Shown: piece after piece, positions 1 to 64,000 of the stretch
How the letters are laid out: every line of letters begins with the position of its first letter
Numbering within the stretch: the first letter of the stretch is position 1
Source of the DNA: Carnobacterium funditum DSM 5970
GTDB taxonomy: Bacteria > Bacillota > Bacilli > Lactobacillales > Carnobacteriaceae
Direction of reading: 5' to 3'
NCBI RefSeq assembly: GCF_000744185.1
Contig: NZ_JQLL01000001.1
Location: 62,001-126,000 of the forward strand
Length of the DNA stretch: 64,000 nucleotides
Notes under the pieces: model-generated
Database searches by the model: none
The model's input: only the letters and a program-made list of their open reading frames with translations
What the model was told of the DNA's origin: nothing
Translations under genes and position numbers: made by a program

Positions 1-1
1 C

Positions 2-811
2 AATGAAAAAGACAACACGGGTAACTTACGCCATATTATTGTGCGTCGTGGCTATTACACAGGTGAGATGATGATCGTTCTTGTAACAAGAACAGCTAAA
101 TTATTCCCTGCAAGTAAAATTATTCCAGATATCACAGAGGCATTGCCTGAAGTAGTCAGTGTCGTTCAAAATGTGAACCCAACTCGTACAAATACTATTC
201 TTGGTGAGGAAGCCATTGTAATGTTTGGCGAAGATAAATACACAGATACGTTACTTGGGAAAAAATATGAAATTTCACATCGTTCATTCTACCAAGTAAA
301 CCCAACACAAACAGAAAAATTATACAACGTTGTGTTAGATTTTGCTGCATTAACAGGTGAAGAAACGGTTATTGATGCCTACAGTGGTATCGGAACCATT
401 ACTTTAACTCTAGCAGACAACGCAAAACACGTTTATGGAATTGAATCTGTTGAACAAGCTGTTGAAAATGCAAGAACAAACGCTAAATTAAATAATGTTG
501 AAAATGTTACATTTGAAGCAGGATTAGCTGAAGAAGTGATGGTTGAGTGGAGTAAAGAAGGCCGTAAAGCTGATTTAGTCGTAGTAGATCCACCACGTAA
601 AGGGCTAGAGGAAGCGTTTATTAATGCGGTCATAGAAATGCAACCAGCTAAAATGATTTATGTGAGTTGTAACCCAGCAACATTAGCACGTGACGTCGCT
701 TTATTAGCAGATGGCGGCTATATAGCTGAAAAAATTCAGCCAGTAGACTTATTCCCACAAACAAGTCATGTAGAGAGTGTGACATTGTTGTCACGTACAA
801 CTGCTAAATAG
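2..811 (+). CDS. rlmD: 23S rRNA (uracil-C5)-methyltransferase, RlmD/RumA type, 5' end missing
   Basis: C-terminal part of a TrmA/RumA-family RNA m5U methyltransferase, which methylates uracil in 23S rRNA using S-adenosylmethionine. The reading frame is open to the left edge and reads LRHIIVRRGYYTGE just inside it, so the gene begins outside the window; the GTG at 41 is internal. Visible motifs are the SAM-binding loop DAYSGIGTITL, the VDPPRKGL motif, and YVSCNPATLARD, which carries the catalytic cysteine. The N-terminal TRAM and iron-sulfur region would lie upstream and cannot be checked. A strong hairpin follows the stop. The family call is secure. Gram-positive members of this family may modify both U747 and U1939 (RlmCD), so the exact target base is inferred. 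Confidence 0.93.
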   Translation, partial: NEKDNTGNLRHIIVRRGYYTGEMMIVLVTRTAKLFPASKIIPDITEALPEVVSVVQNVNPTRTNTILGEEAIVMFGEDKYTDTLLGKKYEISHRSFYQVNPTQTEKLYNVVLDFAALTGEETVIDAYSGIGTITLTLADNAKHVYGIESVEQAVENARTNAKLNNVENVTFEAGLAEEVMVEWSKEGRKADLVVVDPPRKGLEEAFINAVIEMQPAKMIYVSCNPATLARDVALLADGGYIAEKIQPVDLFPQTSHVESVTLLSRTTAK

Positions 812-848
812 ACACCTAAAATCTTAATTTAAAGGCACATTTAAGAGT

Positions 849-910
849 ATTGCTATTATAGAGAATTACTTGAAAAAGTGGTGATTCTCTATAATGGCAA
901 TTTTTCGTTT
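849..910 (+). terminator. Terminator after rlmD
   Basis: A 21-bp stem (849-869 with 881-901, two G-U pairs) is followed by a run rich in T. It ends the rlmD transcript. Confidence 0.85.
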
Positions 911-911
911 T

Positions 912-1262
912 AGGGCGTATTTTTTGGTGAAGCATCTATTTAGCAAGTGAATAATCTCTTAGAAACTAAATTCGCAATAGAAAAAGCACAAAAAAATATT
1001 GAATCTAGGTATAGACAAGAAACATTAAGCAAGAGATTCTATGCTAGCACATGATCTTGAAAAAGTAACCATGGATAAAAGAATTTGTTGGAAAACTGCT
1101 ATTCATTTGTAAAAAGATACTGCATTTAGAATTTTTTTGAAATTTAGCATAATTTAGCATTAGATGAAGCAAGTGAAGATTAATTAAGAGAAATTCTATA
1201 TAGCAAGACGTTCTATATTAGTATAATTTCTATGTATTAGCACAACTAGCTATTGTAAATTA
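912..1262. other. Intergenic stretch with no supported gene
   Basis: About 350 AT-rich bases with stops in all frames. Short readable stretches such as an AKKNIESRYRQ-like segment near 980-1020 hint at a decayed gene, but nothing can be assigned. Confidence 0.5.
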
Positions 1263-1263
1263 G

Positions 1264-1346
1264 TTATGATATAATTTTAGATATTATTAGATAAAGTTCG
1301 GGTTTTATTGGTGCCCGCTACTATCAAATGTGATAGGTTTAGGGGG
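1264..1346 (+). promoter_or_regulatory. Extended -10 promoter and two-hairpin leader of the DUF2294 gene
   Basis: TGATATAAT near 1268-1276 is an extended -10 element. The short leader then holds two hairpins, CGGG/CCCG (1299-1302 with 1314-1317) and CTATCA-aatg-TGATAG (1321-1336), immediately before the SD AGGGGG (1341-1346). The 19-bp promoter segment 1264-1282 recurs exactly at 3494-3512. Whether the hairpins regulate anything is unknown. Confidence 0.45.
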
Positions 1347-1353
1347 TTTTTTC

Positions 1354-1716
1354 ATGACAAAAGGACAAATTGAATCGAAGTTAAGCGAAGCAATTAGTAA
1401 GTTTGAAATTGAACAGATGGGAAGAGGACCAGAGAAAATCAGAACGACTATCTTTCAGGATTTGATTATTATCAGACTAAAAGGATTTCTTAGTGTATCA
1501 GAGAAAAGACTCGCTCAAAATAAGGACGGTATTGAATTAATAAAAAAAGTAAGAACGGCCTTGTTTGAAAATGCACGTAACGAATTGGAAGAGGCTGTTA
1601 AGTCCGTTATAGATGTTAATATAATAAGCACGTATTCAGATGTGAGCACCAAAACAGGTGAAAAGATTATTGGCATCGTTGTTGATCAGAATATTGAAGA
1701 AAATTTAATCGATTAA
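1354..1716 (+). CDS. DUF2294 domain protein
   Basis: A 120-residue cytosolic protein that matches the DUF2294 family over its full length, with the signature GRGPEKIRTTIFQDL near residue 22 and the RLKGFLSVSE segment after it. The ATG at 1354 is chosen because AGGGGG lies 8 bases upstream; an upstream in-frame start at 1330 has no SD and would overlap the leader hairpin. The gene stands alone between its own promoter and a strong terminator. The biochemical role of the family is not established, and nothing around this copy suggests one. Confidence 0.85.
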   Translation: MTKGQIESKLSEAISKFEIEQMGRGPEKIRTTIFQDLIIIRLKGFLSVSEKRLAQNKDGIELIKKVRTALFENARNELEEAVKSVIDVNIISTYSDVSTKTGEKIIGIVVDQNIEENLID

Positions 1717-1759
1717 GTCTTTGGAAGACTTTTTGAAAGGTCTTTGACCAGTCAAAAGT

Positions 1760-1809
1760 AACCCAATAATAAAAGTTCTGTTAAAGAATTTTTATTATTG
1801 GGTTTTTTT
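1760..1809 (+). terminator. Terminator after the DUF2294 gene
   Basis: Near-perfect stem of about 16 bp (AACCCAATAATAAAA pairing with its complement at 1789-1803) followed by a T run. Confidence 0.9.
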
Positions 1810-2086
1810 ATTATAAATCAAACAGGGGAGCTTTATAGTGGCGCAATAGATTTAAAACCTTGTTCTCCTACAAGCCAAAAATCAGATGAATAAATAGTTG
1901 CTAATTATGAGGATAGATCAACTTTACATCTATCAGTAAGAAAATCAACTAATGTAGGATTTTTAATAACAAGAATTATTGGAATTAAGTATCAGGTAAC
2001 CAATTTTAAAATAGTAAAGAATTCACGATTTACAAAGAATTAACTTACTAATGAATGAAAAAAACTAGATGAGAGTTGGAATATAG

Positions 2087-3316
2087 ATGATACAAAGTAT
2101 AAAGAGGATAAATAAAGGAGAGAAAGAGCAGGGTAGGTGGATCTATGTAGTTCTAGGTATTATTATCATGATGTTTTTAGGAACGGTTTATTCTTACAGT
2201 GTATTTAGGCTTTCATTAGAGGAAATTTATAACATTGGATCAGCTGAAAGTGGAATACCATATATGACAGCATTGGCTTTCTACGCACTTTTTATGTTTC
2301 TGACCGGTAAATATTTGGAGCGGTATAATCCTCGAACGATTATTTTAGTAGGTGGATCTCTTGTTTCATTAGGCTGGATTCTGTCGTCATTTGCAAATAA
2401 TATTGTCCTATTAACAATTACATATGGGTGTATTGGTGGGGCCGGTGTTGGAATTGCATACGGGGTTCCAATGACAGTTGTAGCGAAGTGGTTTCCAGAG
2501 AAAAAAGGTTTGGCGGTAGGGATGGTATTAATTGGATTTGGGCTATCCCCTCTTATTACTGCCCCGCTTGCTAGCGCATTAGTGGAACAATACGATGTAT
2601 TGACTGCATTTCTTATTTTGGGTGTAGGATTTGGGATCATTTTACCTTTTCTATCTTACCCTTTTAAATACCCATCAAAGATAGAACATCAGAACAAGAA
2701 GAATAGTTCGATAGTTCACTATAGTCCGGAAAATTTCGCGACAAAGGAAATGATGCAATCAAAAAGTTTTAAAGGCTTATATTTAAACTTCATTATAGGA
2801 ACAATGATTGGTCTTATGCTAATAGGAATAACTACTAATGTGGGGGTTGAATTTATTGGAATAGAGCCTCATAAAGTTGTTCAATTGGTAGCTATTTTTG
2901 CAATTTTTAACGGTTTGGGAAGGCCTATATTTGGATGGCTTACAGATAGATTTACTTCTAAAAAAGCGATGCTATTTTCCTATTCATTGATTATTTTATC
3001 AGCAGCTTTATTAATAATAGCAGGTCAAAATAATCAAATGATTTACATCCTATCATTTTCGATTTTTTGGTTCAATATGGGCGGATGGCTTGCAATTGCT
3101 CCAGTTTCAACACTTAGATTGTATGGTATAAAAAATTACAGTCAAAATTATGGGTTGGTATTTACAGCATATGGTATTGGAGCAATTACAGGGGTTTCTT
3201 CGTCAGGATTATTACTAGATAGTCTAAACAATTATTATTCTGTGTTCTATTATGTCATTGCGTTAAGTATCCTGGGAATTGTGATAACTATGAAACTAAT
3301 TAGCAACGAAAATTAA
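2087..3316 (+). CDS. MFS transporter, oxalate/formate antiporter (OFA) type
   Basis: A 409-aa integral membrane protein with about 12 predicted helices in two halves, split by a polar loop (roughly residues 200-225, YPSKIEHQNKKNSS). The first half carries the OFA-like pattern GTVYSYSVFRLSLEE, and the helix-4/5 stretch GIAYGVPMTVVAKWFPEKKGLA is typical of the OxlT/lactate-type MFS group. The second half has GRPIFGWLTDRFTSKKA, the conserved loop between helices 8 and 9. The likely substrate is a small carboxylate, but this cannot be read from sequence. The SD is weak (GAGAGTTGGA). No co-transcribed enzyme is nearby to point to a substrate. Confidence 0.85.
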   Translation: MIQSIKRINKGEKEQGRWIYVVLGIIIMMFLGTVYSYSVFRLSLEEIYNIGSAESGIPYMTALAFYALFMFLTGKYLERYNPRTIILVGGSLVSLGWILSSFANNIVLLTITYGCIGGAGVGIAYGVPMTVVAKWFPEKKGLAVGMVLIGFGLSPLITAPLASALVEQYDVLTAFLILGVGFGIILPFLSYPFKYPSKIEHQNKKNSSIVHYSPENFATKEMMQSKSFKGLYLNFIIGTMIGLMLIGITTNVGVEFIGIEPHKVVQLVAIFAIFNGLGRPIFGWLTDRFTSKKAMLFSYSLIILSAALLIIAGQNNQMIYILSFSIFWFNMGGWLAIAPVSTLRLYGIKNYSQNYGLVFTAYGIGAITGVSSSGLLLDSLNNYYSVFYYVIALSILGIVITMKLISNEN

Positions 3317-3493
3317 ATTTGTAAAGCATGATTAGAAATGGAAATAGGTGAAAATAGCAGGATTCTATTTCTGACTAAACATGGAAAATAAAAAGTCGTA
3401 AAACCAATTATAGAGAAAGAAACAGAACGTATAGTAGTAGTTGAGAACAGATTTGATACGGATATGAAGGATATAGCTGTATATTCAGCTATA

Positions 3494-3512
3494 TTATGAT
3501 ATAATTTTAGAT
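3494..3512 (+). promoter_or_regulatory. Promoter of the 52-aa gene, exact copy of an upstream promoter
   Basis: TTATGATATAATTTTAGAT is identical to 1264-1282 and contains the extended -10 TGATATAAT. It lies 38 bp before the start codon at 3550. Confidence 0.55.
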
Positions 3513-3549
3513 GTCTATATTCTGATTTAAATTGAAGGAGAGTTATCGA

Positions 3550-3708
3550 ATGACTAATGCAAACATGGAAAAAATGAAAAAGCTTATTGAAGCTAAAAAG
3601 AAAAAAGGTTTACAACAAAGTTCAACTGATAGTACACCAAATAAAGTGAACGGGTCTTCAAGTAAAGGCTTCAAAAACACGAAAAAAGGCGGATCATTAA
3701 ATAAATAA
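3550..3708 (+). CDS. Small basic hypothetical protein, 52 aa
   Basis: A 52-codon gene beginning MTNANMEKMKKLIEAKKKK and ending in KNTKKGGSLNK. Support comes from a strong SD (GAAGGAGAG, 7 bases before ATG), an extended -10 promoter and a tight terminator after the stop. The protein is highly charged with a lysine-rich N-terminal helix and a Ser/Gly-rich tail. There is no signal peptide or membrane segment. It resembles short uncharacterised proteins of lactic acid bacteria; function unknown. Confidence 0.7.
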   Translation: MTNANMEKMKKLIEAKKKKGLQQSSTDSTPNKVNGSSSKGFKNTKKGGSLNK

Positions 3709-3719
3709 AACTTATTGAT

Positions 3720-3757
3720 AAAAAATCCTTCAAACTTAGTTTGAGGGATTTTTTTAA
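3720..3757 (+). terminator. Terminator after the 52-aa gene
   Basis: AAAAATCCTTCAAAC pairs with GTTTGAGGGATTTTT around a TTA loop, followed by a T run. Confidence 0.88.
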
Positions 3758-4114
3758 CAAAGTAACGGGAGTTATCGCTATTAGTGCGGAAAATACCTGA
3801 CAAATAGGAAAGCTTTAAAATGGTAGTCTAGATGAATCAACCCAATCATGGAGAAAAAATCAGTTTAGTTTAGGGGAAATCAAGCATATAAACACAAACA
3901 GATAGATAGATAAACCAAAAAATAGGCTATATAATGATAATATGCCAGTAGAGTTAAATTTAATAGTAAAAACCTTTTAACCTTTTGCTACGCAATGCTT
4001 TGAGAAAATAATTCAATCGGATGCTAACAAATTATTATCTTATTGTCTTTAAAAAATAGCGATAATCTCTTTAATTGTATAAAGACAATTGAAATGAAAA
4101 GAGGAGATGCGACT
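3758..4114. other. Intergenic stretch, possible promoter only
   Basis: About 350 AT-rich bases. A TATAAT-like hexamer near 3920 could serve the decayed gene downstream. No coding signal is seen. Confidence 0.4.
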
Positions 4115-5618
4115 TTGAAGATTAATAAAATAATAAATATTTCTATAGTTATCTTGTGCTTATGTCTTGTAGCAAGCATTAGTGTATTTATCTATGGTGG
4201 TAATAATAGTTATAAAATTAGCAATCATTTCAGAAGTCTCCCTCTCCCATTTAATCCAGATGATTCCTATTCAACATATCAAATACAAAATACTGAGATT
4301 ACTGGTTACGGTGGATTTATAAAAGCCATTCAAAGTGATAATTCTGGCAGAAAGACAGTAGTTATCAGAGCACTTTCGCTGCTACCAACAGTCACAGTAA
4401 AAGGTGAAGATAGTGGAAGTGTTTCATTATTGATTGAAAATATAAATCCTGATCTTTATCCAAAGAGTATTAGTGATAATACATTATCTAAGACTAAAGT
4501 AGCGGTAAATGCCTTGAAAATAACTATTGCATTGGACACAAGTGAAATGAAAAAAATGGAACCCTTAAAACCAATGGATACAAAACAGCGGGGATACATC
4601 CAAATACATTATCCTCAGTGATAATCGAGATGGATAGGATACTTTTGAACAGATCATTCAGCAAATAAATGGAGAAAATCCTTTATTTATCATTGATAAC
4701 GGAGATCTTGTATTTAGCGGGAAGCCTAACCAATACCGATTATTTGATCAAATGGCATCAAAAATGTCTTCAACTTTGCTGACCGTTCCATGGAATCGCG
4801 ATAGTTGTGGCAATGGTCGAGAAACCTATACAATGCTGCATGGACCATCCTATTATTCCTTTAATTATGAGAAGAATCATTTTGTGTTTTTAGATTTATC
4901 TCCAGGATGGGCTGGGAAAAAGGCGATTTCTGACGAACAATAGATAGGGTTGAAAAAAGATTTAAAGAATGTGCAAGATAAACGTATTTTTGTTATTACT
5001 CATATACCGCCACGAGACCCAAGAACTAGTGTGACAAACAATGAAATTCCAAACTATATAAACGAAGCGACAAGTGACAGCAATTGGTTGGAACAGAAGT
5101 TAAATAATTATAGTGAAAGCAAAAGTATGGATTACGGATTCCAAAACTCACAAGAAGCGGATAAGTTTGAAAAATTAATGAGTACGTATCATGTTGATAC
5201 GGTATATCTTTCCCATATTCATAGCTACCTTGAATATACAAAGGATGATGTTCGGTATTTAATTACTGGTGGAGCCGGTGTAGAGCTTTTAACAAAAAAC
5301 AGCTATTACCACTATATGATTGCAAAAATGAGTGATGCTAATACGGCAACTATTGTGGAACTTCCATCACCTGCAAGCAATTATCTCGCTAGGTATGGAG
5401 CGACGATACAGCTATTTGCTAATGCAATGTATGAAGAAAATCCAGTCACAGTTATTTTTATAATAGCAGGACTTGTGTTACTTCTAATTTCCGTAATCCT
5501 CAAGATTTATCTAGCGAAAAAGAATCTGTTTGATTTTTTGTGGAAATGGCTTCGGGACATCATTAAGTTTGCTGTGAAACGATTTAAGGAATTGTTTAGT
5601 AAAATAAGTAAAAGCTAA
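4115..5618 (+). pseudogene. Decayed membrane-anchored metallophosphoesterase
   Basis: Remnant of a calcineurin-like phosphoesterase with an N-terminal signal anchor (IINISIVILCLCLVA) and a C-terminal transmembrane helix (VTVIFIIAGLVLLLISVIL). It starts at TTG 4115, 8 bases after AGAGGAG. Four defects are visible. A frameshift lies near 4590-4615, where the frame leaves GYIQIH and resumes as LSDNRDG. A TAG follows at 4635-4637. The metal-binding GNHD motif now reads WNRD (VPWNRD). A second TAG is at 4941-4943. The DNGDLVF metal site and the late THIPPRDP and LSHIHSY motifs survive. An intact unrelated member of the superfamily is at 37058. Confidence 0.88.
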
Positions 5619-5812
5619 AGTATGAAGGATTGATTTTGTGTAGTTAAATCAATTTATCTTGTTGTAGATACGAATAAGAAGTCTTTACCGTTTGCATAAT
5701 AGGTAAAACACTCGGTCATTGCTTTATATAAAAGCTCCTAATAGTAGAATAGGTACAACGACATCATTGTGATGCAATCAAATAGAGTATAAATAAAGAA
5801 AGGAAAATGGTC

Positions 5813-6199
5813 ATGAAGATAGAACATATAGCCATTTGGTCACCAGATATTGAAAGGCTGAAAGATTTTTATAGTACCTACTTTGGTGCGGTATCCAATT
5901 CAATTTACCAAAATACGACAACCGGTTTTACTTCCTATTTCTTAACATTTAAAGAAGGAACAAGACTTGAAATCATGAATAAGAATGGTATTTTGTCAGT
6001 TGAACCATCAAACCAACAGTATATGGGTTATTGTCATTTAGCTATGAGTGTTGGAACAGAGGTTGAAGTGATAAGATTGACAAAACAATTAGGAAAAGAC
6101 GGTTATCGCATCCTTGGAGAACCTAGAACGACAGGGGATGGTTACTTTGAAAGTGTCGTTGCAGATCCAGATGGAAATAGAATTGAAATGACCTGTTAA
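5813..6199 (+). CDS. VOC-family (glyoxalase-like) metalloenzyme
   Basis: A 128-residue single-domain vicinal-oxygen-chelate protein. Features in order are the N-terminal strand KIEHIAIWSPDIERLKDFY carrying the first metal-ligand histidine, a GFTSYFLTF core strand, and the C-terminal ADPDGNRIEMTC strand carrying the last acidic ligand. It probably folds as paired beta-alpha-beta-beta-beta units and acts in the cytosol, but the substrate cannot be inferred. ATG 5813 is preferred over ATG 5807 because AAGAAAGG sits 9 bases upstream of it against only 3 for the earlier one. It is monocistronic, with a terminator directly after the stop. Confidence 0.85.
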   Translation: MKIEHIAIWSPDIERLKDFYSTYFGAVSNSIYQNTTTGFTSYFLTFKEGTRLEIMNKNGILSVEPSNQQYMGYCHLAMSVGTEVEVIRLTKQLGKDGYRILGEPRTTGDGYFESVVADPDGNRIEMTC

Positions 6200-6205
6200 C
6201 AAGTG

Positions 6206-6241
6206 AACTTAATACCTGTAGCAACAGGTATTAAGTTTTAT
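6206..6241 (+). terminator. Terminator after the VOC gene
   Basis: Perfect 14-bp stem AACTTAATACCTGT/ACAGGTATTAAGTT with an AGCA loop (6206-6237), then TTTA. Confidence 0.88.
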
Positions 6242-6436
6242 TGGACTCCAGATACTATTTCTTTGCTAAGCCAGCTTATTTCCAAATGATTAGCGTTATC
6301 AGCATATGGGGAACATTGGAGAGGCATGTAAAAAGGAGTACTACAATCCTATTTGGGTAAATAAGTACCGATAAGCTAACCAGCATTATCAATAAATAAT
6401 CTATCAGTAGAATCTAAGATCAAGAGGTGAAGGAAT

Positions 6437-6880
6437 ATGCAATATGAAGCAAAAGATGTAGAGGATTATATCCGCCAATTACCAGAAGATAGAAAAGATC
6501 CGATAGAAAAACTTAGGCAAACGATTATAGACAATCTTCCTGAAGGATTTGAGGAAACCATTATATATGGCATGATAGGTTATGTTGTCCCTCACAGTAT
6601 TTATCCAGCTGGCTATCATGTGGATCCAAAATTGCCTCTTAGTTTTATTCATTTAGCTTCACAAAAAAATAATATTTCACTCTATCATTCTGGGATATAC
6701 TTATTTCCAGAGATTTTAGAATGGTTTCAAAAAGAGTATCCAAAGCATGTTAAAACTAAACTTGATATGGGAAAGAGCTGCATTCGGTTTAAAAATATGA
6801 ATACAATACCCTATGATTTAATTGGAGAACTGTGTAGAAAAATAACTTTAGAAGACTATCTAACCCAAAATCATTTATAG
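6437..6880 (+). CDS. DUF1801 (YdhG-like) domain protein
   Basis: A 147-aa cytosolic protein of the DUF1801 group, whose fold resembles the YdhG/YjbR/CyaY type. The opening (VEDYIRQLPEDRKDPIEKLR), the EETIIYGMIGYVVP segment and the closing GKSCIRFKNMNTIPYDLIGEL are typical of the family. The SD AAGAGGTGAAGG precedes ATG 6437. The gene stands alone, with the tandem hairpin array beginning 83 bp downstream. Function unknown. Confidence 0.8.
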   Translation: MQYEAKDVEDYIRQLPEDRKDPIEKLRQTIIDNLPEGFEETIIYGMIGYVVPHSIYPAGYHVDPKLPLSFIHLASQKNNISLYHSGIYLFPEILEWFQKEYPKHVKTKLDMGKSCIRFKNMNTIPYDLIGELCRKITLEDYLTQNHL

Positions 6881-6963
6881 GATCTTATATGAAATACTAT
6901 CCTTGCCTAATCAGATGAAATTCAGTTTTTTCTTCTATATTTAAAAATTACTTAAATTCCTCC

Positions 6964-7955
6964 TGAAAGAATCCTCAATCAATTAGTCGCTAGCAGTGCT
7001 CTACCTCATAAAAAACTAAAAAAACGCGTTTGAATTCTTGAGTAGCGGTGCTCTACTTAACCATTCGACAAAGAAACTGGAGCGGACTAGGAGCTAGCAG
7101 CGCTCTAGTTCACATTTTCATAGGAATACAAAATAGAATCGTTAGCTAGAACGGTACTAGCTAACACATACTGAAAGAATCCTCAATCAATTAGTCGCTA
7201 GCAGTGCTCTACCTCATAAAAAACTAAAAAAACGCGTTTGAATTCTTGAGTAGCGGTGCTCTACTTAACCATTCGACAAAGAAACTGGAGCGGACTAGGA
7301 GCTAGCAGCGCTCTAGTTCACATTTTCATAGGAATATGAAATAGAATCGTTAGCTAGAAGGTACTAGCTAACACATACTGAAAGAATCCTCAATCAATTA
7401 GTCGCTAGCAGTGCTCTACCTCATAAAAGGCTGGAAAAACGCGTTTGAATTCTTGAGTAGCGGTGCTCTACTTAACCATTCGACAAAGAAACTGGAGCGG
7501 ACTAGGAGCTAGCAGCGCTCTAGTTCACATTTTCATAGGAATACAAAATAGAATCGTTAGCTAGAACGGTACTAGCTAACACATACTGAAAGAATCCTCA
7601 ATCAATTAGTCGCTAGCAGTGCTCTACCTCATAAAAAACTAAAAAAACGCGTTTGAATTCTTGAGTAGCGGTGCTCTACTTAACCATTCGACAAAGAAAC
7701 TGGAGCGGACTAGGAGCTAGCAGCGCTCTAGTTCACATTTTCATAGGAATACAAAATAGAATCGTTAGCTAGAACGGTACTAGCTAAGACATACTGAAAG
7801 AATCCTCAATCAATTAGTCGCTAGCAGTGCTCTACCTCATAAAAAACTAAAAAAACGCGTTTGAATTCTTGAGTAGCGGTGCTCTACTTAACCATTCGAC
7901 AAAGAAACTGGAGCGGACTAGGAGCTAGCAGCGCTCTAGTTCACATTTTCATAAT
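6964..7955 (+). repeat. Higher-order tandem repeat: about 5 x 208 bp, each made of 4 x 52-bp hairpin subunits
   Basis: Near-identical units start at 6964, 7172, 7379, 7587 and 7795 (period 208 bp, one unit 207). The fifth unit lacks its last quarter. Inside unit 1, 13-bp cores TAG-N7-CTA fall at 6991, 7043, 7095 and 7147, exactly 52 bp apart, so the 208-bp unit is itself four diverged 52-bp subunits. The first three cores read TAGCAGTGCTCTA, TAGCGGTGCTCTA and TAGCAGCGCTCTA; the fourth is TAGAACGGTACTA. In subunits 2, 3 and 4 the flanks are complementary and extend the stem, for example GTTAGC and GCTAAC around subunit 4. No open reading frame spans the array. Role unknown. Confidence 0.95.
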
Positions 7956-8052
7956 AAATTGTAAAATAGAAAGTTATGAAGGATGTTTTTAAAAGAAACG
8001 TCCTTCCAACGTTTTATTAACAGATTTCGTGCAGTAAGAAGGAGTGGGAAAC

Positions 8053-8217
8053 TTGGACGTATTCGGAATAATATTAGGACTAGTCTTATTAATGGGTCTT
8101 GCCTATTTAGGTTTTTCAATTATATGGGTTGCTCCGTTAGCAGCCGGAGTGGTTGCATTAACGGGAGGATTAGATTTATTTGACGCATACCAAACGTTTA
8201 TATGGCCACGTAATTGA
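8053..8217 (+). pseudogene. 5' remnant of a GntP-family permease gene
   Basis: Starts at TTG 8053 after the SD AAGGAGTG. It reads MDVFGIILGLVLLMGLAY, then WVAPLAAGVVALTGGLDLFDAY, which is the characteristic N-terminus (first helices) of gluconate:H+ symporter (GntP) family permeases. After DAYQ the family match stops, and the frame ends at TGA 8215, inside sequence that belongs to a LysR gene on the other strand. About 50 residues remain of a usual 430-450. The gene has lost its 3' end by deletion. Confidence 0.8.
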
Positions 8218-8475
8218 TTGCTTTGGCTTTGAATTTCTTCCATCAACTGATTATGTTTTTCTGTAATTTCTTTAGCATAAGTATATAAAAGCTCCCCAGC
8301 TAAACTAAGTCCTTGTAACCTTCCATGAGCTCGTTCAAATAAAGAGACTTTTTGTTCTTTTTCAAAAGTCGCAATCATTTGACTTAAAGCGGGTTGAGAA
8401 ACATGTATGATTTTCGAGGCAGCAGAAATATTAAATTTGGATTCTACAATAATAGTGAAGTTGTTTAATATCCAT
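8200..8475 (-). pseudogene. 5' remnant of a LysR-type regulator
   Basis: On the minus strand, ATG 8475 (after GGGGA) begins MDIKQLH. The frame then shifts and continues as TIIVESKFNISAASKII, followed by HVSQPALSQMIATFEKE, the LysR winged-helix DNA-binding domain, up to LRGHI. From there the frame runs into the complement of gntP (VWYASNKSNPP). The effector domain is gone. The frameshift after MDIKQLH means that even the DNA-binding domain is no longer translated from its normal start. Together with the gntP remnant this marks a deletion junction near 8198-8203. Confidence 0.8.
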
Positions 8476-8698
8476 AAGAAATCCCCTTTTATTTGAGAAC
8501 GTTTGCTATTAAGGATAAACAAGAAAAACAAAAACAGCCATACAATCTTATATACATAAGAATAAGTGACTAATTCAAAACTCAGACAGGGTTTAATAAA
8601 GATATTATGGGTATTCCTTCCTATTAAATTTTAAGGAATCATAAACTAAATTTGTTAACATTAGGAATAGAGTAAAGAAAGTGGGGATTTAGCTAGGG

Positions 8699-9253
8699 TG
8701 ATAAAGTATAAACAATGTCCAAAGTGCGGGTCCAAAAAAACAATGACTATTTTATATGGCGAACCAGTATATGCTTTAGAATTAATGCAAAAAGAGAGCG
8801 AAGGAAAGATTAAGTTTGGTGGATGTATTGTGATGACGGGTGCCCCAGAGTATTCTTGCAAAGAGTACGAATAGGAGTGGGGAAAAAGATGTGATTGATG
8901 CAGCTTATGATAAAATGAAAGTGTTGAAAGCTTCTGTTAGCGGATTTTCAAGTAGCTATCACAAGGGTGCAATAAACCTCACTAGCTTAAACGTTTTCTG
9001 TAGTGAAGGATTGGGTGGCGAATCAAATGGAACTGAAAAAACAATCGATTCAGCGACGATAATGAAATTTATTGAAGACTTGAAACGAATTGAATTGCTA
9101 AATTAGAAATCTAATTACGTGAATCCACGTATTCTCGATGGCACTCAATGGAATTTGAAAATTGTAAGAGAAGGACGAAACTTGTATAAGAATGGCAGCA
9201 ATGAACACCCTTTTCAATGGGATCAGTTTCGTGAGAGGATGAATAATTCCTAG
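8699..9253 (+). pseudogene. Decayed zinc-ribbon protein
   Basis: Starts at GTG 8699. The N-terminal zinc ribbon (YKQCPKCGSKK, later EYSCKEYE, in which the last cysteine is now tyrosine) leads to KIKFGGCIVMTGAPE, typical of a small conserved Firmicutes protein. Three lesions follow: a TAG soon after EYSCKEYE (ending near 8873), a frameshift before DVIDAAYDKMK, and a TAG at 9104-9106. The frame beyond the last stop is still protein-like (NYVNPRILDGTQWNLKIVRE) and runs to a natural TAG at 9251-9253. The intact protein would have been about 185 aa. Function unknown. Confidence 0.75.
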
Positions 9254-9505
9254 ACATATCAGTCCAGGAAGGTATAAATCAAGGTGGGAATGATAATTAA
9301 TAAAACAATTGAAACCTATCAAGAATACGTGAAAAAATTGGAGATAGAGAGGCGCTATATGATGTGGTTGCCAATGAATATGTCATTCAAGCTGCCATTT
9401 ATCTTGAATGACATAGTGTTATTTCATCCGCTATGGTCATTCCTGAATGGACTGATGGTGATAATTTTAGGGGATTCATTTAATTTGATCTATCCATAAT
9501 AATGG
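9254..9505 (+). other. Probable decayed coding sequence before arsR
   Basis: A 71-codon frame (9284-9499) begins KTIETYQEYVKKLEIE. A one-base shift then gives the more natural reading YDVVANEYVIQAAIYLE before a stop. This looks like another frameshifted remnant. No family was recognised. Confidence 0.4.
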
Positions 9506-9563
9506 TTGACAGAAAGACTATTCAGTTATAGTATATGAGTGTAATCGAATATAATGATATTGA
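9506..9563 (+). promoter_or_regulatory. arsR promoter and probable ArsR operator
   Basis: TTGACA (9506-9511), a 17-bp spacer and TAGTAT (9529-9534) form a strong promoter. Downstream, an imperfect inverted repeat TCGAATAT-aatg-ATATTGA (9545-9563) overlaps the transcript start region, as expected for an ArsR/SmtB repressor site. The operator role is inferred from position and symmetry. Confidence 0.7.
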
Positions 9564-9577
9564 AAGGAGAAAAAGTA

Positions 9578-9937
9578 GTGGAGAACGTATTCAAGGTACT
9601 TGGAGACCAAAACAGACTAAGAATAATCAATTTACTTAGAAAAGAAGCGTTATGTGTTTGTGAGATTGAAGTTATTTTAGATACAACTCAATCCAATGTA
9701 TCAAGACATTTGACTAGACTTAGGAACGAAAAAATTGTCATTTTTGAAAAAAAATCCCAATGGACATATTATCAGATTGATCCAGCATTTATTAAATACA
9801 ACAAATTACTCTATGACTATTTAATAGAAAAAATGGAAACAAATGATACATTTATAAGAGATCAAGAAAAATTATCAAGTTATACAAAGAGCGATTTAAC
9901 ATGTGACAATATAGCTGAAATAAATAAAATAAAATGA
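9578..9937 (+). CDS. arsR: Arsenic-responsive repressor ArsR
   Basis: A 119-aa winged-helix repressor of the ArsR/SmtB family. It opens MENVFKVLGDQNRLRIINLL. The metalloid-binding CVCE cysteine pair sits in the alpha-3 helix (ALCVCEIEVIL), followed by the recognition helix TTQSNVSRHLTRL. GTG 9578 is chosen because GAAAGGAG lies 8 bases before it; the upstream ATG at 9554 falls inside the operator. It is predicted to repress the arsR-acr3-arsC operon until As(III) or Sb(III) binds the cysteines. acr3 follows after 42 bp. Confidence 0.92.
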   Translation: MENVFKVLGDQNRLRIINLLRKEALCVCEIEVILDTTQSNVSRHLTRLRNEKIVIFEKKSQWTYYQIDPAFIKYNKLLYDYLIEKMETNDTFIRDQEKLSSYTKSDLTCDNIAEINKIK

Positions 9938-9979
9938 AATAGATAAGAGTCAAACCGATAAAAGAAAGTTGGAATAAGT

Positions 9980-11044
9980 GTGAAAGAACAAGAAAGCCCA
10001 AGGGGTATTGGTTTTTTTGAAAAATATCTGACAATATGGGTAGGTATATGTATGATAGTCGGTATTTTAATTGGTGTTTATCTTCCAGCCATACCGAACT
10101 TTTTAAGTAATTTTGAATATGCAAGTGTTTCGATACCGGTAGCCATTCTAATATGGCTGATGATTTACCCGATGATGTTAAAGGTAGATTTTAATAGTAT
10201 CAAAAAGGTAGGAGAAAATCCTAGAGGACTGATAGTGACATGGGTATCAAACTGGTTGATTAAACCTTTTACGATGTATGCAATAGCGCTATTTTTCTTC
10301 AATGTGGTATTTAAAGACTTTATCTCGCCAGATTTAGCAAAAGAATATCTAGCAGGAGCTGTTCTTTTAGGTGCAGCACCTTGTACCGCTATGGTATTTG
10401 TTTGGAGTCATTTAACCAAAGGAAATCCGGCTTATACTCTTGTCCAAGTAGCAACTAACGATTTAATTATCTTAGTTGGCTTCGTTCCGATAGTTGGCTT
10501 TTTATTAGGAATGAGCAATATATCCATACCTTGGGGGACGTTGTTCCTTTCTGTCTTTTTATTTGTGGTTATCCCTCTGGCAGCAGGCGTTATTTCAAGA
10601 ACAATGATAACGAAAAATAAAGGATTAGAGTACTTTGAAAAAACGTTTATTCCAAAATTTAATAATGTAACGATTGTTGGATTGTTATTAACGTTAATCA
10701 TTATCTTCTCTTTTCAAGGGAAAACGATTGTCGAGAATCCACTTAATATTATCCTGATTGCAATACCACTAATTATCCAGACTTTCTTAATTTTTTTCAT
10801 TGCTTATTTGTGGGCAAGAGCTTGGAAGTTGCCACATGATATTGCTGCGCCAGCAGGAATGATAGGAGCATCGAATTTCTTTGAATTAGCAGTAGCAGTG
10901 GCCATCTCCATTTTCGGATTGGGATCTGGAGCAGCACTTGCAACAGTAGTAGGTGTTTTAGTTGAAGTTCCAGTCATGCTTCAATTGGTTAAGATAGTCA
11001 ATAATACAAGAGGTTGGTTCCCCAACCCTGTAAAGGAACAGTAG
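9980..11044 (+). CDS. acr3: Arsenite efflux permease, ACR3 type
   Basis: A 354-aa, ten-helix membrane transporter of the BART/ACR3 family that exports arsenite from the cytosol. The hallmark AAPCTAMVFVWSHL, carrying the functionally required cysteine of ACR3 proteins, is at about residues 132-145. A second family segment, AAPAGMIGASNFFELAVA, is near residue 295. The GTG start at 9980 follows AAAGTTGGA. It is the middle gene of the ars operon, with arsC 45 bp downstream. No arsA or arsD is present, so export is expected to depend on membrane potential rather than ATP. Confidence 0.94.
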   Translation: MKEQESPRGIGFFEKYLTIWVGICMIVGILIGVYLPAIPNFLSNFEYASVSIPVAILIWLMIYPMMLKVDFNSIKKVGENPRGLIVTWVSNWLIKPFTMYAIALFFFNVVFKDFISPDLAKEYLAGAVLLGAAPCTAMVFVWSHLTKGNPAYTLVQVATNDLIILVGFVPIVGFLLGMSNISIPWGTLFLSVFLFVVIPLAAGVISRTMITKNKGLEYFEKTFIPKFNNVTIVGLLLTLIIIFSFQGKTIVENPLNIILIAIPLIIQTFLIFFIAYLWARAWKLPHDIAAPAGMIGASNFFELAVAVAISIFGLGSGAALATVVGVLVEVPVMLQLVKIVNNTRGWFPNPVKEQ

Positions 11045-11089
11045 AATTAAGTGTAATGGAAGACCATCATAATAAGAGAGGAAGATTAG

Positions 11090-11491
11090 ATGAAAACAAC
11101 AGTCGCATTTGTCTGTGTTCATAATTCATGTCGATCACAAATGGCAGAAGGATGGGCAAAAAAACTAGGAAGTGACATTTTAGAAGTGTACTCTGCAGGG
11201 ACAGAAAATTATCCGGAAGTAAAACCATTGGCAGTAGAAGTGATGGAAGAAGCAGGAGTAGATATGAGCGGTCATAAACCAAAGTTGTTATCAGATATTC
11301 CAGCAGAGTTGGATATTCTAATAACGATGGGGTGTAATGTCGAGTGTCCATTTGTTCCCAATAAACAGAGAGAAGACTGGGGACTTGATGATCCTTCAGG
11401 AGGACCGATTGAAGATTTTAGAGAAACAAGTAAATTAATAGAAGAAAAAGTAAAAGAGTTAATCCTTAGAGTGAAAAATGGAGAATGGTAA
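11090..11491 (+). CDS. arsC: Arsenate reductase, thioredoxin-coupled
   Basis: A 133-aa arsenate reductase of the low-molecular-weight phosphatase type, which reduces As(V) to As(III) for export by ACR3. The P-loop FVCVHNSCRSQMAEGW carries the catalytic Cys9. The redox pair appears as Cys82 and Cys86 in TMGCNVECP, matching the Cys10/82/89 relay of staphylococcal ArsC and implying regeneration by thioredoxin. The SD AGAGAGGAAG precedes the ATG. It is the last gene of the operon, followed by a terminator. Confidence 0.94.
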   Translation: MKTTVAFVCVHNSCRSQMAEGWAKKLGSDILEVYSAGTENYPEVKPLAVEVMEEAGVDMSGHKPKLLSDIPAELDILITMGCNVECPFVPNKQREDWGLDDPSGGPIEDFRETSKLIEEKVKELILRVKNGEW

Positions 11492-11538
11492 AAGTAAAAT
11501 GGGCAAAGGTTCTTTTTTTTAGCACAGTATAAATGAGC

Positions 11539-11577
11539 AAAAGAAGTGGGTATAATTATACCAGCTTCTTTTTTCGT
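11539..11577 (+). terminator. Terminator of the ars operon
   Basis: AAAAGAAG (11539-11546) pairs with CTTCTTTT after an inner GGTATAATTATACC palindrome, followed by T's. Confidence 0.8.
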
Positions 11578-11811
11578 TTTAATCATCGCTTTTTCTTATG
11601 TTACGGTCAATATGAAGGAAACGAACCTTCTTAAAAATAATACAATTCTAGAGTACAGAAAGATTTTTTTCGCGTTTTAATTTATGAGATGGATTACAAT
11701 GTAAGCAAGTTAATTCATTGATGTAAAACTAAGGAAAAAGCAGTCTAAAGCAATCTTTTATATGACTAACCCTTGCTAAGTATCCATCGAAGAAAAAAAA
11801 GTTTTTTAATA

Positions 11812-11853
11812 ACGTTATCCAACAGATAGAAATAGTGGATAACGTGGTACAAT
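11812..11853 (+). promoter_or_regulatory. Inverted repeat and -10 before the deacetylase gene
   Basis: Arms ACGTTATCC (11812-11820) and GGATAACGT (11837-11845) are perfectly complementary, 16 bp apart, and sit just before a TACAAT -10-like hexamer (11848-11853). This suggests a repressor or activator site at this promoter; the regulator is unknown. Confidence 0.4.
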
Positions 11854-11930
11854 AAAAGCGAAGAAAGAGAGTGAAAAACATAGAATAATAAAGTGTCACC
11901 CCGTACTTAAAATAAGAAAGGGTGAGAGAA

Positions 11931-13124
11931 ATGAATACGAAATTATCTAAATTCAATGTCGTGCTTTCATTGGTTCTGTTGTCTTTTTTACTTTTCACTT
12001 TGCCGGTTACAGCGGCTAGCTCAAGCTATATCACTAAAGGAAACACGTCAGCTAAAACAGTTGCGTTGACATTTGATGATGGTTCAGATGGGAAAAATAT
12101 CACTAAGATTCTTCAGACGTTAAAATCAAATAATATTAAAGCGACTTTTTTCATCACAGGGAAAGCTGCAGAAAACCATCCTCTGTGGATCAAATCGATT
12201 GTAACCAACGGTCATGATGTAGGAAATCATTCTTATTCTCATCCAGATTTCACAAAAATATCAGCTACACAAATTAAGATAGAACTAGATAAAGCAGAAG
12301 CAGCTATCAAAAAAGCTTCCGGGAAAACAACTAAACCCTACTTCCGTGCCCCTTTTGGTGCAGTTAATAACACGATGCTGCAAGCAGTAGGAAATGCAGG
12401 ATATTCTAAAACAATTGGCTGGACGATTGACACGGTTGACTGGAAAGGTGTTTCTTCAAGTGCAATCACGACAAAAGTGGTTAATAATGCTACACCAGGT
12501 ATGATTATTTTGATGCACGTAGGGGAAGGTGCTACTGGTACACCAGGATCTTTACAATCTATGATTACCCAATTGAAAGCAAAAGGCTATCAATTTGTGA
12601 CCATTAGTCAAATGCTAAATAATACGACTACATCAGGACCAACAACTCATGCTAATCAGTATGTTGTTAAAAAAGGCGATACCTTATATAGCATCGCTAA
12701 ATCTTATGGTCTGACTGCTCAGCAGATAATGACGGCCAATAAATTGACGAATGCAAACCTAATAATGATTGGTCAAGTATTAACCATTCCAACTACAACG
12801 TATACAGTCAAATCTGGTGACACACTAACGAAAATTGCTGGGGCTCATGGCATTACACTTCAGCAACTCTTATCAGTCAATACTATTTCTAATCCCAATC
12901 TGATAAAAATTGGACAAATTCTAAAAATACCCGCAAAAAGCAGCACAACAACGCCCACTAAGCCGACTGTCCCAACGACAGTGAAATATACCGTTAAAAA
13001 AGGCGACACGTTATATGCGATTGCTAAAAAGTATGGCGTAACCGTTCAACAACTAGTATCCGTTAATAAATTACTGAATGCGAATATGATTAGTATTGGT
13101 CAAGTGTTAACGATTCCAAAATGA
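11931..13124 (+). CDS. Secreted polysaccharide (peptidoglycan) deacetylase with three LysM repeats
   Basis: A 397-aa exported protein with three parts. First is a signal peptide (VVLSLVLLSFLLFTLPVTAA). Next is a carbohydrate esterase family 4 NodB domain (about residues 40-225). Last are three LysM wall-binding repeats, each opening like YVVKKGDTLYSIAKSYG. NodB motifs are present: TFDDG, the zinc-ligand HSYSHP, RAPFG, and MHVGEG near the end. It should remove N-acetyl groups from wall glycan or chitooligosaccharides at the cell surface, a change that can reduce lysozyme sensitivity. ATG 11931 follows AAGAAAGGG. It is a single gene with its own promoter and terminator. Confidence 0.9.
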   Translation: MNTKLSKFNVVLSLVLLSFLLFTLPVTAASSSYITKGNTSAKTVALTFDDGSDGKNITKILQTLKSNNIKATFFITGKAAENHPLWIKSIVTNGHDVGNHSYSHPDFTKISATQIKIELDKAEAAIKKASGKTTKPYFRAPFGAVNNTMLQAVGNAGYSKTIGWTIDTVDWKGVSSSAITTKVVNNATPGMIILMHVGEGATGTPGSLQSMITQLKAKGYQFVTISQMLNNTTTSGPTTHANQYVVKKGDTLYSIAKSYGLTAQQIMTANKLTNANLIMIGQVLTIPTTTYTVKSGDTLTKIAGAHGITLQQLLSVNTISNPNLIKIGQILKIPAKSSTTTPTKPTVPTTVKYTVKKGDTLYAIAKKYGVTVQQLVSVNKLLNANMISIGQVLTIPK

Positions 13125-13146
13125 CCAATAAACAGGTAAAATAAAA

Positions 13147-13204
13147 TTAACTGTTTACTGAAAGAGCTAATTTTTCTTTCAACGTAGACAGTTAATTCTT
13201 TTTG
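13147..13204 (+). terminator. Terminator after the deacetylase gene
   Basis: TTAACTGT (13147-13154) pairs with ACAGTTAA (13188-13195), with an inner CTGAAAGA/TCTTTCA stem, then TTCTTTTT. Confidence 0.75.
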
Positions 13205-13242
13205 CTACTAAAAGTAGTCAAATGAAAGGGGTTGACGCATCT

Positions 13243-14220
13243 ATGACTAAAAAATTAGCAAAGGCTATTTTATTTCAAGGGAATTTAGAAAAGAAACCCT
13301 ATTTTGAAGGGTGGTATTACAAACAGGTATCTAATGATGGAAAACAAATTATTAGTTTAATTCCAGGTATTAGCCTTAGCGAAACAGACTCACATAGTTT
13401 TGTACAATACATTATGACCATTCATGGGAATGACAACAAAAAAAGAACGGAGACAGGCTACATAAGCTATCCGATAAATTCTTTTGATTACCAACAAGAG
13501 CCATTTCAACTAAAAATTGGTCCTAACGTATTTACAGAATCAAAAGCAGTTGTTCGTCTAACGAATGAAGAAGTAACGATACAGGGGACCGTTGAATTTG
13601 GAGAATTTACTCCGATAAAACATAGTCTGTTAACACCTAATATCATGGGGATATTTGCCTATTTTCCAATGATGGAGTGTGTTCACGGCATTGTGAGCAT
13701 GAATCATTCTTTGACAGGATCGTTTAATGTTAATGGAGCAAAGATTGATTTTTCAGATGGTAAAGGATATATCGAACGAGATTGGGGGAAAACATTTCCA
13801 CGTGAATATGTCTGGATTCAGTCGAATCATTTTGAAAATAATGAAACGAGTTTATTTTTTTCAGAAGCTCATATCCCTTTTCTTAAGACAGCCTTTCAAG
13901 GATTTATATGTAACCTAGTTGTTGGCAAAAAAGAATACCGCTTTGCTACTTACCATCGAGACAGCTGCAAACTTGAAAAAGTAAGCGAGCAGTCCGTTAA
14001 AATTTATTTGGAGAATAAGACAGCAAAACTAATAATAGAAGCCGAAATAACAGATCCAGGGGAACTAGTGGCACCGACCGTATCGGGTATGCAAAAGGTG
14101 ATAAAAGAAGAGCTTGGCGGTAATGTGAAAATAGAATTGTATTTAAAAAAAGAAAAGACTCTTTATAAAGATGAGACGACTTCTGCAGGTATCGAAATAG
14201 TAGATCATACAGAAGGCTAA
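13243..14220 (+). CDS. Tocopherol-cyclase-like (lipocalin-type beta-barrel) protein
   Basis: A 325-aa cytosolic protein similar to bacterial members of the tocopherol cyclase family. Recognisable segments are PYFEGWYYKQVSNDGK near the N-terminus, the central FSDGKGYIERDWGKTFP, and WIQSNHFENNETSLFFSEAHIP. Bacteria of this type do not make tocopherol, so a role in binding or modifying an unknown lipid-like molecule is more likely; that is inference. ATG 13243 follows AAAGGGG at 11 bases; the earlier ATG 13222 has no SD. Confidence 0.7.
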   Translation: MTKKLAKAILFQGNLEKKPYFEGWYYKQVSNDGKQIISLIPGISLSETDSHSFVQYIMTIHGNDNKKRTETGYISYPINSFDYQQEPFQLKIGPNVFTESKAVVRLTNEEVTIQGTVEFGEFTPIKHSLLTPNIMGIFAYFPMMECVHGIVSMNHSLTGSFNVNGAKIDFSDGKGYIERDWGKTFPREYVWIQSNHFENNETSLFFSEAHIPFLKTAFQGFICNLVVGKKEYRFATYHRDSCKLEKVSEQSVKIYLENKTAKLIIEAEITDPGELVAPTVSGMQKVIKEELGGNVKIELYLKKEKTLYKDETTSAGIEIVDHTEG

Positions 14221-14241
14221 CCTATTTTAAAAAATAAAAAT

Positions 14242-14270
14242 AGAGCAACTAAGTCATTCTTAGCTGCTCT
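14242..14270. terminator. Bidirectional terminator between convergent genes
   Basis: AGAGCA-A-CTAAG pairs with CTTAG-C-TGCTCT around TCATT, with A-rich and mixed flanks. It lies between two genes that converge. Confidence 0.7.
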
Positions 14271-14276
14271 GATTCA

Positions 14277-15635
14277 TCAATCAATGGAATTTAATGGAAG
14301 GCTATCTGAATTTTCTTTAGAATCTTTGGGTTTCCAATCATTCTTAATTGTTTTGAATAAATCAAAAATTGGCACGAGCAGTGCTGCGGTAAAACCACCT
14401 GAAAAGCCGTTATTGTAAAGATTCATACCAGCATGTAAATAATTAATATTCGACACCATTGCCATATGAAAAGCCCCAGCAGTAAAACCAGCAAGCGAAC
14501 CATAATATCCGCTAATAGGAGCCAGTGTCGTTCCAAACAAAGCGGCCAATAAAGCGGAAGTTGAATGAATCTCTGATACATTGAAAAGACCAACAACAAA
14601 TACCCCTACAAAAATCGGCAGAACATTTTTAATGTGTTTTCCTGAAGCCCCAAAACCAACAATGGTAAATATCCCACCTATGATGGGTCCGTTCAATTCG
14701 CCACCTACTGCTAAAACATAACTAGTAGACAACATTCCCAATAAGGACATATTCATTAAAACCAATCCAAAATGAAAAAATTTAGTAAAGTCAGGCATCG
14801 ATTGCCCAGATTGGTTTAATAATTGACGGTAGCCACTTAAGGTCCATTTATTTAGAATAAAGCCAATGATAAAAAGAGTTGAGAATAAGCTAGATAGAAC
14901 AAGACTAAAAATACCGTTATTTCCTGTAGAAACCAGCTCAATAGCATCTATCTGTATACCAAAAGTTCGAAGGATAGAGATAAAGAATGTTCCAACGATC
15001 CCTGCGGTAAAACCGATGTTGTATAAGCTAAATCCTTTATGGAAAAAAACAAAATGCTTTGCTAACGGAGGTAAGACAAAACCAGTTAATAGACCAGCTA
15101 CTATTCCAAGCACAATTCCCCAAGTTAAAGGCAAACCAAGATTAAACGTAATTTCACTGACAATTGGTCCTAAAGCTGTACCGAAAAAAGCAGGTAATAA
15201 ATGGTTCGAAAAGGGGCTCCGTATGATTTTTGCATAAACATAAACTCCTAAAATAATAGGAATCGAGTTATAAAGGTTTTTACCGAATAGTGAAAAGCCA
15301 GCAACTGTGAAGAGAGCTGCAATGATCGGACCCGTTATTTTTGCTTTATTAAGCCGAACAAGCGCTAAGGTTTTAAACATCATCAAGGAAGCATTTAAAA
15401 GAGCCGACCCAATATTGGCTAATTCAAAATAATCGGTCACCAATTTTGCTGGAGAGGTAAGAATAATCAAACTTCCTACCCACAGTTCCTTAGGGCTATT
15501 AAAAACAAAGGCTAAAACCATCAAGAATGAAGCAAAGGTTAAAAACACACTATATTTAAGGCGTTCTGATACAGCTTCATTTGAGTCAAGTGCTATCGGT
15601 CTTGTCTTTCTATAAGGGTACCTATACCTATCCAT
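14277..15635 (-). CDS. DUF1576 membrane protein
   Basis: A 452-aa polytopic membrane protein. Two similar halves each carry a GK-containing segment (ITGPIIAALFTVAGFSLFGK near residue 110 and GPIIGGIFTIVGFGASGKH near 300) and a Gly/Phe-rich LYNxGF segment (FSLYNIGFTAGIVGTFF and MNLYNNGFSGGFTAA). This internal duplication is typical of DUF1576, whose function is unknown but whose shape suggests a transporter. The SD AAAGGAG precedes ATG 15635. Its start overlaps the end of a possible 61-codon gene upstream on the same strand. Confidence 0.85.
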   Translation of the reverse strand: MDRYRYPYRKTRPIALDSNEAVSERLKYSVFLTFASFLMVLAFVFNSPKELWVGSLIILTSPAKLVTDYFELANIGSALLNASLMMFKTLALVRLNKAKITGPIIAALFTVAGFSLFGKNLYNSIPIILGVYVYAKIIRSPFSNHLLPAFFGTALGPIVSEITFNLGLPLTWGIVLGIVAGLLTGFVLPPLAKHFVFFHKGFSLYNIGFTAGIVGTFFISILRTFGIQIDAIELVSTGNNGIFSLVLSSLFSTLFIIGFILNKWTLSGYRQLLNQSGQSMPDFTKFFHFGLVLMNMSLLGMLSTSYVLAVGGELNGPIIGGIFTIVGFGASGKHIKNVLPIFVGVFVVGLFNVSEIHSTSALLAALFGTTLAPISGYYGSLAGFTAGAFHMAMVSNINYLHAGMNLYNNGFSGGFTAALLVPIFDLFKTIKNDWKPKDSKENSDSLPLNSID

Positions 15636-15813
15636 TTGTCATCTCCTTTATATAAAAGTTATGTACAAAATACAACTGAAAAACCAATGTGAAAAAAGAA
15701 AAAAAGACAGTGAATAGGGGTTTGGCGTCGACTATTTGAGTTAAGGCGTTAGCACATTCAGCAATGTGTTGAGTCTTTTTCAAATGCAGATCGGTGTCAA
15801 ACTCTAATTTCAC
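15628..15813 (-). CDS. Possible 61-aa leader protein upstream of DUF1576
   Basis: A 61-codon frame reading KLEFDTDLHLKKTQHIAECA and ending in a hydrophobic segment (FFSFFTLVFQLYFVHNFYI). It begins with GTG 4 bases after AAAGGA and overlaps the DUF1576 start by 8 bases, as a translationally coupled gene would. No family was recognised. It could equally be an unrelated leader sequence. Confidence 0.3.
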   Translation of the reverse strand: MKLEFDTDLHLKKTQHIAECANALTQIVDAKPLFTVFFSFFTLVFQLYFVHNFYIKEMTNG

Positions 15814-15986
15814 TGTCCTTTACGGCTGAGTCAATTGAGTTCCAGAAAATAGTTCGTATTTTTTTAAGAATAACATGAAAAAAAAATAAAAACAATTTTT
15901 AAATCCAAAAAAGAAGGCGCTATCAGTTTAATCTGCTAGTTATTAATAAAAGAAAAGAGTATTGATAAGAAAGTGAGGTGGAATAT

Positions 15987-16262
15987 ATGATTATAAAGGG
16001 TTACCAGATAACGTTTATTTTATATAATTCTTATTCTTTAAAAGATAAAAGAAATGTCGTGAAAAGTATCAAAAAAAAAATGCACAATAAATACAATATC
16101 AGCATTGCCGAAGTGGGGAAGTTAGATAAAATAAATCACGGAATGATTGGTATCGCAATTGTAGGAAATGATTCAGTTTTTTGTCAAAAAATATTTGATC
16201 AAGTGCTAAATGAAATAGAAGAGAATTATGAAATTGATGTACACGATATACAAAAATATTGA
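15987..16262 (+). CDS. DUF503 (YlxP-like) protein
   Basis: A 91-aa protein matching DUF503 end to end: an opening strand (MIIKGYQITFILYNSYSLKDKR) followed by VVKSIKKKMHNKYNISIAEVG and GMIGIAIVGNDSVFC. YlxP-type proteins are small alpha/beta proteins, often encoded near rbfA and infB; this copy lies alone. ATG 15987 is preferred over the in-frame GTG at 15978, which overlaps the SD GAGGTGG. Function not established. Confidence 0.8.
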   Translation: MIIKGYQITFILYNSYSLKDKRNVVKSIKKKMHNKYNISIAEVGKLDKINHGMIGIAIVGNDSVFCQKIFDQVLNEIEENYEIDVHDIQKY

Positions 16263-16271
16263 GTAAAAAAT

Positions 16272-16317
16272 AACAAAGCTCAAACGGGTATGATTCATAC
16301 CGAGTTTAAGCTTTGTT
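16272..16317. terminator. Bidirectional terminator between convergent genes
   Basis: AACAAAGCT pairs with AGCTTTGTT, with an inner GGTATG/CATACC stem. Confidence 0.82.
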
Positions 16318-16327
16318 GTAATGATAA

Positions 16328-17185
16328 TTATTGTTCTGTTGATTCAGGTTCTTCAATAGGAAAAGGTGTCTGCTCTCTAATAGCTAAATAATTCTTTTTA
16401 TAAGGGTGATTCGACTCTTTATGCCAAGGTTTAACATGCCCACTATAATGAATCAATGCTGGATTTTGGCGAGCTTCAGCATACTCTGTTTGGCCAATCT
16501 TTGTTGGATGATCTTTTTCATCTAATAAAATATAAGTTTGAGCGTTCCATTTAGGATGCAAAATTAACCAGCGATCATGTAAGATAGCATTCAGTGCATC
16601 TTGGTCATGAAATTTCAATTCTTCTTGATTCGTTAAGGCAAATTCAATCACTTGTTCAGATATTTTTTCAGCACGCCATCCATCTAAATCAATGATCATA
16701 ACGCCTGAATTAAAATAAGTGTTGCTTTTTGCATCTATCTCCATGGCATCCAATCGCTGATGAAAACCAGCATCTTCTACGGCTGCTGCTAACTTATCAC
16801 CTAAATCAATCGACCAAATATCTTCAATAGGTTGTAAAGCTACAATATCGCAGTCTAAATAAATGGCTCTTTTGATAGCTGTACTTTTTAAAAAGTTAGG
16901 AATAGCAATCCGGAAATAGGCAGTTGTAGGAATACGATTGCTTTCAACCATATCATCAAATTCTACTGTATCAATTTGCAAATAGCTAATACTAGCCGTA
17001 TACTCATTTACCATTCGGTTTAATTTTTCTTTCGAAACTAATGAGATATGGTCATCAATCACATAGAAGTTTATAATGGTTTCACTTTTTTTTGTTTGCA
17101 AGAGAGATAAAAATAACGTTGCTAAATGAGGGACAAATTCTTCATTTGCAGCCGATATAATGGTTACTTCAGATTGATCAAACAT
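16328..17185 (-). CDS. Glycosyltransferase family 8
   Basis: A 285-aa GT-A fold retaining glycosyltransferase of family GT8. It shows VTIISAANEEFVPHLATLFLS at the N-terminus, the metal-binding DXD motif as LDCDIV (YLDCDIVALQPIEDIW), FNSGVMIIDLDGWR, HDQDALNAIL and the late HYSGHVKPWH, all in the usual GT8 order. It is predicted to transfer a hexose from a nucleotide sugar, probably to a wall or surface glycan. The SD AGAAGGAGA precedes ATG. It is a single gene, convergent with DUF503 and divergent from the VOC gene at 17345. Confidence 0.9.
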   Translation of the reverse strand: MFDQSEVTIISAANEEFVPHLATLFLSLLQTKKSETIINFYVIDDHISLVSKEKLNRMVNEYTASISYLQIDTVEFDDMVESNRIPTTAYFRIAIPNFLKSTAIKRAIYLDCDIVALQPIEDIWSIDLGDKLAAAVEDAGFHQRLDAMEIDAKSNTYFNSGVMIIDLDGWRAEKISEQVIEFALTNQEELKFHDQDALNAILHDRWLILHPKWNAQTYILLDEKDHPTKIGQTEYAEARQNPALIHYSGHVKPWHKESNHPYKKNYLAIREQTPFPIEEPESTEQ

Positions 17186-17344
17186 AATTTAAAATCTCCT
17201 TCTTATAAAATAGATGATTTTATTGATGGGTACTGCCTTGCTAATAGCATATATAAATTAAGCACCATTAGCAAAGGAAACGTTCGTTGCTAAGCAGTTG
17301 TTGTTTTTTCGAATAGCAAAAAAAATTACAGGGAGGCAATAAAA

Positions 17345-17761
17345 ATGTCGCTAAAAGTTAAAAATATATTTATCAATCTATCTGTTGGAAATCTAGATAA
17401 GAGTGTCGTTTTTTTTACTAACTTAGGCTTTGACTTTCATCCTTTACTCGCTGATCAACACGTCAGTTGTCTGATTCTTAAGGAAGGAATGTATGTCAAT
17501 TTAATAGAGGAAGACTGCTTTAAAAGTATGACCCATAATGACGTGCCAAATAAACACACGCAAACAGAAATGATGCTAACACTCGTCACATCAAGTAAAG
17601 AGAAACTGAGTGATTTTATAGATAAGGCACTAATACTAGGTGCAATCGAAGTAGAAGTTGAAAATGAAATAGATGGGGTATATGGCCGTCGTTTTATGGA
17701 TTTAGATGGGCATTTGTGGGAGTTATTGTATTACGATCAGGCAACACTTTCTTTTGAATAA
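17345..17761 (+). CDS. VOC-family (glyoxalase/bleomycin-resistance-like) protein
   Basis: A 138-aa protein of the vicinal-oxygen-chelate superfamily. The opening LKVKNIFINLSVGNLDKSVVFF and closing RRFMDLDGHLWELLYYD are characteristic of PhnB/extradiol-like members. The N-terminal ligand histidine seen in many VOC enzymes is replaced by asparagine-rich sequence, so it may be non-catalytic or bind a different metal. The SD GGGAGG precedes ATG. Monocistronic. Confidence 0.82.
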   Translation: MSLKVKNIFINLSVGNLDKSVVFFTNLGFDFHPLLADQHVSCLILKEGMYVNLIEEDCFKSMTHNDVPNKHTQTEMMLTLVTSSKEKLSDFIDKALILGAIEVEVENEIDGVYGRRFMDLDGHLWELLYYDQATLSFE

Positions 17762-17828
17762 GCCGTGAAGGGAACCTCGGCTTTGCTTTTTGAAGCACGT
17801 TCTAGAATAACAATCCGAATACGTGAAT

Positions 17829-17859
17829 AAGGCTAGGACAAAAGTCCTAGCCTTATTTT
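17829..17859 (+). terminator. Terminator after the VOC gene
   Basis: Perfect 11-bp stem AAGGCTAGGAC/GTCCTAGCCTT (17829-17839 with 17844-17854), then TATTTT. Confidence 0.9.
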
Positions 17860-17922
17860 ACTAAAAGATGAAAATAAAGTATGATAGAGAACAGTTGGGA
17901 TAGACCAATAGGAGGAAGTCAG

Positions 17923-18495
17923 TTGAATCAAATAGCAAAACCATATGCAATTAAAGATACACCCAAACGTTACTTAATGGATTGTCTAATAGCTCATAAA
18001 AAGATGTATTGCTTGAAATAGCAAGAAATCATGCTGTTCTTATCAGGAAAAGCCATAAAAAAAAGTGAGAGCCACTGAATTAGCTAAATACATCATGTAT
18101 CATTTTGATGAGCTGTATCAGTCTCTTGAAGACGACGAAAAAAATAGATTGATTAACTTTGTAAAAAAGAGCAATGTAGCAACGAAACCAATCAAGAAGC
18201 AACTCAATTAAATTTACTCTTAAAAGGGTTTGTTTACTTCTTTAGTGAAAATAAAGGTATTAAACCGGTTGTACCAATAGAAGTAGCTGAAAAGCTAGCC
18301 TGCATCCCAGTGAAGAAGACTAAAGTTGGAGATTCATCTTTCGTAGAGTATTGGTTTTTAATAAACCAACAAGCTGTGGAAAGGATGTATGATTATTGCC
18401 AAGTGTCCCATCTAACAACAGCTTGGAATAGACATGCTGCAAAACCAATAACAAATGAAGAAGCAGAGCAGTTTTTAAAAGAAAAAGGACGTTAA
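17923..18495 (+). pseudogene. Decayed relative of the adjacent SEC-C protein
   Basis: Starts at TTG 17923 with a perfect GGAGG. It reads MNQIAKPYAIKDTPKRYLMD and then shifts frame near 17995-18010. The reading continues as DVLLEIARNHAVLIRKSHKK and ELAKYIMYHFDELYQSLEDD until TAA near 18210, shifts again to LNLLLKGFVYFFSENKGIKP, and ends at 18495 ([12 protein letters not shown]). The segment KKDVLLEIARNHAVLIRKSHK aligns with [21 protein letters not shown] of the next gene. It is therefore a decayed tandem relative, missing a C-terminal SEC-C motif. Confidence 0.75.
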
Positions 18496-18530
18496 ACACA
18501 ATAATAAATCATACAGTTAGGAGACTTAAA

Positions 18531-19649
18531 ATGAATCACCATGCGTTAAAAAAAGTAGAATTAAATGAAATAAGTCTGATAGAATTGTTGCAGTTAAATA
18601 AAAAAGACGAGATGTTAGCAATTGCCGAAAAACAGGGTGCGCAAGTAAAAAAAAGCCATACAAAAGCTAAAATAGCAGTTGCTCTAGCCAATCAAATACA
18701 AGAAACATTCTTAGAGCAATTAGGTTATCTACGTTCTAGCACGATGGCCGTCATTGAAACACTAACCGCACAAACAGAATCAAGCGTCATTAACTTATCA
18801 CAAGAACAACTGACAGAATTAAGTGAGTTAGAAAGTGAAGGCTACCTTTATATTCATAAAGAAAATGACGATGCAATCTCCATCGCATTAGCGCTAGAAT
18901 TAATAGAGCTAACAAATGAAATCAGAATGGATCAATCAAAACAAAATACAATTAAGACCAATCAGAAACTCGTGGACTACACTTTAGCACTAACGCATAT
19001 GTATGGCGTTTATCATGTTAAACAACTAATAAAGGTTTGGAATACCTATCAAACAAAGCCGTTAGATGATGAAAGCATTGCTGAGAAAATGAATCATATA
19101 GGAACCAAACAAACTACTGTTAAATGGAATGGAACAGTCATTTATGATCAATCTTTTTTAAATGAAAAAGAGGCATGTTCCTTTTATGACACCTTACAAT
19201 CTCGTAATATACCGTATTTTATGCCCTCACAAAAGGACTTAGAATGGTATCTGGATTTCTCCATCAATAGACAGTCGCCTTATTATTTAAATATCCATAA
19301 TTTTATCCATTCAAAAGTTTACGCTGATCAAACAGAAGAACAAATCATGTCTGAAATAAACAAATCTGTTATTTTGGGTATTCAACCACATAAGGTTTAT
19401 GAAACATTATCCAAGATTGGGTTAACATTTACAGCAGAAGATGAGGTCATCACATTTGTCCAATTGTTTCAAGAATTATCCAATCAAACGAGAAAATGGA
19501 GTTACCGTGGTTGGACTCCAGATGAAGTGGAGGGGCTTAAGGAAAAAGAGCCTACTAAAAAAGAGCCTGTAACGGTTAATAAAATAGGTCGCAATGAACC
19601 TTGCCCATGTGGCAGTGGAAAAAAATACAAAAAATGTCACGGCCAATAA
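18531..19649 (+). CDS. SEC-C zinc-motif protein with Rho-N-like N-terminus
   Basis: A 372-aa cytosolic protein. The N-terminal 60 residues ([38 protein letters not shown]) look like the helical SAP/Rho-N-type fold. The middle is unassigned helical sequence. The C-terminus is a perfect SEC-C zinc motif, [20 protein letters not shown], as found at the tail of SecA and in many YecA-like proteins. The zinc-motif call is certain; the function of the whole is unknown. The SD TTAGGAGA precedes ATG 18531. The decayed relative lies 35 bp upstream. Confidence 0.85.
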
Positions 19650-19759
19650 CTCGCTGAATGAAAATTGGAGGAAAATAGAATATAAAGGTTGGGAATAGAG
19701 CTAATATAAAGCTCTATTTCGGGCTGTCTAAAAATAAAGGCGCAAAGTAAAAAGAAAAC

Positions 19760-19776
19760 TTAATTCATTTAATTAA
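19760..19776 (+). promoter_or_regulatory. Putative ROK-regulator operator, autoregulatory copy
   Basis: TTAATTCATTTAATTAA differs at one base from 21391-21407, inside the palindrome at the mupG promoter. It lies 49 bp before the ROK gene, so autoregulation is inferred. Confidence 0.5.
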
Positions 19777-19824
19777 TAATGATATATTAAAAATGAGCAT
19801 ACAAAAATAGAAAGGAGCTACCTT

Positions 19825-20982
19825 ATGAAGCGTGGGACATTTCAATTAATGAAATCCGTTAATAAATCTACTGTTTTAAATAAAATACGTCTATCAGAGC
19901 CTTTGTCACGCGCTCAAATTGCACAAGAAACAGGTATTACACCTCCAACGGTCAGTAGCATTGTTAAAGAACTGATTGATGAAAATTTAGTTGAAGAAAG
20001 TATACTTGGCGAGTCTAGAGGCGGCAGAAAGCCAACCATGCTCTTAATCAAACGTAGCGGTCATTATGTTATCGGAATAGATGCTGGCTCCAATGCCATT
20101 AAAGGAGTCGCGACTGACTTAGTAGGAACCATTTTGTCAGAAACAGAAATTAAAATAGTGCCTCATATTAGTAAAGAATATTTTTTGCAAACACTAAAAG
20201 AGGTTGTTCGGACTATTTTTATGGGAATTGATGACAAGAACAAGATTCTTGGTATTGGTGTTGCTATGCATGGGGTAGTTGATGTTTCATCAGGTATTTC
20301 GTTGTATTCTTCAAATTCAGGTTTACGAGATGTCCCTATTAAAGAAGAACTCGAAAAAGAATTTAAAGTTAGGGTGATGGTCGAAAACAATTCTCGTGCA
20401 ATGGCGCTAGGGGAATATTGGTTTGGAGATCATGACGAGGTAGATAGTTTTGTGGCGATAAATATTGGAAGAGGTGTGGGAGCGGGCATAGTAGATAAGG
20501 GGAGACTCTATTATGGCGCCCAAGGTATTGCTGGAGAAATGGGACACATGGTCATAGATTTAAATGGCAGAGTTTGTAGTTGCGGCAATAGGGGTTGTTT
20601 TGAAACATTTGTCACCGGTGAAGCGATTGTTAAAAGAGCTAAAGAACAAATTAAAGACGCACCAGATAATTTAACTGCTGAAGACATTTATACGTATGCG
20701 AAAGAAAATAACAAGAACTACCTAAAGATTTTGGAAGAGACTGGTCAGCTGATTGGGATTGGAGTGGTCAATTTGATTCACATGTTGAATCCCAACAAAA
20801 TTGTCTTAGGAGGTGGCGTCTTAAATAGTGCAGAATTTCTCATGCCTACTATCCGTCAGACAATTCAAGAACGAGCCTTGACTGAAAAAGTTAGAAAGAA
20901 TACCATCATCGAAGTTTCCGTGTTAGGAAAAGACGCTACAATATTAGGCGCAGCTGCATTGTTATTAGCAGAAATCTTTTAA
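19825..20982 (+). CDS. ROK-family transcriptional regulator (NagC/XylR type)
   Basis: A 385-aa sugar-responsive regulator. The N-terminal winged helix spans about residues 14-60 (NKIRLSEPLSRAQIAQETG, then TPPTVSSIVKELI). The ROK domain begins GIDAGSNAIKGVATDLVG. The ROK zinc site is intact (GEMGHMV followed by CSCGNRGCFE), as is GGGVLNS near the end. NagC/MurR-like ROK repressors release DNA when a sugar or sugar phosphate binds. The gene precedes a mupG-like gene and a PTS EIIC, and a shared operator-like sequence links their promoters, so this protein probably controls both. The SD AAAGGAGCTA precedes ATG. Confidence 0.9.
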   Translation: MKRGTFQLMKSVNKSTVLNKIRLSEPLSRAQIAQETGITPPTVSSIVKELIDENLVEESILGESRGGRKPTMLLIKRSGHYVIGIDAGSNAIKGVATDLVGTILSETEIKIVPHISKEYFLQTLKEVVRTIFMGIDDKNKILGIGVAMHGVVDVSSGISLYSSNSGLRDVPIKEELEKEFKVRVMVENNSRAMALGEYWFGDHDEVDSFVAINIGRGVGAGIVDKGRLYYGAQGIAGEMGHMVIDLNGRVCSCGNRGCFETFVTGEAIVKRAKEQIKDAPDNLTAEDIYTYAKENNKNYLKILEETGQLIGIGVVNLIHMLNPNKIVLGGGVLNSAEFLMPTIRQTIQERALTEKVRKNTIIEVSVLGKDATILGAAALLLAEIF

Positions 20983-21340
20983 GAATAACAAGCGGAACCG
21001 ATTAAAAATGCTTACTGCTAGCCTATCTCTTTTCCATTATGTGGGGATTAATCGATAATTTTGTAAATTTTGGTACGGCACTTCTTTCAAATGGTCAAGT
21101 CGGAAAGAAATTTTCTGAAACTTGTCCATTTTTGTGAATATCAGGCGATATCCTAACAGATTTCATTAAATCGGAATCCTAGCAAAGAAAAAATAATAGG
21201 TTAAACAGATAGAGTAAGAGATTGTACGTTAGCAATCACTATTTTTAATAGGCATAAAAATAGTCTATGAATAATTCAGATAGAGAAGCTTTAAAAAAAG
21301 TAGTTTCTTTGGTTTAGTTTTTTCAACAGGAGATGATTAT
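20983..21340 (+). other. Intergenic stretch with a possible gene remnant
   Basis: A readable stretch near 21040-21120 (IMWGLIDNFVNFGTALLS) followed by stops suggests a decayed gene of unknown type. No intact reading frame is present. Confidence 0.35.
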
Positions 21341-21344
21341 TAGG

Positions 21345-21410
21345 TTGACAAATGAGATAACAGGCTATAAAATACTAATTAACATCTTAGTTAATTAATT
21401 TAATTAAGAT
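21345..21410 (+). promoter_or_regulatory. Promoter and palindromic operator of the mupG-EIIC operon
   Basis: TTGACA (21345-21350), a 17-bp spacer and TAAAAT (21368-21373) form a near-consensus promoter. Just downstream lies a palindrome of two 11-bp arms, ATCTTAGTTAA and TTAATTAAGAT, around TTAAT (21384-21410; one mismatch), where a repressor would block initiation. A related sequence precedes the ROK gene. Confidence 0.75.
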
Positions 21411-21600
21411 ACCGAATAAGAAACAAGCTGTTTAGTCTAGAGAGAGGAGTACAGAAAGGAAAAAGGCTAAAAGATCGTTTGTCTGAATGTTATTAAGACG
21501 GAACCCTTAGTAGGGAAACAGAACGATTTTGCAGTTTAGTTTAAAAAAAATGAATCCGCTTTCTATGTTAGTTTAGTTAAAAAAGAGAGGAGCAAATGAA

Positions 21601-22689
21601 TTGAAAAGATTGGGAATTTCAGTTTATCCAAATCACAGCAAAGTAGAAGAAGTAAAACAGTACATTGAACTTGCTTCAAAGTATAACTTTAAACGAATCT
21701 TTACTTGTCTATTATCGGTGGAAGGTAATAAAGAAAAAGTCATTAAAGAATTTAAAGATATTATAGCGGTTGCTAAAGAAAATAGCATGGAAGTCATTGC
21801 AGATGTTAGTCCGCAACTTTTTGAAGAATTAGAGATTAGCTATGCGGATTTATCCTTTTTCAAAGACATTGGAGCAGATGGTATTCGTTTAGATAATGGT
21901 TTTACTGGAAATGAAGAATCAGTCATGACATTTAATCCACAAGGGTTAAAAATAGAACTGAATATCAGTAATGGAACCAAATACTTAGAGAACATTTTAA
22001 GTTATCAAGCAAATCCGTCTAATCTATATGGGTGTCATAATTTTTATCCTCATCGTTTTACGGGTTTAGGCTATGATCACTTTATTAAAACAAGCAAACA
22101 ATACAAAGAACAAGGAGTCAAGACGGCTGCTTTTATTAGTTCAGCAACAGCTACAATTGGTCCGTGGCTAGTTAGTGAAGGGTTATGCACTTTAGAAATG
22201 CACCGCGAGCTTCCAATTGTGACACAAGCCAAACATTTGTGGGCAACGGAATTAATTGATGACGTTATCATCGGAAACGCCTTTGCATCTGAAGAAGAGC
22301 TAAGAGCTTTAAGTGAAATAGACCCTTACCAGTTAAGCCTTAATTGTAAACTGGTTAAAGAGATACCTGAAACAGAACAAAAAATTGTTTTAGAAGAACC
22401 TCATTTTAATCGAGGCGATGTTTCGGATTATGCCATCCGTTCAACTCAAAGTCGTGTGAAATACAACGGACATGAATTCCCAGCATTTAATACGCCAGAT
22501 ATAAATAAAGGCGATATTTTGATTGAGAGTTCTCTTTACATTCGGTACGCTGGTGAGCTACAAATAGCTCTTTTACCGATGGGAAATTCTGGTAAAACCA
22601 ATGTAGTCGGGCGAGTTGTTCAAGAAGAAGTATTTTTACTGGACTTAATTAAACCATGGCAAAAATTTAAGTTTCACTTAAAGAAATAA
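21601..22689 (+). CDS. mupG: 6-phospho-N-acetylmuramidase, MupG/DUF871 (GH170) family
   Basis: A 362-aa TIM-barrel protein of the DUF871 family, which includes staphylococcal MupG, the enzyme cleaving MurNAc-6-phosphate-GlcNAc taken up by a PTS. Family segments are LGISVYPNHSKVEEVKQYI at the N-terminus, DGIRLDNGFTG, LYGCHNFYPHRFTGLGYDHF, and the C-terminal domain with IRSTQSRVKYNGHEFPAFN. The start is TTG 21601, 8 bases after GAGAGGAG; the ATG 5 bases earlier opens a two-codon frame only. The EIIC follows after 41 bp, fitting uptake then cleavage of a phosphorylated muropeptide sugar. The exact substrate is inferred. Confidence 0.85.
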   Translation: MKRLGISVYPNHSKVEEVKQYIELASKYNFKRIFTCLLSVEGNKEKVIKEFKDIIAVAKENSMEVIADVSPQLFEELEISYADLSFFKDIGADGIRLDNGFTGNEESVMTFNPQGLKIELNISNGTKYLENILSYQANPSNLYGCHNFYPHRFTGLGYDHFIKTSKQYKEQGVKTAAFISSATATIGPWLVSEGLCTLEMHRELPIVTQAKHLWATELIDDVIIGNAFASEEELRALSEIDPYQLSLNCKLVKEIPETEQKIVLEEPHFNRGDVSDYAIRSTQSRVKYNGHEFPAFNTPDINKGDILIESSLYIRYAGELQIALLPMGNSGKTNVVGRVVQEEVFLLDLIKPWQKFKFHLKK

Positions 22690-22730
22690 GTCGAAATAAT
22701 TAAAGGGAAACCTTTGGAGGAGCAAATATA

Positions 22731-23984
22731 ATGGATCGCTTTATAGCATTTATGGAAAAATACTTTATCCCTCACGCAGCTAAAATAGGAGCACAACGAC
22801 ACCTGGTAGCTATTCGAGATGCTTTTGTAGTTACCATGCCATTATTAATTTTAGGATCGTTAGCGGTATTATTAAACAATCTACCCATTCCGTTTTTCCA
22901 AGACTTTATGAACAATACATTCGGAGAAGAACTATGGAAAAGTTTTGGTGGAGCCATTTGGAATGGTACGTTCGGTATTTTGTCTGTATTCATTGCATTC
23001 TTAGTTGCGCGAAACTTAGCTCATCACTACGGTAAAGACGGTATTTCAGCAGGGGTTGTTTCACTTGCGTCTTTCTTTACAATCGGCGGAGCAACGGGTA
23101 TGTCTTCAAATGGACTATTTATCGCCTTGATTATTGCTATGGTATCAGCTGAAATATTTTCTCGTTTAGTTGGAAACGAAAAACTTGTTATCGAAATGCC
23201 TGAAGGAGTACCGCCAGCTGTTGCTCGTTCGTTCGCAGCTTTATTGCCGGCTATTATTACTATTAGTATTTTTGGCTTAATTTACACGATTTTCAGAGCT
23301 TTCGGTGTTACGGATATTGTGACATCATTCTACGATCTTGTTCAAAAACCGTTTCTTGGATTAGCAAACACATTACCGTCAGCTATTTTATTAGCTTTCA
23401 TAACACCATTCTTATGGTTTTTCGGTTTGCATGGCGCTAATATGATTGAACCATTGATGCAGTCAATAAATGCACCAGCTATTACCGCAAATGCTGAGGC
23501 ATTAGCAAATGGAGAAATTGCACCATTTATTGTAAACAAACCATTCTTTGATTCTTTTGTAAACTTAGGTGGTACAGGAGCAACATTAGGTTTAATTATC
23601 GCTATTTTTATCTTTGGACGTCGCAATAAAGCCTATAAAATTGTTACTGGATTGAGTACAGCACCAGGATTATTCAATATAAATGAACCAATGTTGTTTG
23701 GTTTACCGATTGTATTGAATCCAATTATGTTTATTCCGTTTATTTCGACACCTGTTGTTTTAGTAATTGTAGCTTACTTTGCAACCTCTCTTGGTTTAGT
23801 ACCTGCAGCAGTTACGATGCCACCATGGGTAACACCGCCAATTATCGGTGGAGTATTGGCTACACAAAGTATTGCTGGAGGGGTATTAGCAGCAGTAAAC
23901 TTGGCTATTTCGGTAGTGATTTATGCTCCATTTGTTAAAATATCTGAGGTACAAGCATTAAAAAGAGAAGCAGCAGAAGCTTAA
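22731..23984 (+). CDS. PTS EIIC, lactose/cellobiose/lichenan family
   Basis: A 417-aa sugar-transport subunit of the Lac-family phosphotransferase system. It opens MDRFIAFMEKYFIPHAAKIG, followed by GAQRHLVAIRDAFVVTMPLL. The conserved NINEPMLFGLPIVLNP, which lines the sugar site in this family, is present, as is the FGLHGANM segment. About ten membrane helices are expected. It carries no EIIB or EIIA domain and none is adjacent; the only Lac-type EIIB and EIIA here are at 46896-47578. Downstream of mupG it probably imports a MurNAc-containing disaccharide. The SD TTTGGAGGAG precedes ATG. Confidence 0.9.
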   Translation: MDRFIAFMEKYFIPHAAKIGAQRHLVAIRDAFVVTMPLLILGSLAVLLNNLPIPFFQDFMNNTFGEELWKSFGGAIWNGTFGILSVFIAFLVARNLAHHYGKDGISAGVVSLASFFTIGGATGMSSNGLFIALIIAMVSAEIFSRLVGNEKLVIEMPEGVPPAVARSFAALLPAIITISIFGLIYTIFRAFGVTDIVTSFYDLVQKPFLGLANTLPSAILLAFITPFLWFFGLHGANMIEPLMQSINAPAITANAEALANGEIAPFIVNKPFFDSFVNLGGTGATLGLIIAIFIFGRRNKAYKIVTGLSTAPGLFNINEPMLFGLPIVLNPIMFIPFISTPVVLVIVAYFATSLGLVPAAVTMPPWVTPPIIGGVLATQSIAGGVLAAVNLAISVVIYAPFVKISEVQALKREAAEA

Positions 23985-24060
23985 TACAAACAAAAATAAT
24001 AGGTTAATCGTATAAAGACTAAAAGGTATCATTTTTTTAAGTAGTTAATTCCGACTGTAT

Positions 24061-24105
24061 AAAAATGACCGTGTTGAGTTTTTTTACTCAGCACGGTCAT
24101 TTTTT
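24061..24105 (+). terminator. Terminator of the mupG-EIIC operon
   Basis: An 18-bp stem (24061-24078 with 24087-24104) around a T-rich loop, then TTT. Confidence 0.88.
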
Positions 24106-24119
24106 GTGTAATGATAATA

Positions 24120-24161
24120 AGAAAGCAGGTTCTACTTTAGTTGAAGTAGAACCTGTTTTCT
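24120..24161. terminator. Second terminator, between convergent genes
   Basis: AAAGCAGGTTCTACTT pairs with AAGTAGAACCTGTTTT around TAGTTG, followed by a T run on the plus strand. It probably also ends the HAD gene on the minus strand. Confidence 0.75.
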
Positions 24162-24168
24162 TGTTTTT

Positions 24169-24975
24169 TTAATTTAAAATATATTTTTCTATAGCTGTTG
24201 CGACACCATTTTGGTTGTTCGTTCCCGTTACATCATCAGCAATGTCAAGGACTATTTTATCAGCATTTCCCATAGCGACGCTTTTTCCTGCAAAAGCTAG
24301 CATAGATAAGTCATTATCCTGATTTCCAATAGCTAAGACATCTTGTTGATCAATATCAAGACGTTCACATAAAGCTTTAAGTGCGTTACCTTTACTTGCC
24401 GTACTATTTAAAATTTCAAAAAAATTCGGACCACTTTTAAGCGCATGAAATCTGGAGAAAAATTCTTTTGGAAGTTGATTAATGAAGGTATCTAATTTTA
24501 ATTTTTCTTCACTAAAAATGGCCTTGGAAGGCACAAATTTTTCAGGAAGATCATAAATATTACGGTAATACAAGGCAACATTGTTATAGTAGGCTTCTTG
24601 TATGGTATATTTCCCAATGTGTTGGTTAGGTGTGCAAATAGAATGCTCATCATTAAAATGAACAGAACAACCCGCACGCTCGCTTAGCAGATAAAGATAA
24701 GACAAATCCTCTCTTGTAAGATTTACCCGAGAAAGAATCGTATGTGTTTTAGCATCTTTTACTAAAGCACCGTTAAAACAAATCGCATAGTCAATAAATT
24801 GATTTCCAAGATCGTGAACAACTTTAACGATACCATCGTAAGAACGTTCAGTACAAAGAACAATTTTTACACCAGCTCGATGGGCCTTCTTAATAGCTTC
24901 AATCACTTCGTTGGTTAATTCTTTTTGATCTGTCAGCAATGTACCGTTGACATCAAGAGCAATCATTTTATACAT
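24169..24975 (-). CDS. Cof-type HAD protein with altered catalytic motifs
   Basis: A 268-aa protein with the fold and length of HAD-IIB (Cof-like) phosphatases. Motif I, normally DxDGTLL, reads LDVNGTLL, so the general acid Asp is Asn. Motif II, normally TGRP, reads TERS. Motif IV, normally GDxxND, reads GNQDND. The conserved KGNALKALCERL segment with the motif III lysine is kept. The nucleophile Asp8 also remains. Activity is doubtful, or the substrate and chemistry have changed. The reading frame is intact with good codon use, so it is not an ordinary pseudogene. It is alone on its strand, convergent with the EIIC gene. Confidence 0.85.
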   Translation of the reverse strand: MYKMIALDVNGTLLTDQKELTNEVIEAIKKAHRAGVKIVLCTERSYDGIVKVVHDLGNQFIDYAICFNGALVKDAKTHTILSRVNLTREDLSYLYLLSERAGCSVHFNDEHSICTPNQHIGKYTIQEAYYNNVALYYRNIYDLPEKFVPSKAIFSEEKLKLDTFINQLPKEFFSRFHALKSGPNFFEILNSTASKGNALKALCERLDIDQQDVLAIGNQDNDLSMLAFAGKSVAMGNADKIVLDIADDVTGTNNQNGVATAIEKYILN

Positions 24976-25101
24976 TATTTTTCCCCTCGCATCATCTTCA
25001 ATTTTTTTAAATAGTCCAATTAGTTAGCATCTTAATGATAATACACACAAGCTAAACTTTCAATAAAGCCTTGATTTATTTCAATGAAATGTTACAAGAA
25101 A

Positions 25102-26451
25102 TTAAAGCAGTTTTTTCCCTGAACGTGGCAATTTTTTGCTGATAAAGTAGGATGTAACAAAAAATGCAAGTAAATCAGCAATGGGAACAGCGGCATAGAC
25201 ACCGTATAGACCAAATATTGAAGATAAGATTAAGACCAGCGGAACAAGGAATATCAACTGACGAGCAAGATTTAGGAAACTCGCTAAACGAACTTCTCCA
25301 ACAGCTTGAAAGTAGTTAGACCAGACAATTTGAAGCCCGACTAGTGGGAAACCAAGAGTCCAAATACGGATGGCCTTGACTCCTAAAGAAACGACAGCCG
25401 TTTCCTGATTAAAAAGACTAACAACAAACTCTGGGAAAAATTGAATAACTAAAAATCCGGTAGTGGTAATAATGAATGCAGCAATACTTGCTAGTTTTAG
25501 AGCTTGTTTTACACGATCAATGTGACCTGCTCCGGTATTGAAACCAATGATTGGCTGTAAACCTTGAGTCAATCCAGAAACCATCATAATAATCAGTGTG
25601 ACAGCACTTGTAACAATACCAGCGACTGAAATAGCCACGTCACCGCCATATTTAACTAAGGTTGCATTAATGATAACATTTAAAATACTATTCGCAATCT
25701 GAAGCAAAAAAGCCGGGATACCGGTTGTTAAAATGTCTTTTACATAAGTTAGTTTCAGTTTCATATTCCGTAAAGTTAAATGGACATTACTGCGTTTACT
25801 AGTAAAATAAGACAATTGCCAAATAACCGATAAAAATTGTCCTCCGATAGTAGCATAAGCAGCACCCTTCATACCCCAGCCTAATTGAATAATCAGGATA
25901 TAATCAAAGATGATGTTAAAACCAGCCCCAATCATCATACTAATCATTGAGATACGAGGATTGCCATCTGCTCTAGCAAAGTTATTCATAGTCATTGCCA
26001 GACACTGGAAAACAGCTCCAAATAAAATAATACTAAGGTATTCAGTGGCATAAGGCAAAACAGCTTGACTAGCCCCAATGTTTCTTAAGATTGGTTCTAA
26101 GAAAATATTTCCTAATATAGTAAACAATAAACCTGCAATGATGGCTAAAGCAACACCGTTTCCTAAATAATGTTGTGCTTTGGTGGTTTCTTTTCTACCC
26201 AGACTGATAGAAAAACGAGTTGCTCCACCTACTCCAACTAACAAACCAAACGCAATCATCACTAAAGTAATGGGATATGTTATCGAAGCAGCCGCTAAAC
26301 CCAAAGAGCCAAGTCCAGGAGCATTACCAATAAAGATTCGATCTACGATGTTGTAAACGGCATTAACAAACATCCCAATGACTGCTGGGATAGAAAATTC
26401 AAGTAACAAAGAAGAAATTTTTTCAGTTTCGAGTTTATTTGTTTGAGTCAT
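25102..26451 (-). CDS. MATE-family multidrug/Na+ antiporter
   Basis: A 449-aa exporter with 12 predicted helices in two related halves. The N-terminus LLLEFSIPAVIGMFVNAVYN with DRIFIGNAPGLGSLGLAAAS is the MATE signature, and the second half has VTSAVTLIIMMVSGLTQGLQPIIGFN. It is closest in appearance to MepA/DinF-like members. It extrudes cationic compounds in exchange for Na+ or H+; the substrate is unknown. The SD AGAAGGAAAG precedes ATG 26451. A 126-bp gap separates it from the HAD gene on the same strand, so co-transcription is possible. Confidence 0.9.
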   Translation of the reverse strand: MTQTNKLETEKISSLLLEFSIPAVIGMFVNAVYNIVDRIFIGNAPGLGSLGLAAASITYPITLVMIAFGLLVGVGGATRFSISLGRKETTKAQHYLGNGVALAIIAGLLFTILGNIFLEPILRNIGASQAVLPYATEYLSIILFGAVFQCLAMTMNNFARADGNPRISMISMMIGAGFNIIFDYILIIQLGWGMKGAAYATIGGQFLSVIWQLSYFTSKRSNVHLTLRNMKLKLTYVKDILTTGIPAFLLQIANSILNVIINATLVKYGGDVAISVAGIVTSAVTLIIMMVSGLTQGLQPIIGFNTGAGHIDRVKQALKLASIAAFIITTTGFLVIQFFPEFVVSLFNQETAVVSLGVKAIRIWTLGFPLVGLQIVWSNYFQAVGEVRLASFLNLARQLIFLVPLVLILSSIFGLYGVYAAVPIADLLAFFVTSYFISKKLPRSGKKLL

Positions 26452-26733
26452 ATCTTTCCTTCTTTCTAATCTAATTTCTTCTTAAGTAATACCATAAGAT
26501 AGTTTTTTCTGAAAAAAAGTATCTTATCAAAGATATCAATCTCTTGATAGTAAGTCAACTGGTTGGTTATAGGGAAACCTGTAATAGGTAGAAAAAAAAT
26601 GGCCCTTCCTCATTTTTGTCAAATATAAAAGTAATTGGTGAAAAAAAGGGGTATTGTTTTATAAATGGACACACATAGGTTATACTAAATGTCATAAAGA
26701 GTTCACAAAATATAAAAAAAGGAGAGGTTATGT

Positions 26734-27981
26734 ATGAACGACTTTACAAATTCGATTAGTACAGGATTCAATTCGTTTATGGGCTTTTTACCCACATTAT
26801 TAGGAGCCATTGCACTATTAATACTAGCTTGGATTATAGCCATTTTAGTACGTAAGGGCTCTCAAAAAGGCTTGAAGGCAGCTGGTTTTAATCGCCTATT
26901 AACAAAATGGGGGTTAGCAAGTTCAGACGAACAAGCAAACAATACCATTGATTCGATTAGTAAAGTACTTTATTACTTGGTCTGGTTAATTTTCATACCT
27001 GGCGTGCTAAGTATGTTGGGCTTAAACGCTATTGCATCACCGATTACAAATATGTTTGATTCAGTGTTATCATTTATACCAAAATTATTCGCAGCAGCAG
27101 TTATCCTAGCACTTGGAATTTTCATCGGACGTTTTGTTAAAAATTTAGTGTACAATTTACTCATTACTTTAAATATTGATAAGTGGATTACTAAAATCAC
27201 AAGTTCTCAAGAGGTTGCTGATGATGCAACTCCTTCTGTAGAACAAAAAATGACAATTGCTAAAGTATTAGCAAACGTGGTTTATATCATTATACTTGTG
27301 CCAATTGTTACAGTAGCACTTGAAACATTGCAAATAAGAAGTATCTCAGAACCAATTATTATGGTGTTAAATCAAGTCTTAGCAGCTATCCCTAACGTGA
27401 TTGTAGCCGTTATTTTAATTGGCGTAGGCGTTGTGTTAGCTAAGTTTGTTGGAGATTTAATTTCAGGTTTGCTAGAAGGAACGGGTATTAATAAGTTAAA
27501 TAAATACATGAAAACTTCTGGAACAATGACGACAACCTTTAACCTAGCTAAAGTTATTGGACAAATTATTCAAGCTATTCTAATTGTATTCTTTGTTGTT
27601 GAAGCGTTGAATGTTTTAAACTTAGAAGTCTTAAATACTATCGGGACAGCAGTTATTGCTTACTTGCCACTTGTGCTTAGTGCCTTGATCATTCTAGGCA
27701 TTGGTCTAATGGGTGGAACATTATTAGGAAACTTTATTACTCAAACAACTGGTAGTCGTATGTCAGGGAACATTATTAAGTATATTCTAATCGTAATGGC
27801 AGTCTTCATGGGACTTGATCAACTGAAGTTTGCTACAAGTATTGTTAATTATGCTTTCTTATTGATTCTTGGAGGACTATCCGTAGCCTTTGCTATTTCA
27901 TTCGGTATTGGCGGTCGCGAGTTTGCCAAACGTCAACTAGAAAAAATAGAAGCAAAAGTAGAAAAAGAGCAAGATAAATAG
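26734..27981 (+). CDS. TM-helix-repeat protein, mechanosensitive-channel related
   Basis: A 415-aa membrane protein built from repeats of the conserved TM-helix domain (PF05552 type). Each repeat is a hydrophobic helix followed by a Gly-rich GxxxGRxVxxL segment, visible in AAVILALGIFIGRFVKNLVY, in VAVILIGVGVVLAKFVGDLI and in LSALIILGIGLMGGTLLGNF. Such proteins relate to small-conductance mechanosensitive channels but lack the cytosolic MscS beta domain. The C-terminus is charged (KRQLEKIEAKVEKEQDK). Role in osmotic or envelope stress is inferred. The SD AAGGAGAGG precedes ATG 26734. Confidence 0.82.
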   Translation: MNDFTNSISTGFNSFMGFLPTLLGAIALLILAWIIAILVRKGSQKGLKAAGFNRLLTKWGLASSDEQANNTIDSISKVLYYLVWLIFIPGVLSMLGLNAIASPITNMFDSVLSFIPKLFAAAVILALGIFIGRFVKNLVYNLLITLNIDKWITKITSSQEVADDATPSVEQKMTIAKVLANVVYIIILVPIVTVALETLQIRSISEPIIMVLNQVLAAIPNVIVAVILIGVGVVLAKFVGDLISGLLEGTGINKLNKYMKTSGTMTTTFNLAKVIGQIIQAILIVFFVVEALNVLNLEVLNTIGTAVIAYLPLVLSALIILGIGLMGGTLLGNFITQTTGSRMSGNIIKYILIVMAVFMGLDQLKFATSIVNYAFLLILGGLSVAFAISFGIGGREFAKRQLEKIEAKVEKEQDK

Positions 27982-28027
27982 GAAGGTATCCCTATTGCAA
28001 GTTTTAACCGATTGAATAAATGAGTCA

Positions 28028-28066
28028 GCTTGATTTTCGTAACTGAAAATCAAGCTTATTTTTTTT
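28028..28066 (+). terminator. Terminator after the TM-helix gene
   Basis: AGCTTGATTTTC/GAAAATCAAGCT (28028-28039 with 28045-28056), then TATTTTTTTT. Confidence 0.9.
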
Positions 28067-28360
28067 ATTGAAAAACACGAAATCCCTATACAAAAGGCAT
28101 TTTATGATTCACAAACAACTTAATATGCTACACTATATAATATAATAAGAAGAAAAAAGTAACTCACCTTGGAAAAAGCACCATAATCCATATTTTTGAT
28201 GAAATAGATAAAAAGTCCCTTACTACTAGCATTAAGCGACAGTTCATATTTTATTATTTAGCAAACAGTTGAAAAATATAAAAATTTAGTTACTGTACTC
28301 TATCAGATCGACAAGTTAGAGCACGAAGTAAGGCAACTGAGCTATTTTTAAATCTAAATG

Positions 28361-28592
28361 TACCAGTGAGGAGTTAGTTGAACCTAGCTGATACAGGTTG
28401 GTTGATCTTTGACCAGTGTCGGAGAAGGAATATCTTTCACTGGGCTATTTTTGTACACCAACAGGAAATGATAAGCTAATTAGCACTATGAAATCGGTAC
28501 ATGTTTTATAGTAGAGAAGAAAAATCAGGTGAAAGATGTGCTGCATGCGTAGGTATTCTAAAACACTGCCTCTAATGTAGGTGGACATTAGG
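28361..28592 (+). promoter_or_regulatory. Structured leader candidate upstream of DUF1538
   Basis: The 580-bp gap before the DUF1538 gene contains CCAGTG at both 28363 and 28413, each able to pair with CACTGG (28438-28443), which is followed by GCTATTTTT like a terminator. An inner AACCT/AGGTT stem and a later CTAATGT/ACATTAG hairpin (near 28573-28591) are also present. Mutually exclusive pairing of this sort would suit attenuation or a riboswitch. No known riboswitch consensus was recognised. Confidence 0.3.
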
Positions 28593-28671
28593 TAAGCAAT
28601 CAAAGTTCAATAGCGAAATAAGTTAGTTAAAGTTAGAAAAGTAATTTTTGAAAAGTAAAAAGAGAGGGATT

Positions 28672-30180
28672 GTGTTTCATTTGAATAGTTTAACAGAGAA
28701 GTTTAAAGAAGTTTTATTAGCCGTGTTACCGATTGTAGCCATTGTTATTATCTTACACCTGACGATTGCACCTTTGGAAACAAACTTATTGATAAAGTTT
28801 TTATTGGGGGCTTTATGTATTGTTGTTGGTTTGGCTATTTTTTTATTGGGAACAGATATTGGAATCACTCCAATAGGATCTCAGTTAGGTAAAGGAGTAG
28901 CTAAAAGCAATAAAATCTGGGTTGTTATTGTCGCTGGATTAGCGTTGGGATTCTTTATATCCATAGCAGAACCTGATTTGCATATTTTAGGCAAACAAAT
29001 TGCTGCGGTAACAGGTGGCGTTATATCGAGTAACAGTATTTTGTTAAATGTATCACTGGGAATTGCAGTAATGATAACAATTGGGTTACTTAGAATAGTA
29101 TTTAGTTTTCCTCTGTACAAAATGTTGACAGGGATTTATCTCGTAATTTTTATTTTATCTTTATTCACATCCAACGAGTTCTTGTCGATAGCATTTGATG
29201 CATCAGGTGCAACAACAGGCGCTTTAACGGTTCCATTTATGTTGGCACTGGCTTTAGGTGTTTCCTCATTAAAAAAAGTAGGGAAAAAATCTAAAGAAGA
29301 TAGTTTTGGATTGGTAGGTATCGCTTCATCCGGTGCGATTATTGCTGTGATGCTAATGAATATCTTGGGAGGAGAAAGAGAAGTCCAAGGTGCCTTAGAC
29401 GTGAATCCAAATGAAACCATCTCGATCCTTCAATCGTTTATCACAACAATTCCAACGATTTCAAAAGAGATCTTTATAGCCTTGTTTCCAATCTTAGCTA
29501 TTTTTATAGGCTATCAATTGTTCTTTTTAAAATTATCTAAAAAGAAGCTAATAAAAATTTTAAAAGGTGTTGTCTATGTTTTTATCGGGTTAGTTTTATT
29601 CTTAGTAGGAGTCAATGCTGGTTTTATGGAAGTCGGTAGTGTCATTGGCTACACCATTGCCTCACGGGATAACCCGGTTTATTTACTCTTAATTTCTTTT
29701 GTGTTAGGATTGGTGACGATATTAGCAGAGCCAGCAGTGTACGTTTTAACGCATCAAATTGAAGAAGTAACGCAAGGTTATGTGAAACGGAAAATTATTT
29801 TATTAGCCTTATCACTTGGTGTTGGGACAGCTGTACTGTTGTCGATGGTACGGATATTAATCCCTAATTTACTGCTTTGGCATATGTTGCTGCCAGGCTA
29901 TATGCTGGCTATTGGTTTAATGTACGTTATACCAAGAATGTTTGTGGGAATGGCTTTTGATGCCGGTGGTGTTGCTTCAGGTCCAATGACAGCAACGTTT
30001 ATTTTGGCATTTGTCCAAGGAGCGGCTCAAGCGATTGAAGGAGCAGATGTATTAATGGACGGTTTTGGAATGATTGCGATGGTCGCTATGATGCCAATCA
30101 TTACGTTGCAATTACTCGGGTTGATCTTTAAGTTGAAATCTAGAAAGGGTGGACTTCAAAAAAATGGAAATAAAAAATGA
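28672..30180 (+). CDS. DUF1538 membrane protein (putative transporter)
   Basis: A protein of about 502 residues with two similar membrane halves. Each half holds an AEPxxxxLxxQI element (ISIAEPDLHILGKQIAAVTG and ILAEPAVYVLTHQIEEVTQG) and an AFDAxGxxxGxxTVPF-like element (AFDASGATTGALTVPF and AFDAGGVASGPMTATF). This is the DUF1538 duplication. The family is thought to transport a solute, but none is proven. The start is uncertain: GTG 28672 is close behind GAGAGGG, TTG 28681 is 12 bases from it, and TTG 28648 lacks an SD. Its stop overlaps the next gene, which encodes a PII-like protein, so the two are translationally coupled and the PII protein probably gates this transporter. Confidence 0.85.
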   Translation: MFHLNSLTEKFKEVLLAVLPIVAIVIILHLTIAPLETNLLIKFLLGALCIVVGLAIFLLGTDIGITPIGSQLGKGVAKSNKIWVVIVAGLALGFFISIAEPDLHILGKQIAAVTGGVISSNSILLNVSLGIAVMITIGLLRIVFSFPLYKMLTGIYLVIFILSLFTSNEFLSIAFDASGATTGALTVPFMLALALGVSSLKKVGKKSKEDSFGLVGIASSGAIIAVMLMNILGGEREVQGALDVNPNETISILQSFITTIPTISKEIFIALFPILAIFIGYQLFFLKLSKKKLIKILKGVVYVFIGLVLFLVGVNAGFMEVGSVIGYTIASRDNPVYLLLISFVLGLVTILAEPAVYVLTHQIEEVTQGYVKRKIILLALSLGVGTAVLLSMVRILIPNLLLWHMLLPGYMLAIGLMYVIPRMFVGMAFDAGGVASGPMTATFILAFVQGAAQAIEGADVLMDGFGMIAMVAMMPIITLQLLGLIFKLKSRKGGLQKNGNKK

Positions 30181-30838
30181 TGTCATTCTTAGAATAGACT
30201 ATGAAATAATTTGCGTTATTGTTAATGATGGAAAAGGCAGTAGAGTATTAAAAATCGGGAAGCAAAATGGTATTTCTGGAGGAACTATTTTTTATGGACA
30301 AGGAACCATTAAGAATCATGTTCTTAAGTTGTTAGGACTAGAGGATGTTCGAAAAGAAATTGTGATTTTAGCAGCTGACAAAAAAGTAGTAAAAGAAGCA
30401 CTCGAAGATTTCACTAAAAAATTAAATTTAGATAAGCGCAATCAAGGCATTATTTTTACCGTTCCGATTGCCAATCTTTTAGGCAACAAACAGTGTGTTT
30501 ATTCACAAAATGCAATCAGCAGAAAGGTTGATCAAGTTATGTACCAAGCCATTTTTACTATTGTGGATTCTGGAAGATCGGAAGAAGTTATTGCAGCAGC
30601 AGTTGCGGCTGGCGCTCAAGGTGGAACCGTCATTAATGGTCGAGGAGCGGGTAGCCACGAAATGAGCAAACTCTTTTCAATGGATATCGAACCAGAAAAA
30701 GAAATTGTCCTAATCTTAACCGAGGCACAAACGACAGACGCGATTGTCGCATCAATTAGTTATGCGATGGAAATAGAAAAGCCAGGTAACGGAGTACTAT
30801 TTACGTTAGATGTAAATAATACGAAAGGCCTATTTTAA
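30164..30838 (+). CDS. Tandem PII-like signalling protein
   Basis: A 224-aa cytosolic protein made of two PII-type (GlnB/CutA-like) domains. The first, about residues 1-105, has YEIICVIVNDGKGSRVLKIG and GGTIFYGQGT. The second, about 120-224, has YQAIFTIVDSGRSEEVIAAA, then AGAQGGTVINGRGAG, a PII-like T-loop/B-loop segment. PII proteins are usually single-domain trimers, so a fused pair is unusual. The start overlaps the DUF1538 stop by 17 bp, with AAAGGGTGG upstream. By analogy with PII-transporter pairs such as GlnK-AmtB it should bind a nucleotide or small metabolite and regulate the DUF1538 protein. No PII-type uridylylation-site tyrosine was recognised. Confidence 0.8.
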   Translation: MEIKNDVILRIDYEIICVIVNDGKGSRVLKIGKQNGISGGTIFYGQGTIKNHVLKLLGLEDVRKEIVILAADKKVVKEALEDFTKKLNLDKRNQGIIFTVPIANLLGNKQCVYSQNAISRKVDQVMYQAIFTIVDSGRSEEVIAAAVAAGAQGGTVINGRGAGSHEMSKLFSMDIEPEKEIVLILTEAQTTDAIVASISYAMEIEKPGNGVLFTLDVNNTKGLF

Positions 30839-30848
30839 AAAGAGGGTT

Positions 30849-30890
30849 AAAAAAAGTTCGCTACACAATTGTGCAGGAGGACTTTTTTTT
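30849..30890 (+). terminator. Terminator after the PII-like gene
   Basis: AAAAAAAGTTC pairs with GGACTTTTTTT (one G-U pair), with an inner ACAATTGT palindrome. Confidence 0.75.
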
Positions 30891-30933
30891 GACTTATTTA
30901 GGCATCAGATAACTCTTTTAATAACGAGTACTA

Positions 30934-30961
30934 TTGACACAAGATAGGATAACACTATAAA
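30934..30961 (+). promoter_or_regulatory. Promoter of the wHTH-PfkB/sipW region
   Basis: TTGACA (30934-30939), a 16-bp spacer and TATAAA (30956-30961), 50 bp before the ATG at 31011. Confidence 0.7.
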
Positions 30962-31010
30962 CTAATAATTAAATAAATAAAGTTTTTTATCGAAAACAGG
31001 GGGCCAGGTA

Positions 31011-32138
31011 ATGATACTAAATGAAAGAGAAAAGAAAATTTTAGCTGCTATTCGAAAAGACCCTTATATCAGTCAACAAGACTTAGCTGATCAAATTGGT
31101 TTATCACGCTCAACTATCGCAAATCTCATTTCTGGTTTAGTAAAAAAAGACTATCTTGTAGGAAAAGCGTATATTCTTGTTGAGAAAAAACCAGTAATTT
31201 GTATTGGTGCGGCTAATATTGACAGACGCTATAGCTTAGAAGAACCCTTTACTACGGGAACAATAACTGATGCGAAAGAACGGTTTATATTTGGTGGATG
31301 TGCTCGAAATGTCGCAGAAAATTTAGGTCGCTTAGGTATTGAACCGACTCTCCTCTCCATTGCAGGCAATGATGCATGTTGGCAACAAATTAAAGAACAT
31401 TCAGAACACTTTATGGATGTTTCACAAGTAGATATGATTGAAAACGAATCAACGGGTGTCTTTGTTGAAGTATTAGATACAAATGGGGCTGTTGAATTTG
31501 GCTTGACAGATATGAATATCTACAAATATATGACACCTGAATGGTTAAGCAAAAACTTCTCTCTTCTAAAAGAAGCCGAATACTTGGTGGCAGACTTGAA
31601 TTTACCTAAAGAAACGCTCGAACTATTGATTTCATTTAAAATAAAATACCAGATTCCATTAATTTTAATCTCTGTTTCTGTTTCCAGAATGAAAAATTTA
31701 CCAACTTGTTTAAACGGAGTAGATTTACTAATTGTAAAATACGATGAAACAGAAGCTTATCTTGACATGCCTGTAAATACAGCAGAAGAAATGAAGCAAG
31801 CCGCTTTAAAATGGTTAACTTTCGGCTTAAAAAGTGTAGCTGTAACTAAAAATGATGAAATGGTAACGTATATTACAGATAAAAAGAAAATTTATCAATA
31901 CGAAAATACACATGATGCAAATAAAAGTTACAATTGGGGTTTAAACGAAGCTGGCTGTGCAGGAATTATTTATGCCTACAAAAAAAGAAAATCGGCAAAA
32001 GAAAGAGTATTGACTGGTATAATAAATGCCTATCATACCTCTAAAACACTTCATCTTATTCGTCCAAATCTATCAGCCAGTCAATTAGAGCGAGACGTTA
32101 ATTTATTTTCTGAAGTTGAAAATGACTACCATGTTTAA
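31011..32138 (+). CDS. Winged-helix regulator fused to a PfkB-like domain with lost kinase motif
   Basis: A 375-aa protein. Residues 1-55 are an MarR/Lrp-like winged helix (ILAAIRKDPYISQQDLADQI, GLSRSTIANLISGLVKK). Residues 62-360 follow the PfkB sugar-kinase fold (VICIGAANIDRRYSLEEPF, FGGCARNVAENLGRLG). The domain order is that of YeiI/pseudouridine-kinase-like proteins. The second PfkB signature, normally TGAGDAFxAG with catalytic Asp, reads WGLNEAGCAGIIYAY here, so the GAGD anion hole and base become GLNE. It is probably not a kinase but a ligand-sensing regulator; that is inference. It lies 38 bp before sipW and may control that locus. Confidence 0.82.
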   Translation: MILNEREKKILAAIRKDPYISQQDLADQIGLSRSTIANLISGLVKKDYLVGKAYILVEKKPVICIGAANIDRRYSLEEPFTTGTITDAKERFIFGGCARNVAENLGRLGIEPTLLSIAGNDACWQQIKEHSEHFMDVSQVDMIENESTGVFVEVLDTNGAVEFGLTDMNIYKYMTPEWLSKNFSLLKEAEYLVADLNLPKETLELLISFKIKYQIPLILISVSVSRMKNLPTCLNGVDLLIVKYDETEAYLDMPVNTAEEMKQAALKWLTFGLKSVAVTKNDEMVTYITDKKKIYQYENTHDANKSYNWGLNEAGCAGIIYAYKKRKSAKERVLTGIINAYHTSKTLHLIRPNLSASQLERDVNLFSEVENDYHV

Positions 32139-32176
32139 AAAATGAAAAGATAACGCAAGCAAGTGGAGGATAAGGG

Positions 32177-32662
32177 ATGAAAATTTTTCAAAAAGCTATA
32201 CAAGGAATTGGGATAGTATTACTAGCTTTGTTTACCTTTATTATGCTACTTAATTTTTTATCTGCTCCAGATTCAAAAGGGTTGTTTGGATACAAAGGCT
32301 ATATTATTTTAAGTGGCAGTATGGAATCTGTTTTGACACCGGGTGACTTTATTATCGTCAAAGACCATCCTTATCAAACCATTAGAGAAAATGATGTCGT
32401 GACATTTGAAATGGAGAATAGGGTTATTACCCATAGAGTGATCAAATTATCCACTGCTGGTTTAACCACTAAGGGTGATGCCAATACAGTAGAAGATAAC
32501 AGCCAAGTAACAAAAAGAGACTATATAGGGACGTTAAAACTGGCTTTACCGTATATCGGTCGCATCATCCTTTTGCTACAAAAACCTTATATGATAGCGA
32601 TATACATTGTATTAATAGGGAGTTATTTTATCTTTAGCTCTTTCGATAAAAAGAAGAAATAG
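32177..32662 (+). CDS. sipW: SipW-type (ER-type) signal peptidase I
   Basis: A 161-aa membrane protease with an N-terminal helix (IQGIGIVLLALFTFIMLLNF) and a C-terminal helix (PYMIAIYIVLIGSYFIF). The catalytic serine is in ILSGSMESVLTPGDFI. The partner is His rather than Lys (NRVITHRVIK), which marks the Ser-His ER/SipW type rather than the common Ser-Lys type. The KGDANTVEDNSQV segment is the third family box. SipW-type enzymes process TasA/camelysin-family surface proteins, and two such proteins are encoded immediately downstream. The SD AAGTGGAGGA precedes ATG. Confidence 0.92.
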   Translation: MKIFQKAIQGIGIVLLALFTFIMLLNFLSAPDSKGLFGYKGYIILSGSMESVLTPGDFIIVKDHPYQTIRENDVVTFEMENRVITHRVIKLSTAGLTTKGDANTVEDNSQVTKRDYIGTLKLALPYIGRIILLLQKPYMIAIYIVLIGSYFIFSSFDKKKK

Positions 32663-32751
32663 AAAGTACGCCACTAGAATGTGTCTAAAATATGAAAAAA
32701 GAAAAGAAAAACAACAAAAAAATATTTATACACTAAAATCACTCTTTATAG

Positions 32752-32792
32752 CGATAAATGAATAAAAATTCATTTTATCGTTATTTTTTTTG
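32752..32792 (+). terminator. Terminator after sipW
   Basis: CGATAAATG/CATTTTATCG (32752-32760 with 32771-32780), then a long T run. Confidence 0.82.
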
Positions 32793-33213
32793 ATTTTCTT
32801 TTAATCGGCTATTTTTTAAAAAAGTTAAGTCTAAAATAAAAAGTTTTTTTAGTGAGTTTAGATGCGTATAAATTAAAAATAAAAAACAATAATTATAAAA
32901 TAAAAAATAATACAAGGAGTGTATACAATTATTTCTATTTAGAAAGACAATAGTTTACTATTATGATTTTTGATAAGTAATCAATTAGTAAAAAAAAAAC
33001 TAGAAAAATGATTAATACGGATATAAAAACTAATAATGGCGATGTAAAATTAATTATTTTGAGCATTTAAATAAACTTTAGTTTGGAAATCAACATGTAT
33101 ATTAATCTGAAAGGTGTTAATTGCCAACGTTTGATAAAAAATAACATATGAGATATATTGAGTTGACTAATAAATAAATAGAAATTAAATAATGTCAAGG
33201 GGGAAATAAAAAA
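32793..33213 (+). other. Long AT-rich leader of the fibre-protein genes
   Basis: About 420 bp of very AT-rich sequence with no reading frame, ending in AAGGGGG 9 bases before ATG 33214. A promoter must lie here since a terminator precedes it, but several AT-rich hexamers compete and none can be picked with confidence. Confidence 0.4.
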
Positions 33214-33762
33214 ATGAAAAAGAAATTATCGTTGTTATTGGGAGTCATCTTACTGATGGCTGGAACGGCTTATGGAACATGGGCATTATTCGGAGATACT
33301 AAAGAAGCGAATGTAGGGATAGATCTTAAATTAGGTAATCTTGAAATTACAAGTATAGAAAACGAATGGGTTTATAGTAGTAGTACAGCTGAAGGTAATA
33401 AAGAGAATAGCAAACAAATTAATCTGAATAACATTAGCCCTGGAGATACATTTACAAAAAAGTATAAAGTAGAGAATACTGGTAGTCTGCCAACAACGAT
33501 AAAGGTTTCCAACAATAATGAATATTCACCTGAAAAAAGTGCTTATAAAATTGCTATTGAGTCAATAAGTGATAATTTTGATTCAAATGGTACAAAACTT
33601 TTTAAGGATGCTACCACCGAGTTCAAAATGGTGGTTAAGGTACCTGAAGATTTAGGTAACGAATACAATATTACTGGAAAAGAAAAAGAGAATGAGGATG
33701 GAGCTATTCTAAAATATATGGAAAAAAATATTGTAGTTGAAGCTACACAAGTAACTGAATAA
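33214..33762 (+). CDS. TasA/camelysin-family surface protein, SipW-dependent
   Basis: A 182-aa secreted protein. The signal peptide MKKKLSLLLGVILLMAGTAYG is followed by TWALFGDTKEANVGIDLKLG, the characteristic segment after which SipW cuts in TasA/CalY proteins. The mature part has alternating beta strands with NNISPGDTFTKKYKVENTG, the conserved sandwich strand and turn of the family. Related proteins form extracellular fibres in biofilm matrix. It lies downstream of sipW and upstream of a second, similar gene. There is no LPxTG anchor. Fibre formation here is inferred. Confidence 0.88.
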   Translation: MKKKLSLLLGVILLMAGTAYGTWALFGDTKEANVGIDLKLGNLEITSIENEWVYSSSTAEGNKENSKQINLNNISPGDTFTKKYKVENTGSLPTTIKVSNNNEYSPEKSAYKIAIESISDNFDSNGTKLFKDATTEFKMVVKVPEDLGNEYNITGKEKENEDGAILKYMEKNIVVEATQVTE

Positions 33763-33832
33763 ATAATAATCAATAAATCCTTAAGTAGACTCAGTCTATT
33801 TGGGATTTTATTTAACTGAAGGAGGAAATGAA

Positions 33833-34443
33833 ATGATAAAAGTAAAACAGAATAGTAAATTAATGCTTATTTTAAGTATCATTTTGGTTTTATTTTTGTT
33901 TACTCCTTCGTTATCTGCAAGTGCTCATTTCAAAGATTCTGTTAGTACAGAGATAGGTATTCAATTAAAACTAGGGAATCTAGCTTTGTTGCCAGCGAAT
34001 GACGAGACCGTTAATGGCATAGCTTATTCAGGTAACACTCCGCTTAATCTTTCTTCGCATGTTTTAAAGAATAGCGGCACATTGAATGGGAAAGTAGCCT
34101 ATAAGATTACGGTATCAGAAAAAGATTCAGCTGAACCAGCTAAAGATACCGATAATGTAAAAGTTATCTTGGAAGCTGATTCTAATAAAAAAGATATGAT
34201 TCAATCTGTCACAACAAGTAAAACTGGAGAATATACCTTTTTGAAAAATACTAATGGTGATGATTATATTCTTGTACCAGATCAAAATAAAGAACTACCT
34301 ATTTCAATAGCCATTCAAAGCGATGCTAAACCAGAAAAAGACCTTGAACTAGAAGTGACCGTAACTTTTTTGTTAGTTTTAGCTAACGCAGCTGAACCTA
34401 CTAATACGGGGTTTCATGATACAGTTTCTTTTAAACATCTGAT
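33833..34443 (+). pseudogene. Second TasA-like surface protein, 3' end cut by an IS30 element
   Basis: Begins at ATG 33833 after GGAGG. The signal peptide (LMLILSIILVLFLFTPSLSA) leads to SAHFKDSVSTEIGIQLKLGN, parallel to GDTKEANVGIDLKLGN of the previous protein. About 203 codons remain before the element; the last native residues are TGFHDTVSFKH. Beyond that the frame runs 14 codons into the terminal inverted repeat of the IS and stops. A hairpin (about 33776-33811) between the two fibre genes may cut expression of this one. The fragment may still be secreted, but its C-terminus is altered. Confidence 0.8.
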
Positions 34444-35493
34444 TTGTCAAATTAAGCTATACAAAATATCTTCATCCATGTAACTCATAAAAACTTCCAG
34501 CGGTGTTTGGTAATTTAATGACTTTCTTGGAATTATATTCCGTTTGTGTGCAACAGACGATACGAAAGCCTGATCAACTTCGTTGAAATCCATTTCTTTT
34601 GGCAATCCATCTTTTCGAAGAAGCCCATTAGAATTCTCGTTTAAAGCTCGTTGTGAAGGCGTTCCAGGGTCAGCGAAGTAGATAGCGACATCATGCTGGT
34701 TGCACAAAGATTTCCAGTTGGAGAACTCCTTACCGCAATCAAAAGTAATTGATTTGAATAATTTTTTTGGTATGGATTGGAACCATTGATTCATAGCACT
34801 CTCAATGTCGCAGGCTTTACGCCCTTTGGGCTTTAAGGTAATGATAGCTTTCGATAAAATCTCTACTAGAGTAATGACCGCACTTTTGTGGCGGACACCT
34901 ACAATGGTATCTCCTTCGATATGACCAAATTCTTCTTTAAATGTTGGATAATCTATTATTCTTTCAGAGATATTTCGTTTATAAGCTTGTCTACCTCTAC
35001 GTTCTTGATGTCCGTTAGGCTTTCTTTTCCCTTTCATTGGAAGGGTAGCTTCATCGAATGTTTTTTCTTTAAATTGTCTATAAAGTGTTCGTACGGAACA
35101 GTCTATTGTCATTTCTTTACGGCCAATAATGACATCAGGCGTCCAGCCTTCAGCTACTTTTTCCTTGATATAAAGATGTTGTTCTTCTGGTAAAACAACT
35201 TTTTCGCGTCCACACTGCTTCTTGTTTTTCTTATACCGTAGGTAATACTCGAAAGCTGTATGTCCTGCTCTGAAGAACCTGATAACATTATTAATCGGTG
35301 TTCGAGTACGATTCAAGTAAGCAGCTATTTTAGCAACTGGAATACCTTGATGGTAATAAGCTTCTATCATCACTAGTTCATCCATGGTAATATGGGTATA
35401 GGTCATTTGTGATCACTCCTTGTTTTCTATGGTTGGAAATACAATTAGAGTGTATCACGAATGGCTTTTTTATTTGTATAGCTTAATCTTACA
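34444..35493 (-). mobile_element. IS30-family insertion sequence, about 1.05 kb
   Basis: Terminal inverted repeats are visible: the left end has ATTAAGCTATACAAA (within 34444-34466), and the right end carries the reverse complement of the same core (35473-35493). One complete transposase lies inside on the minus strand. A 2-bp AT on both sides (34442-34443 and 35494-35495) is a possible target duplication. The element sits in the SipW-dependent surface-protein locus and has cut it. Confidence 0.88.
34447..35406 (-). CDS. IS30-family transposase
   Basis: A 319-aa intact transposase. The N-terminal helix-turn-helix region (MDELVMIEAYYHQGIPVAKI, AAYLNRTRTPINNVIRF) is followed by the IS30 DDE domain. 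The acidic residues appear in FGHIEGDTIVG, in SITFDCGKEFSNW and in NENSNGLLRKDG, the order and context expected for IS30. The gene fills the element, and its stop lies in the left inverted repeat. No frameshift is present, so the element may still be active. Confidence 0.93.
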   Translation of the reverse strand: MTYTHITMDELVMIEAYYHQGIPVAKIAAYLNRTRTPINNVIRFFRAGHTAFEYYLRYKKNKKQCGREKVVLPEEQHLYIKEKVAEGWTPDVIIGRKEMTIDCSVRTLYRQFKEKTFDEATLPMKGKRKPNGHQERRGRQAYKRNISERIIDYPTFKEEFGHIEGDTIVGVRHKSAVITLVEILSKAIITLKPKGRKACDIESAMNQWFQSIPKKLFKSITFDCGKEFSNWKSLCNQHDVAIYFADPGTPSQRALNENSNGLLRKDGLPKEMDFNEVDQAFVSSVAHKRNIIPRKSLNYQTPLEVFMSYMDEDILYSLI

Positions 35494-35495
35494 AT

Positions 35496-36614
35496 CCACG
35501 ACATAATATTAAATGGATTAATGAAAAAGATGATATAACTGGACCAGAAATTCCAAATTATTATTGGCCAGCTTCTGATGATAAAAATTGGGAAACTAAG
35601 GAAGAAATCCGATACAACGATAGTCAGTTTGAAAGAACTATGTATGTCAGTGAAACAGAATCCAGCAATTGGGTTCACAACTTAAATGATAATATTTTAT
35701 ATATAGAACTACCTAAAAAATATGTAAAAGAAAAAGATTATGTGAAAATCAGAATGGACATTGCTGAATCAAAGGGACTAAATATAAAAGAAGAAATAAG
35801 TGACAACAACCAATTTATTAAGTTAACTTTTTCGTTTGATGGGAACCCTAAATTTAAGCATTTACTATCAGAAAAAATTGAATATAAAGTGTCTATTAAA
35901 TATGGAGATAACAAAGAATTTGAATTTGATGAAGGCGACTTACCATTAATGGTTAAACGATTACTTTTAAATACGGATCAAGATTTTTCGAAAAATCGTA
36001 ACATGTCACCTATAGAGACAAATAAAATTTGGTTTACTTCTATCAGTGGAGATAAGTCACTAAAATTTGGTGACAATAGTAATTTTCCTTTAGCTAAAGT
36101 ACAGTTAGTTTATAAAGATCTAATAGCTAAAATTATTGGAAATGGGGAACAATTTAATCTATCTGTTCATAAAAATACAGATACAGATAATAATAGTTAT
36201 ATAGATATTACAACAAATAACTTAGCAGAATCTGAAGCAAAACTTGAGTTTACCATAGAAGGTGATAGCGGCTACAAATTGGTAATAACTCGAGATTTAA
36301 AGATAGCCAGTGAAAGCAAATTGAAAATCAAATTATTATCTGTTCCACTTGATGAAGAAAAGTTATCAGATAGCCAAAAAGACTTGTCTAATACACTGGA
36401 AAATGAGAGTGTAAAAGAAACTCCACCTCAAAATAAAAATGAGCCAAACTCCAAAGAATCAAAACCGATAGAACAATCTCCTTCTGAAACAGATTTGCCT
36501 GAAATAAAACAAGAAGAGCAAGTAGAAGATAATCCAATTGACAGTGAACAAGAGCAACCACTTGCTGACAATCCCGCTGTTAAAAAAGATGAGACAGATT
36601 ATATAAAAGAATAG
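35496..36614 (+). pseudogene. 3' part of a surface-protein gene, 5' end lost to the IS
   Basis: A coding frame open from the right edge of the IS (PRHNIKWINEKDD) to 36614, about 372 codons, with no usable start before an internal ATG at 35640. The sequence is rich in beta-strand-like segments (NILYIELPKKYVKEKDYVKI) and ends in a long acidic, Pro/Glu-rich tail (KETPPQNKNEPNSKESKPIE), typical of secreted or wall-spanning proteins. There is no LPxTG. Joining it to the upstream fragment across a 2-bp duplication gives different frames, so the simplest view is an IS-associated deletion joining two genes. No signal peptide remains. Confidence 0.7.
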
Positions 36615-36616
36615 AA

Positions 36617-36654
36617 AAAATTCGCACTTTTTAATTTAAAAAAGTGCGAATTTT
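36617..36654. terminator. Bidirectional terminator
   Basis: Perfect 14-bp stem AAAATTCGCACTTT/AAAGTGCGAATTTT, with A-rich and T-rich flanks, between convergent genes. Confidence 0.88.
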
Positions 36655-36662
36655 ATTTTTAT

Positions 36663-36887
36663 TTATTTGCTTTCTTTATCTTCAGAAGGTGTTTCTTTTT
36701 TTAGTTTTTTTAGTTTTTCTGGGTCTTTGAAAGGTTCGAAGTCTTCTGGTTTAGGCTCTTCTTTAGTTTCTCTATCAAGCTCCTCTTCAGGTAACTCGTT
36801 TAGATTTTCATCATTTATATACGTTCTTAATGCAGCTGCATCACGAACAGTGTTTTCATGTCCTTTACCGGTCCCTAAATTATCCAT
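36663..36887 (-). CDS. Small acidic hypothetical protein, 74 aa
   Basis: A 74-codon gene with an excellent SD (AAAGAGGTGATCAC) before ATG 36887. It begins MDNLGTGKGHENTVRDAAAL and becomes highly charged (PEEELDRETKEEPKPEDFEP), with no membrane segment, so it is probably intrinsically disordered and cytosolic. A TATACT -10 and a cre-like GAAAGCGTTTT on the minus strand near 36934-36944 suggest catabolite control. Function unknown. Confidence 0.7.
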   Translation of the reverse strand: MDNLGTGKGHENTVRDAAALRTYINDENLNELPEEELDRETKEEPKPEDFEPFKDPEKLKKLKKETPSEDKESK

Positions 36888-37057
36888 TTGTGATCACCTC
36901 TTTCTTTTTTAGTATAACATAGTGCAGATAAAAACGCTTTCCATTTGAATCTGTGGTAAAATAAAAATACAGCAATAAGTCAACGTGAAAAGAGTGTTAA
37001 AAGTAGACTTATAGAAGATAGAAACAGTGAAATGTTTTATTATTTGGAGGAATTTTT

Positions 37058-37903
37058 ATGTCAGAATGGAATAGTTTTTTTATTATTATAGGGTTACTTA
37101 TATCACTAGGAATCTATCTTGTGGTACAAAATAAATGGATACAAGTGAAACATTTTCATATCAAATTACCGAGTTCAGGTAAAGGGTTAAAAGGCAAGAA
37201 AATCGTTCAATTATCAGATTTACATTTGCCTAGACAAGGCGTGTCGATGTTGCAACTAGTAAAAAAAGTAGCGTTAGAAAAACCGGATGTGATTGTCTTA
37301 ACTGGGGATGTAGTCGACGTTAGAGGCAATTTGCCAGAAACGAAATTGCAAAACTTAGCGCAGTCATTGATTTCTATTGCTCCAACGTATGCGGTAACTG
37401 GAAACCACGATGCAAACGGGGGTTATCTCCAAGAATGGGAAGATATCTTAACGACAGCTGGGGTTAGAGTCTTAATTGATGAAGCAGAATGGATTGAATT
37501 TGAAGAAGATGGGTTTGTTCTGATGGGCTTATCTGAAAAAGAGGATTTTGATAGGGCTCCAAGACCGATTCTCAGAGGTATTTCGTTAACAGAAGGGATG
37601 CAGCAACAACCCAAAATATTATTAGCTCATCATCCAGAACTATTTGAGGATTATTTGATGGATTTGACCAAAGCACCAGATTTAATTTTGAGCGGACATG
37701 CTCATGGCGGTCAAATTAGACTACCATTTGTAGGTGGCCTTTTTTCTCCAGGACAAGGCAAATGGCCTAAATACACTGATGGTGTCTATTATGATTCAGA
37801 AATGCCTGGTAATAGGATGATTGTTAGTAGAGGTATCGGAAATTCAACCTTTCCCTTCCGTTTCAATAACCGTCCTGAAGTGGTTATTGTTACATTAGAT
37901 TGA
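37058..37903 (+). CDS. Membrane-anchored metallophosphoesterase (YaeI-like)
   Basis: A 281-aa protein with one N-terminal transmembrane helix (FFIIIGLLISLGIYLVVQ) and a calcineurin-like phosphoesterase domain. All metal motifs are intact: SDLHLP, TGDVVDV, TGNHDANGG, LLAHHPELF and LSGHAHGGQIRLP. The layout fits the YaeI/YkuE group, whose members act on phosphodiesters in or near the membrane; the natural substrate is not certain. The SD TTTGGAGGA precedes ATG. It contrasts with the ruined phosphoesterase at 4115, which has lost its GNHD motif. Confidence 0.9.
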   Translation: MSEWNSFFIIIGLLISLGIYLVVQNKWIQVKHFHIKLPSSGKGLKGKKIVQLSDLHLPRQGVSMLQLVKKVALEKPDVIVLTGDVVDVRGNLPETKLQNLAQSLISIAPTYAVTGNHDANGGYLQEWEDILTTAGVRVLIDEAEWIEFEEDGFVLMGLSEKEDFDRAPRPILRGISLTEGMQQQPKILLAHHPELFEDYLMDLTKAPDLILSGHAHGGQIRLPFVGGLFSPGQGKWPKYTDGVYYDSEMPGNRMIVSRGIGNSTFPFRFNNRPEVVIVTLD

Positions 37904-38049
37904 TTGCAATATAAATAATTCAGCAAAATTGCCTATCTCATAAGAATGAGAAGGCATGTTTATTTTTTTGGATTTTGTAAGTGTTTTCTTTTGAGTTTTT
38001 ATCTAGACTTCGTTAAACTAAAGGTAGCACAAAGAGGAGAGTGATCATT

Positions 38050-38931
38050 ATGGTTGAAAGCTTACTAGACAGAACACCCTTAAACAATGGTTATACCATT
38101 CCAGGAATTGGACTGGGAACAAGTGGTATGATGGGTAAGGAAGCAGAAGATGCTGTGTTTTATGCTATTACTCATGGTTATCGTTTAATTGATACAGCTT
38201 CTGTTTATGATAATGAAGAAGATATTGGAAAAGGAATCAATCGAGCTATTAACGCGGGTATTTCGCGTGGGGACATATTTTTAACAACAAAAGTATGGAA
38301 AACAGATATGGGTTTTGATCAAGCAATCCAATCTTTTGATGAAAGTTTAAACCGATTGAATCAACAGTATGTTGATTTATTATTGATTCATTGGCCAGAC
38401 AAAGATGATGCAGTGAATTTAGACACGTGGCGTGCGTTAGAATCTATTTATGAATCAGGACGTGCACGTTCAATTGGTGTATCAAACTTTAAACGAGCTG
38501 ATTTAGTGCCTTTGTTAGAAGAAGTTAAAGTACGACCAGCAGTCAATCAATTTGAAATGTACCCAGGTAAAAGTGGCCAGGATACAAATGATTTTTGTGA
38601 TAGCGAAAACATTGTTTCGATGGCTTATAGTCCAATAAAAAAAGGAAACATTAGCAAAGAAAATAGATCAATGACTTTAGCAAAAAAACACAATAAGACA
38701 CCTGAACAAATCGCCTTGCGTTGGGCAGTTCAAAGAGGAACTGTGCCAATTCCAAAATCTAGTCATAAAGATCGGATTAGAGAAAATGCAGATATATTTG
38801 ATTTCTTTTTAGATAATGAAGATATGGACTTTTTAAATGATTTAGATATGGATAAAAATGATAAGAAAAGATTAAGAGACAACATACCGGGTACACTAGA
38901 ACGTAAGAAACGCAGAAAGTTTAATGGCTAA
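38050..38931 (+). CDS. Aldo/keto reductase
   Basis: A 293-aa NADPH-dependent oxidoreductase of the AKR family (TIM barrel). Catalytic residues are readable: Asp and Tyr in LIDTASVYDNEEDIGKGI, Lys in TTKVWKTDM, and His in LLIHWPDKDD. The NADP-binding end IPKSSHKDRIRENADIFDF is typical. The short basic tail (LERKKRRKFNG) is unusual. ATG 38050 follows AGAGGAG; the in-frame GTG 38041 overlaps that SD. A terminator follows closely. The substrate, probably a small aldehyde or ketone, is not known. Confidence 0.9.
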   Translation: MVESLLDRTPLNNGYTIPGIGLGTSGMMGKEAEDAVFYAITHGYRLIDTASVYDNEEDIGKGINRAINAGISRGDIFLTTKVWKTDMGFDQAIQSFDESLNRLNQQYVDLLLIHWPDKDDAVNLDTWRALESIYESGRARSIGVSNFKRADLVPLLEEVKVRPAVNQFEMYPGKSGQDTNDFCDSENIVSMAYSPIKKGNISKENRSMTLAKKHNKTPEQIALRWAVQRGTVPIPKSSHKDRIRENADIFDFFLDNEDMDFLNDLDMDKNDKKRLRDNIPGTLERKKRRKFNG

Positions 38932-38959
38932 AAACCAGTATGCTCAGCATATTTTAATT

Positions 38960-39006
38960 AAAGAAAGAAGAAGAGCTTTTTGCTCTTAGCTTCTTTCTTT
39001 TTTTAT
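38960..39006 (+). terminator. Terminator after the aldo/keto reductase gene
   Basis: AAAGAAAGAAGAAGAGC pairs with GCTCTTAGCTTCTTTCTTT, ending in T's. Confidence 0.85.
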
Positions 39007-39114
39007 GTGATTTTTTCATAAAATACCTATGTTTTCTCATTGTTTTCTCATTCACATTTTACCTATCCATGTGAAAGGATTGAAATGACTAATTAACGAA
39101 TAAATGGTATATTT

Positions 39115-39630
39115 TACATAGATAAATAACAGGAGGAGTGATGCCGTGAGCAGCTGGGACACCCGGAACACCTATTCAATCTTCAAGCCGAAGTTAAGAG
39201 TACTGTTAGTTGTTCAGTGGCGTTAACAAAAAAGCTGGACAAAGGCCTTAGCTTAAGGTTGAAGGAAAAGGTTTTAATCCTCTTGCTAGATTAAAACTCT
39301 TAGATTAAATCACCATTTTTTTGCTCAGTTTGATAAAGAGAAACTGACTCAGCACGATCTTGGAAATAAAAAGCAAACTCTCCGAACAGTTGGTACTTAT
39401 GCACCGTTTAGTTTGGCAAACAAAAAAACATGACGATTGTTCTTTGCTTTTTAATCACAATGTCAAAGGGAAAAATAGCAAGAGATTAAATAAAACTTCC
39501 CCTTTATCAGTCAAGTTTAAACCAAGCCAAACACTTGTCGGATAGAACAGCTTGTCCTCGTATCAAACAATTCAATGATATAGGCCCTCTAAAAAACCGT
39601 CTGCGGGTACGCTACGGTTTTTTTCTTTTT
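39115..39630 (+). ncRNA. Candidate structured RNA, about 500 nt
   Basis: A gap with a plausible promoter (TATATT 39108-39113) at one end and a good terminator (AAAAAACCGT/ACGGTTTTTT, 39591-39600 with 39614-39623) at the other, but no gene. Internal stems include CCTTA-GCT-TAAGG, GTTTTAATC/GATTAAAAC, and TGCTCAGTTT pairing with AAACTG(actc)AGCA. A long-range GGACAA/TTGTCC pairing near 39236 and 39551 would close most of the transcript. A strong SD (AGGAGGAG) precedes two very short frames, ATGCCGTGA and a 26-codon GTG frame (39146-39226, MSSWDTRNTYSIFKPKLRV), so a leader peptide or decayed gene is an alternative. No known RNA family was recognised. Confidence 0.35.
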
Positions 39631-39736
39631 CATTAAATTAAATAAAACTAAATAATAGTTACTTTATTAAAAAACTGGTATACTTTAATTATAAGACAAT
39701 GAGATAATTTGTTATTTTTGGGAGGGGAATAATGAT

Positions 39737-41185
39737 ATGGCATTGAGCAAATTACTAGATGCTGCTAGTTTTAGAAGGCTTCAGTTAATTGAAATTTTGA
39801 TTTCTGATGATACTTGGCGGACAATTGAAAAGTTATCCGATAATTTGAAATGCTCAAGACGAACACTGATTGCGGATATTCAGATGATAAACAGCCATTC
39901 TGAAGATAATTTTTTTATCAAAACATCTAAGCAAAGAGGCGTCAAATTATTTACTTCAGATTTATTTCATATGGAGGAAATTTATAAAGATTTAGTGGAA
40001 AGTAGTTTGAATTTCCAAATCATAAAAAAAGTAATTGAATTAGACGTAACAACTTGCGAGGATTTATCCGAATTATTGTATACGAGCCAATCATCCATTA
40101 ATCGAAATTTGAAACAAATCAATCTATTTTTAGCTGAATATGATCTGATCATCCATTCAAATCCAATCAAAATCACAGGAATGGAGAAACAAATTCGGTA
40201 TTTTTATAGTATTTTTCTTAGTGAATATTACTCTTCGAACATGAATGATTTCCAGCATCCATTAAAAAACACCGCAAATCATTTTCTTGAACAACTTGAA
40301 AGAGAAAGAGAGGCTTATCCTTATTCTTTTTTGACGCATCATAGAACATTAATTTGGATGACCGTTTGTTCAGATCGAGTCAGCAAAGGTCACTTTATAG
40401 AAGATAACTATGCAATACCCGAAGTAATTAATGCGAGTATAGAACAGGTACTGAGTAGGTTGGTAAAGCAGCTACCTTTTGAAGTACCCAACAGAGAAAA
40501 GACTTTTATGATGTACATCTTTTGGAATAATCATCGAGAATTTAATATAGAAAATCTAGCTAGCGATCCAGTATTGCAATCCGCACACAAAGACGTTTCT
40601 TCTTTTATAGAAAAGATAAAAAAAGAAACCGGCTATGAAATAGAGAACCAAGCTCTTTTGATAACCAATTTAATTGGCTATTGTTTTTACCATGATTTTT
40701 TTAAAGGACCAAGTAACTTGTTATTTAGTCCTGAAAGAAGATTATATGGCCCATCATTAAAAATGTTTAAAGAGTTTATAGAAATAGTAAGTAAAACGGT
40801 AAAACAGTATCCGCAAGGTTCCTGGGTACGTGAGGTACAATTAGATGAGTTTATCTTTATTTTAATCCTTTTTTGGAAAAGCTTAGTGCCTCAAATTATT
40901 TCGAAAAAAGAAAAAATACAAATTTTAGTTATTTCTTATATAGGAATACACCAAGAATTATTTATAAGCGATATGCTGCAAGCCCGGTTTCCAACATTGG
41001 TAACGTGTTATGCAGCCACTGAAATAGCCTCTTATCATAAAGATATTCAGATAGTCTTGACGGATCATAATGTAAAGTGGATGAAACAAAAAATGGATTT
41101 CACAAAAAAAGTCATTGGCATAGAAACTATCCCGACGAAAAGAGATTGGAAACGGATTGAAGAGATGATAGATAAATTCAAATGA
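39737..41185 (+). CDS. Mga/AtxA-type global regulator
   Basis: A 482-aa cytosolic transcriptional regulator. The N-terminal tandem helix-turn-helix (LQLIEILISDDTWRTIEKLS, then DNLKCSRRTLIADIQMIN, and SELLYTSQSSINRNLKQINL) matches the Mga/MafR family. A central PRD-like region follows (about 170-390), and the C-terminal 90 residues resemble a PTS EIIB fold (KIQILVISYIGIHQELFISD). Mga-like proteins link carbohydrate status to surface-gene expression. The start context is GGGAGGGG 12 bases before ATG. It lies directly after the candidate structured RNA; any link is speculative. Confidence 0.82.
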   Translation: MALSKLLDAASFRRLQLIEILISDDTWRTIEKLSDNLKCSRRTLIADIQMINSHSEDNFFIKTSKQRGVKLFTSDLFHMEEIYKDLVESSLNFQIIKKVIELDVTTCEDLSELLYTSQSSINRNLKQINLFLAEYDLIIHSNPIKITGMEKQIRYFYSIFLSEYYSSNMNDFQHPLKNTANHFLEQLEREREAYPYSFLTHHRTLIWMTVCSDRVSKGHFIEDNYAIPEVINASIEQVLSRLVKQLPFEVPNREKTFMMYIFWNNHREFNIENLASDPVLQSAHKDVSSFIEKIKKETGYEIENQALLITNLIGYCFYHDFFKGPSNLLFSPERRLYGPSLKMFKEFIEIVSKTVKQYPQGSWVREVQLDEFIFILILFWKSLVPQIISKKEKIQILVISYIGIHQELFISDMLQARFPTLVTCYAATEIASYHKDIQIVLTDHNVKWMKQKMDFTKKVIGIETIPTKRDWKRIEEMIDKFK

Positions 41186-41354
41186 ATTAAAAAATGATTA
41201 AATCAAACTAAACAGATCGGTAATAACCCTCAAGAGGAACATTCTTTCTAAATCGATTAAAATTTGTTATGATAAAATGAGACATTCGGTTGTCTAAAAT
41301 TGAAATCAAATAAAAAATAGAGAGATTATTTAATCTACTTGGAGGAGAATAACT

Positions 41355-42362
41355 ATGGAGTTACGTTTAGGAATTATTGGAACCAGCTGGATTACGAACC
41401 AATTTGTTGATGCAGCCATTAAAACAGGATTGTATCAAATGACTGGAGTCTATTCGAGAACGGTTGAAAAAGCTAAAGCGTTTGGAGATCCATACCAAGC
41501 GACTGTTTTTGAAACGGACTTAGATACGTATGCTAACCACCCAGAACTAGATGTTATTTATGTTGCATCACCGAATAGTTTGCATTTTGAACAAGCTTTA
41601 ACGATTATGAAAGCAGGAAAGCACGTGATTGTTGAAAAGCCAATGTTTTCAAACCCTAAAGAATGGGAAGCTGCCATAAAAGTAGCAAAAGAAAATAACG
41701 TTTTCTTATTTGAAGCTGCTCGTCATATTCATGAAGAGAATTTTAAAATTGTTAAAGAAGAAATTAAAAAAATAGCACACGTTCAAGGAGCTAACTTAAC
41801 GTACATGAAGTTTTCTTCTCGTTACGATCAAGTATTAGCAGGCAACGAGCCAAATATCTTTTCATTAAAATATTCAGGTGGAGCTTTAGCAGATTTAGGG
41901 GTATACCCTATTTATGCTGCATTATCTTGGTTTGGCGTGCCAAATACAAGCAAATACTTTTGTACGAAAATAGCTACTGGAGTAGATGGCAAAGGAATGA
42001 TTCTCTTACGTTACAACGATTTTGATGTAACCATCCAAACTGGAAAAATAGCTAATTCTTATTTGCCTTCTGAAATCTATGGTTTAGACCAAACGATTTC
42101 AATAGATGGCATTGCAGGCATAGCTGCAATTGATGTGATTGATCGTAAAACTAGTTTGAAAGAGACCGTTTCACAATCTGTAACCGAAGCACCAATGATG
42201 GAAGAAGCACAAGCTTTTGCTAGAGTCATTAATCAGCCTACTGATAAACGAGCTTTAAAAGATTACTCCGACTGGCAAGAATTAAGTCGCCAAGTGAATC
42301 TTTTAATGACATCTTTGCGTAAAGATGCAGGCATTGTTTATGAGGCTGACCAAGAAAAATAA
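41355..42362 (+). CDS. Gfo/Idh/MocA-family oxidoreductase
   Basis: A 335-aa NAD(P)-dependent dehydrogenase. The N-terminal Rossmann fold shows LGIIGTSWITNQFVDAA, with YVASPNSLHFEQALTIMKAG and KHVIVEKPMFSNPKEW carrying the family EKP motif. The C-terminal domain has GGALADLGVYPIYAALSWFG with the conserved Asp and Tyr. Members oxidise or reduce sugars and related polyols; the substrate is unknown. The SD TTGGAGGAG precedes ATG. It is monocistronic and followed by a weak hairpin (AAGACC/GGTCTT, 42403-42438). Confidence 0.9.
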   Translation: MELRLGIIGTSWITNQFVDAAIKTGLYQMTGVYSRTVEKAKAFGDPYQATVFETDLDTYANHPELDVIYVASPNSLHFEQALTIMKAGKHVIVEKPMFSNPKEWEAAIKVAKENNVFLFEAARHIHEENFKIVKEEIKKIAHVQGANLTYMKFSSRYDQVLAGNEPNIFSLKYSGGALADLGVYPIYAALSWFGVPNTSKYFCTKIATGVDGKGMILLRYNDFDVTIQTGKIANSYLPSEIYGLDQTISIDGIAGIAAIDVIDRKTSLKETVSQSVTEAPMMEEAQAFARVINQPTDKRALKDYSDWQELSRQVNLLMTSLRKDAGIVYEADQEK

Positions 42363-42550
42363 AGAGACTAAAGAAGATCGAGAAAAGCCGTTTATAAGAA
42401 ACAAGACCTTGTTTTTGTAAATAGCTAAGTCCGGTCTTTTTTATTTTGCAAAAAAATGTTGGGCGGCTTTAGCTTTGGATTGTTTTTTGGTATGATAGGT
42501 AGTGACGCGAGGATAAAGAGCGGGAATAAGGAAACGAGGAAATTATAGTG

Positions 42551-43894
42551 ATGAATGAAAAAATAGCACCAGAGTTGCAAAACTATTGGGAAAAATTGGA
42601 GTACACGATACCATCAGCCATTCAAAATAAAGTATATGAACCAATGAAAGCCGGTCGTGATGTCGTCGGGATATCCCCTACTGGAACGGGGAAGACTGTG
42701 GCGTACACCTTGCCAGCTCTAGAACAAATTGAACCTAAGGCGGGTGTTCAATTGATCATATTGACCCCCTCACAAGAATTAGCAGTACAAGTGGCATCCG
42801 TTGTAAAAGAATGGAGTAGCCAGCTAGGTTTAGAAGTACAAACCATTATCGGTGGAGCCAATAAAGTACGACAAATCGATCGTTTGAAAAAGAAGCCTGA
42901 AATTATCGTGGGAACGACAGGACGGATACTTGAAATTGCAGAAACAAAAAAATTGAAACTGCACCAAGTTAAAACCGTTATTTTAGATGAAGCAGATCAA
43001 TTGTTGCAGCAAGACCAATTAAAGACCGTTCGTCAATTAATGAGTAAAATTCCAGGAGAACGCCAAATGGGCTTTTTCTCAGCGACAAGTAACGAGTTGA
43101 TGGAAGACTTGTCTAAGTGGTTCAATGTTGATCCGGAATGGATTGATGTAACCGACGAAGACGAATCCAAAGGCACGGTTTTGCATGCCTATATTGAAAC
43201 ACCAACACGAAAACGCGTGGAAATTATCCGCCGTTTGACCCGGATGGAAGGGTTCAAAGCCTTAGTTTTTGTTAACAATGTAGCCAATTTAACTTTAGCT
43301 TTTGAAAAGTTGCAATACGAAGGCATTTCAGTGGCTGTTTTGCATGCAGAAAAGTACAAAACAGAAAGACAACATGCGTTGCAACAATTTCGAGATGGAA
43401 AAGTTGATTTGCTGTTAACAACTGATGTGGCTTCACGAGGCCTAGATATCAGAGGTTTGCCTTATGTGATTCAATACGATTTACCCATGAACAAAGAAAG
43501 CTACATTCACCGCTCAGGTAGAACCGCGCGGATGGGTCAAGCTGGAACGGTATTAACCCTAGTAAATGACCGTGAACGTCGTGAATTCAAGAAAATTATT
43601 CAATTATTAGAAATCACGATTACGCCTTTGTATCTTTATGGTGGAGAATTAGTCAAAGAACGCCCAGAAGTAGAAGAAACACCTGGACATGAAGCAAGAA
43701 CAAAAGAAAAAAGCAAAGTGAAGAAAGTAAAAATAAAAGCAAAAAAAGAAACGCATAAATCCTCAGAACCAACAAACTCTTCAGCTGCTTCACAAGATAA
43801 CAGAGGAGAACAATCAGCAGTACCGAATAAAAAGAAAAAACATCGAAAGAAGCCAAACAAAAATAAAGGTGCACGTAAACCTAAAAAAGATTAA
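42551..43894 (+). CDS. DEAD-box RNA helicase with basic C-terminal tail
   Basis: A 447-aa ATP-dependent RNA helicase. Motifs in order are a Q-like start (TIPSAIQNKVYEPM), Walker A SPTGTGKT, PSQELA, DEAD in VILDEADQLL, FSATSN, then VLHAEK, TTDVASRGLDIRGL and HRSGRTARMGQAG. The last 80 residues are Lys-rich (KVKKVKIKAKKETHKS) and probably bind RNA, as in cold-shock helicases such as CshA/YfmL. It should unwind rRNA or mRNA structure in the cytosol. ATG 42551 is chosen; the GTG immediately before it is equally placed. Assignment to a single named helicase is not possible. Confidence 0.92.
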   Translation: MNEKIAPELQNYWEKLEYTIPSAIQNKVYEPMKAGRDVVGISPTGTGKTVAYTLPALEQIEPKAGVQLIILTPSQELAVQVASVVKEWSSQLGLEVQTIIGGANKVRQIDRLKKKPEIIVGTTGRILEIAETKKLKLHQVKTVILDEADQLLQQDQLKTVRQLMSKIPGERQMGFFSATSNELMEDLSKWFNVDPEWIDVTDEDESKGTVLHAYIETPTRKRVEIIRRLTRMEGFKALVFVNNVANLTLAFEKLQYEGISVAVLHAEKYKTERQHALQQFRDGKVDLLLTTDVASRGLDIRGLPYVIQYDLPMNKESYIHRSGRTARMGQAGTVLTLVNDRERREFKKIIQLLEITITPLYLYGGELVKERPEVEETPGHEARTKEKSKVKKVKIKAKKETHKSSEPTNSSAASQDNRGEQSAVPNKKKKHRKKPNKNKGARKPKKD

Positions 43895-43956
43895 ACGGTA
43901 TTTACCTTTTAATTTAATAGCAATGAAAAAATGACTATAGAAATAGAAGCAAATAG

Positions 43957-43990
43957 AAGTAGCGGGTTGAAGTTCATCCGCTACTTTTAA
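43957..43990 (+). terminator. Terminator after the helicase gene
   Basis: AAGTAGCGG/CCGCTACTT (43957-43965 with 43978-43986), then TTAAAC; the T run is short. Confidence 0.7.
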
Positions 43991-44030
43991 ACAAGTTTAA
44001 CGTATCCGGTTTCAAAAGAGGAGGAGTAGG

Positions 44031-46712
44031 ATGCTGTCGCGAAAAAAAGATATCCTAACGTATTTAGTGAAACAAACGTCACCGTTGGCAGCAAAAGAGA
44101 TTGCTGAGGCATTAGAACTCGACCGTGCTAACGTCAGCCGTTATTTAAATGAATTGTATAAGGAAGCATACATTGAAAAAAAAACCGGCCGACCCGTTTT
44201 ATACCAAGCTAAAGCTGTAAATCCTGCTTTGCCAGAAATAAAAGACAGTCAAGAAGCTTTTGATAAATTAGTTGGTCACAACGCGTCTTTAAAAGTCATG
44301 ATCCAACAAGCCAAAGCGGCTATTTTATACCCACCTAGGGGACTGCATACGATTATTTTTGGAGAAACTGGTACAGGTAAAACGTTATTTGCTGAATGCA
44401 TGTATCAATTTGCTTTGGAATCTCAAGTGCTATCTGAAGATGCGCCTTTTGTTTCTTTTAACTGTGCAGACTATGCACAAAATCCGCAATTGTTGTTTGG
44501 CCATATTTTTGGTGTGAAAAAAGGGTCTTATACAGGGGCAACCGAAGACCGGACGGGTTTGATGCATCAAGCAGATGGCGGTATTTTATTTCTTGATGAG
44601 ATTCACAGACTGCCGCCAGAAGGCCAAGAAATGTTGTTTACGTTTATCGACAAAGGCGTTTACCGACCTTTAGGGGAGAGCAGTGAGACACGCACAGCAA
44701 GTGTACAAATTATCGGCGCAACCACAGAAAACTCTGAAGTGTTATTGGACACGTTTAATCGCCGCATCCCGATGACGATTACGTTGCCACCTTTAGCAGA
44801 ACGAAGCATTGAAGAACGTTACGAATTAGTGGCGGCTTTTTTGCAACAAGAAGCCCAAAGACTGAATCAAAAAATTATCATCGAACGCGAAGTTTTGCTA
44901 GCTTTTATGCTTTATCCAGCCAAAGCCAATATCGGGCAAGTACAAAGAGATCTGAAACTGGTCTGTGCTAAAGCATTTTTGCATTATCGCACGCATCAAA
45001 CCGACTGTTTAAAGAGCACGCAACAAGATTTGCCATTGTCTGTTCAAAAAGGACTGCTGTTAGTAAAGGAAGCACCTGAGCGACTGAACCAGTTAGTTGA
45101 TCGTCACAAAACACATTTTTCTTATGTGCCTACGAGTCAGAAAACAACGATTAATGAAGATGTGGTCTCAGACATGAGTGTCTACAATGCCATTGAAGAA
45201 CGTGTCGAAGAAGCGTTAAAAATGGGCTTATTAAAAGAAGTTGAGTTAGAAGGATTTATTCAAAATAATTTGCCGCATTATTTTAACGACTACCTAGAAA
45301 AGTTATCGTTATCCGACATCCATCAAGAGTTGGTTCCCTTGGATATTCGTAAAGTAACAGAGCGGCTATACGATTTTGCAGAAAAACAACTGGGCAGAAC
45401 GTATCATTCAAAATCAAGGTTTGCTTTTTCATTGCATTTGCAAAGTGCGATTGAACGCATCAAAGAAAAACGGCCCATTGTACACCCAGATTTAAATAGT
45501 GTTCGTAAAAACTATTCTAAAGAATTTCAAGTGGCCATCGATTTATCGGCTATTATAGAACAACAATTCTCTATTGATATTCCATTTGATGAGATTGGCT
45601 TTATCACCATGTTCTTAACCATGGAAGCCCAAGAGCCTGAAAAAGCAACAGCGAATCAAGTGGGTGTGATGGTCATCATGCATGGCAAATCCACTGCGAG
45701 CAGTATGCTTGAAACGGTGCAAGAATTATTGGATACAAAAGTGGGGGTGGCACTCAATATGCCGCTAACTGTAAAAGTGAAAGAGATGTACGAAACAGTC
45801 AGCCAAACAATCGTAGCCAATAAAGAAATGTACCAACATGGTTTGTTGTTATTGACCGATATGGGCTCTTTAAACGCTTTTGGTGGCATGCTTGCTCAAG
45901 AGTTGGAGTTAGAAGTTCGAACGCTCTCAATGACCAGCACGTTGATTGTGTTAGAAGCGATTCGGATGGCAAGTATTGGCAGACAATTAGACGATATTTA
46001 TCAAAATTGTCGGATGGCGATGAATAGTGAGATACCAACCAGTGAACCCCTTCAAGAAGACAAGATACCAGTAATTATTGTGTCTTGTTTTACTGGAGAA
46101 GGAGTAGCCAAGAGACTAGAAGCACAGTTGAAAAAAGTAATGGATACGACTAAAATTGACGTTATTCCGTTGCAATTCCTGAATATGGAATCCATTAAAC
46201 AACAAATTAATCAACTGAATCCCCATTATGCGATCAAAGCTATTATTGGAACCGTCCCAATTCATTATCAAAATATTCCTTATTTTACGGCTTATGAAGC
46301 CTTTGACACTAAAAAAATGGTAGAAATAAAAAGCCAAGTAGAAGAATGGCCTTTGGATAAAATAAGCCAGACGTTAACTGGAACGTTGAAACAAGTGGGC
46401 TCTGTCAGTGAACTAGTCGCAAAGTTGCAACAAACTATTCAGCAAATAGAAGTAGAGCTTCAATTAGTTTTACCAGTGGAAGTCAAAGTAGGAATCGTCT
46501 TGCATATGGCCTTTTTGTTTGAAAGCATTAAAAGTGGCAAAGAAGGAGTATCTTTTCGAAATAGAGAAAACTATCTAAACACATACCCACTTGTCGTAAA
46601 AACCGTTCAACAGTTACTTAAGCCGTTAGAAGAAGACTATAATTTGGTCGTACCACAAGATGAACAGGCCTACCTTGTTCAAATGATTGTAGAAAATCAA
46701 CTAACTGAATAA
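44031..46712 (+). CDS. Sigma-54-dependent PTS-regulated activator (LevR/CelR type)
   Basis: An 893-aa enhancer-binding protein. In order it has an N-terminal helix-turn-helix (SPLAAKEIAEALELDRANVS), an AAA+ ATPase with Walker A GETGTGKT and Walker B LDEIHRL, a first PRD, EIIA-Man and EIIB-like domains (MVIMHGKSTASSMLETVQEL), and a C-terminal PRD. The sigma-54 contact loop, usually GAFTGA, reads GSYTGA. Histidines in the PRDs and the EIIA-like domain are probable phosphorylation sites for HPr or EIIB. A sigma-54 promoter and a palindromic site lie just downstream, before EIIB and EIIA genes, so this protein very likely activates them. The SD AGAGGAGGAG precedes ATG. Confidence 0.93.
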   Translation: MLSRKKDILTYLVKQTSPLAAKEIAEALELDRANVSRYLNELYKEAYIEKKTGRPVLYQAKAVNPALPEIKDSQEAFDKLVGHNASLKVMIQQAKAAILYPPRGLHTIIFGETGTGKTLFAECMYQFALESQVLSEDAPFVSFNCADYAQNPQLLFGHIFGVKKGSYTGATEDRTGLMHQADGGILFLDEIHRLPPEGQEMLFTFIDKGVYRPLGESSETRTASVQIIGATTENSEVLLDTFNRRIPMTITLPPLAERSIEERYELVAAFLQQEAQRLNQKIIIEREVLLAFMLYPAKANIGQVQRDLKLVCAKAFLHYRTHQTDCLKSTQQDLPLSVQKGLLLVKEAPERLNQLVDRHKTHFSYVPTSQKTTINEDVVSDMSVYNAIEERVEEALKMGLLKEVELEGFIQNNLPHYFNDYLEKLSLSDIHQELVPLDIRKVTERLYDFAEKQLGRTYHSKSRFAFSLHLQSAIERIKEKRPIVHPDLNSVRKNYSKEFQVAIDLSAIIEQQFSIDIPFDEIGFITMFLTMEAQEPEKATANQVGVMVIMHGKSTASSMLETVQELLDTKVGVALNMPLTVKVKEMYETVSQTIVANKEMYQHGLLLLTDMGSLNAFGGMLAQELELEVRTLSMTSTLIVLEAIRMASIGRQLDDIYQNCRMAMNSEIPTSEPLQEDKIPVIIVSCFTGEGVAKRLEAQLKKVMDTTKIDVIPLQFLNMESIKQQINQLNPHYAIKAIIGTVPIHYQNIPYFTAYEAFDTKKMVEIKSQVEEWPLDKISQTLTGTLKQVGSVSELVAKLQQTIQQIEVELQLVLPVEVKVGIVLHMAFLFESIKSGKEGVSFRNRENYLNTYPLVVKTVQQLLKPLEEDYNLVVPQDEQAYLVQMIVENQLTE

Positions 46713-46730
46713 TTTAGAGAGTGGAATCAA

Positions 46731-46767
46731 AAAAACTACACAGTTAATGATACTGTGTAGTTTTTTT
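46731..46767 (+). terminator. Terminator after the sigma-54 activator gene
   Basis: AAAAACTACACAGT/ACTGTGTAGTTTTT around TAATGAT, ending in a T run. Confidence 0.9.
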
Positions 46768-46796
46768 GACTAGTGTGTATGGTGTCGGATTATAAG

Positions 46797-46819
46797 AAAG
46801 CGTTGGCAGATAACGCTTT
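46797..46819 (+). promoter_or_regulatory. Upstream activator site for the sigma-54 promoter
   Basis: Perfect 8-bp arms AAAGCGTT and AACGCTTT around GGCAGAT. The site lies 15 bp upstream of the -24 element, where the adjacent LevR-like activator could bind. Confidence 0.7.
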
Positions 46820-46834
46820 TATCGCATTAAAAGT

Positions 46835-46850
46835 TGGCACGCTATTTGCA
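46835..46850 (+). promoter_or_regulatory. Sigma-54 (-24/-12) promoter
   Basis: TGGCAC-N5-TTGCA (46835-46850) matches the -24/-12 consensus exactly. Transcription would start about 34 bp before the EIIB start codon. It is the only such match noticed in the window. Confidence 0.9.
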
Positions 46851-46895
46851 TTATATAAAGTGTAGGAACAAATAAATGAGATGGAGTGATTCAAG

Positions 46896-47213
46896 ATGGC
46901 AGAAAAAACAATTATGTTAGTGTGTTCAGCAGGAATGAGTACGAGTTTATTGGTAACTAAAATGGAAAAAGCAGCCATAGCAAGAGGAATCGACGCAGAA
47001 ATTTTTGCAGTATCCGCAGCAGAAGCTGACACAAACATCGAAACAAAAAATCTTGATGTTCTATTATTAGGACCCCAAGTCCGCTTTATGAAGGCTCAAT
47101 TTGAGAAGAAATTGGCTGGCAAAGATATTCCGTTAGAAGTGATTAACATGCAAGATTATGGCATGATGAACGGCGAAAATGTATTGGATCAAGCCTTAAA
47201 ATTAATCAAATAA
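46896..47213 (+). CDS. PTS EIIB, lactose/cellobiose family
   Basis: A 105-aa cytosolic phosphocarrier. The active-site Cys is in IMLVCSAGMSTSLLVTKMEK, in the P-loop-like motif of Lac-family EIIB proteins, and VLLLGPQVRFM is the conserved later strand. It takes phosphate from EIIA and passes it to the sugar during uptake through an EIIC. First gene of the sigma-54-driven operon; EIIA follows after 35 bp. No EIIC is adjacent. The SD GGAGTG precedes ATG. Confidence 0.93.
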   Translation: MAEKTIMLVCSAGMSTSLLVTKMEKAAIARGIDAEIFAVSAAEADTNIETKNLDVLLLGPQVRFMKAQFEKKLAGKDIPLEVINMQDYGMMNGENVLDQALKLIK

Positions 47214-47248
47214 ACTTAAAAGAACAAGTAGTGGAAGGAAGTTATCAT

Positions 47249-47578
47249 TTGGAAGACCAAGGGAATATACAAGTAATTATGGGGCTTATTATTAATGGCG
47301 GAAATGCTAAAAGCGATGCCATGGAAGCCATTCATGCCGCTAAAAAAGACGACTTTGAATTAGCAGATCAAAAATTAAAAGATTCCGATAAGGCACTTAT
47401 TGAAGCGCATCACTCACAAACAGCTATGCTAACATCAGAAGCATCAGGCGAAAAAATGGATATCAGTCTATTGCTTGTTCATGGACAAGACCACTTGATG
47501 AATGCCATCACATTCCGTGACATGGCAGCAGAAGTAGTAGATGTATACAAAAAAATGGCTGGCGTAACGGTCGGTTAA
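47249..47578 (+). CDS. PTS EIIA, lactose/cellobiose family
   Basis: A 109-aa helical-bundle phosphocarrier. The segment VIMGLIINGGNAKSDAMEAI opens the family, and LIEAHHSQTAMLTSEASGE carries the phospho-accepting histidine. LLVHGQDHLMNAITFRDMA closes it. TTG 47249 is preferred because GAAGGAAG lies 7 bases upstream and the protein then starts like other Lac-type EIIA proteins; GTG 47231 would add six residues. It receives phosphate from HPr and donates it to the EIIB encoded just before. Confidence 0.92.
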   Translation: MEDQGNIQVIMGLIINGGNAKSDAMEAIHAAKKDDFELADQKLKDSDKALIEAHHSQTAMLTSEASGEKMDISLLLVHGQDHLMNAITFRDMAAEVVDVYKKMAGVTVG

Positions 47579-47595
47579 AAAGTAAATAAAGATAG

Positions 47596-47636
47596 AACCC
47601 TTTAAAAGTTAACGTTAACTTTTGAAGGGTTTTTTA
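47596..47636 (+). terminator. Terminator of the EIIB-EIIA operon
   Basis: Long near-perfect stem (AACCCTTtAAAAGTTAA with its complement), followed by a T run. Confidence 0.92.
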
Positions 47637-47678
47637 TGAAATAAATATTAGAATAAAATGAAATAAGAAGGCAAACAA

Positions 47679-47707
47679 TTGACTAAGTAAGCGTTTTCCA
47701 GCACAAT
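47679..47707 (+). promoter_or_regulatory. Promoter with embedded cre-like site
   Basis: TTGACT (47679-47684), a 17-bp spacer and a weak -10 CACAAT (47702-47707). The spacer contains GTAAGCGTTTTCCA (47687-47700), close to the CcpA cre consensus, suggesting catabolite repression of the small membrane protein downstream. Confidence 0.45.
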
Positions 47708-47745
47708 AGAGTAAGAGGTTAACTAAACAGGTGAGGATGAGCATC

Positions 47746-47907
47746 ATGCTTAAAAATGGTTTGTTTATTATGGTAGTAGGATTTATTGCTCTTATTCTTG
47801 GATTAACCAACACAGATAGTTACCAACCGATTACTTTAGTTATTGGCATTATTTTGACGACTATTGGATTTATTTTGTACAACCGCGCAGAACACAAAGA
47901 AGAATGA
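47746..47907 (+). CDS. Small two-helix membrane protein, 53 aa
   Basis: A 53-codon gene with start ATG 47746 after GTGAGGATGA. It has two hydrophobic helices (GLFIMVVGFIALILGLT and TLVIGIILTTIGFILY) joined by a short polar loop, and a charged tail (NRAEHKEE). Promoter, SD and a following hairpin support it as real. Function unknown. Confidence 0.6.
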   Translation: MLKNGLFIMVVGFIALILGLTNTDSYQPITLVIGIILTTIGFILYNRAEHKEE

Positions 47908-47949
47908 GTTGGAAAACTAGAAACCTTTTTGCTTTAGAATAAGCGAATG

Positions 47950-48079
47950 GGTTTTTTTCGTTTGGTTCGCTAGTGATTGCTTTTTCTTCACTACTACTAA
48001 AAATTGCAGACAAAAATAAGATGATTACTAACCAAAACCACCATTTTTTATAAAAAGCTTTCTTAATTTTGCCTTTTAC
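47950..48079 (-). pseudogene. Remnant of a small membrane-anchored secreted protein
   Basis: On the minus strand a frame reads VKGKIKKAFYKKWWFWLVII then LFLSAIFSSSEEKAITSEPN, the typical N-terminal Lys/Trp-rich anchor of small Firmicutes surface proteins followed by a Ser/Glu linker. There is no usable start codon, since stops lie immediately upstream, and the domain that should follow is absent. Boundaries are approximate. Confidence 0.5.
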
Positions 48080-48296
48080 TTCTTTACCGTTTCAATTGTC
48101 TATTCTTTTATAAAAATCGACGAGTTAATGATCTTTTTTATCCAACTTGTCCAAAACAAAACTAAAATGAATAACTGGATGTCAAATGACAGTCAACTGG
48201 TCGAATTCAAGTCAAAAATGGATAAGTAGACAATCATTTAGCTTTATCTTGTCCATTTAGTCCGAGAATACATATAGAAAATGATTCGCCAAACAA

Positions 48297-48330
48297 TAAA
48301 AACTCCTACAATTAAATGCGGGAGTTTAAG
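48297..48330 (-). terminator. Terminator downstream of tRNA-Arg
   Basis: On the minus strand AAACTCC pairs with GGAGTTT, followed by TTATTG. It lies 23 bp after the tRNA 3' end. Confidence 0.75.
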
Positions 48331-48352
48331 TACAAAGTCTGATTAATAGGTA

Positions 48353-48426
48353 TGATCCTAGAGAGGTTCGAACTCCCGACCTAACGTTTAGGAAACGTTT
48401 GCTCTATCCAGCTGAGCTATAGGATC
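48353..48426 (-). tRNA. tRNA-Arg (anticodon CCU)
   Basis: The minus strand folds as a complete cloverleaf. It has a GATCCT...AGGATC acceptor stem, D-arm AGCTCAGCTGGATAGAGC, anticodon stem AACGT/ACGTT enclosing TTCCTAA (anticodon CCT), and a T-loop with TTCGAAC. It is 74 nt including the discriminator A; CCA is not encoded. It reads AGG codons. Confidence 0.95.
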
Positions 48427-48487
48427 GATTCAATACGCTATTTATCTTCTCACGCTTCCAGGTATTTGTCTAGTACTATTTAAAAAC

Positions 48488-48526
48488 AAAGAAGACTCAG
48501 AGGATTAAACCCTCTGAGTCTTCTTT
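48488..48526. terminator. Terminator, between tRNA and aminopeptidase
   Basis: Perfect 16-bp stem AAAGAAGACTCAGAGG/CCTCTGAGTCTTCTTT (48488-48503 with 48511-48526). It ends the aminopeptidase transcript on the minus strand. Confidence 0.88.
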
Positions 48527-48575
48527 ATATGATATAGGAATAAAAAGAGTTTAGCACTTTATTTCGGATACTCTA

Positions 48576-49814
48576 TTAGGCCCAGTCACCATTACGGAAA
48601 ATAGGAACAGTGCTGCCATCAGCACGGATGCCATCGACATCCATTTTATTTGAACCAATCATAAAGTCCACATGAACATTAGAACGGTTCAAGCCAGCTT
48701 CTTTTAACTCGTCTTCAGACATGTCAGTTCCGCCAACTAAATTAAAGGCATAAGCGGACCCTAATGCTAAGTGGTTAGAAGCATTTTCGTCAAATAACGT
48801 GTTGAAGAAAGTGATGCCTGATTGAGAAATAGGGGAAGGATCGGGTACTAAAGCTACTTCACCTAAACGAGCAGCGCCTTCATCCGTTTGGATTAACTGT
48901 TTTAAGACATCTTCGCCTTCTCCAGCAGTAACGTCAACAACTTTACCGTCTTTGAAAGTGAATGCCATATCCATAAGAGTATTTCCAGCATAGCTTAAAG
49001 GTTTTGTACTTCTGACCACACCATCGACACGATTAGCGTCAGGAGCAGTGAAGACCTCTTCTGTAGGCATGTTAGCCATGAAACGCTCGCCACGAGTATT
49101 ATCACTACCGGCACCTTCCCAACGGTGGTTAGCAGGTAAACCGACTGTTAAATCTGTTCCAGGAGCAAGATAGTGTAAAGCAGTAAATTGTTCTTTGTTT
49201 AACTCCTCTGCTTTGTCATTTAATGTGACATCTTTTTTCTCCCATGTTGCAATAGGATCAGCATCGTAAACATGAACGGCTTTAAAAATAGCGTCCCATA
49301 ATGCATCTACTTGTTCACTGGATGTTTCTAGATTAGGAAAGACTTTCGCTGCCCATTTTTCACTAGCAGCTGCAGCAACAACCCAGCTAACTTTGTTGGA
49401 TTGCGTCGCTTTGCGTTGTTCGCTTAACGCTTTACCATTAGCAGATTGGAAAGCAGCGATTTTTTTACTATCTAGACCAGCTAAAGCATCAGGATCAGAA
49501 GAAACTAAGCTGATACGACTAGCGCCTTTAGCAATCATCGCTAAAGATTCGTCAATTTTATATTGTGGAATATCGGTTAAGATTTCTTCTGGTGTGTGTG
49601 CCATGTGCTCGCGGTTTACCACATCATCAGCCCATTTTACGACCACTTCATCTGCACCTAAAGCATAGGCTTTTTTAGTGATTAAACGTGCCAATGGAGC
49701 TTGGTCAACAGCAGCTTGAAGAACAACCGTATGTCCTTTTTGAACATTGATCCCTGTTCTAACAATAGCTTCAGCGTATTTAGTTAAATGTTCATCAAAA
49801 TTAGTTAATACCAT
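48576..49814 (-). CDS. pepS: Aminopeptidase PepS/AmpS, M29 family
   Basis: A 412-aa cytosolic metallo-aminopeptidase of family M29. It opens MVLTNFDEHLTKYAEAIVRT, followed by GINVQKGHTVVLQAA. Metal-ligand regions are present: FMANMPTEEVFTAPDANRVDG, the ENASNHLALGSAYAFNL segment with Glu/His, and SNVHVDFMIGS with His/Asp. It trims N-terminal residues from peptides. ATG 49814 is chosen because it follows AGGAGGAAATA; an in-frame start at 49901 would add 29 residues over the SD. Monocistronic. Confidence 0.93.
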   Translation of the reverse strand: MVLTNFDEHLTKYAEAIVRTGINVQKGHTVVLQAAVDQAPLARLITKKAYALGADEVVVKWADDVVNREHMAHTPEEILTDIPQYKIDESLAMIAKGASRISLVSSDPDALAGLDSKKIAAFQSANGKALSEQRKATQSNKVSWVVAAAASEKWAAKVFPNLETSSEQVDALWDAIFKAVHVYDADPIATWEKKDVTLNDKAEELNKEQFTALHYLAPGTDLTVGLPANHRWEGAGSDNTRGERFMANMPTEEVFTAPDANRVDGVVRSTKPLSYAGNTLMDMAFTFKDGKVVDVTAGEGEDVLKQLIQTDEGAARLGEVALVPDPSPISQSGITFFNTLFDENASNHLALGSAYAFNLVGGTDMSEDELKEAGLNRSNVHVDFMIGSNKMDVDGIRADGSTVPIFRNGDWA

Positions 49815-49901
49815 ATAATTATTTCCTCCTATGATGTTTCTTTTCACTTGTTTTAAACAAGTGGACCTGATAATCATAGCATAAGAAGCGTTTTGAAACA
49901 A

Positions 49902-50389
49902 TTTCCTGATTCTTAAAAAATAAAAAAAATCCTGAATCAGTTAGAGCTCTTCTCAAAACCTACTACCTGTTTATTGTGATACGGGATAAGACATACCCTT
50001 GGCTGGTTCATAGTCATTCTAAAATGGGCCAGTCGGAAATAACGGTCTTGGAACTTTTAATCAAATCGGTGTTCTACCAAAAAAGAAAGAGTACAAACGC
50101 ATTAATAAGGGTTTGTACTCTAAAATGCTATTTATTTAATAGAGATAAAAATACTATGAATAATCAGTATACCAAAACAGAAAAGGACAGCAGACGGTTA
50201 TAATATAAATGATTGTAGTTTTAAGTAGTGCTTATGCCGTTATAGTTTGACGAGTCCAGTAAATAAAAATGAAAAATAAGGAGGGATTTTAGAATAGATT
50301 CGTTCTAATCAAGGTAATCTACGTGTGTTGTTAGCACGCCGACTGAGAGCCCAATAAAGATAAAAAGAAGTGATGGAAAAAATTTTTAT
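49902..50389. other. Intergenic stretch with hairpin, no gene
   Basis: A perfect 11-bp hairpin AGAGTACAAAC/GTTTGTACTCT (50089-50122) has a T-rich tail on the minus strand and would end minus-strand transcripts. A short frame at 49976-50203 shows no protein family. The remainder, including TTATAATATAA near 50200, holds nothing recognisable. Confidence 0.5.
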
Positions 50390-51415
50390 TTAAAGGATTG
50401 AAGTAGAATCTTGGCTAGTGGATTCTATTAATGAATCCAACATAGGTCTATCTTGAAAATGATTGATACGTTGGTCAATGATGCAGCCATTTTCAATAAT
50501 TAAAGCGGCTTCTAAAATGGTGTTAGGACGATCTTCAACCAAGTCATCAATGTACTTTGCTGTTTCATTGGAAATTGCGCTTGAAGAAGAACGATAAAAA
50601 ATAGTCGGAGTGTGATCGACTGCATAGTGAACCACATCGTTTACTTCATAAATCGGTTTTGCTAGAGATGTGGGAATAGTTGATTCAATGGCACCGTTTT
50701 CGTCACAACTAACATCAATAATCATCGTACCAGGTTTAAGCTGTTTTAGATCCGTGCGATAAATAAGATGGTCTTGACGGGCAGTATCCCACAAAATCGC
50801 ATTGACGATGACATCAAATCCGGGCATTTCTTTTCGGAATAGTTTTTCTTGACGGCGGTCATAGACTTTCACGTCTGCTCCTAAGCCAATCAAAATGCGT
50901 AGTGCTCCTCGTGCGGTATTGCCACGTCCGATAAGCGCAACTTTGGTATCGTAAGGCATAACGCCATTTAATTGATAAGCATGCATGACGGCTGCTTCAC
51001 CGGCTAATTCATTGCTGCGCCAATAAGAATGTCGATTGTCTTCATACATGTCTTCCCAAGCATACGCAGATAGTTTATTCGCCACTAATATATCGGTTAC
51101 TTCTTTACTCTGGACAGCGTGGACCCAACCAAATAGAGTTTGACCAGGCTGTAAGTTTTTTAAAAAGGTAGCGTCTCCAATTTTAGGATCGCAGATGATA
51201 TCTTGCTCCAAAGCAATGTCTCTTGAAACAATCTGACAACCTAAAGCTGCATATTCAATATCAGAGATGTTTAAATCGCTTCCATAATTTTCCTCAAAAA
51301 ATAAAAGCTCACGGTGTCGCAATGGTGCAATATCCTTAGGTAGTAAGGCGATCCGCTTTTCACCAGTTTTATGACTATTGACAAATCCGATAGTTTTCAA
51401 TTGTCCTTTTAGCAT
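50390..51415 (-). CDS. ceo: N5-(L-1-carboxyethyl)-L-ornithine synthase
   Basis: A 341-aa NADPH-dependent enzyme that condenses pyruvate with the side-chain amine of ornithine, known from Lactococcus lactis. The N-terminus LKTIGFVNSHKTGEKRIALL and the alanine-dehydrogenase-like fold are characteristic; the Rossmann loop is VALIGRGNTARGALRILIGLG and YDRR follows the second strand. AYAWEDMYEDNRHSYWRSNE lies in the substrate region. It is about 28 residues longer than the lactococcal enzyme as remembered, mainly at the C-terminus. The SD CATAGGAGGTTAGG precedes ATG. It stands alone, with no ornithine-pathway gene nearby. Confidence 0.88.
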   Translation of the reverse strand: MLKGQLKTIGFVNSHKTGEKRIALLPKDIAPLRHRELLFFEENYGSDLNISDIEYAALGCQIVSRDIALEQDIICDPKIGDATFLKNLQPGQTLFGWVHAVQSKEVTDILVANKLSAYAWEDMYEDNRHSYWRSNELAGEAAVMHAYQLNGVMPYDTKVALIGRGNTARGALRILIGLGADVKVYDRRQEKLFRKEMPGFDVIVNAILWDTARQDHLIYRTDLKQLKPGTMIIDVSCDENGAIESTIPTSLAKPIYEVNDVVHYAVDHTPTIFYRSSSSAISNETAKYIDDLVEDRPNTILEAALIIENGCIIDQRINHFQDRPMLDSLIESTSQDSTSIL

Positions 51416-51912
51416 GTTCCTAACCTCCTATGTGTGATTATCATGAATAAAAATTGTCTGACATAATACCCTATTATCTCATTAAAAGCCGCTATGTACA
51501 AATTGAACGAATTAACGCAGAATTGAATGGCTACCGGTCTAAAGAAAAAAGAATTTAGAGTACACTAAATAACAGATGAAGTAAAATACTTTTTTTTTTA
51601 TGACATTAGTGATAAAATAGGTTAAGGTTGAACAGAAGGGGAAGCTGTTCAGTCAAAAAAACAATATTGTATATACAAGTTCCTGCCTTATAAAGAGGCA
51701 ATAAACCATCAGGACATTCGAGTCAGACAATCGGATAATGCACAGTGAAACTAATGATTTCTAGGTCACTCACTAATTGGCGTGTCATGCTTTCTTTATA
51801 TAATAATTCTTTATATAAGATAGGTCTAAAGAAACGAAGTCCAACTATAAGCAATCGCTAATAGAACTAGGGCCAATGATAACAAAAAGAAATAAAAAAG
51901 AGGTGAGCCAAA
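51416..51912. other. Divergent intergenic region before the TetR gene
   Basis: 497 bp between divergent genes. It contains a TGAACAG/CTGTTCA hairpin (51629-51635 with 51645-51651) and a direct repeat of TTCTTTATATA near 51790-51820. No gene seen; it presumably holds both promoters. Confidence 0.45.
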
Positions 51913-52458
51913 ATGGCCAGAAAAAAAACGATTTTAAAATCACATATCCTTGATACAGCATATGATGTCGTGAAAACAGAAGGCTTTGAAGGATTTACAG
52001 CTAGAAATATTGCCAAAACAATGAATTGCTCAACTCAGCCAATTTATTTAGAATTTAAAAATATGGACGATTTAAAAAACGAGCTGTATTCAAGAATAAA
52101 AGAGTATTTGACTGAGACAGTTTTCAAAAATACTCGTTCAGAAGAGCCTATTTTAAATACATGTCTTAACTTCATTCACTTTGCCAAAGATGAACCCATC
52201 TTTTTCCGGGCATTATTTTTAGAAGATCACTTAGGTCCAGAACGGATGCATGATTTACCCTATGAAGCGATGTTAACTGCTTTCGAACAAGAAGCAAAGA
52301 CCAAAGCGTTAAATAAAACTGAAAAAAGAAAAACGTTCGAAAAAATCTGGATTAGCGTCTATGGGACAGCAGCTCTCGCAGCACAAGACCTGATAACACT
52401 AGATGAAACCACTTTGGTTGATGATGTAGAAAAAATGATTAAAGAAACAGTTAAATAA
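51913..52458 (+). CDS. TetR-family transcriptional regulator
   Basis: A 181-aa repressor. The N-terminal TetR DNA-binding helix-turn-helix is clear (ILDTAYDVVKTEGFEGFTAR, NIAKTMNCSTQPIYLEFKNM). The helical C-terminal domain should bind a ligand that is not predictable. The SD AAAGAGGTGAG precedes ATG. No obvious target gene is adjacent: carboxyethylornithine synthase is divergent at 500 bp and flavodoxin convergent. Regulation of its own gene is the default guess. Confidence 0.88.
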   Translation: MARKKTILKSHILDTAYDVVKTEGFEGFTARNIAKTMNCSTQPIYLEFKNMDDLKNELYSRIKEYLTETVFKNTRSEEPILNTCLNFIHFAKDEPIFFRALFLEDHLGPERMHDLPYEAMLTAFEQEAKTKALNKTEKRKTFEKIWISVYGTAALAAQDLITLDETTLVDDVEKMIKETVK

Positions 52459-52488
52459 ATAGTTAAATAAACATAAACATAAACATAA

Positions 52489-52527
52489 AAATAACCGAAA
52501 TTCCTATTATTAGGGTTTCGGTTATTT
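52489..52527. terminator. Bidirectional terminator between tetR-like and flavodoxin genes
   Basis: Perfect 12-bp stem AAATAACCGAAA/TTTCGGTTATTT (52489-52500 with 52516-52527). It is preceded by a short ATAAAC repeat run. Confidence 0.88.
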
Positions 52528-52535
52528 GTTTGCCT

Positions 52536-52988
52536 TTATAATGAATGGACCTTATCTACTAATGCTTTTGCGAAAGTTTTTAACTTTTCAACATCCTCTT
52601 TGTTGGGATCCAAGTCTACTTTAACACTTTGGGCACCTTCAATTGCTCCAACACGTTTAAATTGCTCTGTAAAGTCATCAACTGATTTGCAAAATTTTTC
52701 ATAAAATGTATCGCCTGAACCATACGTCCCAAATACTTTTCCAGTCAAATCAATCTCAGCAAGTTCTTCGTAAAAATCCACAATTTCATCTGGTAGATTA
52801 GCATCATTGCCATACGTATAGGTTCCAACTAAGCAAATATCAACAGCTAAAAAGTCTTCCGGATCAGCTTGCATGCAGTCAACAACTTCAACATCGACGC
52901 CTAAATCTTCTAAGGCCTCTTCAATCACACCGGTACATTCTTCTGTATTGCCAGTTAAACTCGCAAATACAATCATTGCAGTAGCCAT
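52536..52988 (-). CDS. Flavodoxin
   Basis: A 150-aa FMN-binding electron carrier. The phosphate loop is ASLTGNTEECTGVIEE (TGNTE), the 60s loop is GTYTYGNDANLPDEI, and GTYGSGDTFYEKFCKS provides the second FMN loop. The protein is acidic, as is usual. It passes single electrons to reductases such as pyruvate formate-lyase or ribonucleotide-reductase activating enzymes; its partner here is unknown. ATG 52988 after AAAGGAAGTG is preferred over an in-frame upstream start at 53042. Confidence 0.93.
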   Translation of the reverse strand: MATAMIVFASLTGNTEECTGVIEEALEDLGVDVEVVDCMQADPEDFLAVDICLVGTYTYGNDANLPDEIVDFYEELAEIDLTGKVFGTYGSGDTFYEKFCKSVDDFTEQFKRVGAIEGAQSVKVDLDPNKEDVEKLKTFAKALVDKVHSL

Positions 52989-53206
52989 TACTGATTCACT
53001 TCCTTTCTGAAAACGCACTCTATTCTTTATAAAGTATACCAAAAACTAAGCCCTTTTCGCAACGCTAATTAAGTTGAATAAGAGTAAGTGAAGTCTTCTA
53101 AGAAACCTCACAAGTAAAAAAAAGAAGAAAGGTTCACTTTTTAAGATTTTAAGCTTATAATAGAATTGGCTTAAAAGGCAAAACGAAAAGAAAAGAGGAA
53201 TAAGAA

Positions 53207-53956
53207 GTGATTACATTAAAATCAACACGAGAAATAGAGGCAATGGCAGAATCAGGTGCTCTATTAGCTAGCATTCACGAAAAACTACGTGATTTTATTA
53301 AACCAGGTGTAACAGGCACAGAAATTAACCAATTTTTCCATGACCAAATCGAAGCAGCAGGCGGAATCCCAGAACAAATTGGTTTCGAAGGATACGAATT
53401 CGCTACTTGTGTTAGTGTGAATGATGAAATTTGTCATGGTTTCCCAACAGACAAACCTTTAAAAGACAATGATTTGATTAAAGTTGATACGGTCGTTAAT
53501 CTAAAAGGCGCTATGTCTGACTCATGCTGGAGTTATGTCGTAGGTGAATCAACACCAGCAATCGATCACCTAATGAAAGTAACAAAAAATGCTTTATACA
53601 AAGGAATTGAACAAGCACAAGTTGGCAACCGAATTGGCGACATTGGGTATGCTATCCAAACATATGTAGAAGGAGAAGGTCTTTCAGTCGTCCGTGAATT
53701 TATCGGCCACGGTATCGGACCTACCATGCATGAAGCACCAGCTGTACCCCATTACGGCGATGCCGGCAAAGGATTACGCCTTAAAGAAGGAATGGTCATC
53801 ACCATTGAGCCCATGGTCAATACAGGCACATGGAAATCAAAAATGGACGATAATGGCTGGACAGCCCGCACAAAAGACGCCGGCCTAAGCTGCCAATTCG
53901 AACACACACTAGCCATCACAAAAGAAGGCCCAAGAATCCTCACAAAGCAAAAATAA
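53207..53956 (+). CDS. map: Methionine aminopeptidase, type I
   Basis: A 249-aa metalloprotease that removes the initiator Met from nascent proteins. The pita-bread fold is recognisable. Metal ligands sit in DLIKVDTVVNLKGAMSDSCW (Asp-Asp), EFIGHGIGPTMHEAP (His), GMVITIEPMV (Glu) and SCQFEHTLAI (Glu). The start is GTG 53207, 7 bases after AAAGAGGAA. The tandem array begins 3 bp after the stop. A second copy elsewhere in the genome is possible, since it lies outside the usual ribosomal operon. Confidence 0.95.
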   Translation: MITLKSTREIEAMAESGALLASIHEKLRDFIKPGVTGTEINQFFHDQIEAAGGIPEQIGFEGYEFATCVSVNDEICHGFPTDKPLKDNDLIKVDTVVNLKGAMSDSCWSYVVGESTPAIDHLMKVTKNALYKGIEQAQVGNRIGDIGYAIQTYVEGEGLSVVREFIGHGIGPTMHEAPAVPHYGDAGKGLRLKEGMVITIEPMVNTGTWKSKMDDNGWTARTKDAGLSCQFEHTLAITKEGPRILTKQK

Positions 53957-53958
53957 AA

Positions 53959-54480
53959 GATGCTGAGAACTCTGTTCAGGCATGAAAGAAAAATAGGAAA
54001 TGGCAAAGAGGATGCCTTTTATCCTCACAGCCATTTATCTTTTTTCCGAATGCCTAGAGTTCAAAGCTCAATTAGATAAGATGCTGAGAACTCTGTTCAG
54101 GCATGAAAGAAAAATAGGAAATGGCAAAGAGGATGCCTTTTATCCTCACAGCCATTTATCTTTTTTCCGAATGCCTAGAGTTCAAAGCTCAATTAGATAA
54201 GATGCTGAGAACTCTGATCAGGCATGAAAGAAAAATAGGAAATGGCAAAGAGGATGCCTTTTATCCTCACAGCCATTTATCTTTTTTCCGAATACCTAGA
54301 GTTCAAAGCTCAATTAGATAAGATGCTGAGAACTCTGATCAGGCATGAAAGAAAAATAGGAAATGGCAAAGAGGATGCCTTTTATCCTCACAGCCATTTA
54401 TCTTTTTTCCGAATACCTAGAGTTCAAAGCTCAATTAAGACAAGATGCTGAGAACTCTGCCTAATTATGAAAGAAAACAG
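53959..54480 (+). repeat. Tandem array of a 121-bp palindromic unit, four copies plus a fragment
   Basis: Units start at 53959, 54080, 54201 and 54322 (period 121), then a truncated fifth from 54444. Each unit can fold on itself in three nested stems: GAACTCT with AGAGTTC, then AATAGGAAATGGC with GCCATTTATC, then GAGGAT with ATCCTC at the tip. AGGCAT also pairs with ATGCCT in the first two units; in units 3 and 4 ATGCCT has become ATACCT. The three 66-69-codon frames here are byproducts of the repetition. The array follows map directly and ends before a terminator. Role unknown. Confidence 0.93.
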
Positions 54481-54534
54481 AAACTGATTAAAATCTTCGC
54501 AGTTTCAAAATAGTTAGACTAATGACTATAGCTG

Positions 54535-54577
54535 AAAGTTCAAAAGACATTTTAATAGAATGTCTTTTGAACTTTTT
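54535..54577 (+). terminator. Terminator after the 121-bp array
   Basis: A 17-bp stem (AAAGTTCAAAAGACATT with its complement, 54535-54551 with 54559-54575), then a T run. It may end a map-array transcript. Confidence 0.88.
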
Positions 54578-54683
54578 TTATATTTATCTTTAAAAATTTA
54601 TTATACCTATCAATAAACAACGTTTTTAATGATAATAATTAATCCTAAAGAATAATCTATAATAAAAAAATAAGTTAAATGGA

Positions 54684-55193
54684 GTGACCAATATTAAGAA
54701 GAAAAGAAAAAGAAGGTTAAACAATAAAGTGAAAATGATACTTGTCATTATGTTTGCATTGTTACTAGTTGTAGTATGGAATAGTCTCTCTAAAAAGGAG
54801 GATAGCTTGCCTGAAGTAACTGAAACTAGTGTAAAAGTAAAAAAAATTCTGGAAAAAGGTATAGAATCTAAAAAAGTTATAGAAAAAGAAGAAATGGAGG
54901 GAACATTGCTATCGAAAGAGTCAACTGATTATTTTATGGGCTTACTAGATGCTCAACAATTAGTTTATGCCTTAAATACTGGGTTATCTAGCGAGGTCAA
55001 CTTTGCTCATAAAACAGGTATCTTGGATGATGTGTCTCATGATGCAGGGATTATAATAGATCAAAATGGAGAAAGACATGTAGTTGTGGTTATGAGTGAT
55101 GGTTGGACTAATGCGTATGGACAGGCGCTACGCCAATGTTTGTTAGAAGTGGCGAGTCAATCATGGATTATTTATCAAAACAATAAAAAATAA
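54684..55193 (+). CDS. Internally deleted class-A beta-lactamase-like serine hydrolase
   Basis: A 169-aa protein. The first 40 residues are a basic start and signal anchor (MILVIMFALLLVVVWNSL). The last 90 residues are the C-terminus of a serine hydrolase of the class-A beta-lactamase fold: LLSKESTDYFMGLLDAQQLV, FAHKTGILDDVSHDAGIIID with the KTG box, and HVVVVMSDGWTN. The middle, which should carry the SxxK nucleophile and the SDN and Glu boxes, is missing, so it cannot be catalytic. About 150-200 residues appear lost by in-frame deletion. The start is uncertain, since GTG 54684 overlaps the likely SD. It should not be read as a resistance gene. Confidence 0.65.
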   Translation: MTNIKKKRKRRLNNKVKMILVIMFALLLVVVWNSLSKKEDSLPEVTETSVKVKKILEKGIESKKVIEKEEMEGTLLSKESTDYFMGLLDAQQLVYALNTGLSSEVNFAHKTGILDDVSHDAGIIIDQNGERHVVVVMSDGWTNAYGQALRQCLLEVASQSWIIYQNNKK

Positions 55194-55201
55194 TACAATA
55201 G

Positions 55202-55248
55202 AAAATCTGAAATCAGCGTAGCTAGATAGCGTTAATTTTAGATTTTTT
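55202..55248 (+). terminator. Terminator after the deleted hydrolase gene
   Basis: AAAATCT...AGATTTTTT stem with an inner AAAT/ATTT pairing. Confidence 0.65.
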
Positions 55249-55434
55249 GCTGAATAGGCTAACTTAAAAAAGAGATGAAATAAATTGTGAGATAAAAAAT
55301 TAACGGTAAAGTCTTACAACATTATGTTCTTAAGCTGAAAGTTAAAAAATTATCCTTTATACGCTGGACCTTCACTAGTTTTTTTATGAAAAAATCAGTA
55401 TAATAAGGAACAATAACTAAAAAGGGGTTTAAAA

Positions 55435-56331
55435 ATGATTCAACGTACTAAAAAAAAAGCCGTCAAACAGTTTATCGGTATTCTATGGACGAAATATAAA
55501 GTAGCAGAGGTGACAAATTCAGGCGCAGTGATTGCGTATTATTTTTTATTATCATTGTTTCCATTACTGATTGTAATAGGGAACTTATTGCCATTATTAA
55601 ATCTATCGCCTGAAACGGTTTATCCTTATTTAGATAGAGCTGTACCAGCATACCTAGTAGAAAATCTAAAACCCACTATGGATAAAATCTTAACATCGGG
55701 AAGCAACGGGGTTTTATCTATCGCTGCAATTGGAACTTTATGGTCTGCAAGCCGAGGGATGAATGCGATGCAAATTAGCATGAACAAAGCTTACGGTGTA
55801 GAGCCGCGTAAAAACATCATTTTTATCCGTTTAGCTTCGATTACTTTTACGGTTGCTTTGATAACAGGTTTGATTTTATTAGTAGTAGTTTTTAGTTTCG
55901 GTCAATTGATTCTGGAAGGACTCACACCCTTATTAAAATTGCCGCCTGATTTAATTGATATGTTTCTAAGTATCCGATGGCCGGTAACCATGTTTACGTT
56001 GTTTTTCTCGTTTTCATTGTTGTATTATTTTGTACCCAATGCAAAGTTGAATTTAAAATTAGTTCTACCAGGAGCGATTTTCTCAACCATTGGCTGGATT
56101 TTAATCACTCAAGCTTTTACGGTGTACGTTTCTTACTTTGCTGTAGGTACGTTGAGTTATGGTGCAATTGGGACATTGATTGTATTTATGTTGTGGCTAA
56201 ACCTGCTGGGAGCATTGCTAACGGTAGGAGCACTGGTTAATGCAACAATTGTGGAATATCAACAAGGAACAATTGAGCAATCAAGTAGCCGGATAGGTAA
56301 TTACGTTGAGGGGAAAATGAAAAGAAAGTAA
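55435..56331 (+). CDS. YihY/BrkB-family membrane protein
   Basis: A 298-aa integral membrane protein with six predicted helices. Family landmarks are GAVIAYYFLLSLFPLLIVIG, TLWSASRGMNAMQISMNKAYG with the EPRKNIIFIRLASI segment after it, and FVPNAKLNLKLVLPGAIFST. It belongs to the YihY/UPF0761 family, formerly thought to be RNase BN. Its function is not proven, with a lipid or envelope role suspected. The SD AAAAGGGG precedes ATG. Confidence 0.9.
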   Translation: MIQRTKKKAVKQFIGILWTKYKVAEVTNSGAVIAYYFLLSLFPLLIVIGNLLPLLNLSPETVYPYLDRAVPAYLVENLKPTMDKILTSGSNGVLSIAAIGTLWSASRGMNAMQISMNKAYGVEPRKNIIFIRLASITFTVALITGLILLVVVFSFGQLILEGLTPLLKLPPDLIDMFLSIRWPVTMFTLFFSFSLLYYFVPNAKLNLKLVLPGAIFSTIGWILITQAFTVYVSYFAVGTLSYGAIGTLIVFMLWLNLLGALLTVGALVNATIVEYQQGTIEQSSSRIGNYVEGKMKRK

Positions 56332-56467
56332 CAGGGATCAGCAAATCTCTTCTTTTTAGAGAAAACTTAATCAGAATGAAACGAAGAATAGATTATAATT
56401 ATGATACAATGACTACGTTGTTTGATTCTGTAAGATGAATAAGATTATGGATAAAGGAGTTAAAGCA

Positions 56468-57547
56468 ATGATTGATGTGTCTATCATTATGCCCATCTAT
56501 AACGTTGAAAAATATTTAGAAAAAGCGATTAAAAGCGTATTGAACCAAACGCATAAAAATATTGAATTAATCTTAGTAAATGATGGTTCACCTGATCATT
56601 CAATACAAATATGTCGGCATTATGCAAAAGTAGATGAGCGAGTTTATGTGCTGAACCAAGAAAATACGGGTGCAGGTTATGCTCGTAACGCAGGTTTAGC
56701 TAAAGCTAGTGGGACTTATATCTATTTTATAGATCCAGATGATTACATCGAAACTAATTTAATTGAAGATAATTTGAAAATTGCAAAAGAAACAGGTGCT
56801 GATTTAGTAATGTTTGGTTTTTTTGAAGAAATAAGCAGCAAAGATGGAAGTTCAACTAATAGTCTCAGTACACCTAAATTGGCATCATCAGAAAGCATAT
56901 TTCAGTTCAGAGAAAATTTTAGCGAGTATTATTCTTTTACACCGTATGCATTATGGAATAAATTGTATAAAAGTCAGTATTTGAAAGAGAATAACGTTCA
57001 GTTTTCGAATCAAAAAATTGGTGAAGATGCTTTATTTAATTTACAAGTATATCGTCACATAGAGAAAGTTGAAATCAATCCGAATGCGTACTACCATTAT
57101 GTCTTTAGACCAGATTCAGCTGTAAATCACTATACAAAAGATCGCTTCAACCAAGAGTATAGAGTAGCTAACAGTTTTGGGAAATTGATGGAAGAGTGGG
57201 ATGAAAGTTTAAAATTCCAAGAATTGATGAACAAAGAATATTGGAATGCGATTTATTTAGAATTAAAGAATCTTTCATCTAAAGAATGTACTTTGAAAAA
57301 GAAAGAAAAAATTAGCTTGATAGAAATAATGATGAACAATGAAAAGCTTGAACATGCAGTAACAGAATTAAATAGACGATCCGAGAAAAACAGATTTGTA
57401 AAAGCATTGTTATTTTTAGTTAAGAATAAGAACTATTCTTTAGCACTTAGTTTAATGAGATTACGAACCAATATGGGCAAAAAATCCCAAAACTTATTAA
57501 ATATAATTAAGCGAGTTGGTTATAAAAAGGGAGTGGAAATACAGTGA
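56468..57547 (+). CDS. Glycosyltransferase family 2
   Basis: A 359-aa GT-A inverting glycosyltransferase. The opening VSIIMPIYNVEKYLEKAIKS with ELILVNDGSPDHS (nucleotide-binding Asp) and the DXD-like YFIDPDDYI are GT2 hallmarks, and GEDALFNLQVY is the later acidic motif. It adds a sugar to the growing repeat unit of an exopolysaccharide or capsule at the inner membrane face. ATG 56468 follows AAAGGAG; an upstream in-frame start at 56435 has no SD. The stop overlaps the next gene's GTG by 4 bp (GTGA), so the two are translationally coupled. Confidence 0.9.
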   Translation: MIDVSIIMPIYNVEKYLEKAIKSVLNQTHKNIELILVNDGSPDHSIQICRHYAKVDERVYVLNQENTGAGYARNAGLAKASGTYIYFIDPDDYIETNLIEDNLKIAKETGADLVMFGFFEEISSKDGSSTNSLSTPKLASSESIFQFRENFSEYYSFTPYALWNKLYKSQYLKENNVQFSNQKIGEDALFNLQVYRHIEKVEINPNAYYHYVFRPDSAVNHYTKDRFNQEYRVANSFGKLMEEWDESLKFQELMNKEYWNAIYLELKNLSSKECTLKKKEKISLIEIMMNNEKLEHAVTELNRRSEKNRFVKALLFLVKNKNYSLALSLMRLRTNMGKKSQNLLNIIKRVGYKKGVEIQ

Positions 57548-58974
57548 ACCTGATTGATGAATTTAAAAAGGGTGTACTGTATAGTGCTATAGGAAAGTAT
57601 TCTAATGTTATTGTGCAACTCCTTGTTCAAGCTATTCTTTCTAGACTATTAACACCCAAAGAATACGGCGTTGTTGCAGTAGTAAATGTATTTTTAGTCT
57701 TCTTCCAGATGTTAGCTGATTTTGGGATTGGACCTGCCATTATTCAAAATAAAAAGCTGACGAAAAAAGAAATCAATAGTATCTTTGTTTTTTCTTGCTA
57801 TTTAGCAGTAGTATTAGGCTTAGTTTTCATGTCTCTCGGTTACCCAATTAGTTTGTTTTATAGTGATGCGATATACATACCCATTAGTTTAGTTCTTGGC
57901 GTTTGTGTCTTCTTTTATGGGATATTAGTTGTACCGCAAAACATGCTTTTAAGAGAAAAAAACTTCATGGCTGTCAATATTGTCACAGTGATAGCAAATG
58001 TTCTTTCAGGTATTATCTCGATAGTTTTAGCGATGGCAGGTTTCAGCTATTATTCATTGATCATAAGCAACACAATAAAAGCCGCTTTTTTATTTTTTGT
58101 TTTTTATTTTAAAACAAAACTAAAAGTGAGCTTCAAACTAGATTTAGGCCCCATAAAAAAAATCTTTTCTTTTTCAAAAAATCAATTTATTTTTAACTTT
58201 ATCAATTATTTTTCAGGAAATTTAGATAAGATTTTGATTGGACGTTATTTTTCAACCAGTTCATTGGCTTATTATGATAAATCTTATCAATTATCCCTTT
58301 ACCCTAATCAGATTTTGACTAATGTAATCTATCCCGTTATTCAACCTATTATGTCCGACTATGAAACGAAAATGGATAAAATTAAAAATGTCTATTTATT
58401 GTTAACACGATTTCTAGGGACGATTGGATTGTCGCTTTCGATTTTTTTATTTTTTTCAGCAAAAGAAATCATTTTATTTTTATTCGGTGGACAGTGGGAT
58501 GGAAGTATAGCAACATTCCAAATTCTGGCATTTTCAGTTTGGATTCAACTAATATTAACGATTACCGGAGCTATTTTTCAATCAGCTAACCGGACAGATT
58601 TGTTGCTTGTCTCGGGTGTTTTAACAGCAGTGACGAATATTACTGCAATGGTTGTTGGAATCTCTACAGGGAAAATTGAATATGTAGCTTTATTATTAGT
58701 CTTTGCGTTTACAATCAATTTTTTGCAAACGAATTATTTATTGATGTATAAAATGTTTGAGTCAAATTATGCAGAGTTTTTCAAAATCTTATTTAAACCG
58801 GCTTTAATGGCAGCTTCTCAAGCGATTATATTTTTATTGCTTCCTACACTACCATTTTCAAATTTTATCAATTTAGTGATAAAGGGAATGATTTTTGTTT
58901 TTGTATTTGGGATAGGATTGATCCTTACAGGTGAGATGAAGGTAATCAAAGAAATGATAGCAAAAAGAAAATAG
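57544..58974 (+). CDS. Polysaccharide flippase (Wzx/TuaB-like)
   Basis: A 476-aa membrane protein of the MOP superfamily with about 12-14 helices. The N-terminus YSAIGKYSNVIVQLLVQAIL with SRLLTPKEYGVVAVVNVF, then DFGIGPAIIQNKKLTKKEIN, matches WzxC/TuaB-type oligosaccharide flippases. It should move lipid-linked repeat units across the membrane for polymerisation. The GTG start overlaps the preceding GT2 stop, and a second GT2 follows after 25 bp. The gene is markedly AT-rich. Confidence 0.9.
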   Translation: MNLIDEFKKGVLYSAIGKYSNVIVQLLVQAILSRLLTPKEYGVVAVVNVFLVFFQMLADFGIGPAIIQNKKLTKKEINSIFVFSCYLAVVLGLVFMSLGYPISLFYSDAIYIPISLVLGVCVFFYGILVVPQNMLLREKNFMAVNIVTVIANVLSGIISIVLAMAGFSYYSLIISNTIKAAFLFFVFYFKTKLKVSFKLDLGPIKKIFSFSKNQFIFNFINYFSGNLDKILIGRYFSTSSLAYYDKSYQLSLYPNQILTNVIYPVIQPIMSDYETKMDKIKNVYLLLTRFLGTIGLSLSIFLFFSAKEIILFLFGGQWDGSIATFQILAFSVWIQLILTITGAIFQSANRTDLLLVSGVLTAVTNITAMVVGISTGKIEYVALLLVFAFTINFLQTNYLLMYKMFESNYAEFFKILFKPALMAASQAIIFLLLPTLPFSNFINLVIKGMIFVFVFGIGLILTGEMKVIKEMIAKRK

Positions 58975-58999
58975 TACACATTTCTAAAGGAGTATACGA

Positions 59000-59923
59000 A
59001 TGAAGAATAAACCACTTGTTTCAGTGATTGTACCAGTATACAATGTTGAAGAATATATAGAAGAATGTCTGGAATCGATTATAAATCAAACTTATCAAGA
59101 ACTTGAAATTCTTGTAATAGAAGATGGAAGTACCGATGAAAGCCCGCAAAGAATACAGAACTATTTAAGTGATGATCGGATTATTTTTATTGAACAGAAA
59201 AATAAAGGATTGTCAGGTGCTCGTAATACTGGGATGGCTAAAGCCACAGGTAAATACATCTTGTTTGTCGATTCAGATGACTACATTGATACTAACTTAT
59301 TGTCTGAACTCGTTCCATTAATGGAAGGAAAAAAACTTGATTTAATTCGTTTTAATGGAATGGCCTTCACAGATGGTATGGAAAAAGAGATCAATCAAAA
59401 ATATTATGACTTCAGCCATCGTTTAGTAGAAAATCATATTTATGAAGAAGATAGCTTTAAAGCGAATAGCAAGACGTTTGTTTCACCAGTGTATTTATAT
59501 TTAACTAGGAAAGGCGTACTGACAGAAAACAACTTAACATTCAGAGAAGATATCATCCATGAAGATGAACTCTTTACTCCACAGGTTTTTATTCATATAA
59601 AAACGATGATGTACGTTAATGCCTTTTATTATTATAGAAGATACAGACAAAACTCTATTATGACGATACAGACACCGGAACAACGACAACGGTCGTTTGA
59701 TTCTTACTTTAAAATTTTTGAAGAATTAGAATTATTGTATCAAAGTGATATTTATAATAAGAAACAAAAAAAATTAATCAAACGTCAAATGTTATCCATA
59801 TATAGTGGTTTGAAAGAAAAAAAATCAAAAAAAGAAGGGAAGCAGAAAATTAATAACCAGACAAAGTCTATTACGTTAAAAGATAAAAGTTACTTGAAAT
59901 TATTGAAATTTAAAAACCGTTAG
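59000..59923 (+). CDS. Glycosyltransferase family 2
   Basis: A 307-aa GT2 enzyme with LVSVIVPVYNVEEYIEECLE, then EILVIEDGSTDESPQ, DXD-like FVDSDDYIDTNL and the later HEDELFTPQ acidic motif. It is related to but clearly distinct from the GT2 at 56468, so the two probably add different sugars. The last 40 residues are strongly basic (KEKKSKKEGKQKIN), suggesting contact with the membrane surface. The SD AAAGGAG precedes ATG 59000. A terminator-like hairpin follows. Confidence 0.9.
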   Translation: MKNKPLVSVIVPVYNVEEYIEECLESIINQTYQELEILVIEDGSTDESPQRIQNYLSDDRIIFIEQKNKGLSGARNTGMAKATGKYILFVDSDDYIDTNLLSELVPLMEGKKLDLIRFNGMAFTDGMEKEINQKYYDFSHRLVENHIYEEDSFKANSKTFVSPVYLYLTRKGVLTENNLTFREDIIHEDELFTPQVFIHIKTMMYVNAFYYYRRYRQNSIMTIQTPEQRQRSFDSYFKIFEELELLYQSDIYNKKQKKLIKRQMLSIYSGLKEKKSKKEGKQKINNQTKSITLKDKSYLKLLKFKNR

Positions 59924-59949
59924 ATATATTGAAAGATGATACGTTCTAT

Positions 59950-60002
59950 AAGTCTCTTCAATTTTTCTTTTAATAGATAAATTGAGGGGACTTGTATTTT
60001 TT
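59950..60002 (+). terminator. Terminator within the polysaccharide cluster
   Basis: A 15-bp stem with G-U pairs (59950-59964 with 59979-59993) and T-rich tail. A new extended -10 (TGATATAAT near 60092-60100) follows, so the cluster has at least two transcription units. Confidence 0.75.
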
Positions 60003-60191
60003 AACTCTGAAGTATCAAGTCTTAGCAGTCATATTAACTGAGTTTCATGTGAATAAATATTAAAGAAACTTTATATTTCAACAATTCAGTTTGTGATATA
60101 ATAAGCAGAATATTCAGGGGAAAAATAATATAGTCATAAAAAAAATAGTATTTAAAGATAAAGTATTTTATTTAAAAGGAGAATAGTTAAG

Positions 60192-61403
60192 ATGAATTAT
60201 AGTTACCTGGGCGATAAGTGGCTAAGTATCAATAAAAAAGTCGATAATATATGGGCACACATATTCTTATACTTATTATCATTTTCATTTGTTGTTACAG
60301 ATTGGATGATAGGAATATTTACATTATCTGATTTTGTTTTTTTAATAATATTATTTTTAATGTTGATTACTGGTAATTTTATTTTTAAGAAAGAACAAGT
60401 CATATTGTCTATGGCGCTTATAGCTGTAGTATTTTTAAATGTTCTCTTTAGTGATATGTATAACGAAAGTTTCCAAATTTCTGTTGGAATAGCAGGTTTG
60501 GTGAAAATAACATTTTACTTGGTTACTATAATGGGGTTATACAACTTTATAAAGAAAAGAGAATTAGAAAACAAAGCTTTAATTGCTATAAATGTTGTAG
60601 CCGTTATTGTTTCGTTGATAGGTATATATATTACGATAGCAATATATTCAGACGGTGCATTACCTTTTGATTTTTTTTGGGAATTTACAAGGAGCGATCG
60701 TTTAAGTTATTCATTTAATTGGAACGATCAATTCATTCGGTCAAGAAGCATTTTTTCAGAACCCTCATATTTTGGTTACTATTTAAATATAATTTTGGGA
60801 ATAAACTACTTTAATAAAGTGGGAATGAATATATCTAAATGGGTAAATATGTTTTTAACAGTGATGATTATCCTAACCTTTTCATACAGTTCTATTGCTA
60901 TAATGATAATTATTCAGATGTTAAAAAGTTTTGACTTTGTTAAAAATAAAGACTTCAAATGGAACAACTTTTATTATTTTTATATTTTTATAGTAGTTAT
61001 GGTTATTTTTGTTTTTTGGGAAACGTTTAGTGAGACTTTGCTTAAGCGTACACTAGACATATTGTCGGGAGAAGATACATCAGCAATTAATAGAATTACA
61101 AACAGTTGGCAGTATACTAATAAAGAACATTTATTTTTAGGAAATGGTATCGGACATACCCCGTCCATCTGGAATATCTATGCCTATATGTTATCAGATT
61201 TTGGGATAATTGCATTTGCTTGTTCGGTTATTTTTACAGGATATATTATGATGAAAAACTTTAGAATAGGTATGTTATTTTTATTGCTAAACTTTCAAAA
61301 AGGGGGATACTTATCTAATTCTTTTTGGATATTTTTACTATTGATATTTCTTTTTATGAGTTCTCAAAATACCCAGAAAAATAAAAAGATATATAAGCAT
61401 TAA
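60192..61403 (+). CDS. O-antigen/EPS polymerase-like membrane protein (Wzy)
   Basis: A 403-aa protein with about 10-11 predicted helices and one large outside loop around residues 150-195 (DFFWEFTRSDRLSYSFNW, SRSIFSEPSYFGYYLNIIL). The SEPSYFG segment recurs in EPS polymerases. Wzy proteins share topology more than sequence, and the cluster context with flippase and transferases supports the call. The SD AAAGGAGAA precedes ATG. Very AT-rich. Confidence 0.78.
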   Translation: MNYSYLGDKWLSINKKVDNIWAHIFLYLLSFSFVVTDWMIGIFTLSDFVFLIILFLMLITGNFIFKKEQVILSMALIAVVFLNVLFSDMYNESFQISVGIAGLVKITFYLVTIMGLYNFIKKRELENKALIAINVVAVIVSLIGIYITIAIYSDGALPFDFFWEFTRSDRLSYSFNWNDQFIRSRSIFSEPSYFGYYLNIILGINYFNKVGMNISKWVNMFLTVMIILTFSYSSIAIMIIIQMLKSFDFVKNKDFKWNNFYYFYIFIVVMVIFVFWETFSETLLKRTLDILSGEDTSAINRITNSWQYTNKEHLFLGNGIGHTPSIWNIYAYMLSDFGIIAFACSVIFTGYIMMKNFRIGMLFLLLNFQKGGYLSNSFWIFLLLIFLFMSSQNTQKNKKIYKH

Positions 61404-61477
61404 TGGGATTTAGAATTAGAATATGGTAATATAAATTAATGTACATTCTAGAAGAAGATTATTGGAGGAAAAAGTAA

Positions 61478-62860
61478 ATGAATCAAGGAGAAAAATTTAG
61501 TAAAACAAAGAAAATTTTGATAGGTGCAATTGATATAGCTCTATTTCATTTCTCAATTCTACTTTCTTTTTATTTACAATTTGGCCAAAACATACCTGAA
61601 AGAAATTTAAGTACGTATACCAGTGCTGTTATTTATATCATGGTTCCATTTATAATATTAAATTTACTGTTTGGAGCATATGTTTTATATAATAAATCAT
61701 TAACAGATTTTATTTATTTGACTATTATTATTCAAATACTCATGACGATTGCTATAATGGCGGTAACCTTTGCAGGAAGATGGTTCGCATTTCCAAGATC
61801 AGTTTTAGTTATTAGTTTATTTACCAGCTCATTAGTGTTGATAATTTGGAGAATAATAATATTTAAAGTATATCTCAGATATAGCGGTACAAAAAAAGTA
61901 ATGGTTGTTGGAAATGAGATGAAAGTAGCATCAACTATTTTTAATTTTGATCAAGCTAAAAATGGACGTCACAAGATAACGTTAGTAGCAGTAGATAATT
62001 TTTATAAAAATATCAAAGAAAATATGAATGCTTTCGATATTGTTTATTTGGCTAGTCAAATAAAAGAAGAAGAAAAAATTGCGATTTATGATTTAATGAT
62101 TAAGTATGATAAGAAAATATTTTTAACTACTAGTTTCGAGAATTTAATTTTAGTTAATCCGAATATTATGAATATTGAAGACGAAAGTATCATAGAGGCT
62201 TCAAATTTTAGGATTTCAGATGAAGATAGTTTTATTAAAAGAATTACGGATATATTATTTTCGTTACTTTTAATTATTTTAAGTTCACCATTAATGATAA
62301 TAACTGCCATATTAGTCAAAACAACTTCTAAAGGACCGATTTTTTATAAACAAGTTCGCATTACTAAAGATAGTGCTGAATTTAACGTTTTAAAATTTAG
62401 AAGTATGAGTGCTACGGCTGAAAGTGATACAGGTCCAGTACTGGCAGCCTCAAATGACACTAGGGTGACGACAGTTGGAAAATATATTAGAGCATTGAGA
62501 ATAGACGAATTACCGCAACTATTTAATGTCATAAAAGGAGATATGTCAGTAGTAGGTCCTCGCCCCGAACGTCCTTTTTTTGTAAATCAGTTTCAAAAAG
62601 AAAATAAATATTATTATTTACGGCACAATGTTCGTGCGGGTATTACTGGTTATGCTCAGGTATATGGTAAATATGCAACAGACTTTAATAGTAAGTTGAA
62701 TTTTGACTTACTGTATATAAAAAAATATTCAATTCTATTAGATATAAAAATAATGTTACAGACAATAAAAATATTGTTCGATAAGGTTTCTTCGCAAGGG
62801 TTAGAAGAACAACAAAATGGAAATAAAAAGATACCTGAAAATGTGACTGTTTTAAAATAA
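61478..62860 (+). CDS. Polyprenyl-phosphate sugar-1-phosphate transferase (priming enzyme)
   Basis: A 460-aa enzyme that begins repeat-unit synthesis by moving a sugar-1-phosphate onto undecaprenyl phosphate. Four or five N-terminal helices lead to a Rossmann-like region (KKVMVVGNEMKVASTIFNFD), a further helix (IIILSSPLMIITAILV approximately), and the bacterial sugar transferase domain. That domain has KFRSMSATAESDTGP, then RIDELPQLFNVIKGDMSVVG followed by PRPERPFF. The identity of the first sugar cannot be read. The SD TTGGAGGAAA precedes ATG 61478. Confidence 0.92.
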   Translation: MNQGEKFSKTKKILIGAIDIALFHFSILLSFYLQFGQNIPERNLSTYTSAVIYIMVPFIILNLLFGAYVLYNKSLTDFIYLTIIIQILMTIAIMAVTFAGRWFAFPRSVLVISLFTSSLVLIIWRIIIFKVYLRYSGTKKVMVVGNEMKVASTIFNFDQAKNGRHKITLVAVDNFYKNIKENMNAFDIVYLASQIKEEEKIAIYDLMIKYDKKIFLTTSFENLILVNPNIMNIEDESIIEASNFRISDEDSFIKRITDILFSLLLIILSSPLMIITAILVKTTSKGPIFYKQVRITKDSAEFNVLKFRSMSATAESDTGPVLAASNDTRVTTVGKYIRALRIDELPQLFNVIKGDMSVVGPRPERPFFVNQFQKENKYYYLRHNVRAGITGYAQVYGKYATDFNSKLNFDLLYIKKYSILLDIKIMLQTIKILFDKVSSQGLEEQQNGNKKIPENVTVLK

Positions 62861-62981
62861 ATAAATAGATTTTATATAGATATGGAATGAAAAAATGAGT
62901 TTCATTCTATTGCTAAGTCGATGAGAAATAGAATAATTATCTTATAGAAGAGTTTTTAGTGAAATACTTGGTTAAACTACT

Positions 62982-63019
62982 ATTATCTACAGCATTCAAT
63001 ATATTATGCTGTAGATAAT
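62982..63019. repeat. Perfect 14-bp inverted repeat before the last glycosyltransferase gene
   Basis: ATTATCTACAGCAT (62982-62995) and ATGCTGTAGATAAT (63006-63019) around a 10-nt loop. There is no T run, so it is not a standard terminator. It lies 29 bp before the start codon. Confidence 0.7.
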
Positions 63020-63048
63020 TCATAAAATATATATATGGAAGTGAAAAA

Positions 63049-64000
63049 ATGACTATTAAGGTATTACACATTATGAGCGGTTTTGGTGGTGGAATATCAG
63101 CTTTTGTGTGGAACAAGATAAAATCAGTTGATAAAAATAAAGTTACGTTTGATGTCCTTACCTATGATGAGTGTAGTACAGAATTTATAAACGATGTTGA
63201 GAATATGGGTGGACATGTGCAAGTTATGCCTAACCCTAAGATAAAAGGATGGATAAGTTTTTACAAAACGGTAAATAATCTTTTTAAGAATAATAAATAT
63301 TCTATGGTTCATTCACACATAACCGGTTATCGGGCAATACCTTTTTATTTAATAGCAAAAAAAAATAAAATAAATCGTTTTGTTATTCATGCCCACACTT
63401 CTTCGGATGAGACAAAACCTGAAAAAAATATAGAAAATATTAATAGAAAAATTAACAATATTTTAGCAAAACAAAGAGTATCTTGTGGAGCTAAGTCTTC
63501 AGAATTTGTTTTTGGGTCTAAGTATGTAGAGCAAAAAAAAATTATGCATATTCCAAATAGCATAAACGATTCGTTATATTTTGAAGACGAAATTAATATA
63601 AAAGAATTTAAAAAAGATATTTTAGGAGAAACTTCTCCTGACACAATTATTATTGGTCATGTAGGAAGATTTCATGAAGTGAAGAACCATAATTTTATGA
63701 TCCAAATCATGACTCAATTGCAAAAGTTGAATGTCGATTTTGTTTGGTTATTTATTGGTGAGGGAGATTTAAGGGGAGATATAGAAGCTAAGATTGAAAA
63801 ACAAGGATTGGAACGTTTTGTAAAGTTCGTAGGCAGGAGAAATGATGTTTCCAAGTTTTATAGCATGATGGATGTATTTGTATTGCCATCTTTCTATGAA
63901 GGCTTTCCAACAGTAGCTGTTGAAACTCAAGCAGCCGGGATACCAACCATACTTTCAAATAGAATTACAAAAGAGGTTGACTTGGAGATGGGATTAATTG
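63049..64000 (+). CDS. Glycosyltransferase family 4 (GT-B), 3' end outside the window
   Basis: The first 317 codons of a GT-B retaining glycosyltransferase. It opens with VLHIMSGFGGGISAFVWNKI, then VHSHITGYRAIPFYLIAKKN. The C-terminal Rossmann domain begins IIIGHVGRFHEVKNHNFMIQ, followed by WLFIGEGDLRGDIEAKI and PSFYEGFPTVAVETQAAG, the E-x7-E nucleotide-sugar motif. The frame is open at the right edge; about 50 more codons are expected. The SD GGAAGTG precedes ATG 63049. It belongs to the exopolysaccharide cluster. Confidence 0.9.
   Translation, partial: MTIKVLHIMSGFGGGISAFVWNKIKSVDKNKVTFDVLTYDECSTEFINDVENMGGHVQVMPNPKIKGWISFYKTVNNLFKNNKYSMVHSHITGYRAIPFYLIAKKNKINRFVIHAHTSSDETKPEKNIENINRKINNILAKQRVSCGAKSSEFVFGSKYVEQKKIMHIPNSINDSLYFEDEINIKEFKKDILGETSPDTIIIGHVGRFHEVKNHNFMIQIMTQLQKLNVDFVWLFIGEGDLRGDIEAKIEKQGLERFVKFVGRRNDVSKFYSMMDVFVLPSFYEGFPTVAVETQAAGIPTILSNRITKEVDLEMGLI

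Follow-up and report, generated by a model that had tools for sequence, protein, structure and literature searches.

A hairpin array abutting map in Carnobacterium funditum is one site of a dispersed repeat family set against gene borders

The array of hairpin units that follows map in Carnobacterium funditum DSM 5970 is one of 12 places where this genome carries members of a dispersed repeat family. For this family the analysis showed a common structure, docking at stop codons, arrays of mixed unit types, short linkers specific to each place and presence or absence between species. On balance, and with some reservation, we favour the reading that these are non-autonomous repeats that would be added at gene borders, then amplified, and that would affect the upstream gene. 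Coordinates below are those of the window, the 64,000-nt stretch of DNA that was analysed (contig NZ_JQLL01000001.1, positions 62,001 to 126,000), unless another sequence is named.

Using Tandem Repeats Finder, we located the array 3' of map at 53957-54459, with a period of 121, 4.1 copies and 98% matches. The map stop codon occupies 53954-53956 and unit 1 begins at the next base, leaving a gap of 0 nt; an earlier note made from the sequence had set the start 3 bp after the stop, and had rightly placed the end before a terminator. Four complete units of 118 nt, separated by 3-nt linkers, make up the array; a decayed fifth unit comes next, and then a terminator-like hairpin. The four near-identical units described in the note are therefore present, and the decayed unit is additional to them. 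The features are as follows (R1 is the repeat model described below).

53207..53956, + strand: map (methionyl aminopeptidase), the upstream gene, whose stop abuts the array; 249-aa ORF, Pfam Peptidase_M24, 159 bits
53957..54074, + strand: hairpin unit 1, type I, 0 nt after the map stop; R1 140.3 bits, Tandem Repeats Finder
54075..54077, + strand: linker GAT, identical at all three junctions of the map array
54078..54195, + strand: hairpin unit 2, 100% identical to unit 1; R1 140.3 bits, blastn identity, fold
54199..54316, + strand: hairpin unit 3; R1 135.7 bits
54320..54437, + strand: hairpin unit 4; R1 135.7 bits
54442..54546, + strand: decayed fifth unit, first 18 nt kept (by eye), remainder diverged; R1 21.9 bits, E 0.05
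54534..54576, + strand: terminator-like hairpin with a T-run, 3' of the array; terminator scan, inverted repeat I1

The map product is 89% identical to a Pisciglobus halotolerans protein. The unit at 54078-54198 folds as a single interrupted hairpin (-44.6 kcal/mol, z -5.15, 0 of 200 shuffles as stable), and its opposite strand folds about equally well (-42.6 kcal/mol, z -5.31, 0 of 200 shuffles). The tandem, self-complementary nature that the note had attributed to these units was thus confirmed. The terminator scan detected no terminator-like site within the map array and a single one 3' of it, and the idea that the units are intrinsic terminators was rejected, as the hairpins of the array lack a T-run. 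The units are 98% alike within the array, compared to 85-91% identity with same-type units at other places in this genome, in agreement with the recent local expansion proposed in the note.

A blastn search with one unit against the whole genome (2.35 Mb, two contigs) returned 33 matches, every one of them in contig 1 on its + strand. We aligned 21 distinct units of this genome (alignment A1) and built the model R1 from A1 and its fold. R1 gave 38 matches in 12 places, all on the + strand at E up to 0.1, two of them weak (37.5 and 21.9 bits), so that the dispersed copies for which the note had recommended a search do exist. The A1 consensus fold contains 33 pairs, 19 of which show changes on both sides; 95.5% of the cells concerned are paired (79.9% in shuffles), and covariation scores 0.461 where shuffles score 0.184, with 0 of 500 as high. 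The number of further pair types was not raised in A1 (35, and 35.7 in shuffles). The signal was lost when the partner was slid by 1-3 columns, a control biased in favour by the derivation of the structure from A1 itself. This covariation could stem from palindrome correction instead of selection. In Carnobacteriaceae the unit ends are fixed (ARGATGY...ARCTCAAYTA) and the conserved core is about GAnnGAAAAATAGGAA...TTATCTTTTTCCGA. Units are non-coding, quasi-palindromic and about 115-122 nt long; outside the ends and core, the stem varies freely in sequence and is maintained chiefly as a palindrome.

We then compared the units with known kinds of element. With Rfam, the whole window returned only a tRNA at curated thresholds, and the map array with 12 related loci returned no match over threshold at relaxed E-values. 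In Streptococcus pneumoniae, BOX elements are intergenic, form hairpins and have a variable number of modules on a boxA-boxB-boxC plan, and RUP elements, intergenic and hairpin-forming too, are thought to use an IS630-type transposase; the likeness of both to the units, as intergenic hairpins, was assessed by description only. Integron attC sites are imperfect palindromes kept as structure, with extrahelical bases and the core sites RYYYAAC and GTTRRRY at their ends, lying 3' of genes in same-strand arrays. The units share the structure-kept imperfect palindrome, the position 3' of genes and the same-strand arrays, but their ends lack RYYYAAC and GTTRRRY (consensus, by eye), they come without gene cassettes and many of their hosts are housekeeping genes. 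VNTR loci with repeats of about 121 bp occur in Enterococcus faecium and were considered as possible relatives of the units. For comparison, the accessible part of PMC6419805 gives neither repeat length nor sequence.

REP and BIME sequences, associated with RAYT (Y1) transposases, are extragenic palindromes often found near stop codons, in tandem or in clusters, and the units, too, are extragenic palindromes in many copies. According to the part of PMC3733652 that was available, a REP is a palindrome of 20-40 nt that carries GTAG or CGTC as a tag on one of its ends. The units differ in their length of about 118 nt and in occurring as mixed types with place-specific linkers. Membership of the REP/RAYT group was rejected: the Y1 transposase (Y1_Tnp, PF01797), the enzyme sought for unit movement, had 0 matches in this genome and was absent from six of the eight other unit-bearing genomes and present in two (missing in 7 of 9 overall), and by eye the GTAG/CGTC tag was not seen at the unit ends, which are ARGATGY and CTCAAYTA. 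Searches by blastn of plasmids and phages (with the window array and one Enterococcus moraviensis array) and of Escherichia coli (with one stretch from the pcrA site) gave no match. The family was not found described in a literature search whose coverage was thin for subscription journals and which is not proof of absence; nor is it described in the available parts of PMC2864571 and PMC2828477. As judged from sequence, the best reading is that the units are interspersed hairpin repeats, REP/BOX-like in kind and apparently undescribed as a family.

R1 matches were present in 16 of the 18 Carnobacteriaceae genomes searched, this one included, and absent from G005 and G010 (among the others, identical match coordinates identify G007 as Desemzia incerta, G008 as P. 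halotolerans and G009 as Isobaculum melis). At the level of the order, 41 of 118 genomes matched at E 0.001 or better, 13 of these 41 being Carnobacteriaceae, and scores fell outside that family. In a set of named genomes, 10 of 15 matched at 1e-4, E. moraviensis with 69 matches. Ends and core are common to 65 distinct Carnobacteriaceae units, 51 of Enterococcus type and eight that are Streptococcus-like (an inferred label for genus g8). In an alignment fitted to R1, the common arms are 5' GA..GAAAAATAGGAA and 3' TTATCTTTTT..CGA, less strictly kept in Carnobacteriaceae. Matches near 45-60 bits in other genera are probably, not certainly, relatives of the family. In Enterococcus pseudoavium, a weak family match (L098 454-651; 35.6 bits at 533-651) lies 2 nt after a tRNA-Arg gene.

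The position of the units relative to genes was examined in 46 Carnobacteriaceae arrays, drawn from the best matches per genome and not from all matches; mirror-strand matches, the duplicates L036, L039, L154, L156 and L162, and the 22-bit window match were left out. In 32 of the 46, the distance from the end of a same-strand stop codon to the first unit is -2 to +6 nt; in the C. funditum genome alone, this holds for 9 of 12 arrays. By comparison, with ORFs of 80 codons or more counted as genes, the same distance from a stop applies to 469 of 30,396 intergenic strand-positions of the window (1.5%). The binomial p is 2e-47 under an assumption of independence that orthologous sites do not satisfy. 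Abutment of the stop codon is thus the rule for the Carnobacteriaceae arrays examined, and the note's argument that dispersed copies would make the position at map incidental does not hold. In eight further arrays, among them those of PcrA in four genomes, the upstream frame extends 11-41 nt into the unit; four start 24-234 nt from the stop and two have no same-strand upstream frame. The poor fits L040, L041, L148, L149 and L163 come from G009 and G014, and at L041 and L149 the other end of the array lies -3 and 14 nt from the end of a convergent gene. As a separate observation, the first hairpin unit encodes the C-terminal residues of PcrA (PIEK-QDAE...) at L033 (4038-4060), L139, L144 and L151; PcrA of unit-free relatives has different final residues.

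In E. moraviensis, we analysed 20 places of the 69 matches, taken best-scoring first, with two of 41 matches omitted (29.2 and 26.5 bits). A start codon with a ribosome-binding site lies opposite the R1 strand 13-23 nt from the array at 11 of the 20 places and 32-94 nt away at five; no such start was found at the other four, one of which (L274) has a start codon on the R1 strand instead. R1 position 1 is the end that faces the gene border in both groups, the stop in Carnobacteriaceae and the start in E. moraviensis. Arrays of G039, before fabD and in a similar spacer, have the E. moraviensis-like orientation. Judged by their 3' ends, the genes that host arrays in several genera are pcrA, upp, a fliY-like gene, camS and an FtsX-type permease gene, and many host genes are housekeeping genes. 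Since orthologous genes carry arrays across genera, inheritance explains many of the positions.

The composition of the arrays was analysed in arrays of at least two units with gaps under 40 nt in genera g1, g3 and g4, using the ends of the first three units per array and leaving aside the arrays of G008 and G014 and the third unit of L139. Among the 64 junctions of 27 multi-unit arrays, 38 join different core types (14 types at 72% core identity), and with few exceptions the borders read CTCAAYTA, 0-6 nt, ARGATGY. When linkers of the same array with differing flanking types were paired, 37 of 60 pairs were identical, compared to 3.0 expected (0 of 20,000 shuffles). Linkers are also similar to the sequence that separates the gene from its first unit (summed match 44, and 19.5 in shuffles; 4 of 20,000 as high). 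A full match of the linker to this gene-side flank was observed in 8 of 26 arrays and was not observed in 18; in the map array the linker GAT and the flank do not match, and the arrays L043, L136, L138, L144 and L145 contain mixed linkers. The short linker therefore tends to be a property of the place and not of the unit type. Because one linker recurs at junctions of unlike types, block duplication alone is not sufficient, and the variation in linker length from 0 to 6 nt argues against an ordinary transposase with a fixed target duplication. These joins suggest that single units were added one at a time.

Gain and loss were followed at two sites. At map, the four units and relic of C. funditum correspond to three units in G004, one in G001 and a 39-nt remnant in G002, and R1 detected no unit in the remaining 14 of the 18 family genomes. 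The variable copy number that the note had predicted between strains was therefore observed between species of the family, which is what the comparison covered. The three units of G004 are of three types that are 43-57% alike, whereas each is 87-92% similar to units from other loci or other species. The pcrA|ligA site, identified by Pfam in the C. funditum genome, has units by R1 in 9 of the 18 genomes (G000, G001, G002, G004, G006, G011, G015, G016 and G017) and a remnant, by eye, in G013. No units occupy the spacer of 15-165 nt that precedes the ligA match in G003, G005, G007, G008, G009, G010, G012 and G014.

If pairing were kept in the RNA of one strand, isolated stem mismatches would differ between G-T and A-C. 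In the units, we counted 16 G-T and 19 A-C. Excluded from this count were all units from G009 and G014, the locus L164, unit 3 of L139, a small number of weak or partial matches, and any unit longer than 140 nt or containing N. The commonest isolated mismatch was G-A (24 of 67 and 29 of 68), which was not used in this test. As a control, 277 terminator-like hairpins taken together gave a G-T to A-C ratio of 55:46, without separation. Split by an upstream A-run, with slightly changed stem thresholds, 47 unidirectional hairpins gave 11:4 and 187 bidirectional ones 36:33 (p 0.12). The equal counts in the units suggest, with weak support from this control, that the pairing reflects maintenance in DNA or correction of the palindrome and not selection on the RNA of one strand. 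As to expression, E. coli REPs that lie no more than 15 nt from a stop are reported to stall ribosomes and to lower translation (PMC12306157, available part); only about 11% (446/4,072) of predicted E. coli REPs are that close. The first stem in a transcript of the units would begin within a few nt of the stop, and by analogy an effect on the upstream gene is plausible.

Taken together, the reading that we favour would make the map array one site of a dispersed hairpin-repeat family of Lactobacillales. A putative activity would recognise the folded or paired form of these non-autonomous units and add single units at the docking point, setting one defined unit end against the gene border, which would be the stop codon in Carnobacteriaceae and the region before the start codon in Enterococcus. 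A few bases of local flank would be copied at each addition, giving each place its own linker; repeated additions would yield mixed arrays, and slippage or unequal exchange would then multiply near-identical units in a row, as in the four that follow map. Once transcribed, the units would place a stable hairpin near the terminating ribosome or the transcript's 3' end, where, as for some E. coli REPs, it would probably lower or buffer the output of the upstream gene or protect the mRNA.

The sense-strand position after stop codons, the covariation with a conserved internal core and the sharing of host genes between genera would also be expected of a functional 3'-UTR RNA, acting in cis, selected at certain gene ends and spread by descent or gene conversion without being mobile. 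We regard this as unlikely: the units of E. moraviensis and G039 lie on the other strand, facing the start of the next gene, both strands of a unit fold about equally well, unit types are mixed, and units are missing from related genomes. The mismatch counts also resemble those of bidirectional and not unidirectional terminator-like hairpins, a weak contrast. An RNA belonging specifically to map, regulatory or processed, as envisaged in the note, is very improbable. Units do follow map in three related genomes, with a remnant in a fourth, but they also stand behind eleven other same-strand frames of the C. funditum genome (one a weak match 24 nt away), and the family genomes in which R1 finds none after map are the large majority (14/18).

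Slippage of a selfish palindrome could operate with no enzyme at all, the hairpins causing slippage or template switching, correcting the palindrome and creating an apparent covariation. The near-identity within runs, the truncated last units and the equal G-T and A-C mismatches fit this account, which we nevertheless hold doubtful as a sole explanation, because unlike types joined at near-constant borders with a place-specific linker, and stop-codon docking at many places, would be left unexplained. There is also a small chance that the units are gene-free DNA cassettes, a counterpart of integron arrays in which a recombinase or target-primed copying of Lactobacillales would read the fold instead of the sequence and stack units singly at gene borders with fixed polarity. 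Finally, it is quite unlikely that the family has been described under another name such as Efa-1 of E. faecalis, an intergenic multi-copy hairpin family of the same order. By the accessible part of PMC2267715, Efa-1 is 163 nt long, forms two adjacent hairpins and has 65 copies; an E. faecalis strain has one weak R1 match (45.3 bits) with a second similar copy adjacent by eye, and it is against this single match that the 65 copies stand, in a comparison made by description only.

If the addition of units at gene borders is correct, many members of a bacterial order would carry an unnamed repeat whose structure is conserved more than its sequence and which would rewrite the ends of ordinary genes, even the last residues of PcrA in several species. 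The differences in unit number and type between close relatives would provide a natural experiment on a hairpin at a stop codon, and would point to a putative activity that adds structured DNA at gene borders.

Several minor observations were made in the C. funditum genome. In the arrays at 9372, 39695 and 2309521 of contig 1 (L031, L032 and L035), the last unit is cut near the hairpin tip with the gene-facing half kept; at 4153, 56652 and 116442, it diverges after 11-18 nt. At L031 (9372-10924), where the array follows the FtsX-type permease gene, two overlapping ORFs lie beyond the cut last unit; integrase-core and HTH_21 domains, as in IS3-type transposases, are present in the second ORF. 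With dnaA at 1576172 (- strand) and contig 1 assumed circular, the arrays (1665839, 2042710, 2309037-2310487 and 3175-116546, + strand) are confined to one side of dnaA and are oriented away from it, except for a weak place at 1083213. The R1 matches listed, in part, for G002, G004, G011, G015, G016 and G017 fit the same geometry; a short G002 blastn match lies on the other side, and exceptions occur in G003 and G014. This one-sidedness may require no more than the inheritance of old sites. The window also contains a second tandem array, at 6963-7953, which R1 did not match; its 208-bp unit is repeated 4.8 times at 98% likeness and carries short palindromes (GTTAGCTAGAAC...GTACTAGCTAAC).
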